Shown piece after piece: positions 1 through 45,128 of a stretch of DNA of 45,128 nt. The position numbers and the translations under genes were made by a program. The notes under the pieces were generated by a model, which worked only from the letters and a program-made list of their open reading frames with translations, was not told the DNA's origin and searched no databases. The first letter of the stretch is position 1. The number at the start of each line of letters is the position of its first letter. Source of the DNA: Candidatus Saccharimonadota bacterium (GTDB taxonomy: Bacteria; Patescibacteriota; Saccharimonadia; Saccharimonadales; Saccharimonadaceae); the NCBI GenBank assembly GCA_030527585.1, contig JAUNAL010000004.1, positions 1 to 45,128 on the forward strand, read 5' to 3'.

Positions 1-356
1 CCATCGGACCTTTTCGCTTCAAAAACCCCTTCCCCTTGCCTTTCCCCTTACCGTCACGGTCTAATCCAGCCGCCAATCTTCCATCGCCCGAATAAAATCC
101 CGGAGCCGCCATTTCATTTTCACGCGCACCGCCAAGAGAATCCCCCACCGTTCCAGCCGCAGCCTCAGCCAATCTCTCCGCCGACACCAAATTTTGCGAA
201 GCCTGTTCACTTCTTAAGCTATTATACCCCCCCCCGGACATCATTTTTCGCTATCGCCCTAGCAACACGATCTCTATCCCCATTCCCTCGTCGCACAAAA
301 TCAAGCCCCATCCGACGCCCATTCCCCCCCGAAGCAGTATTACCTGAAATAGCCAT
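1..356 (-). CDS. Partial protein, probable T4SS-associated membrane protein N-terminus, frameshifted
   Basis: The left edge cuts a minus-strand gene. From ATG 356 the frame reads about 44 residues (beginning MAISGNTASGG) and hits a stop at 222-224. A second frame, open from ATG 241 to the window edge, continues with a Gly/Ala/Arg/Lys-rich stretch that ends in a KGKGKGKGFLKRKG-type basic patch. The two frames meet at a run of nine G (minus strand, 235-227); eight G would join them into one protein. The Gly-rich start followed by a Lys-rich stretch resembles cytoplasmic leaders of CPR secretion-locus membrane proteins, but I see too little to name a family. A TATAAT box lies 11 nt before ATG 356. 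Alternatively, translation starts at ATG 241. Confidence 0.5.
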
Positions 357-367
357 ATATATTATAT

Positions 368-373
368 ATTATA
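368..373 (-). promoter_or_regulatory. -10 box of the left-edge gene
   Basis: TATAAT on the minus strand, preceded by TGT (extended -10), 11 nt upstream of ATG 356. It lies just beyond the rny terminator, so it separates the two units. Confidence 0.6.
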
Positions 374-397
374 ACACGTTTATGTTTAGACAACCAC

Positions 398-424
398 AAA
401 AAAGACCCCCTCGGAGGTCTTTTT
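398..424 (-). terminator. Intrinsic terminator of rny
   Basis: The arms 398-407 and 416-424 pair through GACC/GGTC and flanking A/T runs. On the minus strand the hairpin is followed by a U tract. It begins 7 nt after the rny stop codon. Confidence 0.85.
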
Positions 425-430
425 AATTTA

Positions 431-1948
431 CTATTTCGCGTACTCAACCGCTCTCGTCTCGCGAATCACATTCACCTTGATCACCCCCGGATAACTCATC
501 GTCGCTTCAATCTTATTCGCAATATCTCTCGCCAATTTCAATGCCGACAAATCATCAATCGACTTCGGCTCAACAATTACCCGAATCTCACGCCCCGCCG
601 AAATCGCATAAGCCTTATCAATCCCCGGGAACGAAGTTGCAATGTTCTCAAGATCACGCATCCTTTCCGCAAAATTCTCCGCCGAAATATTTCGCGCACC
701 CGGCCTTGCCGCACTCATCGCATCGCAAATCTTAATAATCACCGCCTCCGGCGTCGTCGACTCAATATCATCGTGATGCGCCGCAATCGCGTGAACTACG
801 TTATCTGGCAAACCATATTTCTTCGCCAACTCCGACCCAATATCCGCATGTTTCCCCTCAATTTTATGCGTCACCGCCTTACCGATATCATGCATCAAAG
901 CCGCCGTCTTTGCGACTCGCTTATCCGCGCCAATCTCTTCCGCAATCATCCCCGCCACATGCGCCATCTCAACCGAATGCAAAAGCACATTCTGTCCATA
1001 CGAAGTCCTAAATTTTAACTCACCAAGCAAATGAATAAGTTCGCGCGGAATCCCAACCAAGCCAACTTCACGCACGGCATCCTCGCCAGCCCTTACGACT
1101 TCTTTCTCGATCTCCTTCTCGCCTTTCGCAACTGCTTCTTCAATCGAAGACGGATTAATTCGCCCATCTTTCATCAAACGCTCCAAAGCATATCTTGCGA
1201 CCTGTCGGCGAATCGGATCAAACGACGACAAAACCACCATCCCTGGCGTATCATCAACCATAATATCAACCCCAGTCGCTCGCTGTAAAGCCTGAATATT
1301 TCGCCCCTCTTTACCGATGATTCGCCCCTTCATATCATCATCTGGAAGCTTTAACGCCGTCACCGTTCGATCCGCCGTCACTTCCGACGACATCCTCTCC
1401 ATCGCCGTCAAAAGAATTGCCTGCGCCGTCTCGTCGATATTATGTTTGATCTCTTTTTGTTCTTTCGCAACCAAATTAACGAGGTCTTGTTTAATATCAT
1501 TTTCCGTCATTTTCATCAATTTCTCGCGTGCTTCCGCTTTTGACAATCCCGCAATCTTCTCTAACTTCTCATGTTGCTTTGTCCGGATCTCGCGCACCTC
1601 ATTCTTGAGGTCATCGAGCTCTTTTTCTTCTTTCGTTAACTTCTCGCTCTTCTTTTCAAGCTGGTCCAACTTCGCATCCAAAGTCGTCTCTCGCTCCGCT
1701 AAACGATTTTCGGTCTTCTTAAGCTCCCGGCGTCGCTCATTCTCTTCATTTTGACCCTTCTCAGCAATTTTCGCCGCTTCTTTTTTAGCCGTCAAAACAA
1801 TTTCTGAAGCCTCATGTTTCGCCTTTCGCACCAAATCATCCGCCTTGCTCTTTCCGCCATTTTCTTTCCTCTTATTATATACGGCAATTCCGCCTGCGCC
1901 AAAAGCAAGCCCAGCCACCGCGGCAATAATTGGGATTAGTATTTCCAT
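431..1948 (-). CDS. rny: Ribonuclease Y
   Basis: This is the membrane-anchored endoribonuclease that starts mRNA decay in many bacteria without RNase E. The 505-residue product has the family's usual length and order: an N-terminal membrane helix (about residues 4-22), a long charged coiled coil (about 30-160), a KH RNA-binding domain with GRIIGKEGRN (near 210), and an HD phosphohydrolase domain with HDIGKA (near 355) and a downstream AHHDD metal-binding motif. The ATG at 1948 follows an AAAGGG Shine-Dalgarno-like sequence and comes about 80 nt after a TGT-TATAAT promoter, so the message has a normal leader, unlike many neighbours. A terminator follows directly, so it is transcribed alone. 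I see nothing unusual in it. Confidence 0.97.
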   Translation of the reverse strand: MEILIPIIAAVAGLAFGAGGIAVYNKRKENGGKSKADDLVRKAKHEASEIVLTAKKEAAKIAEKGQNEENERRRELKKTENRLAERETTLDAKLDQLEKKSEKLTKEEKELDDLKNEVREIRTKQHEKLEKIAGLSKAEAREKLMKMTENDIKQDLVNLVAKEQKEIKHNIDETAQAILLTAMERMSSEVTADRTVTALKLPDDDMKGRIIGKEGRNIQALQRATGVDIMVDDTPGMVVLSSFDPIRRQVARYALERLMKDGRINPSSIEEAVAKGEKEIEKEVVRAGEDAVREVGLVGIPRELIHLLGELKFRTSYGQNVLLHSVEMAHVAGMIAEEIGADKRVAKTAALMHDIGKAVTHKIEGKHADIGSELAKKYGLPDNVVHAIAAHHDDIESTTPEAVIIKICDAMSAARPGARNISAENFAERMRDLENIATSFPGIDKAYAISAGREIRVIVEPKSIDDLSALKLARDIANKIEATMSYPGVIKVNVIRETRAVEYAK

Positions 1949-2034
1949 TTTTCCCTTTCTAATTGTTTTTGTCGATATTTTTCTCTATACCAACGGGTTA
2001 ACAAATAACATCAAATTAATAAGTTCTGTTTATT

Positions 2035-2040
2035 ATTATA
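2035..2040 (-). promoter_or_regulatory. -10 box of rny
   Basis: Extended -10 (TGT TATAAT) on the minus strand, about 86 nt upstream of the rny start, leaving a long AT-rich 5' leader. Confidence 0.6.
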
Positions 2041-2048
2041 ACACGAAA

Positions 2049-2276
2049 TTAAAAAATCGAAGCCGAAATTCGTGTTTCCACACAGCCAGTCGAAGTGTTT
2101 CTGACTACCAAATCAACTCCATTCGACGCACGTTCAATCCTATGCGTTACCCAACCCGACGAGTCACGAATCACCAAAGAATTAGAAACCAAACTCCCCT
2201 CAATATAAGAGCTCGATCCATCTGGCGCACGATAAATCACACCATTCCTAATTAACATTTCTTCCAAATAACCCAT
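2049..2276 (-). CDS. Small hypothetical protein, beta-strand repeats
   Basis: A 75-residue protein I do not recognise. Its sequence alternates short hydrophobic strands with polar turns (IYRAPDGSSSYIEG, LVIRDSSGWVTHRI, LVVRNTSTGCVETRI), which suggests a small beta-meander. There is no signal peptide or membrane helix. A consensus-like promoter (TTGCAA-17-TAAAAT, 2315-2287) places the transcription start within a few nt of ATG 2276, so the mRNA may be leaderless or nearly so. It sits between dnaJ and rny. The single Cys and single Trp give no clue to function. The promoter support makes it likely to be real. Confidence 0.6.
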   Translation of the reverse strand: MGYLEEMLIRNGVIYRAPDGSSSYIEGSLVSNSLVIRDSSGWVTHRIERASNGVDLVVRNTSTGCVETRISASIF

Positions 2277-2286
2277 CTTAGCCCAT

Positions 2287-2315
2287 ATTTTACCCTAACA
2301 GGGACAATATTGCAA
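2287..2315 (-). promoter_or_regulatory. Promoter of the 75-residue protein
   Basis: TTGCAA (2315-2310), 17-nt spacer, TAAAAT (2292-2287), then 10 nt to ATG 2276. Confidence 0.6.
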
Positions 2316-2325
2316 GCATAAGGAA

Positions 2326-3237
2326 TTAACCGAATATACCTCTCTTCTTGGCCCTTTTAAACTCTTCCAATAAATCCTTCTGCTTCTTCGACAAATTCTT
2401 CGGTGTCTCAACAATAATCGTCACAATATGCGGCCCACGATCTCCATCCGCCCTAAACGGCACCCCATGCCCAGACAGCTTAAACGGCGTTCCGCTCTGC
2501 GTCCCCGCCGGAACTTTCATCGTAATCTTTCCATCCACCGTTTCGACTTCTATTTCGCATCCCAATGCCGCATTCACCATGTCAATCTTATGCTCAGAAA
2601 GGATAATCGCACCTTCCCGCGTTAAATTCTTATGCGGCTTCACTCGAACTTTAACATAAAGGTCCCCCGGCCCCGAACCACCCTCTGGCGCCGGTCCACC
2701 TTTTCCGCGTAACCTAATCGACATCCCGTCATCAATCCCCGCCGGAATTTTAATTTTAAGGTCGCCATCATTTGTCGAAACTGTCTTATTTGTCCCAAAA
2801 ATCGCTTCCTCAAAAGAAACCGTAACTTGGGTTTGATAATCCGACCCTCTTCGTGGTCGCCTAGAACCCGTTCCACCAAATCCAAACAAACTTCCCAGAA
2901 TGTCATCGAACATTCCACCGCCGCCAAAATCAAAATTAAAACTCTGGCCATTATAATTAAAGCCGCCGCCAAATGGATTTCCAGCTCCGCCGCCAAAACC
3001 GCCAGCCCCACCAACTCCAGCATGTCCAAACTGGTCATACCTTGCCCGTTTTTGCTTATCCGACAAGACTTCGTGTGCTTCCGAAATTTCCTTAAACTTC
3101 GCCTCAGCTTCCTTATCTCCAGGATTTTTGTCTGGATGATATTTCACCGCCAATTTACGGTAAGCTTTCTTAATCTCATCATCAGATGCCGTTTTTCCAA
3201 CACCCAAAACCTCATAATAATCACGCTTCGTTGCCAT
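2326..3237 (-). CDS. dnaJ: DnaJ-family co-chaperone, class B type (no zinc finger)
   Basis: This J-domain protein of about 303 residues should stimulate DnaK ATPase activity and deliver unfolded clients. It begins [12 protein letters not shown], with the J domain at about 1-68 including the HPD tripeptide (YHPDKNPG), then a Gly/Phe-rich linker (about 70-135), then two beta-barrel substrate-binding domains. The four CxxCxGxG zinc motifs of classical DnaJ are absent, so it is class B (CbpA-like). I chose ATG 3237, not an upstream ATG at 3264, because homology starts there and a TATAAT lies exactly 9 nt before it, which predicts a leaderless mRNA. A perfect CIRCE operator overlaps the -35 region, so HrcA repression is expected. 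dnaK, grpE and hrcA are not in the window. Confidence 0.94.
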
Positions 3238-3246
3238 AATATAGTT

Positions 3247-3284
3247 ATTATAGTCCATTAGCACTCAAAATGCAAGAGTGCTAA
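3247..3284 (-). promoter_or_regulatory. CIRCE operator (HrcA site) and promoter of dnaJ
   Basis: Perfect CIRCE inverted repeat TTAGCACTC-N9-GAGTGCTAA at 3258-3284. The promoter is TTGCAT (3275-3270), a 17-nt spacer and TATAAT (3252-3247). The -35 hexamer lies inside the CIRCE spacer, so bound HrcA would block RNA polymerase. Confidence 0.95.
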
Positions 3285-3287
3285 AAC

Positions 3288-5102
3288 CTACTTCCCCGTC
3301 GGATTAGTCGTAATCAAATTCTCTTCCGTTTCTGACGCAATCACCTGGATATGAACGTGGTTTTGTCCCGCAAAGAACAACCCTTGCCCAACTGGGAAGT
3401 TCGCAAGCCGCCTCTTCTCTTCTTCAGTGAGCTTAAACACATCAGACAAAACGTCCACCGCCGAAGCCGATTGTTTCAACAAAAGCTGCATCGACGAGTT
3501 CGCCACAATCGCTCGTCCCATCTTCGAGCTCATAAAGTCCTCGACGTCCTGCGTAATCGTCGTCAGCCCCAAGTAATATTTACGAGCACGCTTCGCGAGC
3601 GAGAACAAGAAATTCGCTGAATCTTCGAATTGCATCAACTGCCAAGCCTCGTCCACAATCAACATTCGTTTCTTCTGGTCCGCCCTCACCACATTCCAAA
3701 TATGTGACAACACAATATACATTGCAACCGGTCGAAGCTCATCCTCAAGGTCCCGAATGTTAAACACCACCATTTGATTATTAATATCAACATTCGATTG
3801 TTGTGAGAAAATCCCTGCAAACGTCCCGGTCGTATATTTTCGAAGCCTCTGTGCAAGTTGTGGTCCCGACCCCTCCATATGAAGCAAAGTATCATAAAGA
3901 TTCATAATCGTCGGTGGCGTCGACTGGTGCGTCAACGGATCCGCCGTAATCCCAACTCTCGCATAAGTATCAATAAGCGCCTGGTCAAGATCCGCCTCCT
4001 CATTTGCAGTAAGCGCCGGAACAACCTGCCCTCCCGCTGTCATCTGATTCCCGCCTAGCATCAATCTAAACAACCCGTGCAAAGTCACCAAATTAGCGCG
4101 CAAAGCATCATTTGCATCTTCCGCATCCACCACTTTCGGCAAATCGAACGGATTAATCCGCACGTCCGAATTAAGCGACAACCAAACATACGACCCGCCA
4201 ACCGCATCACACAACTTCTGGTACTCATTCTCCGGATCAATAATAATAATTTCCGACCCCACCATCATCGAGCGAAGCGCCTCCAATTTCACCGCAAACG
4301 ACTTACCAGCACCAGACTTCGCAAAGACCACCATATTCGCATTCTCTAAAGAGAACCGATCGAAAATCACCAAACCGTTATTATGCATATTAATTCCATA
4401 CAAAATCCCCTTATCCTGCGTCAAATCCGCCGAGGTGAACGGGAACGACGTCGAAATCGCCCCAGTATTCATATTTCGCCGAATCTGCAACTGATCCGTA
4501 CATTGCGGCATAATCGAATTCATCCCTTGCTCTTGCTGCGAACTTGCTACTTTCGAGAAAATCATCTGCTGCCCAAAAATCGTCTCGATCTTCTGCTGCA
4601 CAAACTTGAGTTCATCCAAAGAGTCCGCCCAAAGCGTCACATAAAGCCCAAACCGGAAAAACTTTTCCGCCCCAACCTGAAGTTGGTCTCGCAGCTCTTC
4701 TGCGTCATTAATCGCCGCCTCAAGCTCCGGATCCCTAACTCGTCCCTTCTCCGCATTCAAATTCATCGAGGCTTCAAGCTGTGTCACTTTCGTTTTCAAG
4801 TTCTTCATCACCACCGCCGACTCAACCGGATAAATATACATCGAAACATCAATTACCTCATCAATATTCACAATCGGCGAAATCCAACCCGTATAAAGCG
4901 ACCGCGGATATCCATAAACATACAACGTCCGCCCATATTTCGTCCCCAATCTAAAATAATCCGAATGAATTTCAATCGCCGCCGGCGAAATCAAATCTCT
5001 TAAAGTGTTCGTCCCCTGTTCGAACGCCCGCTGAATCTGCGCCGCTTCCATCGCCTCGGCTTGCGCCGCAATCTCTGCTGCCGTCAACTTCTTCTTAGCC
5101 AT
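3288..5102 (-). CDS. virB4: VirB4-like type IV secretion ATPase
   Basis: A 604-residue ATPase of the VirB4/TraC/TrbE family, which energises assembly or substrate transfer in type IV secretion and conjugation systems from the cytoplasmic face of the membrane. Visible motifs are Walker A AKSGAGKSF (near residue 265), a following acidic strand IIIIDPEN, Walker B MLIVDEAW (near 490) and a QD motif (TTITQDVEDF) typical of the family. The start codon overlaps the stop of the TraC-like gene as TAATG, so the two are translationally coupled. Together they equal one full-length VirB4, whose N-terminal part is a separate protein here. The gene ends just before the dnaJ CIRCE. Confidence 0.93.
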   Translation of the reverse strand: MAKKKLTAAEIAAQAEAMEAAQIQRAFEQGTNTLRDLISPAAIEIHSDYFRLGTKYGRTLYVYGYPRSLYTGWISPIVNIDEVIDVSMYIYPVESAVVMKNLKTKVTQLEASMNLNAEKGRVRDPELEAAINDAEELRDQLQVGAEKFFRFGLYVTLWADSLDELKFVQQKIETIFGQQMIFSKVASSQQEQGMNSIMPQCTDQLQIRRNMNTGAISTSFPFTSADLTQDKGILYGINMHNNGLVIFDRFSLENANMVVFAKSGAGKSFAVKLEALRSMMVGSEIIIIDPENEYQKLCDAVGGSYVWLSLNSDVRINPFDLPKVVDAEDANDALRANLVTLHGLFRLMLGGNQMTAGGQVVPALTANEEADLDQALIDTYARVGITADPLTHQSTPPTIMNLYDTLLHMEGSGPQLAQRLRKYTTGTFAGIFSQQSNVDINNQMVVFNIRDLEDELRPVAMYIVLSHIWNVVRADQKKRMLIVDEAWQLMQFEDSANFLFSLAKRARKYYLGLTTITQDVEDFMSSKMGRAIVANSSMQLLLKQSASAVDVLSDVFKLTEEEKRRLANFPVGQGLFFAGQNHVHIQVIASETEENLITTNPTGK

Positions 5103-5980
5103 TAAACCTGTCCTCCATTATTCGCCGTTCCCGGCTCTCCTTTTTTCACATACATCGTCGCCAGCTTCGAAAAATCCACCAACGGTTCTCGAACCGCCGT
5201 ATCTGGGTTATTGAAGTTATAATAAAGCTCCGCCAACTCTCTAGTATTTAGCCGAACTGAATGAATCCCAATCTGAAACAACCCCGAAATCACCGAATCA
5301 ACCCGGTTTGCAAGCTCCGACAAAGCCTTATCATACGTCGCCCGGTCAATCCGCGTCACCTGCGGCGCCTTAGTCTTCGAAGAGAACGACGTAAAAAAGT
5401 TCTTCGTCTGCATCAAAACCTTCTCCGCATCTGGCGAAGAATAATACGGGATCACGATAAAGAATGATTTATCCATAATATTCGCTTCTTGCGACAAAAT
5501 GTCAATAAAATTAATATAATTGTCCATCAAAACCCCGAGAAGCATATTATCATTATTCCGCCGAATCTCCGCCAAACGCTCAATATACGGCCCAATATCA
5601 ACCCTCTGCGACCTGACCATAATCTGCGTTGTAAACTTCAACGAATTCAAGAAATTCTGATACGAATACTCAACCGCCTCTCGCTCCACATCCGACATCA
5701 AATCAAAGTTAATCGACTTACATGCCACTACTGCCCTAAACGAGCCATCTTTCATAATCACCACATTATCTCGAAGCTCAGAAATCATCAAAGTCGATTG
5801 TGTCGAAGTCGGAGATTCCTTATTTGGAGAAACCGGCGCCGCCGCTTGCGCATTGATCGCCGTCGCCCCAAGATTCTGCATCGCCGCATTCTGAGCCTGC
5901 GCCTGTGCCCCAGCTGGAGTTTGTGGCATCGGCTGTTGCCCCGGTAAAATCATTTGTGGATTTTGCTGTTGTGGGTTCAT
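5102..5980 (-). CDS. TraC-like protein (separate VirB4 N-terminal region)
   Basis: A 292-residue protein with a Gln/Pro/Ala-rich disordered leader (about 1-50), then a mixed alpha/beta domain starting at STLMISELRDNVVIMKDGSFRAV. That resembles the N-terminal domain found in front of VirB4/TraC ATPases. It has no Walker motifs. It lies 3 nt after prgI and overlaps virB4 by one base, so it probably forms a complex with that ATPase. I infer that prgI, this gene and virB4 are one operon for the membrane-proximal base of a type IV secretion apparatus, as is common in CPR genomes. The exact role of the split is unknown. Confidence 0.85.
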   Translation of the reverse strand: MNPQQQNPQMILPGQQPMPQTPAGAQAQAQNAAMQNLGATAINAQAAAPVSPNKESPTSTQSTLMISELRDNVVIMKDGSFRAVVACKSINFDLMSDVEREAVEYSYQNFLNSLKFTTQIMVRSQRVDIGPYIERLAEIRRNNDNMLLGVLMDNYINFIDILSQEANIMDKSFFIVIPYYSSPDAEKVLMQTKNFFTSFSSKTKAPQVTRIDRATYDKALSELANRVDSVISGLFQIGIHSVRLNTRELAELYYNFNNPDTAVREPLVDFSKLATMYVKKGEPGTANNGGQV

Positions 5981-5983
5981 ATT

Positions 5984-6859
5984 CTAGTGTAGCGAGATAA
6001 ATACTTCGCCATCATCCTTTCTATTTATTCGGTTAGCTTCTTTCGCGATCGTCGCAACAGTATAATCAGAATTATTTGCTAGTTCCATTATATCAGGTTT
6101 TACCGCTTTTGCTTGATTTTCCCGTGCAGGTTGCACCGGCTTCGTCACCTCAGGCACCTTCACCGCCTCCGGCTGAACCACCACGTTCGGCTGAACCGGT
6201 TCCTTCTTGATCTCTCCGTGCGCACCAATAATCGCCGGCGGCGCACTGCTCGCCACAGGTTGCACCCCTTCGCTTCTCTCAATCGCCGCCCGCATCTCAT
6301 TAATCGCCTGCGCATGCCGCTCTTGTTTTTCCTGATTAATCGCCCGGTCAATCACCTGCGCATGATAATTCGTATTGTCAAACATATCCGCCGCCGTACT
6401 CGCCTCCGCTGCAAGGTCATCCCTCATCAGACCATTTCCCCTAATCGCTCGCCCCTCTGAATCCACAATATCCGCCAAAAACGACAATCGGTGCGTCGCC
6501 TCTTCCTGAGTCAAATCCCGCGTCCGAACCTCCTCAACAATTTTTGGCGCTGTAATTAAAATCGTCGATTCTCTCTGCCCCGGCTCCCAAACCCGATTCC
6601 TCGGCTTCAAATAAAACGAAACTAACGCCGCAAGATATGTCTCCATCGGCTGATCCTTTTTAAGCGGCAACGCCAAAATCAAGAAAAACAAAATCACCGG
6701 CAACGGGATAATCGCAAGCAGCGGAAAAAGCTGAAACAGCCCCACCGCGAGCGCAATTAAACCTGCGGCAATCAAAAGATAAACAAACTGCCGAAAACTA
6801 AACGGCCCGATTAACTTGTCGTCCGCCTCAACGTCTTGAGGCACTTTATACTGCGCCAT
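5984..6859 (-). CDS. PrgI family inner-membrane T4SS protein
   Basis: A 291-residue protein. Residues 1-110 match PrgI/VirB3-like proteins: MAQYKVPQDVEADDKLIG, then two adjacent membrane helices (about 24-45 and 47-65), then a PMETYLAAL segment and FYLKPRNRVWEPG. Residues 120-291 are a hydrophilic, Pro/Val-rich tail, longer than in typical PrgI. It is first in the prgI / TraC-like / virB4 operon. A TGC-TATAAT extended -10 ends 8 nt before the ATG, so translation is probably leaderless. PrgI proteins are VirB3 counterparts that anchor VirB4 to the membrane; this is known of the family, not shown here. Confidence 0.9.
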   Translation of the reverse strand: MAQYKVPQDVEADDKLIGPFSFRQFVYLLIAAGLIALAVGLFQLFPLLAIIPLPVILFFLILALPLKKDQPMETYLAALVSFYLKPRNRVWEPGQRESTILITAPKIVEEVRTRDLTQEEATHRLSFLADIVDSEGRAIRGNGLMRDDLAAEASTAADMFDNTNYHAQVIDRAINQEKQERHAQAINEMRAAIERSEGVQPVASSAPPAIIGAHGEIKKEPVQPNVVVQPEAVKVPEVTKPVQPARENQAKAVKPDIMELANNSDYTVATIAKEANRINRKDDGEVFISLH

Positions 6860-6867
6860 ATAAAAAT

Positions 6868-6873
6868 ATTATA
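6868..6873 (-). promoter_or_regulatory. Extended -10 of the prgI operon
   Basis: TATGC-TATAAT on the minus strand, 8 nt before ATG 6859. Confidence 0.75.
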
Positions 6874-6890
6874 GCATAACTTTTATAAAG

Positions 6891-6914
6891 AAAAAGCCCC
6901 GCATGAAGCGGGGC
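6891..6914 (-). terminator. Intrinsic terminator upstream of prgI
   Basis: Perfect stem GCCCCGC/GCGGGGC (6914-6908 with 6902-6896), 5-nt loop, then a U5 tract. It ends the transcript of the gene at 6932-7605. Confidence 0.93.
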
Positions 6915-6931
6915 AAGGTTCGATAATGTTA

Positions 6932-7605
6932 CTATTCCGAAAGGTAAGCATGAAATTCCGTTTCCGACATCTCCGTAAAAAGATACCCAAGCCCGCTATT
7001 CATATCTAATACAACCATGAAATCATTTTCTGCAAGATCGAAATACCCATTCCACAGCACAACTATGTCATAATGCGTTAAAACCAGTATTGCCCTAACT
7101 GTCAACTCTGCCACCTCGAGATTAGCGCCCCTAGGCAAATCCTTATAGCAAACCATCGCCGGCAAAGGCACCCCCGGTTATTCAATTCACACTGCATATT
7201 GGCCAACTCGCTAACATCAACATCGTCATATTCTCCATAAATTCGCAGTTTATTCCAATTCAGAAATTCAGTCGATAAGTTAAGTCGTTCCAAAGATATC
7301 TTAGTTCTCGCCAAAGACATAAAATCTCCCTCTATCTCATACGCCATAAAATCCGCTAAATCCCAAGCTTCCTGCGTATCAAATTTGATTCCTTGCCGAG
7401 TCAATGCCTCGAAAACCTGCCCAAGTGCCTCTAGCTCGCCCAGTCGCACAATTTCCCTCAGTCCTCCCAGAATCGGTATCGTCCTCTTCCTCAAGGCATT
7501 CTTTCCATCAAGAATCACATCTCTTAAATTCTGCGCAATTTCCTCTGCCCGCACCCTCGCCTTGGTTTTCCCCGTTTTTTTAGCACTCTTCTCTTTCTTC
7601 ATCAT
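6932..7605 (-). pseudogene. Unknown accessory protein split by a frameshift
   Basis: Two minus-strand frames overlap at 7102-7171. The upstream part starts at ATG 7605 (next ATG 7602) after an AAGGAGGG Shine-Dalgarno, has a Lys-rich start (MMKKEKSAKK) and reads to about 7172 as helical sequence. It then runs into Cys/Arg/Trp-rich nonsense. The downstream frame (from about 7171 to 6932) continues with well-formed sequence (VVLWNGYFDLAENDFMVVLD) and ends in MSETEFHAYLSE. One extra G in a G5 run near 7172-7176 would give a single protein of about 224 residues. I do not recognise the family. It has its own perfect promoter and terminator. It could be sequencing error, decay or programmed shifting. 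Confidence 0.6.
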
Positions 7606-7653
7606 CTTTCCCTCCTTATTAAAGTACTGCATCAAAAAACTGCCAATATCCCC

Positions 7654-7682
7654 ATTATACCACGCTACAGCAAAATTGTCAA
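7654..7682 (-). promoter_or_regulatory. Consensus promoter of the split gene
   Basis: TTGACA (7682-7677), 17-nt spacer, TATAAT (7659-7654): a perfect sigma-70-type promoter, followed by a leader of about 45 nt and a strong Shine-Dalgarno. Confidence 0.9.
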
Positions 7683-7698
7683 CCCCGCTAGACCCCAC

Positions 7699-7722
7699 AA
7701 AAAGCCCCGCCAAAGCGAAGCT
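7699..7722 (-). terminator. Intrinsic terminator of the zinc-ribbon gene
   Basis: Minus-strand stem AGCTTCGC/GCGGGGCT (8 bp with two G-U pairs), loop TTTG, then a U tract. Confidence 0.8.
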
Positions 7723-7741
7723 ATTTCGTTTAGAAAAAAGA

Positions 7742-8335
7742 TCAGAACAATTTGAATTCGCCGTTCGTCGTATCCACCCCATTAAGATAGTCGACAATCG
7801 ACTCCATCCGAGCTTGAGCCTGCGGAACGATCAATATTCCATCTCGCACGCCTTTTTCGGCAAGCTTAATGTCTAACCATGCGTAAAAGCAATAATTTTC
7901 TTTGCCTTCTTCGCTCAATCCAGGCGGATATTTGCCGTTCTCTACATCTTCATAATAGTCATTATAACAATGATAACAAAGAGAGCGCTCTTCAATCTCC
8001 TCAAGCAATCCACCGCAAAACCCACAATGTTTTCCATCCACAACCGCTTTTCCCACCAAAGTAGGGTATTCTTTTGCAAACTGCCGATCAAAACAATATG
8101 GATATGCTCGGTCATTGTCGAGATTAACGTATAACATCTCACCTTCTGCAAGACCACACTTCTCTCTTAGTCTCTGCTCTGCTCCCGCTTTAGTTTTCTC
8201 TTCCTTCTCTTTTCTCTCAAATCTGAGTAAATCGGCTTTTCTTCTTGCCTGTTCTTCCTCTTCTTTCTTCTGCCTTTCCGCTAAAATCGATTCTCTCTGA
8301 GCAACCCTTAGTGCCCGCATTTCACTCTTACTCAT
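7742..8335 (-). CDS. Hypothetical coiled-coil and zinc-ribbon protein
   Basis: A 197-residue protein I do not recognise. Residues 1-65 are a highly charged Glu/Lys/Arg helix, probably a coiled coil. Next comes a short domain around MLYVNLDNDRAYPYCFDRQFAKEYP. A CGFC (near 113) and CYHC (near 130) pair could bind one zinc ion. The C-terminal part has EGKENYCFYAWLDIKLAEKGV. ATG 8335 follows an AAGGAGGAAG Shine-Dalgarno, and a TTGACT-17-TATAAT promoter and own terminator show it is an independent unit. It lies between the split gene and the TrbL-like gene, but nothing links it to secretion. Confidence 0.75.
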   Translation of the reverse strand: MSKSEMRALRVAQRESILAERQKKEEEEQARRKADLLRFERKEKEEKTKAGAEQRLREKCGLAEGEMLYVNLDNDRAYPYCFDRQFAKEYPTLVGKAVVDGKHCGFCGGLLEEIEERSLCYHCYNDYYEDVENGKYPPGLSEEGKENYCFYAWLDIKLAEKGVRDGILIVPQAQARMESIVDYLNGVDTTNGEFKLF

Positions 8336-8403
8336 ATTCTTTCTTCCTCCTTAAGGAACTTGAAAATCATAGGCTTTTAAAGGCCCGCCTTCACTACCCT
8401 TTA

Positions 8404-8432
8404 ATTATAGCATACTTTCCCAAAAAAGTCAA
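8404..8432 (-). promoter_or_regulatory. Promoter of the zinc-ribbon gene, inside the upstream terminator
   Basis: TTGACT (8432-8427), 17-nt spacer, TGC TATAAT (8409-8404). The -35 hexamer is the 3' arm of the terminator stem that ends the upstream gene. Confidence 0.88.
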
Positions 8433-8458
8433 TAGCGCCACTCCGGACGCCATTGACT
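8422..8458 (-). terminator. Intrinsic terminator of the TrbL-like gene
   Basis: Arms AGTCAATGGCG (8458-8448) and CGCTATTGACT (8437-8427) form an 11-bp stem with one mismatch or wobble, followed by U6. Confidence 0.88.
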
Positions 8459-8465
8459 CAGATTT

Positions 8466-11400
8466 TTACGCACCGCCTGGATATAGCGTTGGGTCTCTAA
8501 GTAGACCCCTCAAATACTCTCGAAGTTCAAAGGCATCTGCAGATTTATTCTTCTCATAGAACTTCTCGTACTTGTAAGCGATGAAGCTCTCTTCGCCTAG
8601 CCAGTCAGCAATTTCTTCCATAGACTTTCTAAAGAACACTTCGCTATCATCATCCCTACATTCCGCATAAAGATCGTCAATCGCCGCCATGTATGCATTT
8701 CTATCCGCCTCAGTATAGTAATATGATGATGTCGTATCGTCATCTTCCATATATGGGTCTGCTTCACTCCTGCGCTTGCGCTCCTCTTGATATGCACGCT
8801 TTTGCTCTTCACGGCTTTGATTCAAATAATCGTTAATCGCAACTTCATTATCAAGGTTAAGCCAGTAGCGCATCCAGTCTTTTGCGTTGTTCGCCGCACC
8901 GGAACGTCGCGTGCGATAAATCTGTTCAAGCTTGCCACTATCTGCAAGAATCTTGCGAACACGTTTACCGGTCATCTCATCTTTCAATGCCATCAATTCC
9001 TTATCGCGATTCTTCCTTGCCTCTCCAATCGGTGAATTGCCATACTTATTCTGAATCTGTGCCACTCGTGCATTATACTCCGCTCGGCGCTCTGGATGTT
9101 CAGGATCGTCTAGCCAGGCATTCGTCAAATGCTCATTCACTGCCGCCTTATAGTCACTTCGCATACCCAAAATCTGTGCCGGAGTTTGATCTTTAAAATA
9201 TTTCTCCGTCTTTTCGCGGAAATATTTTTCCGTCATAGCTCTCTCTTCATCAGACATAGACTCGTTTTCCCACTCCGCAACCCACTCATAAATTGGGTTG
9301 CCTTTTTCGTCTACAGCTACTTTGCCACTTTCGTCTTTCTTTTGCTTACGCGAATAACCCGTCAAAGAAGTCACTGCGCTACTTAATTGCTCAGAACCGG
9401 AAAGATATTTAAGGCTCGCGGAAATAAACTGTGGGGCAATTGCCGTATCAATTTCTTGACGTTTTGCCAAATAAGCTGCTTGGTCAACCTTTCCAGTTTC
9501 CGGATCCGTATAAACCTTCTTAAGGCTATCAGCCAAATTTGCAAAAGCCGTCCGTTCCACATTATCAAACGATGTACCCTCCAGAAGCGTCGTCATCGGT
9601 CGCTTCGCATACATAAGTTCACCATTCGGTTCCTCATGATAGCCTTTCACATACTCATCAAACGTAATTTTCGCTTCTTTACGATCATCCGTATTATACA
9701 TCCGTGCAGTTTCAAGGTTAATGTACTTGCCAAACCTACGCAACGTCGGATCAGCATCCTTGACATCAAACATCAAGAACGAAGCCAGTGCTTGCGATGC
9801 GTGTGTTCCGAGCTCTAGCCCACCATCAAGAACATCGTCCATAATATTCTTAACGATATCCGTATCACCACGTCGGTTAACCTCTCTAAGGCCCGCAATG
9901 ATTGCATCAATACTCTCCGTTGCCTTTTTATTCGGGTTAAGTGACAGCTCTTTGATTCTATATTCAAGATCCTTTGTTGGCGGAGTCATTTCAAAATACT
10001 TCTGGAACTTCGTCATAATAATCTTATTCTGGGTGTCATATGCCGCCGCTGCCGAGGCTGCTGCAAAATGAGTATAGTCAACCTCGCCCTCCATAATCTT
10101 ACTAATATCATTATATCTGCCAAGAGCTTCTTTGAATTGAGCCGATTGCATATCTGCAAAGTGCTTCTTATATTTTCCTGCATTAATATTAACATTGTCG
10201 AAATGCGCGTTCATCGCCGCCTCCATACGTCCATGGAACCCCTTCGCATTCTCGAACTCAATCATTTCCCCTCTCGCCTGCTCAGCCTTCAAGAGATCTG
10301 AAGCGACCACATTTCGCATATCAAGATTATCGAGAATTGCTTTATCAGTCGTCCCCGCCTCTGCACGATAACCGAACCCTTTATTCATATTATTCGCATG
10401 CCGCGCCACGACCCGCTGATACTCCATCCCCCTCGCCTGGTCACCATACGCCCTCTGCCCACGCGAAGACAATGTCCCATCAAGATTACCCTTTCGATAA
10501 TTCCGCTTCGCATCATAAGCCAACCCCCGGCTCTTCACCGTAGTCGTATGTCGCGCCGTCTCCTCGCCCCTAGCAATCCTGCGATTCTCCAAATACTGTC
10601 TAAGTTTCAAAGATGGCGTATACGCATCCGCTCGTGCCAAGTTCTTCGCTCTCGTCAAATCGCGATGCGAGCCAGCCCAAGCCCGGTTCGTGTTGAGAGG
10701 ACCCGCCGCCAACCGATGCATCCCTGCGTTGATCGTCGACAGGAACGTCCCAGACATCTTCATCATCTTCCAAGAGAAGAACAATGGGAAAATCTGCACC
10801 GCCGTCCCGAGCAATAATGAAAAACCATCTCTAGAATTTACAATAATCGCCCACCCCGCAAGCGACGAAGCCCCAAACAGAAGCGAGAACATCGGATAAA
10901 ATACCAACATTCTATATAATAATTGTTTCCACTGCTTAAACCACTTGTCCGTATTCGGCAAAATATACGCCACCATCGCCAGCGGCGCAATCATAATCAG
11001 AAGTACCACCACTGCCTGTCGAAGCGCAATTGTAATAAGTCCCGCCGCAACCGAAACAATCGCCCCAAGCACCACTGGAATCAACATCCAAATCGTCCCC
11101 ATCTCAAACGCAACCACACCCCCACCAATCGCCAATGCCGTCCCTCCAGCCATCGCCGAGTACATCTCCGCCATCGCCACATGCGACTGCCCGTTCGACA
11201 GATTCATCCCAGACATCGTCGCCGCCTCAATCGACTCAAACAATCCCCGGAGGCTATTCCCGATAATATTCGACAAATCCACCGCCAAAGAACAAATAAT
11301 AAAGCTTAAGTTTACCAAAATCGCCGCCACAATCAACTTCGGTAGCGACTTCTTCAGCCCGTAATTATTAATCCCATAGCCCGTAATCTGCGAATAAATC

Positions 11401-11849
11401 ACCACCAAAAGGAAAATAATAAAGACAATGTTCGTAACCGCCCTAAAATACTTCCAAATCTCGTAAATCGGCTGCCCGTCCTCCGCTTTAACCGGATTAA
11501 TTACCAAAATATCTTCAATTTTCTCATACAGCCAGTCCACCGCCTCAGAAATCTTGCCCGTCGTCGGACAAACCAGCCAGCCAAGCGACCCCAAACTATC
11601 CTCGCACGATACGCTAGAAGCAGCAGTCGTCGCAGTATTCGTCGTCCCGGTGTTAACCCCAGTATCCGTACCAGCTTCAACCTGTGTTGGCTCATTCGTT
11701 TCAGGCGCCGCCGAAACCTCTGTCACCCCAAAAACCCCAAACACAGAAGTGAGCATTATCATAATACCGAAAAAGAACCCAAAAACGGCTTTCTTCAAAT
11801 TAAATTTTGAGATTTTTTTCGCTATCATAATAATAAAAACTTCCCACAC
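8466..11849 (-). CDS. TrbL/VirB6-like large membrane protein
   Basis: A protein of about 1,127 residues with a cleavable-looking leader (VFGFFFGIMIMLTSVFGVF...VSAAPE), a Thr/Gln-rich stretch, then a polytopic region (about 140-390) with six to eight hydrophobic helices such as FRAVTNIVFIIFLLVVIYSQ and AVVVLLIMIAPLAMVAYILP. A hydrophilic, mostly helical tail of about 730 residues follows, rich in Arg/Glu/Ala. This architecture fits the TrbL/VirB6 channel proteins of type IV secretion, with an unusually long cytoplasmic tail as often seen in CPR. GTG 11849 or ATG 11828 may be the start; both have a weakly spaced Shine-Dalgarno-like sequence. It is transcribed alone, divergently from the pilin-repeat gene. 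No enzymatic motif was seen in the tail. Confidence 0.8.
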   Translation of the reverse strand: MWEVFIIMIAKKISKFNLKKAVFGFFFGIMIMLTSVFGVFGVTEVSAAPETNEPTQVEAGTDTGVNTGTTNTATTAASSVSCEDSLGSLGWLVCPTTGKISEAVDWLYEKIEDILVINPVKAEDGQPIYEIWKYFRAVTNIVFIIFLLVVIYSQITGYGINNYGLKKSLPKLIVAAILVNLSFIICSLAVDLSNIIGNSLRGLFESIEAATMSGMNLSNGQSHVAMAEMYSAMAGGTALAIGGGVVAFEMGTIWMLIPVVLGAIVSVAAGLITIALRQAVVVLLIMIAPLAMVAYILPNTDKWFKQWKQLLYRMLVFYPMFSLLFGASSLAGWAIIVNSRDGFSLLLGTAVQIFPLFFSWKMMKMSGTFLSTINAGMHRLAAGPLNTNRAWAGSHRDLTRAKNLARADAYTPSLKLRQYLENRRIARGEETARHTTTVKSRGLAYDAKRNYRKGNLDGTLSSRGQRAYGDQARGMEYQRVVARHANNMNKGFGYRAEAGTTDKAILDNLDMRNVVASDLLKAEQARGEMIEFENAKGFHGRMEAAMNAHFDNVNINAGKYKKHFADMQSAQFKEALGRYNDISKIMEGEVDYTHFAAASAAAAYDTQNKIIMTKFQKYFEMTPPTKDLEYRIKELSLNPNKKATESIDAIIAGLREVNRRGDTDIVKNIMDDVLDGGLELGTHASQALASFLMFDVKDADPTLRRFGKYINLETARMYNTDDRKEAKITFDEYVKGYHEEPNGELMYAKRPMTTLLEGTSFDNVERTAFANLADSLKKVYTDPETGKVDQAAYLAKRQEIDTAIAPQFISASLKYLSGSEQLSSAVTSLTGYSRKQKKDESGKVAVDEKGNPIYEWVAEWENESMSDEERAMTEKYFREKTEKYFKDQTPAQILGMRSDYKAAVNEHLTNAWLDDPEHPERRAEYNARVAQIQNKYGNSPIGEARKNRDKELMALKDEMTGKRVRKILADSGKLEQIYRTRRSGAANNAKDWMRYWLNLDNEVAINDYLNQSREEQKRAYQEERKRRSEADPYMEDDDTTSSYYYTEADRNAYMAAIDDLYAECRDDDSEVFFRKSMEEIADWLGEESFIAYKYEKFYEKNKSADAFELREYLRGLLRDPTLYPGGA

Positions 11850-11886
11850 TAGTAAAAACCGCCTCCCTTTTCATAGGCGTAAGGCA

Positions 11887-11915
11887 ATTATAGCACACAT
11901 AAGCATTTTTGTCAA
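11887..11915 (-). promoter_or_regulatory. Promoter of the TrbL-like gene
   Basis: TTGACA (11915-11910), 17-nt spacer, TGC TATAAT (11892-11887). Perfect consensus with an extended -10. Confidence 0.92.
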
Positions 11916-11957
11916 GATATATTCTATAAACTACCTTTGTTTTTCCAAAAATCTATG

Positions 11958-11963
11958 GTAATA
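11958..11963 (+). promoter_or_regulatory. -10 of the triple-pilin gene
   Basis: TGG TAATAT extended -10, 7 nt before ATG 11971, so the transcript is probably leaderless. It diverges from the TrbL-like promoter. Confidence 0.6.
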
Positions 11964-11970
11964 TAAGATT

Positions 11971-13068
11971 ATGAAAAAGTTTCTCGTCTTTGTGGCTCTC
12001 CTTATCGCCACCTTAACCACTACCAATTTTACTCTAAATTATATTGCCAATGCGGCGCCAACCACCACAACCAATCAAACAAACACAGACGCAAAAGCCA
12101 AAACAGACACAGGCACGAGCACCGGCACAGAGGCGACCGACACGGGCACCCCTTACGACCCTTCGACTGATGACCCCGTCACCGATCGTAGCAGCTGTCG
12201 CACTTTCCTCGGTATGTATTCCTGGGACTGCGGTTTAACGACAACGACAGGCGCAGGCGGAAAACCTACTATCGTCATAGACAGCACCGACGCTCTTAAA
12301 GGCGGCATCCTCATCATCATCTCAAACGTTCTCATCGACCTCTCCATCATCGCTACCTATATAGTCGTTGGCTACGTCATCTACGGTGGCTACATGTACA
12401 TCTTCGCTAACGGAGATATGAATAAGGTTATGGGCGGCAAGAAAACCCTTACCCGTGCTTTTATTGGTCTCGCCGTAGTTGCCTGCACCAATATCATTCT
12501 TAACACTATCCGCTTCGCTTTTATGGGTCAAAACGGCGCTTTCCCTCAAAACTGTGCCGAAGCCGAATGCGTCTCTTCTAATGATCTTATCCGCAATGCT
12601 CTTGGCTGGATTATTGGAATCTCTGGCGCTATCGCCGCCATCTTCCTTGTCGTAGGCGGGATCGGCTACGCGACTTCAGCTGGCGACTCTGCAAAACTCC
12701 AAAAAGCTAAAAACACCATCATCTATTCTCTCATCGGCATCGCAATCGTCGGCCTTTCTCAAATCGCCACCAACTTCGTCATCGGCATCGTCAACACCGC
12801 GAATAATAGCGTCACTATGGAAGGTGCCATCCAAACTATCTTGAACAGCGTCATCGCCGTCGCTAGCGTCGTCTCGGTCGTCTTTGTCGTTATCGGTGGC
12901 TACAACTATATTACCTCTACTGGTGACACCGGAAAGCTCCAGAAAGCTAAAAGTATGATTCTCTATGCCTGTATCGGTCTAGCGGTCTGCGCCCTCGCTT
13001 TCGTTATCGTCAACTGGGCTGTCGGTATTGTCAACACAAATTCAGCTACTCCAACCCCATCTCCATAA
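11971..13068 (+). CDS. Secreted protein with three tandem VirB2/TrbC-like pilin domains
   Basis: A 365-residue protein with a signal peptide (MKKFLVFVALLIATLTT...ANA), a Thr/Asp/Pro linker (about 30-75) and a CRTFLGMYSWDCG loop. Three repeats follow of the two-helix T4SS pilin fold: hydrophobic helix, short polar loop with Gly-Asp and Lys, second helix. The loops read GDMNKVMGGKKT, GDSAKLQKAKNT and GDTGKLQKAKSM (near 148, 237 and 322). Single-domain relatives are encoded at 13131-13421 and 14683-15099. VirB2-type pilins form the extracellular filament; a covalently linked trimer would be unusual and might be a filament adaptor, a tip, or a membrane complex instead. It is first in a likely two-gene unit with the next pilin. 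Confidence 0.8.
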   Translation: MKKFLVFVALLIATLTTTNFTLNYIANAAPTTTTNQTNTDAKAKTDTGTSTGTEATDTGTPYDPSTDDPVTDRSSCRTFLGMYSWDCGLTTTTGAGGKPTIVIDSTDALKGGILIIISNVLIDLSIIATYIVVGYVIYGGYMYIFANGDMNKVMGGKKTLTRAFIGLAVVACTNIILNTIRFAFMGQNGAFPQNCAEAECVSSNDLIRNALGWIIGISGAIAAIFLVVGGIGYATSAGDSAKLQKAKNTIIYSLIGIAIVGLSQIATNFVIGIVNTANNSVTMEGAIQTILNSVIAVASVVSVVFVVIGGYNYITSTGDTGKLQKAKSMILYACIGLAVCALAFVIVNWAVGIVNTNSATPTPSP

Positions 13069-13130
13069 ACCCTATTGCATTTTCAAGAGAAAAGTTATAG
13101 AATAAAGGTAAAATAAGTTAAAGGATATAA

Positions 13131-13421
13131 ATGAAAAATTCACTTATCACTCTAGCAGCAGACATTAAAGAAATCCCAAACGAAGGGAACGATCTCGTCG
13201 GTAGCGTTACGGACATCCTCAACGCCATCGTCGCAGTTCTTGGTATCGTCTGTGTTGTCGTCATTATTATCGGCGGTGTAAACTACATGACCTCTACTGG
13301 TGATGCTGGTAAAGTTAAAAAAGCTAAAGATACTATCCTCTACGGTTGTATCGGCTTGGTAATCTGCGCACTCGCTGCGGTTATCGTTAACTTCGTTATC
13401 ACTTCGATCATCGGAGCCTAA
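13131..13421 (+). CDS. VirB2/TrbC-like pilin (single domain)
   Basis: A 96-residue protein with a short polar N-terminus and two membrane helices (about 33-55 and 70-92) joined by the loop TGDAGKVKKAKDT, nearly the same as the third repeat of the preceding gene. No obvious signal peptide cleavage site. The Shine-Dalgarno AAAGGA lies 7 nt before the ATG. It follows the triple-pilin gene after 62 nt and is closed by a strong terminator. I infer a T4SS pilus or pseudopilus subunit. Confidence 0.85.
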   Translation: MKNSLITLAADIKEIPNEGNDLVGSVTDILNAIVAVLGIVCVVVIIIGGVNYMTSTGDAGKVKKAKDTILYGCIGLVICALAAVIVNFVITSIIGA

Positions 13422-13429
13422 CAGCCTAC

Positions 13430-13459
13430 AAAAAATATCCCCCAAAGGGGATATTTTTT
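13430..13459. terminator. Bidirectional intrinsic terminator
   Basis: Perfect 13-bp stem with A6/T6 ends (arms 13430-13442 and 13447-13459), loop CAAA. It ends the pilin transcript on the plus strand and hsp20 on the minus strand. Confidence 0.95.
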
Positions 13460-13494
13460 ATGTTTCGTTAAAGCAGTATGACCCGAAAACCGTA

Positions 13495-13989
13495 TTATTG
13501 AATCGCGATCTTCTTTGGCGCTTCAACTTTTTCTTTCTCAAAGCTAATTGTAAGAACGCCGTCTTTAAGTTCTGCTTTGACACTATTCTCATCTTCACGA
13601 ACCTGAACTGGAAGTGCAATCGTTCGCGAGAACTCACCCCAATAACATTCCTGAATATGCCAACGAGTAGTTTGTTCATCCTCGCCACCAGAAAGCACAC
13701 CAGAAATCGTCAAGATATTATCGGAAATACTGACATCGAGATCAGATTTCGAAATTCCAGCAGTGCGGGCTTTAACTACTAATTTGTCGGCGGTTTCAAA
13801 GACATCCACTGCTAGTTGTCCAGGAAAGTCGTCGGTATTTTCCCACTCATCTTCAACGGTCTCGCTGACTTCCGCTGGCGCCTCTTCCATCATTTCTTTT
13901 GGAGCCGCAATGAGTTCATCATCTCCTCCAAGAAATGCCGCAGCGAGGTCGTCTTCCATCAGCAAATCGTCACTGTTTGTACGAGCCAT
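13495..13989 (-). CDS. Small heat-shock protein, Hsp20 / alpha-crystallin family
   Basis: A 164-residue protein. The N-terminal 65 residues are acidic and Ala-rich (LAAAFLGGDDELIAAPKEMMEE). The alpha-crystallin domain is at about 65-158, with DVFETADKLVVKARTAGISKSDLDVSI, the strand ILTISG and GVLTISF near the end. Such proteins hold unfolding clients in an ATP-independent way and pass them to DnaK or GroEL, both systems represented by genes here. ATG follows GGAGGAAAT, and the promoter is TTGATT-17-TATAAT with no CIRCE, so control differs from dnaJ and groES. It is divergent from comF with overlapping promoters. Confidence 0.92.
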   Translation of the reverse strand: MARTNSDDLLMEDDLAAAFLGGDDELIAAPKEMMEEAPAEVSETVEDEWENTDDFPGQLAVDVFETADKLVVKARTAGISKSDLDVSISDNILTISGVLSGGEDEQTTRWHIQECYWGEFSRTIALPVQVREDENSVKAELKDGVLTISFEKEKVEAPKKIAIQ

Positions 13990-14017
13990 ATTTCCTCCAC
14001 TTATATTGTTATGCTTT

Positions 14018-14046
14018 ATTATAAAGCAAGTTCATAGTAAAATCAA
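14018..14046. promoter_or_regulatory. Overlapping divergent promoters, hsp20 / comF
   Basis: Minus: TTGATT (14046-14041), 17-nt spacer, TATAAT (14023-14018) for hsp20. Plus: TAAAAT (14038-14043), 9 nt before ATG 14053 of comF. The comF -10 overlaps the hsp20 -35, so the two promoters exclude each other. Confidence 0.7.
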
Positions 14047-14052
14047 GAGGAA

Positions 14053-14706
14053 ATGCGATTAAATGTAAAAAATACAACATTTCCTGGCCTCCTAGACCTC
14101 CTCGCTCCCCACTCTTGTAGGGGTTGTGGGCATACAGGTGAAGCGCTTTGCGACTGTTGTAAAAATAACATTCTTAAGCAAAAAACCAGCTTCCGCCCAA
14201 AAGAAAAACTCCCGAAAACCTTTATCGTTGGAAAACGTGATGGACTTTTAAACGACCTAATCCATGATTTTAAATACAATTCCAACCGCTCACTCGCAAA
14301 ACCTCTCGCCGAACTCCTTGCTGAAAAACTCCCGAAAAACCAAAAAGGGAAAGTAGTAGTCGTCCCCCTCCCTACCGCCACCAACCATATCCGCACCCGC
14401 GCTTTCGACCATACTCTGCTTCTTGCCAAACACCTTGCTAGATTTAAAGGCTATCAAGTCGAAGAGCTCCTCGTCCGCACCAAAAATACCGTCCAAGTCG
14501 GCGCCGACGAAAAAACTCGCCTTAAACAAGCCCGGGAGGCTTTCGAGCTCAATCCAAAGCTCAAAATAGACCCTGAAACAACCTATCTCATCTTAGACGA
14601 CGTCTGGACAACCGGCGCCAGCATGAAATCTGCCATCAAAAAGCTCCGCCAAGGCGGAGCCAAGAAACTCATAGTTGGAGTTTTAGCAGTTAACCGACTG
14701 GATTAA
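14053..14706 (+). CDS. comF: ComF-family phosphoribosyltransferase-like protein
   Basis: A 217-residue protein with an N-terminal four-Cys zinc motif (CRGCG ... CDCC) followed by a type I phosphoribosyltransferase domain. The PRPP-loop motif ILDDVWTTGAS lies near residue 177. A PLPTATNHIRTRAFDHTLLLA segment matches the conserved ComF pattern P-x(6)-R-x-R-G/A-F. ComF is known to help pull single-stranded DNA into the cell and act with helicases in natural transformation. Whether other competence genes exist is not visible here. Its 3' end overlaps the convergent pilin gene by 24 nt. A -10 box 9 nt before the ATG suggests a leaderless mRNA; an AGAGG close to the ATG could also serve. Confidence 0.92.
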   Translation: MRLNVKNTTFPGLLDLLAPHSCRGCGHTGEALCDCCKNNILKQKTSFRPKEKLPKTFIVGKRDGLLNDLIHDFKYNSNRSLAKPLAELLAEKLPKNQKGKVVVVPLPTATNHIRTRAFDHTLLLAKHLARFKGYQVEELLVRTKNTVQVGADEKTRLKQAREAFELNPKLKIDPETTYLILDDVWTTGASMKSAIKKLRQGGAKKLIVGVLAVNRLD

Positions 14707-15099
14707 AGCCGCTGCTTCTTCACCCGAGTCAGAGCTCGGGAGCGCCGTAATCACAAAGTTAACAATCGCAAATGCCAAGAAAGAAACGATCAAACCGATA
14801 ATCGCATAAAGCACTGTGTTCTTCGCGTCGGTCACTTTCTTCGAATCGCCGCCCGAAACTACATATTTAATCCCACCGATAATCAACATAATTACCGCAA
14901 TAATCCCGACGATATAAAGAATTGTATTCGTGATTTGCTTAAATACACCATTATTGCCAAACAAATCTTTCGGACAACCATCGCATTGCATCGCCTCAAC
15001 GCCTTCTTGAAGCGTCAATGCCGAGACACTAGTCGCCATTAAAATCGTAAATACCCCACACATCAAGATTGGTAAAACTAATTTCATAATGTTTTTCAT
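14683..15099 (-). CDS. VirB2/TrbC-like pilin with signal peptide
   Basis: A 138-residue protein. Signal peptide at 1-27 (LVLPILMCGVFTILMATSVSA), a short periplasmic part with CDGCPKDLFG, then two membrane helices joined by the polar loop GGDSKKVTDAKNT (near 90), the same fold as the pilins at 11971 and 13131. The C-terminus SSDSGEEAAALIQSVNC ends in Cys. The mRNA appears leaderless: TGG-TATAAT ends 6 nt before ATG. It is convergent with comF. It is the third pilin gene near the TrbL-like and VirB4 genes, so I infer one T4SS-like system whose subunit genes are scattered. Confidence 0.85.
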   Translation of the reverse strand: MKNIMKLVLPILMCGVFTILMATSVSALTLQEGVEAMQCDGCPKDLFGNNGVFKQITNTILYIVGIIAVIMLIIGGIKYVVSGGDSKKVTDAKNTVLYAIIGLIVSFLAFAIVNFVITALPSSDSGEEAAALIQSVNC

Positions 15100-15105
15100 A
15101 GTTTT

Positions 15106-15111
15106 ATTATA
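15106..15111 (-). promoter_or_regulatory. Extended -10 of the third pilin gene
   Basis: TGG TATAAT, 6 nt before ATG 15099; a TAGACA lies 16 nt upstream. Confidence 0.75.
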
Positions 15112-15154
15112 CCACTTTTCCCTTCTTTGTCTAGTATAATGTCGTCTTACGACT

Positions 15155-15247
15155 TGGCGGAGGGTGGGAGATTCGAACTCCCGCGCCAGGTCGCCCCAGC
15201 CTAACGATTTAGCAAACCGTCCCCTTCAGCCACTTGGGTAACCCTCC
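15155..15247 (-). tRNA. tRNA-Ser(GCU) with encoded CCA
   Basis: Acceptor arms GGAGGGT (15247-15241) and ACCCTCC (15165-15159), discriminator G and CCA at 15157-15155. Anticodon GCT (15213-15211) in the loop TTTGCTAAA reads AGC/AGU. A long variable arm of class II type is present, and the T arm is GGGAG-TTCGAAT-CTCCC. A TAGAAT -10-like box precedes it. Confidence 0.97.
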
Positions 15248-15301
15248 GTTCCCTCCATTCTACCATATTTTATATATTTATTCCACAAATAAAAATTGTG
15301 T

Positions 15302-15307
15302 TATAAT
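15302..15307 (+). promoter_or_regulatory. Extended -10 of the two-helix membrane protein
   Basis: TGT TATAAT, 6 nt before ATG 15314. Confidence 0.75.
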
Positions 15308-15313
15308 AAACTT

Positions 15314-15781
15314 ATGGCAAAGAAATTTACACCAGTCTCTTGGGACGCAGAAGAATATATTATTAGAAGCCGCAACGCTTGGTGGTACGTCGGTCTCGCC
15401 GTAGCAACAATCGCCCTCGGCGCACTTGCTGTTTGGCTTGAAGGCTGGACTTTTCTCGCCCTAATTATTTTGAGCGCAATCACTATCCTTATCTCTAATT
15501 TACGCCCACCACGAAAACTCCACTACGAGCTCGGCAAAGAAGGTCTCACCGAAGGAGCCAAACTCTACAAATACGAAGATTTTAAAGCTTTCGGCATCTT
15601 GAAAGAAGAAAACCATTATTCCGCAATCTTAATCCCTAAAAAACGTTTCGGACTCCAGGTTAAAGTTTATTTCCCTATGGGTAGCGGCGAAGCCATCGTC
15701 GACCAACTCGGTGCCCGTCTCCCGATGGAAGAAGTTAAGCTCGACGTTCTCGATAAAATCGTAAATTTCTTGCGAATCTAA
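15314..15781 (+). CDS. Two-helix membrane protein with a PH-like C-terminal domain
   Basis: A 155-residue protein starting MAKKFTPVSWDAEEYIIRSRN. Two membrane helices (about 25-42 and 46-62) are followed by a 90-residue soluble domain (LHYELGKEGLTEGAKLYKYEDFKAFGI ... FGLQVKVYFPMG) whose strand pattern and position resemble the bacterial PH-like domains found behind two helices. I chose ATG 15314, not an upstream ATG at 15296, because the TATAAT box lies between them and would make 15314 leaderless. Function unknown. Confidence 0.75.
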   Translation: MAKKFTPVSWDAEEYIIRSRNAWWYVGLAVATIALGALAVWLEGWTFLALIILSAITILISNLRPPRKLHYELGKEGLTEGAKLYKYEDFKAFGILKEENHYSAILIPKKRFGLQVKVYFPMGSGEAIVDQLGARLPMEEVKLDVLDKIVNFLRI

Positions 15782-15833
15782 CTAATTCGTGCTATTATAG
15801 ACATAAGTATAATATTATTAAGGTGGGCAAACA

Positions 15834-16502
15834 ATGAACAATCCAACAATCGACAACGATTTACAAAAAGCTATTGACGACATCACAAAAGTAACAAATG
15901 ACGATCCAATTTTTGCGGACCCAGTTGCAGCTGCACCGGCAGTGACTGAAGAACTTCAAGTACCTACTCGTCCAGCCCAAACTATCACATATTCCGCCAT
16001 GCCCCAAATTCCAGAAGCCCCAAATTCACCAAAAATGCCAGCTGTGCCCGCGATGGCCCCCGTTGCTCCTGCTCCTGCCCCAGAAGTTCCTGCTCCAGCA
16101 GCCGTAGAGCCAGCCCCAACTTTAGACTTTACCCAACCGCCAATCGTAGAAGAAACTACCGTTGAAGAGTCTATTATTACGGAGCCTACTATTCAGGAGC
16201 CTGTGATCGAGCCAATCGAAACCCCAGTCGTCGAAAAGACAGCTGAACCATTCATCTCAGATACCGAAGAATCTCTCGACGCAACGCAAGTCAAAGAGGC
16301 TGCCCTTCGTGACCTCGCCCCAATCGTCGGAAAACTCGATTTAGCCCCAGAAAAGAAATTCAGCGTTTACAAAAAAGTTATTGAAAACTATAACGATCCT
16401 AGCGTCTTTGGTTTAGCTTATCACGCTGCCGGCGAAATTGAAAACGAAAAAGAACGCGCAGAAGCCCTCCTCTATCTCGTCGAGTCAATCGACAATTTAT
16501 AA
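15834..16502 (+). CDS. Hypothetical Pro/Ala/Glu-rich protein with a helical C-terminal domain
   Basis: A 222-residue acidic protein. It has a short helix (NDLQKAIDDITKVTNDDPIF), a disordered Pro/Ala/Val/Glu stretch of about 110 residues, and a conserved-looking helical domain at about 155-222 (LRDLAPIVGKLDLAPEKKF ... EKERAEALLYLVESIDNL). No signal peptide or membrane helix. AAGGTGG precedes ATG by 7 nt and a TATAAT lies at 15808-15813. The layout (disordered linker plus small domain) suggests a scaffold, but I cannot name a family. A shared terminator separates it from convergent groEL. Confidence 0.7.
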   Translation: MNNPTIDNDLQKAIDDITKVTNDDPIFADPVAAAPAVTEELQVPTRPAQTITYSAMPQIPEAPNSPKMPAVPAMAPVAPAPAPEVPAPAAVEPAPTLDFTQPPIVEETTVEESIITEPTIQEPVIEPIETPVVEKTAEPFISDTEESLDATQVKEAALRDLAPIVGKLDLAPEKKFSVYKKVIENYNDPSVFGLAYHAAGEIENEKERAEALLYLVESIDNL

Positions 16503-16525
16503 TAGGTCCTCCACCCTTAAAGGAC

Positions 16526-16554
16526 AAAAATAGCCCCATCACGGGGCTATTTTT
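16526..16554. terminator. Bidirectional intrinsic terminator
   Basis: 12-bp perfect stem (16526-16537 with 16543-16554) flanked by A5 and T5. It serves the Pro-rich gene on plus and groEL on minus. Confidence 0.95.
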
Positions 16555-16563
16555 ATGAGCAGC

Positions 16564-18168
16564 TTAATACATTTCACCTGCGCCTATCGCCGGTTTTTCT
16601 TCCGGAATCTCACAAACAAGCGCCCCCATCGTAATCGCAGTCGAAGCAATCGAAATTGCATTCTTGACCGCCTCTTTAGTTACTTTAACCGGATCAATCA
16701 CCCCAGCTTTCTTAAGGTCAACTAGGCCCTTTTCCGGAACCATCACATTAATCCCAAATCCAGCCTTAGCCTTCTCCACTTCAGCCAGCAAAGCCTGCGC
16801 ATTCAACCCCGCATTCTCCATAATATGAATAAATGGAGTCCTCAAAGCATTCTTGACCAACCTAGCTCCCGCCGTTTCTTCCGATAATCCAGCTGCAACA
16901 TTCACCAAAGTCACGCCACCACCAGTCACAATGCCTTCGGAGAGTGCCGCCTTAGTCGCCGCAACTGCATCATCAACCCTAAACTTTTTTTCCTCAATTT
17001 CCATCTCCGTCGCTCCGCCAACTTTAATCACTGCAACTTTTCCAGACAACGCCGCCGCCCGTTTCTCAAACTCTTCACGCTCATAATTAGATTTTGCCTG
17101 CCCCGCCAAAGCATTAATCAGCTCAATTCTGCTCACTACCGACTTAGCGTCACCAGCCCCCTTAATAATTGTCGTCTCATCTTTCGTCGCAATAATCTTC
17201 GCCGCACTCCCCAACACTTCAAGCCCAACCTCCTCAAGCTTCAATCCTTTATCCGCAGAAACCACTGTCGCATCCGTCAAAATCGCGATATCTTCCATAA
17301 TTTCTTTTCGGCGATCCCCAAACGACGGCGCCTTCAAAACTAACGAATTAAATGCCCCCTTCAATTTATTAAGCACCAAAAGCGACAAAGCCTCGCCCGT
17401 TACTTCCTCCGCAATAATCACCAAATTTTTCTGCCCAGTTCCTGCGCATTTTTCCAAAATCGGCAGAATCTCCGATGACGACGAAATCTTTCGGTCGGTC
17501 ACCAAAATCAATGGCTTCTCAAAAATCGCTTCTTGGCGATTCCCGTCTGTCACGAAAAACGCCGAGGCGTATCCTTTATCATACGAAAATCCTTCAACAA
17601 TTTCTTGCTCCATCTCAAGCCCTTGCCCCGCTTCAACCGTCACTACCCCATCTTTACCAATCTTACCAATCACCTCGGCAATCAACTCGCCAATCTTCGC
17701 ATCTCCCGCCGAAATCGTCGCAACCTCCGCCACTCTCGAAGAATCTCCTGCAATTTTCTCTGCAGACTTTTCAATTCCCGCAATAATTTTCGCCCCCGCC
17801 TCTTCAATCTCGCGTCTAAGCACCATCGGACTCATCCCCGCCGTAATCATCTTATTCGCTTCATTCAAAATGTTATAGGTCAAAACCGTAACAGTCGTCG
17901 TCCCATCCCCCGCCACTTTGTTTAATTTCTGAGCCGCCGCTTTCACCAAACGGACACCAACTGCCTCTCCCAAAGCATCTTTCGGCAATTCCACCGCTTC
18001 TGCCACCGTTACTCCATCATGTGTAATCACTGGCGCACCGTACTCTTTCTCAATAATTACATTCTTCCCCTTCGGCCCAAAAGTCACCTTTACTGCATTA
18101 TAAAGTTGCTTCGCCCCAGAAAGCACCTTTTCTCGTGCTTCCGCTTCATAAAAAATCTTCTTTGCCAT
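16564..18168 (-). CDS. groL: GroEL chaperonin (Hsp60)
   Basis: A 534-residue ATP-driven folding chamber subunit. Hallmarks are GPKGKNVIIEKEYGAP near residue 32, the ATP-site GDGTTT near 86, the apical region ending in RRKEIMEDIAILT (near 285), and the C-terminal GGGVTLV (near 410). The tail ends EKPAIGAGEMY; the Gly-Gly-Met repeat of E. coli GroEL is missing, as in many bacteria. It starts 3 nt after groES, and both follow a CIRCE-controlled promoter, so HrcA regulation applies to both. A strong terminator follows. Confidence 0.98.
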   Translation of the reverse strand: MAKKIFYEAEAREKVLSGAKQLYNAVKVTFGPKGKNVIIEKEYGAPVITHDGVTVAEAVELPKDALGEAVGVRLVKAAAQKLNKVAGDGTTTVTVLTYNILNEANKMITAGMSPMVLRREIEEAGAKIIAGIEKSAEKIAGDSSRVAEVATISAGDAKIGELIAEVIGKIGKDGVVTVEAGQGLEMEQEIVEGFSYDKGYASAFFVTDGNRQEAIFEKPLILVTDRKISSSSEILPILEKCAGTGQKNLVIIAEEVTGEALSLLVLNKLKGAFNSLVLKAPSFGDRRKEIMEDIAILTDATVVSADKGLKLEEVGLEVLGSAAKIIATKDETTIIKGAGDAKSVVSRIELINALAGQAKSNYEREEFEKRAAALSGKVAVIKVGGATEMEIEEKKFRVDDAVAATKAALSEGIVTGGGVTLVNVAAGLSEETAGARLVKNALRTPFIHIMENAGLNAQALLAEVEKAKAGFGINVMVPEKGLVDLKKAGVIDPVKVTKEAVKNAISIASTAITMGALVCEIPEEKPAIGAGEMY

Positions 18169-18171
18169 ATT

Positions 18172-18426
18172 TTATAATGTCGCTAGGACATCCTCCTCTT
18201 TTACAATAATATATTCAATTCCATCAATTTTTAGATTCGTCGTCGAATACTCCTTATAAATAATCTTTTCGCCCGTTTTCACTGTTTTTACCTCTGGGCC
18301 CACCGTCTCTACTACCGCATAAACCGGCTTCTCCTTTGCTTCTCCTAGCAAAATTCCAGATTCTGTCTTCTCAAGTGGCTTTTCGACAATCGCCACAATC
18401 ATATCTTTCAAAGGTTTTAGTGCCAT
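18172..18426 (-). CDS. groS: GroES co-chaperonin (Hsp10)
   Basis: An 84-residue lid subunit of the GroEL chamber. The core matches GroES: LKPLKDMIVAIVEKPLEKTESGILL, with the mobile loop near 18-28 and the roof hairpin region replaced by GEAKEKPVYAVV. It is somewhat shorter than the usual 95 residues. ATG 18426 follows AAGGAG by 8 nt. It is first in the groES-groEL operon. Confidence 0.96.
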   Translation of the reverse strand: MALKPLKDMIVAIVEKPLEKTESGILLGEAKEKPVYAVVETVGPEVKTVKTGEKIIYKEYSTTNLKIDGIEYIIVKEEDVLATL

Positions 18427-18449
18427 TTTTTTCTCCTTTTCTACCTCTG

Positions 18450-18491
18450 ATTATAGCACAAAAATTAGCACTTTCAACCCCAGAGTGCTAA
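18450..18491 (-). promoter_or_regulatory. CIRCE operator and promoter of groES-groEL
   Basis: CIRCE inverted repeat at 18465-18491: TTAGCACTC-N9-AAGTGCTAA, one mismatch from perfect. The promoter is TTGAAA (18477-18472), 16-nt spacer, TGC TATAAT (18455-18450). As at dnaJ, the operator covers the -35, but here a normal leader with Shine-Dalgarno follows. Confidence 0.95.
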
Positions 18492-18497
18492 TTTCCC

Positions 18498-19088
18498 CTA
18501 AAACCAGATGATTAACAAGCTCTTATAGGCTTCCGTCTCCAAGTTTCGCCGAGATAACCATTCATCCACCGCCTTTTTCACCCCCGGCAATGCCAAGTTA
18601 TTATAATCATGCACCACTATCGCCCCTCCTATCATGACCCGGTCTTGCACCAATCTAAGCGAATCCAAAATCGACTCATAAAAATCCCCATCTAAAAACG
18701 CAAAAGCAATTTTCTCCGGCACATCTTCCAAAGTCAAATCCCGGAACCAAGCCTTCTTAATCACTGGAACCGGTAATCCCGCCCTTAAAAATCGCCCCTT
18801 GACTTCTCGCTTTGTAACAAAAAGCTCTCCTTCGCGAAACTCAGTCCCTAGTTCCGAAAAATCCGCTTCGTTCTTCTCTGGCAAACCCTCAAACGAATCA
18901 TAAAGCCAAAGTCTCCGTTTCCCGGACTTTTCCACAGGTTTTTCCACAACTTCAGCCAGTAATAACCCTGTATCCCCCTTATAACAACCAAATTCCACAA
19001 AATCCCCCTCCGTCGCAAGACATTCCCTCGCGACGGCTAAAATCTTTTCTGTTTCTAAATCTGAAACCTGGTCGTTTCTAAACGCCAT
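18498..19088 (-). CDS. TylF/MycF-type SAM-dependent methyltransferase
   Basis: A 196-residue class I methyltransferase-like protein. The SAM-binding motif is GDFVEFGCYKGDTG (near 33), followed by LYDSFEGLPE (motif II, near 69), FAFLDGDFYES (near 130, metal/acceptor region) and GGAIVVHDYNN (near 152). These match the TylF/macrocin O-methyltransferase family, which methylates sugars and other hydroxyls. It starts one base after the ackA stop, so it is likely cotranscribed with acetate kinase. The substrate is unknown; a surface polysaccharide sugar is possible given the downstream cluster. Confidence 0.85.
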   Translation of the reverse strand: MAFRNDQVSDLETEKILAVARECLATEGDFVEFGCYKGDTGLLLAEVVEKPVEKSGKRRLWLYDSFEGLPEKNEADFSELGTEFREGELFVTKREVKGRFLRAGLPVPVIKKAWFRDLTLEDVPEKIAFAFLDGDFYESILDSLRLVQDRVMIGGAIVVHDYNNLALPGVKKAVDEWLSRRNLETEAYKSLLIIWF

Positions 19089-19089
19089 T

Positions 19090-20286
19090 TTATTGCTCGT
19101 CGAGAATCTTGCCCGCCATCTTAATCATATAAGCCGCTTCGTTGGTTGGGATAATATAAATTGGTTTCGAACCCTCCGCCGCAATATTCGTATACCCCTT
19201 AGATTTATCAAGCTTGATGCTATCGTCAATCTTAAAGCCCATAAACTTCAATTTCCCAATAATCGACCCCCTGACCGGAATCGAACGTTCACCAATCGTC
19301 GCCGTAAAGACAATCGCATCAACTCCGCCCATTTTCGCCGCAAATTCACCAATCTTTCCAACCACCCCATCAACAAACATATTATAAGCCAAAACCGCCC
19401 CCTCTTTTCCTTCTTCCGCTCCAGCGATAATCTCACGCATATCGCTCGACCCCGCCAGCGCCATCAAGCCAGAATTCTTATTCATCACCTTAATTGCTTC
19501 CGCTGCACCCAACTTCTCGCCCAAGAGCGCACCAATCGTCGCATCAATCGAACCAGTTCGCGTCGAAGACATCAGCCCCTCAAGCGGAGTTTCACCCATC
19601 GAAGTATAAGCCGGCTCGCCATCAATAAACGCACTAACCGAACAACCTGAACCCAAATGACAAACAATCATCTTCCTCTCCAAAATCCCAAGTTCCGGCA
19701 CTCGCCCCATCACATAACCATAAGATGCCCCGTGCGCACCCCAACGACCCAAATCAAATTCCTCAATAATCTCTTTTGGCAACGCATAATCATGATCCCG
19801 CCTCGATTCTTTCGTCAAAAACTCCGAATCAGACATCGTAATCACCGGCACACCCACAAAAGCTTCCCGTGCATTTTTAATCCCCCGTTTCGTCCCAGGA
19901 ACATGAAGCGGATAAGTTAACACTGCCTTCTCAAGCTCCCGAACCGTCTCCTCATCGACAATATGATGTTTCGAGAAATAAGTCCCCGCCGCCGGAGTGC
20001 GAACCAAAATTGCATCAAGCGGATGCGCTTCATTCACATATCCCTCCGCCTCAAAAATTGCCTTTGCCTCTTTAAACGCTACATCTAGAGAGTCCCAGGT
20101 CTTATCAACTTTCTCCTCAGTTCCATCCGCTCGCGTGATCGTGCAGATAAATTGTTTCTTTCCGTCAACTTCAACCCCCTCAAAATAAAGCGAACAAATC
20201 TCATCTTCGCCCTCATAAAGCGAGAACTTCTCCGAACTCGACCCCGAATTAAGAACTAAAAAGACTTTTGTATTATTTGTTGTCAT
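19090..20286 (-). CDS. ackA: Acetate kinase
   Basis: This 398-residue enzyme interconverts acetyl phosphate + ADP and acetate + ATP, giving substrate-level ATP in fermenting cells. Motifs are the N-terminal FLVLNSGSSSEKF phosphate loop, a substrate loop around RTPAAGTYFSKHH, the MVCHLGSGCSVSAF motif (near 205) and TRTGSIDA. Length matches the family. No phosphotransacetylase is in the window. A TGT-TATAAT promoter (20312-20307) and AGGAGT Shine-Dalgarno precede ATG 20286. Confidence 0.96.
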   Translation of the reverse strand: MTTNNTKVFLVLNSGSSSEKFSLYEGEDEICSLYFEGVEVDGKKQFICTITRADGTEEKVDKTWDSLDVAFKEAKAIFEAEGYVNEAHPLDAILVRTPAAGTYFSKHHIVDEETVRELEKAVLTYPLHVPGTKRGIKNAREAFVGVPVITMSDSEFLTKESRRDHDYALPKEIIEEFDLGRWGAHGASYGYVMGRVPELGILERKMIVCHLGSGCSVSAFIDGEPAYTSMGETPLEGLMSSTRTGSIDATIGALLGEKLGAAEAIKVMNKNSGLMALAGSSDMREIIAGAEEGKEGAVLAYNMFVDGVVGKIGEFAAKMGGVDAIVFTATIGERSIPVRGSIIGKLKFMGFKIDDSIKLDKSKGYTNIAAEGSKPIYIIPTNEAAYMIKMAGKILDEQ

Positions 20287-20306
20287 AAAAACTCCTATTT
20301 ACAAAA

Positions 20307-20312
20307 ATTATA
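20307..20312 (-). promoter_or_regulatory. Extended -10 of ackA
   Basis: TGT TATAAT upstream of an AGGAGT ribosome site. It diverges from the promoter at 20337-20365. Confidence 0.7.
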
Positions 20313-20336
20313 ACATACTTTAATAGCTTACGGCTC

Positions 20337-20365
20337 TTGCTTTTTTATCAAAAGTATGCTATAAT
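20337..20365 (+). promoter_or_regulatory. Promoter of the Cys-rich membrane protein
   Basis: TTGCTT (20337-20342), 17-nt spacer, TGC TATAAT (20360-20365). The 49-nt leader holds a small GCAAC/GTTGC hairpin and a TAGGAGGGG ribosome site. Confidence 0.85.
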
Positions 20366-20414
20366 AAATAGGCAACCTTAAGTTGCAAAAATAAACCATC
20401 TAGGAGGGGAAAAG

Positions 20415-21113
20415 ATGAATGGTACCTTAATTCTATTGGGCGTTATCGCCCTAATGATTCTATTGGCTGTTTTCATAACGGGCTGGACACGCAACAAAGA
20501 CGAGCATTGTCGTATAGAAGAGAGAAAAGGCTCAAAATTTACGTTAGACACTTTTATTTTTATTCTTTGGCCAATTGCTTTGCTTCTACTGGTTATCTAC
20601 GGATGTGGCGACTATGTTTTAACCTTTTTGGAAACGGAAATCGGTGTTGCAGCAATTGCGCAAGTCATCCTATTTCTCGTATGGATCCTTATCTATACTG
20701 CATCCATCTTTCTCGTTGAATTAGTCTTCCTCGCTGGACTCCATGTTGGAGAATTCTGCATGAAACAAGTCATTGCAAAACGCAAAAAGCAATGTGCAAA
20801 CGATTTAAATCGCGTTCTAAATTGCACTCGCGGCTGTGCGACCTGTAACTGCCCACTTTGTGATAGCGGCGTCATTAAGCAAAAGATACGCTTCGCCAAT
20901 AAAGAAGACTATGAGCGCCTCAAGAGAAGCAAAAATCCTCGCGAATTTTACGCCTTCTACTGCTATTTGCAAGTGGAAAATACTGCCACGGGAGAAGTAG
21001 GATACGCAATCAGAGCCACAGGAAAAAACGGAAAGAAAATTTTTCTACCGCTAGAAAACAAAGTTTTCGAGGCCAACGATATCCAACACCTTGAAAACCA
21101 AGGAACCCAATAG
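20415..21113 (+). CDS. Hypothetical membrane protein with a Cys-rich cytoplasmic motif
   Basis: A 232-residue protein I do not recognise. It has three or four membrane helices: residues 3-23, about 48-65, and a long hydrophobic stretch about 80-118. A positively charged segment and the Cys cluster CTRGCATCNCPLC (near 139) follow, possibly a zinc or iron-sulphur site. The C-terminal domain is about 75 residues (FYCYLQVENTATGEVGYAIRATG). It is a single-gene unit with its own strong promoter, ribosome site and terminator, at the left edge of the accessory island that includes the tracrRNA. Function unknown. Confidence 0.75.
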   Translation: MNGTLILLGVIALMILLAVFITGWTRNKDEHCRIEERKGSKFTLDTFIFILWPIALLLLVIYGCGDYVLTFLETEIGVAAIAQVILFLVWILIYTASIFLVELVFLAGLHVGEFCMKQVIAKRKKQCANDLNRVLNCTRGCATCNCPLCDSGVIKQKIRFANKEDYERLKRSKNPREFYAFYCYLQVENTATGEVGYAIRATGKNGKKIFLPLENKVFEANDIQHLENQGTQ

Positions 21114-21119
21114 AACCCG

Positions 21120-21144
21120 AGCTAGCTCCAAGAGCTAGCTTTTT
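21120..21144 (+). terminator. Intrinsic terminator
   Basis: 9-bp stem AGCTAGCTC/GAGCTAGCT (21120-21128 and 21132-21140), loop CAA, then T4. It ends the 20415 gene. Confidence 0.88.
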
Positions 21145-21146
21145 CT

Positions 21147-21710
21147 TTACCTTATCCCTTTTAGCCTTTCCCAAGCCGTCTCAGTCAAAAACATCATATT
21201 CTGTAACAAAGTCGCTATCTCTTCATCTTGAAAACCGCTCTTGCCCCATTCCTCGATCAATGTCAAAATCTCCGCTCTACAAATCTCATAAATTCTTGTC
21301 TGTTTTTCCGAAACCCGCGCCGTCCTTATTATTTCCGGGCGCAACCTATCAATCATTTTCACGAGTGTCATTCCTTTTTCTTCCTCCAGAAAAACCTTGA
21401 AGACTTTCCTTTCGTGAAAAATAAACCGCAGCATTTCAAAATACAGTTTTCGTAAATTAGTTCCCTTTGCTGGCGCCATTACTTTCAGGTATTTCTTGAA
21501 AATATATTCATCGTAATCCTTAAGGACATTTCTCGCCGCACGGTGATGATTATAAAAAGTCGAGCGTGTCAGCCCGACTCCTCTCATGATCTGAAAAACA
21601 CTTTTACGTTTCTTCCCCGAATAAGACTCCAGAATGATTTCCTCAGACTTCCGGAACCGTCGATCTTTCATCTTCTCTTCCGTTAGCCGGCACTCATCCT
21701 CATTCACCAT
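21147..21710 (-). CDS. TetR-like transcriptional regulator
   Basis: A 187-residue protein beginning MVNEDECRL. Residues 20-80 hold a TetR-type helix-turn-helix: RFRKSEEIILESY, then VGLTRSTFYNHHRAARNVLKDYDEYI, which matches the pattern GvsrgtfY-hF. The rest is an all-helical ligand/dimer domain. I chose ATG 21710 over ATG 21746 because a TATAAT box (21722-21717) lies between them, 6 nt before 21710, giving a leaderless mRNA. The -35 TTGCAA (21746-21741) is immediately beyond the tracrRNA terminator. Its target is unknown; the divergent or neighbouring units in the island are candidates. Confidence 0.75.
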   Translation of the reverse strand: MVNEDECRLTEEKMKDRRFRKSEEIILESYSGKKRKSVFQIMRGVGLTRSTFYNHHRAARNVLKDYDEYIFKKYLKVMAPAKGTNLRKLYFEMLRFIFHERKVFKVFLEEEKGMTLVKMIDRLRPEIIRTARVSEKQTRIYEICRAEILTLIEEWGKSGFQDEEIATLLQNMMFLTETAWERLKGIR

Positions 21711-21716
21711 AATTTC

Positions 21717-21746
21717 ATTATATCTGAAAGAATAACCCTTTTGCAA
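21717..21746 (-). promoter_or_regulatory. Promoter of the TetR-like gene
   Basis: TTGCAA (21746-21741), 18-nt spacer, TATAAT (21722-21717), 6 nt to ATG. Confidence 0.75.
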
Positions 21747-21757
21747 TAGCTTTTTGC

Positions 21758-21856
21758 AACAAAAAGCCCCACACTGGGGCCAAAGGGTTTCGCTAAATGA
21801 CCGAAGCCACCGCTTATTTGAACTTATCGTGTCATCAATCGTATAATCTGACGTCT
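21758..21856 (-). ncRNA. tracrRNA of a type II CRISPR-Cas9 system
   Basis: On the minus strand this reads as a complete tracrRNA. The anti-repeat (21852-21816) pairs with the CRISPR repeat at 21883-21918. From the foot of the duplex: six pairs (repeat GUUUGA with UCAAAU), a bulge of GA opposite AAGU, seven pairs (AUCGUGU with ACACGAU), a 4-5 nt internal loop, and 16 perfect pairs. The GA/AAGU bulge is the same as in the Streptococcus pyogenes guide. Next comes a nexus-like hairpin with a UUCG loop (21811-21796), a short linker, and a GCCCC/GGGGC terminator with U5 (21780-21761). A promoter TTCTCA-17-TATTAT (21891-21863) predicts a start near 21856. It should fold with crRNA and load Cas9; no cas gene is in the window. 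Confidence 0.88.
21761..21780 (-). terminator. Terminator of the tracrRNA
   Basis: GCCCC-AGTGT-GGGGC followed by U5 on the minus strand. Confidence 0.88.
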
Positions 21857-21918
21857 TAGAGGATAATAGCTCCGCGTTTTTCGTTTGAGAATCGTGTAAT
21901 TTAATCGTATAATCTGAC
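21816..21918 (+). CRISPR. Minimal type II CRISPR unit: degenerate repeat, 30-nt spacer, 36-nt repeat
   Basis: Two related direct copies lie 66 nt apart. The right copy (21883-21918) is 36 nt, begins GTTTGAGA and ends ATAATCTGAC. The left copy (21816-21852) is degenerate at its start but shares the terminal 16 nt exactly; read on the other strand it is the tracrRNA anti-repeat. Between them lies a 30-nt sequence (21853-21882), the standard type II spacer length. Each copy ends with a TATAAT that would start transcription at the first bases beyond the repeat, as reported for type II-C arrays of Neisseria: TTGAAC-18-TATAAT in the left, TTGAGA-17-TATAAT in the right. No third repeat was found 66 nt further on either side. 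Confidence 0.75.
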
Positions 21919-22030
21919 TATCTATTTGCTTCTTCTTGAAAAGTGCACACTCTATCTTCTATAGTATTCCTATGATATATCTTCAGGGTAAAAATCATAT
22001 CATTCATTCGTCCCGGATAGTTGAAAAATA

Positions 22031-22054
22031 TTGACTTTGTTTGCTAAGTATAAT
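22031..22054 (+). promoter_or_regulatory. Degenerate promoter-like copy
   Basis: TTGACTTT and TTTGCTAAG-TATAAT with only 12 nt between the hexamers. It looks like the promoter at 22416-22443 with about 9 nt missing from the spacer, so it is probably weak or inactive. Confidence 0.3.
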
Positions 22055-22107
22055 AAAAAGAAATAAGTCATCTAATCTTCATTTGCCAATTATGACAAGA
22101 TGGGATT

Positions 22108-22173
22108 CTAATCTTTAGCGAGGTCAGGTGATTTTTTTATGACCAATCGAATTTCGATTTTTTCGATTCCCAT
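22108..22173 (-). CDS. Possible 21-residue peptide
   Basis: ATG 22173 follows GAGGAG with a 6-nt gap and encodes MGIEKIEIRLVIKKSPDLAKD, then TAG. An in-frame ATG at 22200 would add nine residues. No clear promoter was seen, and it may be a remnant of a decayed gene. Confidence 0.25.
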   Translation of the reverse strand: MGIEKIEIRLVIKKSPDLAKD

Positions 22174-22415
22174 ATAAAACTCCTCTCTTGAGCCGCCCAT
22201 TTTAGTAATATTCTTTGCCCTTCGCAACTATCTTAATGGTTAAAACTAAACTAGTTCAACAATCCCTCCAACTTGGCCAGCGGAGAACACCAGCATAACC
22301 TCACACAAGGTACGCTCGTGTTTATGGAAGAAGAACCCCGGAGAGAAGGGACCAGTCATTTGCCCGAATACTCGGGCTGGCTCAGCCCGGGAAACGCAAG
22401 CATCCTCCAAAGTGC

Positions 22416-22443
22416 TTGACTTTTAAAAGTAGTTTGCTAATAT
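22416..22443 (+). promoter_or_regulatory. Promoter just before the terminator hairpin
   Basis: TTGACT (22416-22421), 16-nt spacer, TGC TAATAT (22438-22443). It would start near 22450 and run only about 40 nt before the terminator. Confidence 0.55.
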
Positions 22444-22455
22444 ATAGTTATAGGG

Positions 22456-22530
22456 TTATTTCTTTCGTCGCTTGACGAAAGAAATTTTTATTTGAACGAC
22501 TATTCGCAATAGTTTTATTGTGAATTTCAT
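22456..22530 (-). CDS. Possible 24-residue basic peptide
   Basis: ATG 22530 is preceded by an unusually strong ribosome site (GAAGGAGGTGG). It encodes MKFTIKLLRIVVQIKISFVK plus RRKK: hydrophobic with a basic tail, like small toxins or leader peptides. The last codons form the terminator hairpin of the opposite strand. No clear promoter was found. Confidence 0.35.
   Translation of the reverse strand: MKFTIKLLRIVVQIKISFVKRRKK
22458..22489 (+). terminator. Strong intrinsic terminator
   Basis: 11-12 bp perfect stem (TTTCTTTCGTC/GACGAAAGAAA), loop GCTT, then T5 on the plus strand. Confidence 0.85.
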
Positions 22531-22646
22531 CCACCTCCTTCCTGCCAGCCAAATTGTAAATATATACACCTTTCCCAGGCTTCCCTCTTTTTAACATAGC
22601 TAGAAAATATTTACAACCCCATACTCCATTTTTGAAAAAGCTTAGC

Positions 22647-23255
22647 TTATCGTACCGAATTCACAATTATTTTTTCCAGGGCCTCTCTATACTTTTTGTC
22701 GCCATATATTGTATCCATAATCATATCACACAAAATCTGATCCCCCGACATAGCACTTTCCTCGTCATATCTCATTTCCGGATCTAAGCATGCAATCGGA
22801 ATCTCAACATTATTGATCCACCATTTATCAATCTTTTTATAAGTTTCAATAAAAGCAGCGAAATTGATAATCATCCTCTCGTCAAATTCACCCATAATCA
22901 ATTCCGAAAGTTCGTGGCTAATTTTATTTCTATCATCTCTTGCGACGATTATGTTGTTATATTCTTTTTCCGTTATCGCCTCTTTATCTTTAAATCAGCA
23001 AATCGAACTTAAAAATAAATTTTTCTTGCCATCAATTTTTCTATTTTTTAAATCCCTATAGAAACTAGTTTCAATTAGCTTTTCTTCGCCATTTTCAATC
23101 GTAAAACCACTGCACAAAAAATATTTAAGATTCTCTGTAACTGATGTCTTAAATCTTTCAAAAAGCAATAGATACATTGCGTAAAAAATCAAATTATCCT
23201 TTAGATTCTTTTCATCAGTTAATCTTACGAATTGCTCTATAAGCTCCCCTCTCAC
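22647..23255 (-). pseudogene. HEPN-type protein interrupted by an in-frame UGA
   Basis: The gene starts at GTG 23255, overlapping the uvrA stop as GTGA. The frame is open except for one UGA at 22997-22995; the same frame continues to 22647, giving about 202 residues if read through. The second part contains ARDDRNKISHELSEL, with the RNxxxH (R-x4-H) motif of HEPN ribonucleases. The rest is helical (YAMYLLLFERFKTSV). HEPN proteins are common in abortive infection and toxin systems; I cannot assign a subfamily. UGA ends other genes here, so this is probably a nonsense mutation (for example from UGG), although a real two-fragment arrangement cannot be excluded. It is AT-rich and next to the CRISPR remnant. 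Confidence 0.65.
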
Positions 23256-26131
23256 AAAACTTCCTTCAAATATTTCCCCGTCGGCGTATCTGCCCGCTTC
23301 GCCAAATCCTCCGGCGTCCCCTCAGCACAAACCATGCCACCCTTAATTCCTCCTTCCGGACCCATATCAATCACCCAGTCCGCCGATTTAATCACATGCA
23401 AATTATGCTCAATGATAATCATCGAATTTCCTCCATCAACGAGTCGCCCCAAAATCGAAAGCAACCGCCGAACATCGTCCGTATGGAGACCCGTCGTCGG
23501 CTCATCCAAAATATACAAAGTTTTTCCCGTCGAACGTCGCGAAAGCTCCGTCGCTAATTTAATCCGCTGCGCCTCACCACCCGAAAAAGTCGTTGCTGGC
23601 TGTCCCAACCGAATATAGCCAAGACCAACTTCTTGAATCGTCCTAAGCTTCGGCGCAATCGACGGGATATTCCCGAAAAACTCCACCGCCTCATCAATCG
23701 TCATCTCGAGAACATCCGAAATCGTCTTACCCTTATACTTAATTTCCAAAGCCTCATGATTATATCGTTTACCATGACAAACCGGACAAGTCACATAAAC
23801 ATCTGGCAAAAAATGCATTTCAATTTTGTTCACACCATCACCCTGACAATTCTCACATCGCCCACCTTTCACATTAAACGAAAACCGCCCAGCTTTATAA
23901 CCTCGCACCTCCGCTTCCGGTTGTGAAGCAAACAATTCACGAATCTGATTAAACACTCCAGTATAAGTCGCTGGATTCGACCTCGGCGTTCGCCCAATCG
24001 GTGACTGGTCAATCACAATCACTTTATTTATATTCTCAATTCCTTCAATCGAATCGTGAAGTCCCGACACCGTCTGCGCCCGATGCAGCCGCGCCAACAA
24101 CTCGTTTGCTAAAATCCCATTCACAAGTGTCGACTTTCCCGAACCGGACACCCCAGACACCACCGTCATCACACCAAGTGGAAAAGAAACATCAATATTC
24201 CGGAGATTATTTTCCCGCGCCCCACGAACAACCAGCTCTCGCCCTGCCCGCATCTTTCGTCGCTTTTTCGGCGTCGGAATCGTCTTTGCGCCAGACAAAT
24301 ACTGCCCCGTCAGCGACTCCGAATTAGCCATCACCTCTTCTGGTGTCCCCGCCGCAACCAAACGTCCGCCAGAATTCCCCGCCCCAGGACCAATATCAAT
24401 AATGTAGTCGCTCGCCCGCATCGTATCTTCGTCATGCTCTACAACAAGAACCGTATTCTTAAGATCACGCAAATGCTTCAAAGTCGCAATTAATTTATCA
24501 TTATCCCTCTGGTGCAAGCCAATCGATGGCTCATCAAGAACATACAAAACTCCTTGAAGCCCCGAACCAATCTGCGTCGCCAATCGTATTCGCTGCGCCT
24601 CGCCGCCCGATAATGTGTTCGCCGCTCGCCCAAGCTCAAGATATCCCAACCCAACATCTTGCATAAACTTCACCCGCTCTCGAATCTCCTTCAAAATCGG
24701 CTTTGCAATCATTTCCTCGGCTTCCGTAAAACCAAGATCCCGATTCAAAACTTCCAGAGTTGCATCCACATCCAAATTACACATGTCTACAATATTCAAA
24801 TCATGCACCGTAACGGCCAAAACAGACGGCTTCAACCTCGCCCCGTGACAAGTATTACATTCTCGCACTCGCATAAAACGTTCGATATCTTTTTTTGTGA
24901 ACTCCGAGGTCTTCGAATCATTATAACGTCGTTCAAGCATCGGAATTACGCCTTCATAAGTCGTCTCATAAACTGTCCCATCCGCAAATCTTCCAGACCC
25001 AGAAATCTTCATCTCGTATTTTTCATCACCCGTCCCGTATAAAATCAAATGTTTTACTTCCTCAGACAATTCTCCAATTGGCATATAAATATTAAAACCA
25101 TGCTTCGCGCCCACCCCCATCAAACGCTTCAACCACCAAGAGTCTTGACCAACTCGGTTAAACGGACGAATCCCACCTTCCGCAATCGTCAAATTTTTAT
25201 TAAACACCAACGCCGGGTCAATTTCCATTCTCGAACCAAGTCCGGTGCAAGTTGGACAAGCCCCCTCTGGCGCATTAAAGCTAAACAACCGCGGCGTAAG
25301 TTCCGGAATTAACTCCTCCGGATGGTCAGAACAGGCATATCTCTGCGAATAAGTTAAAATTTCCGTATTGTCGCTCAAGATTTTCTTCTCGCCAATCGCT
25401 GTTGAAGTGTCATTAATCTTAAGGACTTTAATAATACCTTGCCCAAGCTCCAAAGCCTGCTCAATCGAACCGGAAATTCGCGAATAAAGTTCCGAGCTAA
25501 GAACAAATCGATCCACTACGATTTCAATATCATGTCGCTCATTTTTATTTAATTCCGGAAATTCATCCAGCGCATAAATAATCCCATCAACTCTAACGCG
25601 CGAAAAACCTTTTGCTGTATATTGTTCCGGGATATGCAAAAACTCACCTTTTTTCGCCGAGACAATTGGCGCGAGTAACATACATTTTGAGCCTAAAGGC
25701 AATTTCATCACCTCCGCAACGATATCCTCAACCGTCCGGCGCGAAACTTGCTTTTTACAAATCGGACAATGCGGCACCCCAACCCGCGCAAACAACAAAC
25801 GCAAATAATCATAAACTTCTGTCACCGTCGCAACTGTCGAACGGGGATTTCGTGAAGTCGATTTTTGGTCAATCGAAATCGCCGGCGAGAGCCCAGTAAT
25901 CGAATCAACATCTGGCTTGTCCATAATTCCGAGGAACATTCGCGCATAAGATGATAGCGACTCAACATATCGCCTCTGCCCTTCCGCATAAATCGTATCA
26001 AACGCCAAGGACGATTTTCCCGAACCGGACAAACCCGTAATAATCACCAGCTTATCACGCGGAATGTCGACATCAAGATCCTTCAAATTGTTTTGTCTTG
26101 CCCCCCGTATTCTAATAAAATTCTCGTCCAT
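23252..26131 (-). CDS. uvrA: Excinuclease ABC subunit A
   Basis: A 959-residue DNA-damage sensor of nucleotide excision repair, which loads UvrB at lesions. It has two ABC ATPase modules. Module one has Walker [10 protein letters not shown] (near 35) and signature LSGGEAQRI (near 500). Module two has GVSGSGKST (near 650) and FSGGEAQRI (near 840). Zinc-finger Cys pairs occur at CPICKKQ, CPTC, CNTC and CENC/CPVC. Length is typical. The stop UGA overlaps the GTG of the HEPN gene. ATG 26131 is downstream of TAGACA-17-TATAAT (26188-26160). uvrB and uvrC are not in the window. Confidence 0.98.
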
Positions 26132-26159
26132 GACCTAAATCTCCAGTAAAATCCCAAAT

Positions 26160-26208
26160 ATTATACCAAAAAAGTCAAGTTTTGTCTAGACTATAGTTAT
26201 GCTATAAT
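26160..26208. promoter_or_regulatory. Divergent promoters of uvrA and gtrA
   Basis: Minus: TAGACA (26188-26183), 17-nt spacer, TGG TATAAT (26165-26160) for uvrA. Plus: TGC TATAAT (26203-26208), 6 nt before ATG 26215. Both -35 regions share the palindrome GTCTAGAC. Confidence 0.75.
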
Positions 26209-26214
26209 TTAAAT

Positions 26215-26721
26215 ATGCAAGAAAAAAAGAAAACTCATTCTAAAACCCGCCCTTGGGTCTTCACCATCGTCGGCGTCATTATAACTCTTTTCAACTTCCT
26301 AATTTACACCCTCCTCGCCCGCACCATTTTCAATAATAATGAACTTCTCTGGCTCGACTCCATGATCGCCTATATCCTCGCCACTTTCCTCGCTTATCTC
26401 ATGCACTCAAGAATCACCTGGAAAGAACGCCGCCCAACCAAAATCGGAATCATCAATTTCTTTGCCTGGAACCTTACCACTGCCATCGTCATCAGCCCAG
26501 TCCTCACCTGGCTCTTCGGGCTCATCACGCCGTTTTATGAATTCGCTTTCAATATTTCAAGTTCAATCGGTCTTCCATTCGACTACGCCTTCATTGAAAG
26601 CACCGGAATTTTCTGTCTCGCCGCTCTGATTACTATGGTTCTAAACTACTTCTTTTACGACAGACTAGTTTTTGGCGGCAAGAAAACTACCAATGGAACG
26701 GCGTCACCTGACGAAAACTAA
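26215..26721 (+). CDS. gtrA: GtrA-like membrane protein (lipid-linked sugar flippase family)
   Basis: A 168-residue protein with four membrane helices (about 13-33, 43-63, 79-99 and 125-145) and the GtrA-type pattern SMIAYILATFLAYLMHSRITWKER, where a helix is followed by N/H-x-x-x-T-W. GtrA proteins are thought to flip bactoprenol-linked glucose made by GtrB across the membrane. GtrB-like and GtrII-like proteins are encoded nearby at 30003 and 28093. The mRNA appears leaderless. The last 35 nt overlap the convergent gene at 26687. Confidence 0.88.
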   Translation: MQEKKKTHSKTRPWVFTIVGVIITLFNFLIYTLLARTIFNNNELLWLDSMIAYILATFLAYLMHSRITWKERRPTKIGIINFFAWNLTTAIVISPVLTWLFGLITPFYEFAFNISSSIGLPFDYAFIESTGIFCLAALITMVLNYFFYDRLVFGGKKTTNGTASPDEN

Positions 26722-28029
26722 AGATTAACGACCTATCCATCTCCGTTTTGCCGAATTCTTCATACCCATCTTTCACAATCAACTCCGCCCCATTCGGATT
26801 ATACTCAATCGCATACAAAATTTTTCCCATCTCTAAATTATAATTCAAATACGCCACCCCCATATCCACAAACATCAAACCCGCGACGCCCGACAAAACC
26901 AACGCCGCAATCATCAGGCCTTTCTCTTCCGCCTTCGCATACTCGACCAATCTCACAATAAACATCAAACTCGCCACCCCAATCGACAAATATATCGGCG
27001 CCATAAATCTTCCATACGCGTATTCGGGTGGCGAAACCACCGACGACGCTCCTATATACAAACCGCAAAACACAAATAACAAACATTGCCAAAGCCGAAA
27101 ATTCCTATCCTTTTCTTTCTTGAAAATCGTAAATTCTAGCAATATATATACCAACATCAGCGGCACAGCAAAGAATAAAAGTTGAATATTGTCTACTAAA
27201 TGCCCGAGTAGAGCCGTCATCGTCGCCGCTGGCGCGCTAAAAATCTCCATCGGCGAAACATAATCGAACAAAACCCCATAATCTCCAGTCGCTCGGTCAC
27301 CAATTCCCGCGCCGAGATAGAAAAACGCGAGCCCGAAAATCGTTCCTAAAATCACCAAACTCTGCATCCGATACTTTGAAAACAACTCCCGAAACGCCAT
27401 TTTCTTCCTCGCCAGTTGCACAATCACAAAAACCATCACCATCCCCAACATCGCCAACGGCGAGATTTCCGTCGATGTACCAAACAAAAACCCTAAACCT
27501 AAAACCCCTACCATTTTATACCACTTATCTCCCTTGAACCCTAATCTAAATATTAACGCCACCGACACTAAAAGCAACATCGCTAGCGCATAATTATTTA
27601 CAATATTAAACGAAACAACAAACACCAACCTTGCTTGCGAAATCAGCAAAAACACAAAAACCCCTAAATATACTAAAATGTCTTTATACTTAAGTTTTAA
27701 TTTTCGCCCCAAAACTAAAACCGCAGAAAAATATACCAGCCCCGTCGCCAGAGCCGCAATTATCAACCGAAACACCATGTCAGAGCCAAACGACAATTGC
27801 GGCGTCATAAAGTGAATTGCTACCCTCTGGAAGAACTCACCAACCCGCGGCAAATACGCATAAATATCCCGCAAGATTTCTGGCACCGTCGCTTGAAGAT
27901 GTGCATTTTTCTGAAAAAATCCTCATACGTAAAAGTCATCAAAAAATATAACACAACAAAGAATATCGGCACAATCAAAAATCCGACTAAACTTATTTTT
28001 TTCTCCAAGCTCCACTTTTCCTTTTTCAT
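26687..28029 (-). pseudogene. Polytopic membrane protein (DUF6056/glucosyltransferase-like), frameshifted
   Basis: The N-terminal part starts at ATG 28029 (MKKEKWSLEKKISLVGFLIV, one membrane helix, then TFTYEDFF) and loses frame in a T6 run near 27915-27925. The rest reads on in another frame (QKNAHLQATVPEILRDIYAYL...) to 26687, with about ten membrane helices. One added T joins them into a protein of about 446 residues. The early acidic YEDFF motif before a long lumenal stretch fits polytopic sugar transferases and the DUF6056 family, which often sit in polysaccharide loci. A TATGAT lies 6 nt before the ATG. It may be intact in the cell if the assembly is wrong. Confidence 0.65.
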
Positions 28030-28092
28030 ATTTACATCATATCATATCAATCCAGAACATACCATAGCGCCGCCAGGTCAATCAAGAAACCC

Positions 28093-29943
28093 TCAAACCG
28101 AAAATGGCAACTTCACCAAAACCGCAGATTCGTCAGCATATATATTATAATAATAGTCACTATAGACTAACGGCATGTCATCTTCGGATAAATCCTGCAC
28201 AAGTTCAACCCTTAAACGATAATATTCATAAAAACAGTCATTGTAAATCCAACGCCAATACTCATGTAAACTAGGTTGAATTAACCTTACAAAAAGTTCT
28301 CCGTATGGCGAATTCTCTACTATCGGAGAAACCCCAAAACTCCCATCAATTTGAAGCCGAGTCCTATCTTCTGGTGATTCACTATTTTTTACATATGCGG
28401 AAATATCTTCAACTAAAGCATTCATATAAAAAGAATTATATTTTATCTGTTCATCAAGCGCATTTCCATAAGCAAAACTAAAACTAAAGAAACACCAACT
28501 TAGAATTAAGACACCATAATTAGAAAACTCCGCAAAACGATAATTCTGACAACTCAAAGCGTAGATGGCAATCAAAGCGCCAAAACCATACATTGCTCGG
28601 CAGGCAAAAGAGGGTCCGTCTATCACAATATAAATCCCGAAACAAAGGCAAGCAGACAAAATAACTGCACCGCAGGCAACCAAGCAAGCTAAAACGCGTT
28701 GCCTAGCAGTGCCAAGAGTAAAAGTGACGACAAATGCTCCAAAGATCAAAGCGCACAAGAGAACCCAAAAAAACGGAAAATCCCGAATTACATACGAATA
28801 ATACTTTTGAATATTATATATAACACCCGGTATCATCTCGGACAAAGAGAACATGGATGTCCCCACGTAAGTCGCAACCTCGTTCATAATGAAGAACCTA
28901 AAAACCAAAACCCCCAGCAAGAACCCCATCGCCGTACAAAACGCCGATTTCAAAACCAGTTGCTTTCGACCCCATAGTGCAATAAACGCCGCGATCATAC
29001 CGACAATCAAAATACCAAGTGATGCCTGGTAAGTCATACAAGCCACAATGGCACAGATAGCCGTTACAACAAACAACTTCTTCGGTGACCTGTTAATAAA
29101 CAGAATCGGGATCACACTCGCACAAACAGAAAGTGCCATATATGGCGCATCATACTGATAAGAAAAACACTCAATAAAATACGGAGAAAGCCCCAGTGGC
29201 ACTACCGCAATAATATTCCAAAAAGTGATTTTCTCATGTCCGTTTAATGCATAAATAAGGAAAACACTCGCCAAAGCCATTATAACAACCGCTATAACTT
29301 GAGTCAAAGGCGCAATATTAGTAAGAAAAGTTCCGCCATGTAAAGCCGGGCTAATCGCATTAGACAAAAAGCGACTAAAATTTTCCCACCCGCTAATCCC
29401 GTAAGCATTACGATAAATATCATCTATAAAATGCACATCCGCAAGCATCATCGCACTAATGCTTAGAAGATAAATCACGAAGATAATGACAAAAGGCTTC
29501 AGCAAAAGCTTTTTAAATATCTCACCAAAATTATTCCGCCGCGCTACCGAAAAGATCGTTTCTCTTAACACCATAACGGAATAAATCGCCAATAACGAGC
29601 CGACCACGGCAATAGCTCCAGCCTTTAGGAAACCAATATTAAACCATGGAGTCTGCACATTAATTATATTAAAATAACAACAAATCCCACACGCAGCAGC
29701 AACCAAAACTGCGATCCAAAAAGTGTTCGCAGAGAATCGTTTCTGGATTTTCATTTCGTCAAAACTGCGACTCGCACAAAAAACACCCAGTAACACAATC
29801 ACTAAAAACAAAAACTCGAGAAATCTAGTAAAAAGCAGTGCCGCAAACGCCGAAGCGGAAATAAAAAAGAAAACTCGTGTCCAACTAAATCGAACCCCTC
29901 TAAACTCTTTTAATAAATCCATCCCACAAAAGACTCTTTTCAT
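28093..29943 (-). CDS. GtrII-like glucosyltransferase, polytopic
   Basis: A 616-residue membrane protein with about eleven membrane helices. Its early extracytoplasmic loop has DVHFIDDIYRNAYGISGWENF, with the acidic pair and aromatic residues typical of GT-C transferases and of the GtrII family, which transfers glucose from bactoprenol to surface polymers. The C-terminal 110 residues are a soluble extracytoplasmic domain. A TATGAT lies 11 nt before ATG 29943. It is divergent from the gtrB gene, consistent with a GtrA/GtrB/GtrII trio. Confidence 0.78.
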   Translation of the reverse strand: MKRVFCGMDLLKEFRGVRFSWTRVFFFISASAFAALLFTRFLEFLFLVIVLLGVFCASRSFDEMKIQKRFSANTFWIAVLVAAACGICCYFNIINVQTPWFNIGFLKAGAIAVVGSLLAIYSVMVLRETIFSVARRNNFGEIFKKLLLKPFVIIFVIYLLSISAMMLADVHFIDDIYRNAYGISGWENFSRFLSNAISPALHGGTFLTNIAPLTQVIAVVIMALASVFLIYALNGHEKITFWNIIAVVPLGLSPYFIECFSYQYDAPYMALSVCASVIPILFINRSPKKLFVVTAICAIVACMTYQASLGILIVGMIAAFIALWGRKQLVLKSAFCTAMGFLLGVLVFRFFIMNEVATYVGTSMFSLSEMIPGVIYNIQKYYSYVIRDFPFFWVLLCALIFGAFVVTFTLGTARQRVLACLVACGAVILSACLCFGIYIVIDGPSFACRAMYGFGALIAIYALSCQNYRFAEFSNYGVLILSWCFFSFSFAYGNALDEQIKYNSFYMNALVEDISAYVKNSESPEDRTRLQIDGSFGVSPIVENSPYGELFVRLIQPSLHEYWRWIYNDCFYEYYRLRVELVQDLSEDDMPLVYSDYYYNIYADESAVLVKLPFSV

Positions 29944-29987
29944 ACTTATATGGTATCATAAACCACACTCTCTCGCAATAAATATGC

Positions 29988-29993
29988 TATAAT
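29988..29993 (+). promoter_or_regulatory. Extended -10 of the gtrB operon
   Basis: TATGC-TATAAT, 9 nt before ATG 30003. Confidence 0.75.
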
Positions 29994-30002
29994 AGAGTCA
30001 AT

Positions 30003-30974
30003 ATGGCTACCAAAAAACTCATCTCAATCATCGTCCCCATCCACAACGAAGCTGAAGGTATTGAAAACTTTCTCGAAAAGTCTCTCTTTCCTGTCGCCGA
30101 AAAAATTAAAAACTACGACCACGAAATTATTCTCGTCAACGACGGCTCAACCGATAATTCCCTCGAAATTATCCAAAAGCTCGCCGAAAAAAACTCGAAA
30201 ATCAAAATCCTCGCCCTTTCGCGCAACTTTGGCAAAGAACCTGCTCTCTCCGCTGGTCTAAAATATGCCAAAGGCGACGCCGCAATAACGATCGACGCCG
30301 ACGGCCAACAGCCGCCAGAGCTCGTCCCAAAATTCATCGAAAAATGGGAAAACGGCGCCGAAATTGTCACCGGCGTTCGCGACCACTACACCAAACATGG
30401 TTTCATCCAAAAACTCGGCAGCAAGCTTTTCTATAAGCTCCTCAATCTATTTGGCAGTAAATCCACCGTCCCTGGTTCAACCGATTTCCGCCTCATCGAC
30501 CGCGTCGTCATCGACGAATTTAACAAACTTTCCGAACACAACCGCATCACCCGCGGCTTAATCGACTGGCTCGGCTTCAAACAAGAATACATCGAATATA
30601 CCTACGGCGTTCGCACCGCCGGAAAACCGTCTTATAACTTGAAAAAACTTTTCAACCTCGCAATCGACAGCTTTGTTTCGATGTCAACCACTCCACTCGT
30701 CATCTTCGGCTACCTCGGCGCCTTTGTCACTTTCTGTAGCTTCGTCCTCGGACTCTTCTGCATCATTAACCAATACATTCTTGGCGACCCACTCCATCTT
30801 TATTGGGACGGATCCGTCCAGCTCGCAATTTTCATCACTTTCCTCGTCGGTCTCCTTATGCTCTCCCAATCCGTTACTGCGCTCTATATCTCCCACATCC
30901 ACGCCGAAACCCAGAACCGCCCACTCTATATAGTGGACAAGAAAAACTCCCGTAATCTCGAGCCAAAAAAATGA
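30003..30974 (+). CDS. gtrB: GtrB-like bactoprenol glucosyltransferase (GT2)
   Basis: A 323-residue GT2 enzyme. The GT-A fold is visible at about 5-230: SIIVPIHNEAEGIENF, EIILVNDGSTDNS (near 40), and DADGQQPPEL as the DXD-type metal site (near 98). Two membrane helices follow at about 232-255 and 275-297, as in GtrB/DPM1-like proteins that transfer sugar from a nucleotide to polyprenyl phosphate. Its stop overlaps the next gene as ATGA, so both are one operon. Confidence 0.9.
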   Translation: MATKKLISIIVPIHNEAEGIENFLEKSLFPVAEKIKNYDHEIILVNDGSTDNSLEIIQKLAEKNSKIKILALSRNFGKEPALSAGLKYAKGDAAITIDADGQQPPELVPKFIEKWENGAEIVTGVRDHYTKHGFIQKLGSKLFYKLLNLFGSKSTVPGSTDFRLIDRVVIDEFNKLSEHNRITRGLIDWLGFKQEYIEYTYGVRTAGKPSYNLKKLFNLAIDSFVSMSTTPLVIFGYLGAFVTFCSFVLGLFCIINQYILGDPLHLYWDGSVQLAIFITFLVGLLMLSQSVTALYISHIHAETQNRPLYIVDKKNSRNLEPKK

Positions 30975-31792
30975 GTCAAAAAGTTTCTGTCATAGTCCCA
31001 ATTTATAACACAGCGAAATACCTGCCGAACTGCCTCGACTCAATTCTAAACCAAACTTACAAAAATCTCGAAATTATCCTTATAGATGACGGCTCAACTG
31101 ATAATTCCAAAGAAATTACCAACAACTACGCAAAAAAAGACGACCGCATAAAAGTCATTCATCAAAAAAACTCTGGTCAATCCGCCGCCAGAAATAAAGG
31201 CCTAAAACTCGCGACCGGCGATTTTATTAGTTTCGTCGACAGCGACGACGAAATTAAACCAACTTTTATTGAAGACCTCCTCGCTCCGTTTTCAAAACAA
31301 AATATTTCCCTCTCCGTCTGCGGAATTCATTATAAACGCCTAAAACAAAAATCCGCTGAAAACGTTTATCTAAACCCGCTAAAACCTCGAAAAAAATCCG
31401 AATCTAAATTCGCCTACATTTTAAAGCTCCTCGCTCTCGACGGCCGCCTCTATTCCTCCGTCACAAAACTTTACGACGCAAAAATTGCTAAAACCTGCGC
31501 CTTCGACGAAAGTTTAAACTTTGCCGAAGACACTAAATTTGTTTTAGATTATCTCAAAAAAGCCCCCGGCGAAATCGCCTTTGTCCTGAAGCCTCTCTAT
31601 GCCTACAACTTCGGCACCGAAACCAGCACCATAAAATCCACCGCCACCAATTGGCAAAGCTGGCAAACTTCCTATAAAAATCTTAAAAAATGGCTCGGCA
31701 AAAACCCTAGCCTACAAGAAAAATTCTGGCTAGGTCTCGTTCATCTCCGCTGGCGCATTTCCTACCTCCGCTCCAAACGCCGCACGAAATAA
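30971..31792 (+). CDS. Glycosyltransferase family 2
   Basis: A 273-residue GT2 enzyme without membrane helices. It has VSVIVPIYNTAKYLPNCLDSI, then ILIDDGSTDNS (near 40), GQSAARNKGLKLA (near 68) and the DXD motif FVDSDDEI (near 91). It overlaps gtrB by 4 nt. It probably extends the surface glycan; donor and acceptor are unknown. Confidence 0.9.
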   Translation: MSQKVSVIVPIYNTAKYLPNCLDSILNQTYKNLEIILIDDGSTDNSKEITNNYAKKDDRIKVIHQKNSGQSAARNKGLKLATGDFISFVDSDDEIKPTFIEDLLAPFSKQNISLSVCGIHYKRLKQKSAENVYLNPLKPRKKSESKFAYILKLLALDGRLYSSVTKLYDAKIAKTCAFDESLNFAEDTKFVLDYLKKAPGEIAFVLKPLYAYNFGTETSTIKSTATNWQSWQTSYKNLKKWLGKNPSLQEKFWLGLVHLRWRISYLRSKRRTK

Positions 31793-31799
31793 CCGCAAA

Positions 31800-33170
31800 T
31801 TACATACTCATATGACAACCAAACAAATCATTAACAGCCCGTTTCGCATTGCCATCCTCTATGCCACAAAATTTAAGCTGCATTATATAAATAATATACT
31901 CTAAATACATCAAATCAAGCAGCGCCAAACCTTCAAACTTCTGGTCTATATTACCATGCGCAAAATTATTCCGCTGTTTCGACAACCTCTTTCCCATTTC
32001 GGGATATCTTAGCGATTCGCCATTCAGTTCATATAAATAATCGCCAAATATATTAGAGATCTCTCCATAATCTTTCCCATATTGAACTATTTTTAATTCC
32101 AAGCTATCAGATCTTATTAATTTCTTAAGAAATTTAAATATACCTTTAAGTTTTCCAGAACTGCTGTTCACCAACTTGCTCAATGCTTCAGCCGCTCCCT
32201 CCTCTGCAGCCAATGTTCCCTCGTCCTTTTTAACGCCCCCTGGATAATTTCTTTTAAACTCCCATTCAAACCCCGCCGTTATCATCACAAATCTCCCCGC
32301 ATTTATTCTCCGTCCAGATTTATAAGTATCTGGGATATGTTCAAGATACATTTTCCCGCCCAATATATCCTCCATAATCCTTCCGACCACACCTTTTATA
32401 TATTCGTATTTTACCGACCGTTCGCCCTTGGATAAATCAACATCCTTATCAGATTCGCCACATTCATATATCATAGCAAGAGGCCTATATAATGCGTCAG
32501 GAGTCGGCGTCGAAAGCTCAACACTAGCAAAAACAATATCCCTTCTGTAGCATAAATATCTTATAAAATTTTTTGACAACTCTAATAATTTAATAATGAA
32601 ATCGTAATCTTCGGTCGGCTCAAATTCCAAAAATAAAACGGAGTTAAGCCCTAACGGCGCTTTGCCAACTCCATAATCCACGGACACCCCTATCCCAAAA
32701 TAAATTTTAACCTCTTTGTCTCCCACTTTAAACACTTCCTTTTCCGAAGATGTTTCGCTAAGAGGCTTCAAGCCAATATTTACCACACCGCCCTCCCCTA
32801 TTTCTTGCCGTTCTAGTGCGATAGTTGTTGGATATATGTGGTCTATTTCTGGCCCTTGAATAGCAATTCGGCCCGTCAGCCCCTCCACAAAAGTGCCCAC
32901 TATATAATATTTAACATCCACAGTCAAGATAAGACTAAACAACTCAACCCTCGCCTTAACAGGCACAAATATTATCCTCCCGCTCGTCTCGTTGCATTCT
33001 CCAACCAGCTTCTCTTCGATTTTAAAAATCTTCCCCACTCTTTTCCCGAGCCATTTCTTCGCATTCTCTTTCTTGGGCGGTATTAGTTTCAGTTTCTTTC
33101 CATCAAACACAAAAGTAAACTCAATATTCTCATATCTCAAATTGCCAGTATACATGTCTAATTTCTTCAT
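31800..33170 (-). CDS. ApeA-like HEPN protein, candidate abortive-infection defence
   Basis: A protein of about 456 residues beginning MKKLDMYTGNLRYEN. The N-terminal 300 residues are beta-rich (FTFVFDGKKLKLIPP ... GRIAIQGPEIDH), similar to ApeA N-terminal domains. The C-terminal part is helical and ends with a HEPN motif RNNFAHGN (R-x4-H, near 420), expected to act as an RNase. ApeA is a known single-gene anti-phage protein, and this match is by pattern only. I chose ATG 33170, which follows AGGAGAAGGAAG, over an upstream ATG at 33221; TGG-TATAAT (33198-33193) lies between them. It is a lone minus-strand gene inside the polysaccharide cluster and more AT-rich in codon use than its neighbours, consistent with recent gain. 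Confidence 0.65.
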   Translation of the reverse strand: MKKLDMYTGNLRYENIEFTFVFDGKKLKLIPPKKENAKKWLGKRVGKIFKIEEKLVGECNETSGRIIFVPVKARVELFSLILTVDVKYYIVGTFVEGLTGRIAIQGPEIDHIYPTTIALERQEIGEGGVVNIGLKPLSETSSEKEVFKVGDKEVKIYFGIGVSVDYGVGKAPLGLNSVLFLEFEPTEDYDFIIKLLELSKNFIRYLCYRRDIVFASVELSTPTPDALYRPLAMIYECGESDKDVDLSKGERSVKYEYIKGVVGRIMEDILGGKMYLEHIPDTYKSGRRINAGRFVMITAGFEWEFKRNYPGGVKKDEGTLAAEEGAAEALSKLVNSSSGKLKGIFKFLKKLIRSDSLELKIVQYGKDYGEISNIFGDYLYELNGESLRYPEMGKRLSKQRNNFAHGNIDQKFEGLALLDLMYLEYIIYIMQLKFCGIEDGNAKRAVNDLFGCHMSM

Positions 33171-33229
33171 CTTCCTTCTCCTCTTGGTTAGAATTATACC
33201 ATTAGTCTCAAAAGAAACCACAAATATGC

Positions 33230-33235
33230 TATAAT
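33230..33235 (+). promoter_or_regulatory. Extended -10 of the ABC exporter operon
   Basis: TATGC-TATAAT, 9 nt before ATG 33245. Confidence 0.75.
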
Positions 33236-33244
33236 ATATAATAT

Positions 33245-34054
33245 ATGAAAATTCCCCTAGTCCTAAACCGTAAAAATCGGATTCTCTTAAAAGAACTTAC
33301 GAAAACCGATTTTAAGCTCCGTTATCAAGGTTCCGTCCTCGGCTACCTTTGGGCTCTCCTCCGCCCACTCATGATGTTTGCAATTCTCTATATTGTCTTC
33401 GCCAAACTTCTCAAAATCGGCAACGATATTCCTCATTATCCAGTTTACCTTCTATGCGGAACCACTATGTGGAGCTTTTTCACTGAGTGTACCAGCCAAG
33501 GCATCCAAGCCATCGTCGCTCGCGGCGACCTCCTGCGAAAAATCAGTTTTCCTAAATATATCGTCGTCGTTTCTGCGACCTTAACTGCAGTTATAAATAT
33601 GCTAATTAACGTTGCCGTTATTATCATCTTTGCGCTTATCAACGGCGTCGAACCAAGTTGGAATTGGTTCCTCGCCATCCCAGCCATCCTAGAACTCTAT
33701 TTCTTGTCGCTCGGTCTTGCCTTTTGGCTCGGCTCTATCAACGTTAAATATCGCGACATCACTTCAATTTGGGATGTCATCGTTCAGGCCCTCTTTTACG
33801 CGGTCCCAATTATCTACCCAATCTCTATGGTCGCCGGAACTTCCGAGCTCGCCGCCAAAGTTCTTCTCCTCAACCCCATCGCCCAAGCAATCCAAGACAT
33901 TCGTTACGGTCTCATCACAACCGAAACCATCACAACCTGGAATTATGTACTCAACCCCTCCGTTATCATCCCAATTCTCCTTGTTATTTTTGTCCTCGGT
34001 TTCGGCGCCTACACATTCCGTAAAAAATCTAAATTCTTCGCGGAGGAAGTCTAA
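33245..34054 (+). CDS. wzm: ABC-2 polysaccharide exporter permease (Wzm/TagG-like)
   Basis: A 269-residue permease with six membrane helices. The typical N-terminal segment is TDFKLRYQGSVLGYLWALLRPLMMF, then FTECTSQGIQAIVARGDLLRKISFPK, and near the C-terminus LLLNPIAQAIQDIRYGLI. These are hallmarks of the Wzm/TagG family that exports polysaccharide or teichoic acid. Its stop overlaps the ATPase start as TAATG. With the ATPase it should move an undecaprenyl-linked glycan to the surface. Confidence 0.93.
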   Translation: MKIPLVLNRKNRILLKELTKTDFKLRYQGSVLGYLWALLRPLMMFAILYIVFAKLLKIGNDIPHYPVYLLCGTTMWSFFTECTSQGIQAIVARGDLLRKISFPKYIVVVSATLTAVINMLINVAVIIIFALINGVEPSWNWFLAIPAILELYFLSLGLAFWLGSINVKYRDITSIWDVIVQALFYAVPIIYPISMVAGTSELAAKVLLLNPIAQAIQDIRYGLITTETITTWNYVLNPSVIIPILLVIFVLGFGAYTFRKKSKFFAEEV

Positions 34055-34845
34055 TGAAAAACAAACGCAAAATTGGCAATCGTACCGAGGTCCAAGAAAG
34101 CGAAAGCCCAATCGCAATTAGTGTCAAATCTCTCTATAAAAGTTTTCGCCTCCCAACCGAACAAGCCTTCGGCTTAAAACAAGCTCTCTTTAATCGCCTC
34201 CGCGGCATTAAAGGTTACACCGAACAAAAAGTCTTAAAAGGTCTTAATTTTGAAATTAAAAAAGGCGAATTTGTCGGCATCGTCGGGCGAAACGGCTCCG
34301 GAAAATCCACTTTACTTAAAATCCTTGCCGGAGTTTATTACCCAGAAAAAGGCAACATCACCATTAACGGCAGTCTCATTCCATTTATCGAACTCGGCGT
34401 CGGCTTCAATCCTGAACTTACTGGCCGCGAAAACGTCTACATGAACGGCGCACTGCTCGGTTTTTCGAACGAAGAAATGGACGAAATGTATGACGACATT
34501 TGGAAATTCGCCGAACTCGAAAAGTTCCAAGACCAAAAACTAAAGAATTACTCTTCTGGCATGCAAGTCAGGCTCGCTTTCTCAATCGCAATTCGCGCTC
34601 GCGGTGACATTCTTCTTCTCGACGAAGTCCTAGCCGTTGGCGACGCTGCTTTCCAGAAAAAATGCAACGACTATTTCAAAGAACTCCGCGACGAAAAGAA
34701 AACCGTTATTTTGGTCACCCACTCCATGGACAACGTCAAAAAGTTCTGTACCCGTGCTATCTTAATTGAAGATGGCAAAATCACCCACGACGGCACCCCA
34801 GCCACCATCGCCGACGAATACAATAGAATTCTCGGGATAAAATAA
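34054..34845 (+). CDS. wzt: ABC polysaccharide exporter ATPase (Wzt/TagH-like)
   Basis: A 263-residue ATPase. Walker A GRNGSGKST (near 80), signature YSSGMQVRL (near 170), Walker B ILLLDEVLAVGD (near 190), and a switch His in TLVTHSMDN. The N-terminal segment ISVKSLYKSFRLP and the motif PFIELGVGFNPELTGRENVYMNG are specific to the Wzt/TagH subfamily. It lacks the C-terminal carbohydrate-binding domain of E. coli O9a Wzt, so glycan length recognition must be elsewhere. The Shine-Dalgarno GGAGGAAG is inside the wzm end. Confidence 0.94.
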   Translation: MKNKRKIGNRTEVQESESPIAISVKSLYKSFRLPTEQAFGLKQALFNRLRGIKGYTEQKVLKGLNFEIKKGEFVGIVGRNGSGKSTLLKILAGVYYPEKGNITINGSLIPFIELGVGFNPELTGRENVYMNGALLGFSNEEMDEMYDDIWKFAELEKFQDQKLKNYSSGMQVRLAFSIAIRARGDILLLDEVLAVGDAAFQKKCNDYFKELRDEKKTVILVTHSMDNVKKFCTRAILIEDGKITHDGTPATIADEYNRILGIK

Positions 34846-34921
34846 TCCCTCTGTGCTATAAAATTATATTTGCCAAATTTTTGTAGCATAAACCAAAATT
34901 AAAGCGACCTGTCTTAATATG

Positions 34922-36913
34922 CTAAGCTAATCCTAACTTCTCAAAGAAAACTCTATGTCGCGTTTTTGCATCTCTCAATAATTTATCCCAAGTTATAAAC
35001 TCTATGCGCAAATTAATATTTTCGACATTTTTGATCCACCCCTCGCCATCTGGTGTCATCTTCATATCCTTCACATTCTTAAGCCACTTTTTGACATCCT
35101 CATCAGCGCTCGCAATAACATAACCATAAAAAGGCGTTGTATCATTTATACTGATGTTCCTGCCATTTAATTGTTTTACCTTGCCATCTTTAAATTGATT
35201 AACATATCGGATAATTTGCTCAATTGGATCCTCATTTGACGAAGGATTTATAAAATCTCTTCGACCCGGCTTTTTAAACTCAAAAATACTAACTGGATTA
35301 TGCCCCTCTTCCCCTTCGCGGTAGGAAACTGGGTAGTGAAAAGCCGCTATGTCTGGGCGATCTTCGGAACCGTTAAAAACAGTTTTATCAGAACTCAAAA
35401 GAGTCGTAAAATTAAGTCTTTCATCTATAATCCATAAATTATGTTCATCATATGTGGTGTCATCAGAGTCTCGTCTGGCGGGAAAAATAATGCTATGTAA
35501 TGTTTTTTCTCTTTCAAACTTACCCTCAAGGTCCCATTCCAATGCTTTCTCAAATAACATTAACACCGACTGGCGACGTGCTATGTATTCCGCTAAGTTA
35601 CTTCGATCGGTTTCCGTTATATCTGCAACCAGCCTAGAAACTTCACTATTTAAATCAAAGTCCTTCACCTGCAAATTGTGTGCTATGTCTGCAATCTTTC
35701 TACGCCTTTCAGAGTCTTTTTCAAATTTTACTTTATGCAATTCCGCCTCAATATCCACATCCGACGGGTTCATCTTTATTTTCTCCAAATTGACATATTC
35801 TAAATAGTTTTTATACCAAATATTTTCATTCGCATATTTTTCAACACGTTCTTTCTTTTCGGCAAATCTAGTCATCACTTCACCAGATAATATCCTCTTC
35901 GCTTCTCTGGCCACAGCTTCCTCAATAGTTTTTCTGCCGATCTCAGAAACGCCATCCGGATAGTCCCCAAAACGAAAACCAGTTCTCTCACTATTCACAT
36001 TCATATCAAGAAAATCACCATAAACATAAAAACGAACTATATACTTATGCTCTTTATCATCGCTATCTTTTTTAACGAAATCAGTCTCAAACTCCAACAC
36101 GTAATCTTCCAATTTTGCGTCTGTGACTACTTTATTGTGAGCGGTAAGCATTATCCTACTTTTTTGACCATAAACATTTTGCAACTCAAACATTCTATAT
36201 TTAAATATTCGTTCAGAAATCTCCATATTCCCGCTACAACTCTCTCGGATGGCGAAAGAATCATTATCCCCAATAAGGTTATTCAGAGCAATCCTGGAAT
36301 CACCGTCATGAATAGTAATCTTAGGACAAGCTTGGCTCTCGTCCACAAAATAATTTAATATTTTCTCCAAAATACGATGCGCAAAACGGTTAATATCTTC
36401 CCCAAAATTATTATCTCCTTGATAACCGTCAAGAGTGAGTGTAGCACCAGTGCTGGCTGTATCGTCGTTAAACTCTTCGTCTACTTCATTTTTAATAATC
36501 TCGTACTCTCGCCCGAAATCAAATTTACGTTTTCTATATTTGTCTTCCTTTTTATAGACACTCTCTATTGACACATTCCTGAAAAATTTAATATAAAACA
36601 TCCTCCCCAGACCCTTACCACCAATCGCACTTTTTTGCGGACTGTACAAAATATTAAAAGAGTTCCTATTCTCGTCATCAAATCCAATTCCGTTATCCTT
36701 AATAATAAGTTTGTTTATTTTTGCATTCCCCTTATCAAAGAGGACGTTGTCCCTATAAATAAATATGTCTATCTCGCCACTATTTTTGTTATCACTACGC
36801 ACAATCGAATCGATTGAGTTTGTTATAGCCTCAACAATCGCAGCATAAACGTTAGAATTTTTCCCAAAATCCTCCAGATATCTCTCCAAATGTATACGCG
36901 AACTTCCATTCAT
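34922..36913 (-). CDS. GHKL ATPase fused to a PD-(D/E)xK-like nuclease, candidate defence protein
   Basis: A 663-residue protein. Residues 20-110 carry the GHKL (Hsp90/MutL/MORC) ATP-binding motifs: VEAITNSIDSI (N box), IKDNGIGFD (G1) and GGKGLGRMF (G2). An S5-like and helical middle region follows. Near residue 530 the sequence RPDIAAFHYPVSYREG ... PVSIFEFKKPGRRDF fits the D-x(n)-E-x-K pattern of restriction-type nucleases. MORC/MutL-like GHKL proteins with nucleases are known in bacterial restriction and phage-defence loci. The start follows an AAGG; transcription probably begins near 36940. It is a stand-alone gene among glycan genes, AT-rich like the ApeA-like gene, suggesting acquisition. 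Confidence 0.75.
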   Translation of the reverse strand: MNGSSRIHLERYLEDFGKNSNVYAAIVEAITNSIDSIVRSDNKNSGEIDIFIYRDNVLFDKGNAKINKLIIKDNGIGFDDENRNSFNILYSPQKSAIGGKGLGRMFYIKFFRNVSIESVYKKEDKYRKRKFDFGREYEIIKNEVDEEFNDDTASTGATLTLDGYQGDNNFGEDINRFAHRILEKILNYFVDESQACPKITIHDGDSRIALNNLIGDNDSFAIRESCSGNMEISERIFKYRMFELQNVYGQKSRIMLTAHNKVVTDAKLEDYVLEFETDFVKKDSDDKEHKYIVRFYVYGDFLDMNVNSERTGFRFGDYPDGVSEIGRKTIEEAVAREAKRILSGEVMTRFAEKKERVEKYANENIWYKNYLEYVNLEKIKMNPSDVDIEAELHKVKFEKDSERRRKIADIAHNLQVKDFDLNSEVSRLVADITETDRSNLAEYIARRQSVLMLFEKALEWDLEGKFEREKTLHSIIFPARRDSDDTTYDEHNLWIIDERLNFTTLLSSDKTVFNGSEDRPDIAAFHYPVSYREGEEGHNPVSIFEFKKPGRRDFINPSSNEDPIEQIIRYVNQFKDGKVKQLNGRNISINDTTPFYGYVIASADEDVKKWLKNVKDMKMTPDGEGWIKNVENINLRIEFITWDKLLRDAKTRHRVFFEKLGLA

Positions 36914-36976
36914 ATATATACCTTAAGCTTAATCTATCTATTTATATTATGTACCCTACCGATAGTTAATATTTTG

Positions 36977-38305
36977 TTATTTCAAATTTTCCGAAATAAT
37001 TTCCACTCTTTTAGCCCAAGTATTATCTTCCGCCTGCGCCAATAGCTTCTTCCGATTCTCAGTATTTTTAATGTCGTTAATTGCAATTTTTAAATTCTTC
37101 TCAAATTCTTTATCGTCTTTTGACATATACACCAAATCATAACCCTTGCACTCTTGAAGATCGCGAGTGCAAACCGTCGGCAACCCCGCCGCCATATATT
37201 CAAACAACTTAACTGGTGAAGTTGCCTTTGCAATTTCACCACGCTTGAATGGGATAATTGCGCAATCAAAATATTTAGCGTATTTTGGCAATGATTCATA
37301 ATTTTTTGCACCTAAATTATGGACATTGTCCCCTTTCACCAAATCGACCGCTGCTCCATTATAGTCAACTCCAAGATATACAAACTCCCACTCTTTATGA
37401 TTAATTGCGACTTTATTTAATAAATCAAAATCAATCCAAGGAGCTAACGCACCATAAAACCCAATAATTGGTTTTTTCTTCTTAACTACTTCCTTCAAGT
37501 CGTTTGGAGGAGTGTTGGTTTTATTTTTTTCAAAATTAAAATGATCGATATCGACAGCATTTCGTGCCATTGCTACTTTTTGCTTAACCCCAAGATGTTT
37601 TTTCAATTCATCATAAAGCCTTTTCGCCGTCACAGTACATAAAATCGGTTTCAATGTGGACAATTTGTCCCATACTTCCATTTGTATACTAAGATCGCCT
37701 GAAATGTCCTCATGAAACTCGTCCAAATAATCGTAAATAATTTCGAAACCACCTTCTTTTATTCGTTTTAATGTGTCATATTTTGTTGGCATATTATTAG
37801 GGGTCAAAAAATAACATTTTTTACATACATTTGGTAAGTTTCTAATAAATAAATCCGTATTTACAATTACTAAATTATCACTGATTATTCGGAAAACCTG
37901 CAACGGATTATCATACTCAAGATAAACAACAAAATATCCTATTTTACTAAACTCCCGAGCCAAGTGATGCGGTCTTTGTTTCAATTTCACGTCCCAAGGA
38001 ATACTATTCAGTACGATTACTTTTTCATATTTTCCCGCCATACTACTTATTTTTTTCGCAGTCTTGTTTCTTTTCTTTCTAGCACCCGTTGAGGCAACCC
38101 AAAACGCCCCTCTCCCAACCTTTTCCACTAAATTCCGCCTTTTTGTATTCTTTGGAAAAACGCCATTGAACCCAGTAGCAATCTTTTCAGCAAAAACGAA
38201 TCTCCTAGAACTAGTTAGTTTGTGCAAATACTTGTTCTCTCTTCGCAAAATATCATTTTCGCGCTCCAGCGTCTGTATCTTCTGTTTCAAAAGATCGTTT
38301 ATCAA
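36977..38305 (-). CDS. GT-B glycosyltransferase with N-terminal coiled coil
   Basis: A protein of about 442 residues. An N-terminal coiled coil (LKQKIQTLERENDILRREN) is followed by a GT-B fold. The first half has KRRPHHLAREFSKIGYFVVYLEYD-type sequence. The second has IGFYGALAPWIDFDLL, then SPVKLFEYMAAGLPTVCTRD, the family 4 nucleotide-sugar region. The start is probably TTG 38305: AAAGGAG lies 7 nt before it, and the wecB stop is one base upstream. An upstream TTG at 38323 lies inside wecB and lacks a ribosome site. It is the second gene of the wecB operon. Confidence 0.85.
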   Translation of the reverse strand: MINDLLKQKIQTLERENDILRRENKYLHKLTSSRRFVFAEKIATGFNGVFPKNTKRRNLVEKVGRGAFWVASTGARKKRNKTAKKISSMAGKYEKVIVLNSIPWDVKLKQRPHHLAREFSKIGYFVVYLEYDNPLQVFRIISDNLVIVNTDLFIRNLPNVCKKCYFLTPNNMPTKYDTLKRIKEGGFEIIYDYLDEFHEDISGDLSIQMEVWDKLSTLKPILCTVTAKRLYDELKKHLGVKQKVAMARNAVDIDHFNFEKNKTNTPPNDLKEVVKKKKPIIGFYGALAPWIDFDLLNKVAINHKEWEFVYLGVDYNGAAVDLVKGDNVHNLGAKNYESLPKYAKYFDCAIIPFKRGEIAKATSPVKLFEYMAAGLPTVCTRDLQECKGYDLVYMSKDDKEFEKNLKIAINDIKNTENRKKLLAQAEDNTWAKRVEIISENLK

Positions 38306-38306
38306 T

Positions 38307-39401
38307 TTATTCTCCTTTCTCAATTACGTCAACAATATATTTACTTGCAAACCCATCTCCGTACGGATTTCTCGCCTCGGACATTTCTTTATAAACTTCC
38401 TGATTCGTTAACAATTCTTTTGCCGCACTATAAACATCCTCTTCTTCCGTCCCGACAAGCTTCAAAGTCCTCGCCTCAACCCCCTCTGGACGCTCAGTTG
38501 TATCACGCAAAACTAGAACTGGTTTCCCAAGCGACGGAGCTTCTTCTTGAACACCACCACTATCAGACATAATGAAATATGCCCGTTCCATATAATTATG
38601 AAAATCAATCACATCGAGCGGAGCGATTAATTTAGTTCTTTCATCATCTCCCAAAACTTCTTTTGCCATTTCTTGAACTTTAGGGTTTAAATGAACTGGA
38701 TAAACAACCTTTACGTCTGGGAATTCATCAACAATTCTTTTAATCGCCTTAAAAATCCTTCGCATAGGTTCGCCCAAATTCTCTCGCCTATGTGCAGTTA
38801 CGAGAATCAATCTCGAACCCTTCGCCCAATCCAAAATCTCATTCTCGTATTCTTCAGTCACCGTCGTCTTTAAAGCGTCAATCGCTGTATTACCAGTTAT
38901 GAAGACCTTTTGATCTTTATTTAGCTTATCGCCTATGTTCTCTCGGCTCGTTTCCGTTGGCGCAAAAAGATAATCGGAGATTTTATCAATAATTTGCCGA
39001 TTCATCTCTTCTGGAAATGGCGAATACTTATCGTACGTTCGAAGCCCAGCTTCAACATGCCCAACCGGAACTTGCTGATAAAACGCCGCGAGCGCCGCTG
39101 CCATTGCGGTCGTTGTATCGCCATGCACCAAAACCAAATCTGGTTTCTCAGCAATAATAACCTCTTCTATACCTTTCAAGACTTTAGCCGTAATATACGC
39201 CAAGGTCTGACCAGGCTTCATGATATCCAAATCATAATCTGGCTTAATCTTAAAAATTTCAAGTACTTGATCAAGCATATCCCGATGTTGCGCCGTCACA
39301 CAAACCACCGACGAAACCCCCTCTCTCGCCTCAAGCTCTTTTACAACCGGCGCCATCTTAATTGCTTCCGGCCGCGTCCCAAAAACAGATAAAACCTTCA
39401 T
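38307..39401 (-). CDS. wecB: UDP-N-acetylglucosamine 2-epimerase
   Basis: A 364-residue non-hydrolysing epimerase that converts UDP-GlcNAc to UDP-ManNAc for surface polymers. Motifs are FGTRPEAIKMAPV (near 6), VHGDTTTAMAAALAAFY (near 90), VGHVEAGLRT (near 112) and SDSGGVQEEAPSLGKPVL (near 287). I chose ATG 39401 because TATAAT (39414-39409) lies 7 nt upstream; an earlier ATG at 39410 is inside that box. A WecC dehydrogenase is not in the window. Confidence 0.96.
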   Translation of the reverse strand: MKVLSVFGTRPEAIKMAPVVKELEAREGVSSVVCVTAQHRDMLDQVLEIFKIKPDYDLDIMKPGQTLAYITAKVLKGIEEVIIAEKPDLVLVHGDTTTAMAAALAAFYQQVPVGHVEAGLRTYDKYSPFPEEMNRQIIDKISDYLFAPTETSRENIGDKLNKDQKVFITGNTAIDALKTTVTEEYENEILDWAKGSRLILVTAHRRENLGEPMRRIFKAIKRIVDEFPDVKVVYPVHLNPKVQEMAKEVLGDDERTKLIAPLDVIDFHNYMERAYFIMSDSGGVQEEAPSLGKPVLVLRDTTERPEGVEARTLKLVGTEEEDVYSAAKELLTNQEVYKEMSEARNPYGDGFASKYIVDVIEKGE

Positions 39402-39435
39402 AAAGCCCATTATAACAAAAACAGATATTTTTTGC

Positions 39436-39441
39436 TATAAT
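39436..39441 (+). promoter_or_regulatory. Extended -10 of the 39448 glycosyltransferase gene
   Basis: TTTGC-TATAAT, 6 nt before ATG 39448. It diverges from wecB, whose -10 is only 22 nt away. Confidence 0.75.
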
Positions 39442-39447
39442 TAATCT

Positions 39448-40800
39448 ATGAAATCAATTTTATACGTTTGTGAAAAATTTAGAAACGGTGGACTTGAAGA
39501 AAAAATTTTAAGCGAAGTTGTCAACAATAAAAAACACAACATTAAATCTTTTCTTATATCAAATGATATTTTGGAAAAACATACCAAAACATTCGAAAAA
39601 ACACTAAAAATCGATTCTTCTCCAATAAACAAAGAACATATAAACACGAAAAACATCTTAAAAAACCGAGACGCCATATGCTCATTCTGCAAAAAACACA
39701 ATATCGAATTCATAGAATGTCACCCGAATTTTATTTCTATTCCTACCATTCTAGCGGCAGAAAAACTTAACCTCCCTATCACATTCACGCTGCACGGAAT
39801 AGTCTCCTGCCATTTTTCATATCAGCATAACACGAAAACCTATCTATTCGTTTACATACTACTGAAATACGGCTTCGACCAATATTTTGCAGTAGCAGAA
39901 TACTTACAAGAGATCTTTTCGTTCCTATCTTCGAATATGCTAATTTCCAGAAATGGTTTTTACCCAAACACGCAATTATACGAAAGACCACAAAATCAAA
40001 ATAAAATCGCCATTGCTTCACGCTTAGACTCAGATAAAAGTCAGATTATTATCGATTTTCTACAATTTTTACAAGGCGTAAGGCCCCCTCTCGTTATTGA
40101 TATCTATGGCAACGGCGATAATATAAATAATGTAGATGACTATATTAAAAATAAAAATATTCACCATCAAATTACACTCAAAGGTTGGCAGCAAAATTTA
40201 GCCGAGCATTTAACAAAAAACAGATATAACGCAGTCTTCGGCATGGGAAGGGCTGCATTAGACGCAATAAAATCAAAAACGCCTTGCGGAATACTTGGCT
40301 ACGGTGGTTTTATCGACTTTTTGGTTCCCGACAATTTTGATACTTTCCTAAAAATAAATTTAACTAGTTGGGACAGTTTCCCCAAAGATAAATCTTTTGA
40401 AAAATTACTCAAAGACGTTTTTTACAATCCTGAAAAATATATTATTCAAGACTGTCAACTAAAATTATTAGATAATGATATTTTATGGGCTAAACATTTT
40501 GAAGAAATTAATAATATAAATTTCAAAAATAAACCAATTATCTCAAAAATTAATTCAATCTTAGAAAACAACGACGAGGACGTTTTTAACTCTCTTGTTC
40601 CATCGCAAATTGCAACTATAATCAACGATGAGCATAAATACGACATCCCTTACTTCATAATTAACACCTATCTTTCAGAAAAAATGGCCTACGAAGAGAA
40701 ACTGGATGATCAAAAAAACGAAATAAAAGCTATAACTTCTTCCACTTTCTGGAAAACCACAAAACCGCTCCGCTCACTCCTTGGAAAATTTCACAATTAA
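39448..40800 (+). CDS. GT-B (family 4-like) glycosyltransferase
   Basis: A 450-residue protein. The first half has YVCEKFRNGGLEEKIL and FTLHGIVSCHFSYQ; the second half has IAIASRLDSDKSQII (near 193), VIDIYGNGDNINNV and LKGWQQNLAEHL, a GT-B nucleotide-sugar fold. The C-terminal tail has STFWKTTKPLRSLLGKF, a short motif common at the end of surface glycan transferases. It is much more AT-rich than the other cluster genes, so it may be a recent import that alters the glycan. It overlaps the convergent gene by 4 nt. Confidence 0.82.
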   Translation: MKSILYVCEKFRNGGLEEKILSEVVNNKKHNIKSFLISNDILEKHTKTFEKTLKIDSSPINKEHINTKNILKNRDAICSFCKKHNIEFIECHPNFISIPTILAAEKLNLPITFTLHGIVSCHFSYQHNTKTYLFVYILLKYGFDQYFAVAEYLQEIFSFLSSNMLISRNGFYPNTQLYERPQNQNKIAIASRLDSDKSQIIIDFLQFLQGVRPPLVIDIYGNGDNINNVDDYIKNKNIHHQITLKGWQQNLAEHLTKNRYNAVFGMGRAALDAIKSKTPCGILGYGGFIDFLVPDNFDTFLKINLTSWDSFPKDKSFEKLLKDVFYNPEKYIIQDCQLKLLDNDILWAKHFEEINNINFKNKPIISKINSILENNDEDVFNSLVPSQIATIINDEHKYDIPYFIINTYLSEKMAYEEKLDDQKNEIKAITSSTFWKTTKPLRSLLGKFHN

Positions 40801-43088
40801 ATTTCACCCAAATATTCACTCGGGATCGCACAATTTAAATTGTTATGAGCATCTTCCTCAGTTCTAAAATATCCTCTCCCATCAATATATGTTTTTGTCG
40901 CAAATTTTATTTTTTCACCAGTGGAATATCGCCGTGAACAAGACACGCCGGTAGCCATATCAATTGCATACATATTCTTTCTAAATACCATTAGCCTCGG
41001 ATTAATAAAATCTTCAAAACCCCTATTCCACCCTTGAGTATTTTCCCACATATTTATTTCCTCTGCTTTTGAGGACAATAATGCGCAAGTCGTCCGATCG
41101 TTAGTATCTTCCTCAGATCTGTAATAGCTCAAACCGCCAACTACAATTTTCGTACTATACTTCGTTATATATCCCGACTCGACCGTTCGGCAAACTTTCC
41201 CAGTCTCCAAGTCAACAAATTCAACAGAAGAATTTGTTTTTAAATTCCTCGGCGCAATAAAATCCACAAAACTCTCCGAGATCAAGCTCAAATCTTCCTC
41301 CGGCACATAATAATTAAATCCTGTCTCATAATTAGAAATCGTTTGGTAATACGTTTTACCATTATAAACTACTTTAGCCGCAAAAATCACTTCCGGAAAA
41401 TCTGCTTTTCTAATAATCTGTTTTGCCTCTCCGGTCTTTAGATCGTATTTATATGTATCTCTTAATATAATAAACTTTTTCGGTTCAATCGGTTCCACAG
41501 CATAAAGCTCTTCTGTTGTCTCAGCCAAGTTGTCCATAATGATACATTTGTTGGAATTTTTCAACGTATCTCCTATCGTTCGAAGACACAACACACTTTT
41601 ACCATTCCAATTAACTTCCGTCTTATAATCGAAGTAGTATTTTTCTCCCTGATTTACAGCCTCATTTTGGTATAAAGTTTCGTTCACAGGGTTAATTTTC
41701 ATCGCAGCTGTTGCGATTTTCATTACTCTAGGCACATCCATTTTTAACCACTTATCCATCAAATCTTCCTCCGGCACATAATAATTAAATCCTGTCTCAT
41801 AATTAGAAATCGTTTGGTAATACGTTTTACCATTATAAACTACTTTAGCCGCAAAAATCACTTCCGGAAAATCTGCTTTTCTAATAATCTGTTTTGCCTC
41901 TCCGGTCTTTAGATCGTATTTATATGTATCTCTTAATATAATAAACTTTTTCGGTTCAATCGGTTCCACAGCATAAAGCTCTTCTGTTGTCTCAGCCAAG
42001 TTGTCCATAATGATACATTTGTTGGAATTTTTCAACGTATCTCCTATCGTTCGAAGACACAACACACTTTTACCATTCCAATTAACTTCCGTCTTATAAT
42101 CGAAGTAGTATTTTTCTCCCTGATTTACAGCCTCATCTTCGTAAACGGTCCCATCTTTAGGATTTATTTTTGTAGTAGTTTCTTTTACTTCCATCACGCG
42201 CGAAACAGTCATTTGGGACCAACCAGTTTCCACCGTCACCCCCCCAAACCAATCCTCAAAATACAAATAAAAATTCCGATTTCCATATGCCCCACAAGTG
42301 GCCGTTCCATAGCCAGCCGCCAAAGCTCCCGCATTCGGCTGATACGGCGTATAACGATAAAGCGCCGAAGTTGCCAAGTTCCGAACATTCACATACGACC
42401 CCTCACAACTCGCCGAAGGATTATACTGAATATAGTTCGTCCCAATCGGATAATTCGTCCAGCCCCCATCCATCACCGTCCTAAACAACGCCGCCGCCTT
42501 CCGAACCTGGTTCTTAAATCCATAATATTCCGTCGAACACGGCGCCGTATCTGGACAACCATACCCCGTCGCCGAGCGATAATTCCGATTATTCGGAATC
42601 GGGTCCGTAATCAACCCAGATTCTTTCTGCAATAACACAATCAAAACCTTCGGATTAATCTTATAATCTTGCGCTGCCTGCCAAATAATATGCGCCGCCG
42701 TTTCACCCGTTCCGATTACTTCCCCATCTCCAAACAATTCTTCCGATAAGCACACAAAATGTCCATCTTTAAAATGCCAGCTTCGAGACCCCGCATATTT
42801 ATTTGATAGTTGCAAATAATAATTATAATCTCGATTCGAACAAGAATTCTTCGAAGTCAAAAACGCCTGGATCTCCGCCTCGCTCATTGAATTATAATCT
42901 GTCATCTGGTAATCCGAAATTATATATCCCGGATCAAAATTTGCTAAGCTCGCCGCCCTAACTTCTTCCTCGGAATTTTTAAACCTCGCCGCCAAAAAAG
43001 TAAATAAAAACACCATCGTAAACACCCCTAGCGCTATAAACCAAATTCTTTTGTCTCTTCTCCTAATACCCGATTTTATTTTTATCAC
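40797..43088 (-). CDS. Anchored lysozyme/transglycosylase-like surface protein with repeats
   Basis: A 763-residue protein. Residues 15-35 are a signal-anchor helix. About 95-290 form a lysozyme-like domain (HIIWQAAQDYKINPKVLIVL, then QKESGL with the likely catalytic Glu, and GYGCPDTAPCSTEYYGF, GGWTNYP), consistent with peptidoglycan cleavage. About 293-763 form four repeats starting near a W..M/F...PR pattern and ending YYVPEEDL or YFRTEED. Repeats one and two are identical over 126 codons. Such repeats may bind cell wall or a host surface. It starts at GTG 43088, overlapping the partner gene as GTGA, so the two are coupled. A role in attaching to or opening the host cell wall is inference. 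Confidence 0.8.
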   Translation of the reverse strand: MIKIKSGIRRRDKRIWFIALGVFTMVFLFTFLAARFKNSEEEVRAASLANFDPGYIISDYQMTDYNSMSEAEIQAFLTSKNSCSNRDYNYYLQLSNKYAGSRSWHFKDGHFVCLSEELFGDGEVIGTGETAAHIIWQAAQDYKINPKVLIVLLQKESGLITDPIPNNRNYRSATGYGCPDTAPCSTEYYGFKNQVRKAAALFRTVMDGGWTNYPIGTNYIQYNPSASCEGSYVNVRNLATSALYRYTPYQPNAGALAAGYGTATCGAYGNRNFYLYFEDWFGGVTVETGWSQMTVSRVMEVKETTTKINPKDGTVYEDEAVNQGEKYYFDYKTEVNWNGKSVLCLRTIGDTLKNSNKCIIMDNLAETTEELYAVEPIEPKKFIILRDTYKYDLKTGEAKQIIRKADFPEVIFAAKVVYNGKTYYQTISNYETGFNYYVPEEDLMDKWLKMDVPRVMKIATAAMKINPVNETLYQNEAVNQGEKYYFDYKTEVNWNGKSVLCLRTIGDTLKNSNKCIIMDNLAETTEELYAVEPIEPKKFIILRDTYKYDLKTGEAKQIIRKADFPEVIFAAKVVYNGKTYYQTISNYETGFNYYVPEEDLSLISESFVDFIAPRNLKTNSSVEFVDLETGKVCRTVESGYITKYSTKIVVGGLSYYRSEEDTNDRTTCALLSSKAEEINMWENTQGWNRGFEDFINPRLMVFRKNMYAIDMATGVSCSRRYSTGEKIKFATKTYIDGRGYFRTEEDAHNNLNCAIPSEYLGEI
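41288..41665 (-). repeat. 378-bp exact direct repeat, copy 2
   Basis: This is identical in my reading to 41759-42136, 471 nt away and in frame within the lysozyme-like gene. The flanking parts of each unit differ. Confidence 0.93.
41759..42136 (-). repeat. 378-bp exact direct repeat, copy 1
   Basis: Partner of 41288-41665; it encodes the part of the repeat from DEAVNQGEKYYF through YYVPEEDL. Confidence 0.93.
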
Positions 43089-43639
43089 AATTCCACCTCC
43101 CCGTTTATTACGCCAGTCTTCGAACCAGCTTTTAAATTAATCACAATTTGTACTTTCCCCGTCGATAAATTCGCAACCGGCACATCAAACCCCTCACAAG
43201 TTGCCGTCGAAACCGCATCCGTCATTAGCGCTGACGCATTATATATACTCTTCCCATCTCGCACCAAACTAAGCTCACAACTCCCCTCCGTCACAAATTG
43301 GTCAATATTCACTCGTATCCTTAAAATCCCGTCCAAAACCGCCGCATAACTCACCACCCCAGTCAAATCACTCCCTTTATTTGGATCACCCCCTTCATAC
43401 TGCTGAATCTCCTCTTTTTCTTCTACGACAACTTCCCCTTCTTCAGCCTCACCATACCCTTCATCTACTTCTATCTCTTCAACAACTGTAGTTCCCCCCG
43501 AATTGTCCGGAGCCGGAATCGATTCCTCTTTCAAATACGCATCCCAAACTAAATAACAAACCGCCCCAGCGCCAATCACGAGCAGCAAAATCAACAATCT
43601 CTTCAACCATTTCCGATTTCTTCGTCGTTTTTTCGCCAT
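43085..43639 (-). CDS. Membrane-anchored protein with acidic linker, partner of the surface lysozyme
   Basis: A 184-residue protein with a basic start (MAKKRRRNRKWLKR), one membrane helix (about 15-33), a very acidic linker (about 45-85, rich in Glu/Val/Gly) and a small beta-type domain at about 93-184 (DGILRIRVNIDQF ... VQIVINLKAG) with two Cys that could form a disulphide. It overlaps the lysozyme-like gene as GTGA, so the two products probably act together outside the membrane. I do not recognise the domain. TATAAT followed by AAGGAG precedes ATG 43639. Confidence 0.75.
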   Translation of the reverse strand: MAKKRRRNRKWLKRLLILLLVIGAGAVCYLVWDAYLKEESIPAPDNSGGTTVVEEIEVDEGYGEAEEGEVVVEEKEEIQQYEGGDPNKGSDLTGVVSYAAVLDGILRIRVNIDQFVTEGSCELSLVRDGKSIYNASALMTDAVSTATCEGFDVPVANLSTGKVQIVINLKAGSKTGVINGEVEL

Positions 43640-43704
43640 TAGATAGTTCTCCTTATTATAATCATAACTACTTTGGCAACAAAAATCAACCCCACCCTAA
43701 AAAG

Positions 43705-44028
43705 TCAAACCTCAATCCCCAAAATCCCCGCCGCTTTTTCCAAAACCGCTTTCTCCTCCTCAGAACAGCCAACCATCCGCGCCTTAAACAACTCGACCGT
43801 CTCCTCATGCCGATAATCCAAAATCTCTAACGACCTCGCCGCCCCAGGCACTTTCCGCAAAACCCCCTTCGAAACTAAATTATCAATATGCTCTGCCACC
43901 GCCGAAACCGACGAGAGCCCTAACCCCGCCTGGATCTCCCGATAGGACGGCGAAATCCCCTTCTCCTCTGTAAAATCTTGCAAGAAGTCTAAAACTGCTA
44001 ATTGTTTTTTCGTAAGTTTTATAGTCAT
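43705..44028 (-). CDS. LexA-like DNA-binding protein without peptidase domain
   Basis: A 107-residue protein. Residues 1-66 match the LexA winged helix-turn-helix: LTKKQLAVLDFLQDFTEEKGISPSYREI, then GLSSVSAVAEHIDNLVSKGVLRK. The following 40 residues are helical. The S24 autoprotease domain of LexA (about 130 residues) is absent, so RecA-triggered self-cleavage is not possible. I chose ATG 44028 since a TATAAT lies 9 nt before it; a longer frame from 44130 would run through the divergent promoter. It may repress the divergent LCP gene and itself. Confidence 0.85.
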   Translation of the reverse strand: MTIKLTKKQLAVLDFLQDFTEEKGISPSYREIQAGLGLSSVSAVAEHIDNLVSKGVLRKVPGAARSLEILDYRHEETVELFKARMVGCSEEEKAVLEKAAGILGIEV

Positions 44029-44033
44029 TATGT

Positions 44034-44043
44034 TATAATTATA
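44034..44043. promoter_or_regulatory. Overlapping divergent -10 boxes of lexA-like and LCP genes
   Basis: TATAAT on plus (44034-44039, preceded by TGT), 8 nt before ATG 44048. TATAAT on minus (44043-44038), 9 nt before ATG 44028. The two boxes share two bases, and each -35 lies inside the other gene. Confidence 0.8.
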
Positions 44044-44047
44044 AATA

Positions 44048-45128
44048 ATGAAAACGAATAAATCAATCGACGGTCTTACTACTCGTGCCGCAAAAAAAAC
44101 CGTCACCCCAAAACCCAAAAAGCCTATCACGGTTAAAGTAAAAATTAAAGAAGCCCCTCTTGAGGAGGAAGTTGTTCAGGTTAAAGAATTGGTCCCAGAT
44201 GAAGCTCTCGAGATCGAAATCATCGAAGATGATAAGGGGTCTCTAAAAACTAAGAAAGGCAAAAAAACCTCCGGAAAAGCTTCGCGTGAAAAAGCCATTG
44301 AAGATTTTCTCACCCCAGTCGAGGCCCTTAATTTAGGAGATGATGAAGAAGAAAAACCTCATAAAAAACGCAAAAAACTATCTAAAAAAGAAAAAACCGC
44401 CAAGAAAAAGGCTGGGAAAGTTCGTCGTATTATTACCACGGTTGCCCTTGTTCTTGTCCTCGCTCTTATTGGTCTTGTTTCCTGGGTAGTTCTTTGGGGT
44501 AACGACATTATCGCTAAAATCACTGGCGGACAAGGTAACGTTCTAGATCTTTTCACCTTTATGGAAGAAACCTACGAACCACTAAAAACCGACGCCAACG
44601 GCCGCACCAATATTCTCGCTTTTGGAACCAGCGGCTACAATATGGAAGGCGACGAAGGCAACGGCAAACATGACGGCGCTCAACTAACCGATTCCATCAT
44701 GGCTATTAGCTTAAACCAAGAAACCGGCGATATCGTGATGATTTCCCTCCCTCGTGACCTTAAAGCCTCTCCAACTTGCACCGCAACTGGTAAGATTAAT
44801 GAGGTTTATTGGTGCAATAATATGAAAGGAACTGACGAAGAAGCCGGCGCCACTGCTCTTATGACCAAAGTCGGTGGAATCTTAGGCATTGAATTCCAAT
44901 ATTACGCCCACCTTAACTGGGGCTCACTCATTTCCATCGTTGACACCCTCGGCGGCATCAAGGTTACCCTCGATGAAGATATTAACGATAAAAACTGGAC
45001 CGGCGCCGTCTACAAAGCCGGCGTCGAATACACTTTAACTGGCGATCAAGCTCTCGGTCTTGCTCGTGCCCGTCATGGTACTTCTGGCGGCGACTTTTCT
45101 CGCGGCAATAGCCAACAAAAAATTCTTA
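44048..45128 (+). CDS. LytR-CpsA-Psr (LCP) family protein, partial
   Basis: The right edge cuts this gene after about 360 residues. It has a long Lys/Glu-rich cytoplasmic leader (about 1-118, including KKRKKLSKKEKTAKKK), a membrane helix (about 122-146) and the LCP domain (from about 180): GRTNILAFGTSGYN, DSIMAISLNQETGDIVMISLPRDL, GGIKVTLDEDI, ALGLARARHGTSGGDFSRG and QQKIL. LCP enzymes attach undecaprenyl-linked glycopolymers to the cell wall, so it fits the Wzm/Wzt-exported polysaccharide here. The leader is unusually long. The mRNA appears leaderless. Confidence 0.93.
   Translation, partial: MKTNKSIDGLTTRAAKKTVTPKPKKPITVKVKIKEAPLEEEVVQVKELVPDEALEIEIIEDDKGSLKTKKGKKTSGKASREKAIEDFLTPVEALNLGDDEEEKPHKKRKKLSKKEKTAKKKAGKVRRIITTVALVLVLALIGLVSWVVLWGNDIIAKITGGQGNVLDLFTFMEETYEPLKTDANGRTNILAFGTSGYNMEGDEGNGKHDGAQLTDSIMAISLNQETGDIVMISLPRDLKASPTCTATGKINEVYWCNNMKGTDEEAGATALMTKVGGILGIEFQYYAHLNWGSLISIVDTLGGIKVTLDEDINDKNWTGAVYKAGVEYTLTGDQALGLARARHGTSGGDFSRGNSQQKIL

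Follow-up and report, generated by a model that had tools for sequence, protein, structure and literature searches.

CRISPR loci with solitary repeats or without cas genes

In phages, solitary repeat units and RNA anti-CRISPRs consist of a single repeat outside an array. Among bacteria, the reduced genome of Spiroplasma syrphidicola EA1 carries a Cas-less CRISPR locus with a putative tracrRNA (PMC6882279), and for small RNAs of the Francisella novicida scaRNA type an origin from array remnants has been proposed (PMC6199352). CRISPR-Cas systems, II-A included, were reported in 22 of 318 Saccharibacteria genomes (PMC10746230).

The locus described here lies in a window that is the whole of contig C5 (45,128 bases) of a genome, G000 (598 kb in 37 contigs, 84% complete), from a gut Saccharibacteria genus. 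It comprises a tracrRNA gene, one spacer and one repeat, and is probably the scar left when the cas genes of a type II-A CRISPR-Cas9 locus were excised by recombination between the anti-repeat of the tracrRNA gene and a repeat of the array.

Structure of the locus

The tracrRNA gene occupies positions 21761–21856 of the minus strand, with a predicted 5' end at about 21856, and is recognised by homology to cas9-adjacent tracrRNAs and by a covariance model that matches 21761–21854 at E 8e-16, the seven family tracrRNAs from which the model was made including that of the window itself. No tracrRNA family in Rfam matched it at the gathering threshold. Its anti-repeat (21816–21852, minus strand) reads on the plus strand as a degenerate repeat, whose outer 16 nt (21837–21852) coincide with the 3' end of the repeat at 16/16 positions, up to its boundary. 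Folding places a nexus-like hairpin with a UUCG loop at 21796–21811 (minus strand), and both folding and a terminator scan place an intrinsic terminator hairpin, followed by TTTTT, at 21765–21781 (minus strand). On the plus strand the anti-repeat is followed by a single spacer (21853–21882), which fills the gap of exactly 30 nt between anti-repeat and repeat and has the size of the spacers of intact arrays in the genus; the single 36-nt type II repeat, GTTTGAGAATCGTGTAATTTAATCGTATAATCTGAC, occupies 21883–21918 (plus strand) and has near-identical counterparts in the arrays of G204, G303, G268 and G288.

The anti-repeat is complementary to the repeat, as a type II-A tracrRNA demands. The repeat:tracrRNA duplex has a computed energy of −38.4 kcal/mol, compared with −14.4 ± 2.9 kcal/mol for 500 shuffled repeats, the best of which reached −28.3 kcal/mol, and the joined repeat-tracrRNA fold has −56.3 kcal/mol (z = −8.9; equalled by 0 of 200 shuffles). 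This fold contains a lower stem, a GA/AAGU bulge, an upper stem, the UUCG nexus hairpin and the terminator, so that as modelled the RNA is a type II tracrRNA in its features. Independently of these energies, chance is excluded by the homologous tracrRNAs that other members of the genus carry beside genuine cas9 genes. The earlier note had placed an orphan type II tracrRNA and a single repeat, with no cas9 in view, at 21758–21918; these limits are correct to within a few bases, the minus-strand RNA gene with its anti-repeat, UUCG nexus-like hairpin and terminator reappears in the joint fold, and the pairing claimed for the anti-repeat and the 36-nt repeat 30 nt away, GA/AAGU bulge included, is borne out by the duplex energy and by that fold. 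The note would have abandoned its reading had the pairing not been conserved in relatives, and homologues of both the tracrRNA and the repeat do exist there.

No array of at least two repeats is present: there is one repeat, the anti-repeat is its sole second look-alike, and no further copy was found in the genome outside the tracrRNA locus. A search of the 84%-complete genome with TIGR01865 gave no Cas9 match at E ≤ 10, and no Cas1 was found in the bin at E ≤ 1; the genome-wide search for cas9 and for extra repeats that the note had called for thus returned neither. Within the window, tblastn with four sets of cas proteins (cas1, cas2 and csn2 among them) detected no convincing cas debris. 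The cas genes are probably absent from this genome, probability rather than proof being warranted because 16% of it is missing from the assembly, and the cas9 and cas1 that a type II-A system should have were not found for the window locus.

Three promoter-like sites were picked out by a consensus scan. One, for the tracrRNA, lies within the spacer and repeat (21863–21891, minus strand; TTCTCA-17-TATTAT, 9/12); another, in the anti-repeat, could transcribe the spacer and repeat (21818–21847, plus strand; TTGAAC-18-TATAAT); the third lies in the repeat (21885–21913, plus strand; TTGAGA-17-TATAAT, 11/12). Transcription of the locus from these predicted sites is possible. A promoter within the repeat is a known feature of type II-C repeats. 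Among the arrays L120, L121, L122 and L123, the full promoter-like site TTGAGA-17-TATAAT is also present in the repeats of G303, whose system is nevertheless II-A, and a perfect −10 element is missing from the repeats of G204, G268 and G288.

Intact type II-A loci in the genus

When 84,980 genomes were searched with the core of the anti-repeat, homologous tracrRNAs came up in Saccharibacteria, several of them adjoining cas9. Cas9 exceeds the cut-off in 11 of the 174 genomes of the window genus, five of these 11 encoding a protein of about 1,400 aa; the view of the earlier note that CRISPR is unexpected in a CPR genome was therefore overstated, as the published count of 22 in 318 also indicates. 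The tracrRNA lies beside cas9 in G204, G268, G303, G288 and G084, and whole loci could be read in the first four. All four contain homologues of cas9, cas1, cas2 and csn2, NCBIfam names the cas genes for G204 and partly for G268, and the four loci are type II-A.

Their order is the same throughout: a divergent tracrRNA gene upstream of cas9, then cas9-cas1-cas2-csn2, then the array in the direction of the cas genes. The arrays carry 8–14 repeats, which show few differences from that of the window, with a 66-nt period (36 + 30) and one final unit of 65; the terminal repeat of the G268 array is degenerate. Read on the cas strand, the anti-repeat of 4/4 loci is an imperfect version of the array repeat, with the same direction, and lies 6.3–7.5 kb upstream of the first array repeat; the cas operon is therefore flanked by direct repeats. 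Compared with the array repeat, the outer part of the intact anti-repeats shows scattered mismatches or indels.

Further Cas9-profile matches, in G001, G104, G116 and G195 (same genus, among others), were set aside as a partial domain rather than Cas9: they fall below the cut-off and cover some 70–110 residues at profile positions 546–675. The family also commonly has another CRISPR type, with a Cas9 of about 1100 aa, the repeat GTTATAGTTCCCTAACAATTTAGATATTGGTATAAT and a 66-nt period (L024, L027–L031, L034). A sequence resembling a degenerate form of this other repeat adjoins the trailer end of the G303 array (L122:3744–3775), which suggests that CRISPR systems have succeeded one another at this site.

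Other tracrRNA loci without an adjacent cas9

The tracrRNA model matches eight of 394 family genomes, and in three of the 394 (the window genome, G255 and G384) the match has no adjacent cas9. Among the eight, a repeat 30 nt away is confined to cas9-less loci. G255 has the same layout as the window, with a tracrRNA, one 30-nt spacer and one repeat. This genome is 95% complete; its best Cas9 match (15 bits, E 0.0017) is below the cut-off and Cas1 was not found in it. Its single repeat is degenerate in the 3' half, resembling the terminal repeat of G268; the outer 28 nt of its anti-repeat match the G268 array repeat at 27/28 positions, and the anti-repeat as a whole agrees at 36/38 with a hybrid constructed in silico, compared with 35/40 for the G268 anti-repeat.

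Yet another locus of this kind was found outside the family, in a Clostridia MAG (L054, the same as G395; 3405–3510), where a tracrRNA, a 30-nt spacer different from that of the window and one repeat are present and neither Cas9 nor Cas1 was found; among 396 genomes of the order to which this MAG belongs, no other matched the layout. G384 carries a solitary tracrRNA with neither repeat nor cas9 beside it (L152; G384:C1:39659–39762, plus strand), flanked by genes whose translations read as DsbA-like and tyrosine-recombinase-like (integrase-like); a different, shorter Cas9 is encoded on a separate contig of that genome. Viral contigs gave 17 and 41 pattern matches to the layout, all judged by eye to be coding sequence or chance.

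Origin of the locus

The excision would have proceeded by recombination or slippage joining the anti-repeat to the second-last repeat of the array, and the resulting deletion would have removed cas9-cas1-cas2-csn2 together with the leader and every spacer and repeat of the array except the last of each. What is expected to remain is a tracrRNA whose anti-repeat is a hybrid, followed by a single 30-nt spacer and a single repeat that keep the register of the array exactly. A product of just this layout is what the window holds, and it is from this layout that we infer the event. The 30-nt register, common to the window, G255 and L054 and equal to the spacer size of intact arrays, supports it. 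The outer anti-repeat is predicted to match the array repeat, as it does in the window (16/16) and in G255 (27/28); a degenerate last repeat is allowed for, and is seen in G255 as in the G268 array; and all four cas genes should have been lost jointly, which is also seen. The hybrid anti-repeat is by itself a moderate argument, its hybrid nature being only moderately discriminated because intact loci also have full-length anti-repeats, and the register is the stronger one. The scars in the window and in G255 look like separate events, since their junctions differ.

Several observations count against the excision. None of the compared intact loci shares its flanks with the window locus, so that loss in place is presumed rather than directly seen; there is one remnant per species; and the window genome is 84% complete. 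The missing cas debris is expected from a clean excision and equally from other histories.

It is unlikely that the window holds a working one-spacer array and tracrRNA served by cas9, cas1, cas2 and csn2 on contigs missing from the assembly. The genome is indeed incomplete and in 37 contigs, the RNAs look intact and promoter-like sites are present; however, the searches for Cas9 and Cas1 were negative, cas9 stands directly beside the tracrRNA in 4/4 readable relatives whereas the window contig runs on without it, and the 95%-complete G255 combines the same layout with no Cas9 over the cut-off and no Cas1. The locus is most likely derived from type II-A and is not a working member of it.

The chances are poorer that Cas9 has gone and the RNA pair has been retained for some other role, such as antisense action or regulation by the pair, or guiding or decoying a Cas9 that other elements bring in. 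Such retention would account for the perfect secondary structure kept by both RNAs, the promoter-like sites, the recurrence of the layout in G255 and the Clostridia MAG, and the solitary tracrRNA kept in G384. Yet the spacers differ between loci, and searches of phages, plasmids, IMG/VR and the window genome itself gave the window spacer no convincing target, the genome having one site with three mismatches besides the spacer; of the G255 spacer, 19 nt are matched by a single IMG/VR contig. That no more than 3/394 family genomes have a tracrRNA not adjoined by cas9 also argues against long conservation, and the intactness of the RNAs is explained by a recent loss. Slimmer still is the prospect that a unit left by excision has been kept as a Cas9-free dual RNA that acts in trans, whether by guiding or decoying the Cas9 of incoming elements or as an antisense pair. 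Nothing supports a regulatory role; the RNAs look intact but are probably functionless now, the pair being expected to do nothing because no Cas9 was found. The earlier note had left the choice among a cas9 elsewhere in the genome, a remnant and RNAs kept for regulation: the remnant is upheld, as a type II-A excision product, regulation has nothing in its favour, and a cas9 elsewhere is disfavoured by the lack of any match, 16% of the genome being missing.

An ectopic acquisition, with a single spacer added next to the anti-repeat by Cas1-Cas2 and the anti-repeat copied in the process, the cas genes being lost separately afterwards, would also give the 30-nt spacing and the matching outer 16 nt, but is very improbable, since the duplicate should carry the AAGU-side bases of the anti-repeat, ATTTGAACTTATCG, whereas the 5' end of the actual repeat is the one that arrays have, GTTTGAGAATCG; in G255 it is the opposite half of the outer repeat that has degenerated. 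An assembly artefact that merged tracrRNA and array through the sequence common to anti-repeat and repeat and dropped the cas genes is hardly credible either, because the longest exact common block, 16 nt, is shorter than the k-mers commonly used, the layout recurs in separate MAGs whose junctions differ, and no cas genes were found elsewhere in these bins.

Genomic site and neighbouring genes

The ackA-uvrA interval of the window contains a 232-aa ORF, a TetR-like gene and the scar, as well as some 700 bases that lack a long ORF and a probable pseudogene beyond them. In relatives this site reads groEL-groES-TetR-(ackA)-208 aa-uvrA, with TetR beside groES and no CRISPR in the loci read; the window site fits a place of gene gain and decay. 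Synteny between the window, G255 and the intact loci yielded no common flanking genes except one weak ABC-ATPase match.

The TetR-like gene (21147–21746, minus strand), situated between the scar and ackA, was named by eye, Pfam giving only a weak HTH_29 match. Its homologues, the closest 40% identical, lie near groEL in the relatives read, mostly beside groES, and by its position the window copy would be displaced or a paralogue. Beside uvrA, a frame of about 200 aa (22647–23255, minus strand) is interrupted by a single TGA, in frame, near 22995. The motif RNKISH (Rx4H), as in HEPN proteins, was noted in it by eye, and PADLOC gives it no more than a weak AbiEii match (E 0.009); it probably represents a defence or toxin-like gene in decay. 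Elsewhere in the window, 8466–11849 (minus strand) encodes an 1127-aa protein with a weak TrbL/VirB6 match.

Significance and comparison with known systems

CRISPR-Cas systems are frequently gained and lost, yet how they are physically lost can seldom be seen. The II-A layout itself, with direct repeats around the cas operon, supplies both a deletion route and a recognisable scar. Two scars in the genus, against five genomes with a II-A-like Cas9 (about 1400 aa), suggest that the route may be frequent, and such scars would allow II-A losses to be counted across genomes. Similar layouts exist elsewhere, for example in streptococci, which makes the deletion idea testable in culture. No description of recombination between anti-repeat and array repeat as a route of deletion came up in the literature searched; cas-less tracrRNA loci are already known.

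The solitary repeat units of phages resemble the window locus in having a single repeat, whereas the latter is on a bacterial chromosome, together with a tracrRNA, and no phage copy of it was found. Like scaRNA, it would give a small RNA with one repeat-like part able to pair with tracrRNA; scaRNA, however, acts with a resident Cas9 (PMC6199352), and none was found in the window genome. Regulation of a gene through tracrRNA and Cas9, which defines scaRNA, is not seen here, neither a Cas9 nor a convincing target having been found in the genome. With S. syrphidicola EA1 the locus shares repeats and a predicted tracrRNA in the absence of cas genes, the difference being that EA1 has kept nine repeats; no analysis of register or excision was seen for it (PMC6882279). 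In comparison with the type II-A systems of Saccharibacteria (G204, G268, G303, G288; PMC10746230), the window locus lacks cas9, cas1, cas2, csn2 and the leader and has one repeat instead of 8–14, but it belongs to the same repeat family, keeps the 36 + 30 periodicity, and has a homologous tracrRNA with the AAGU bulge and the terminator in common.
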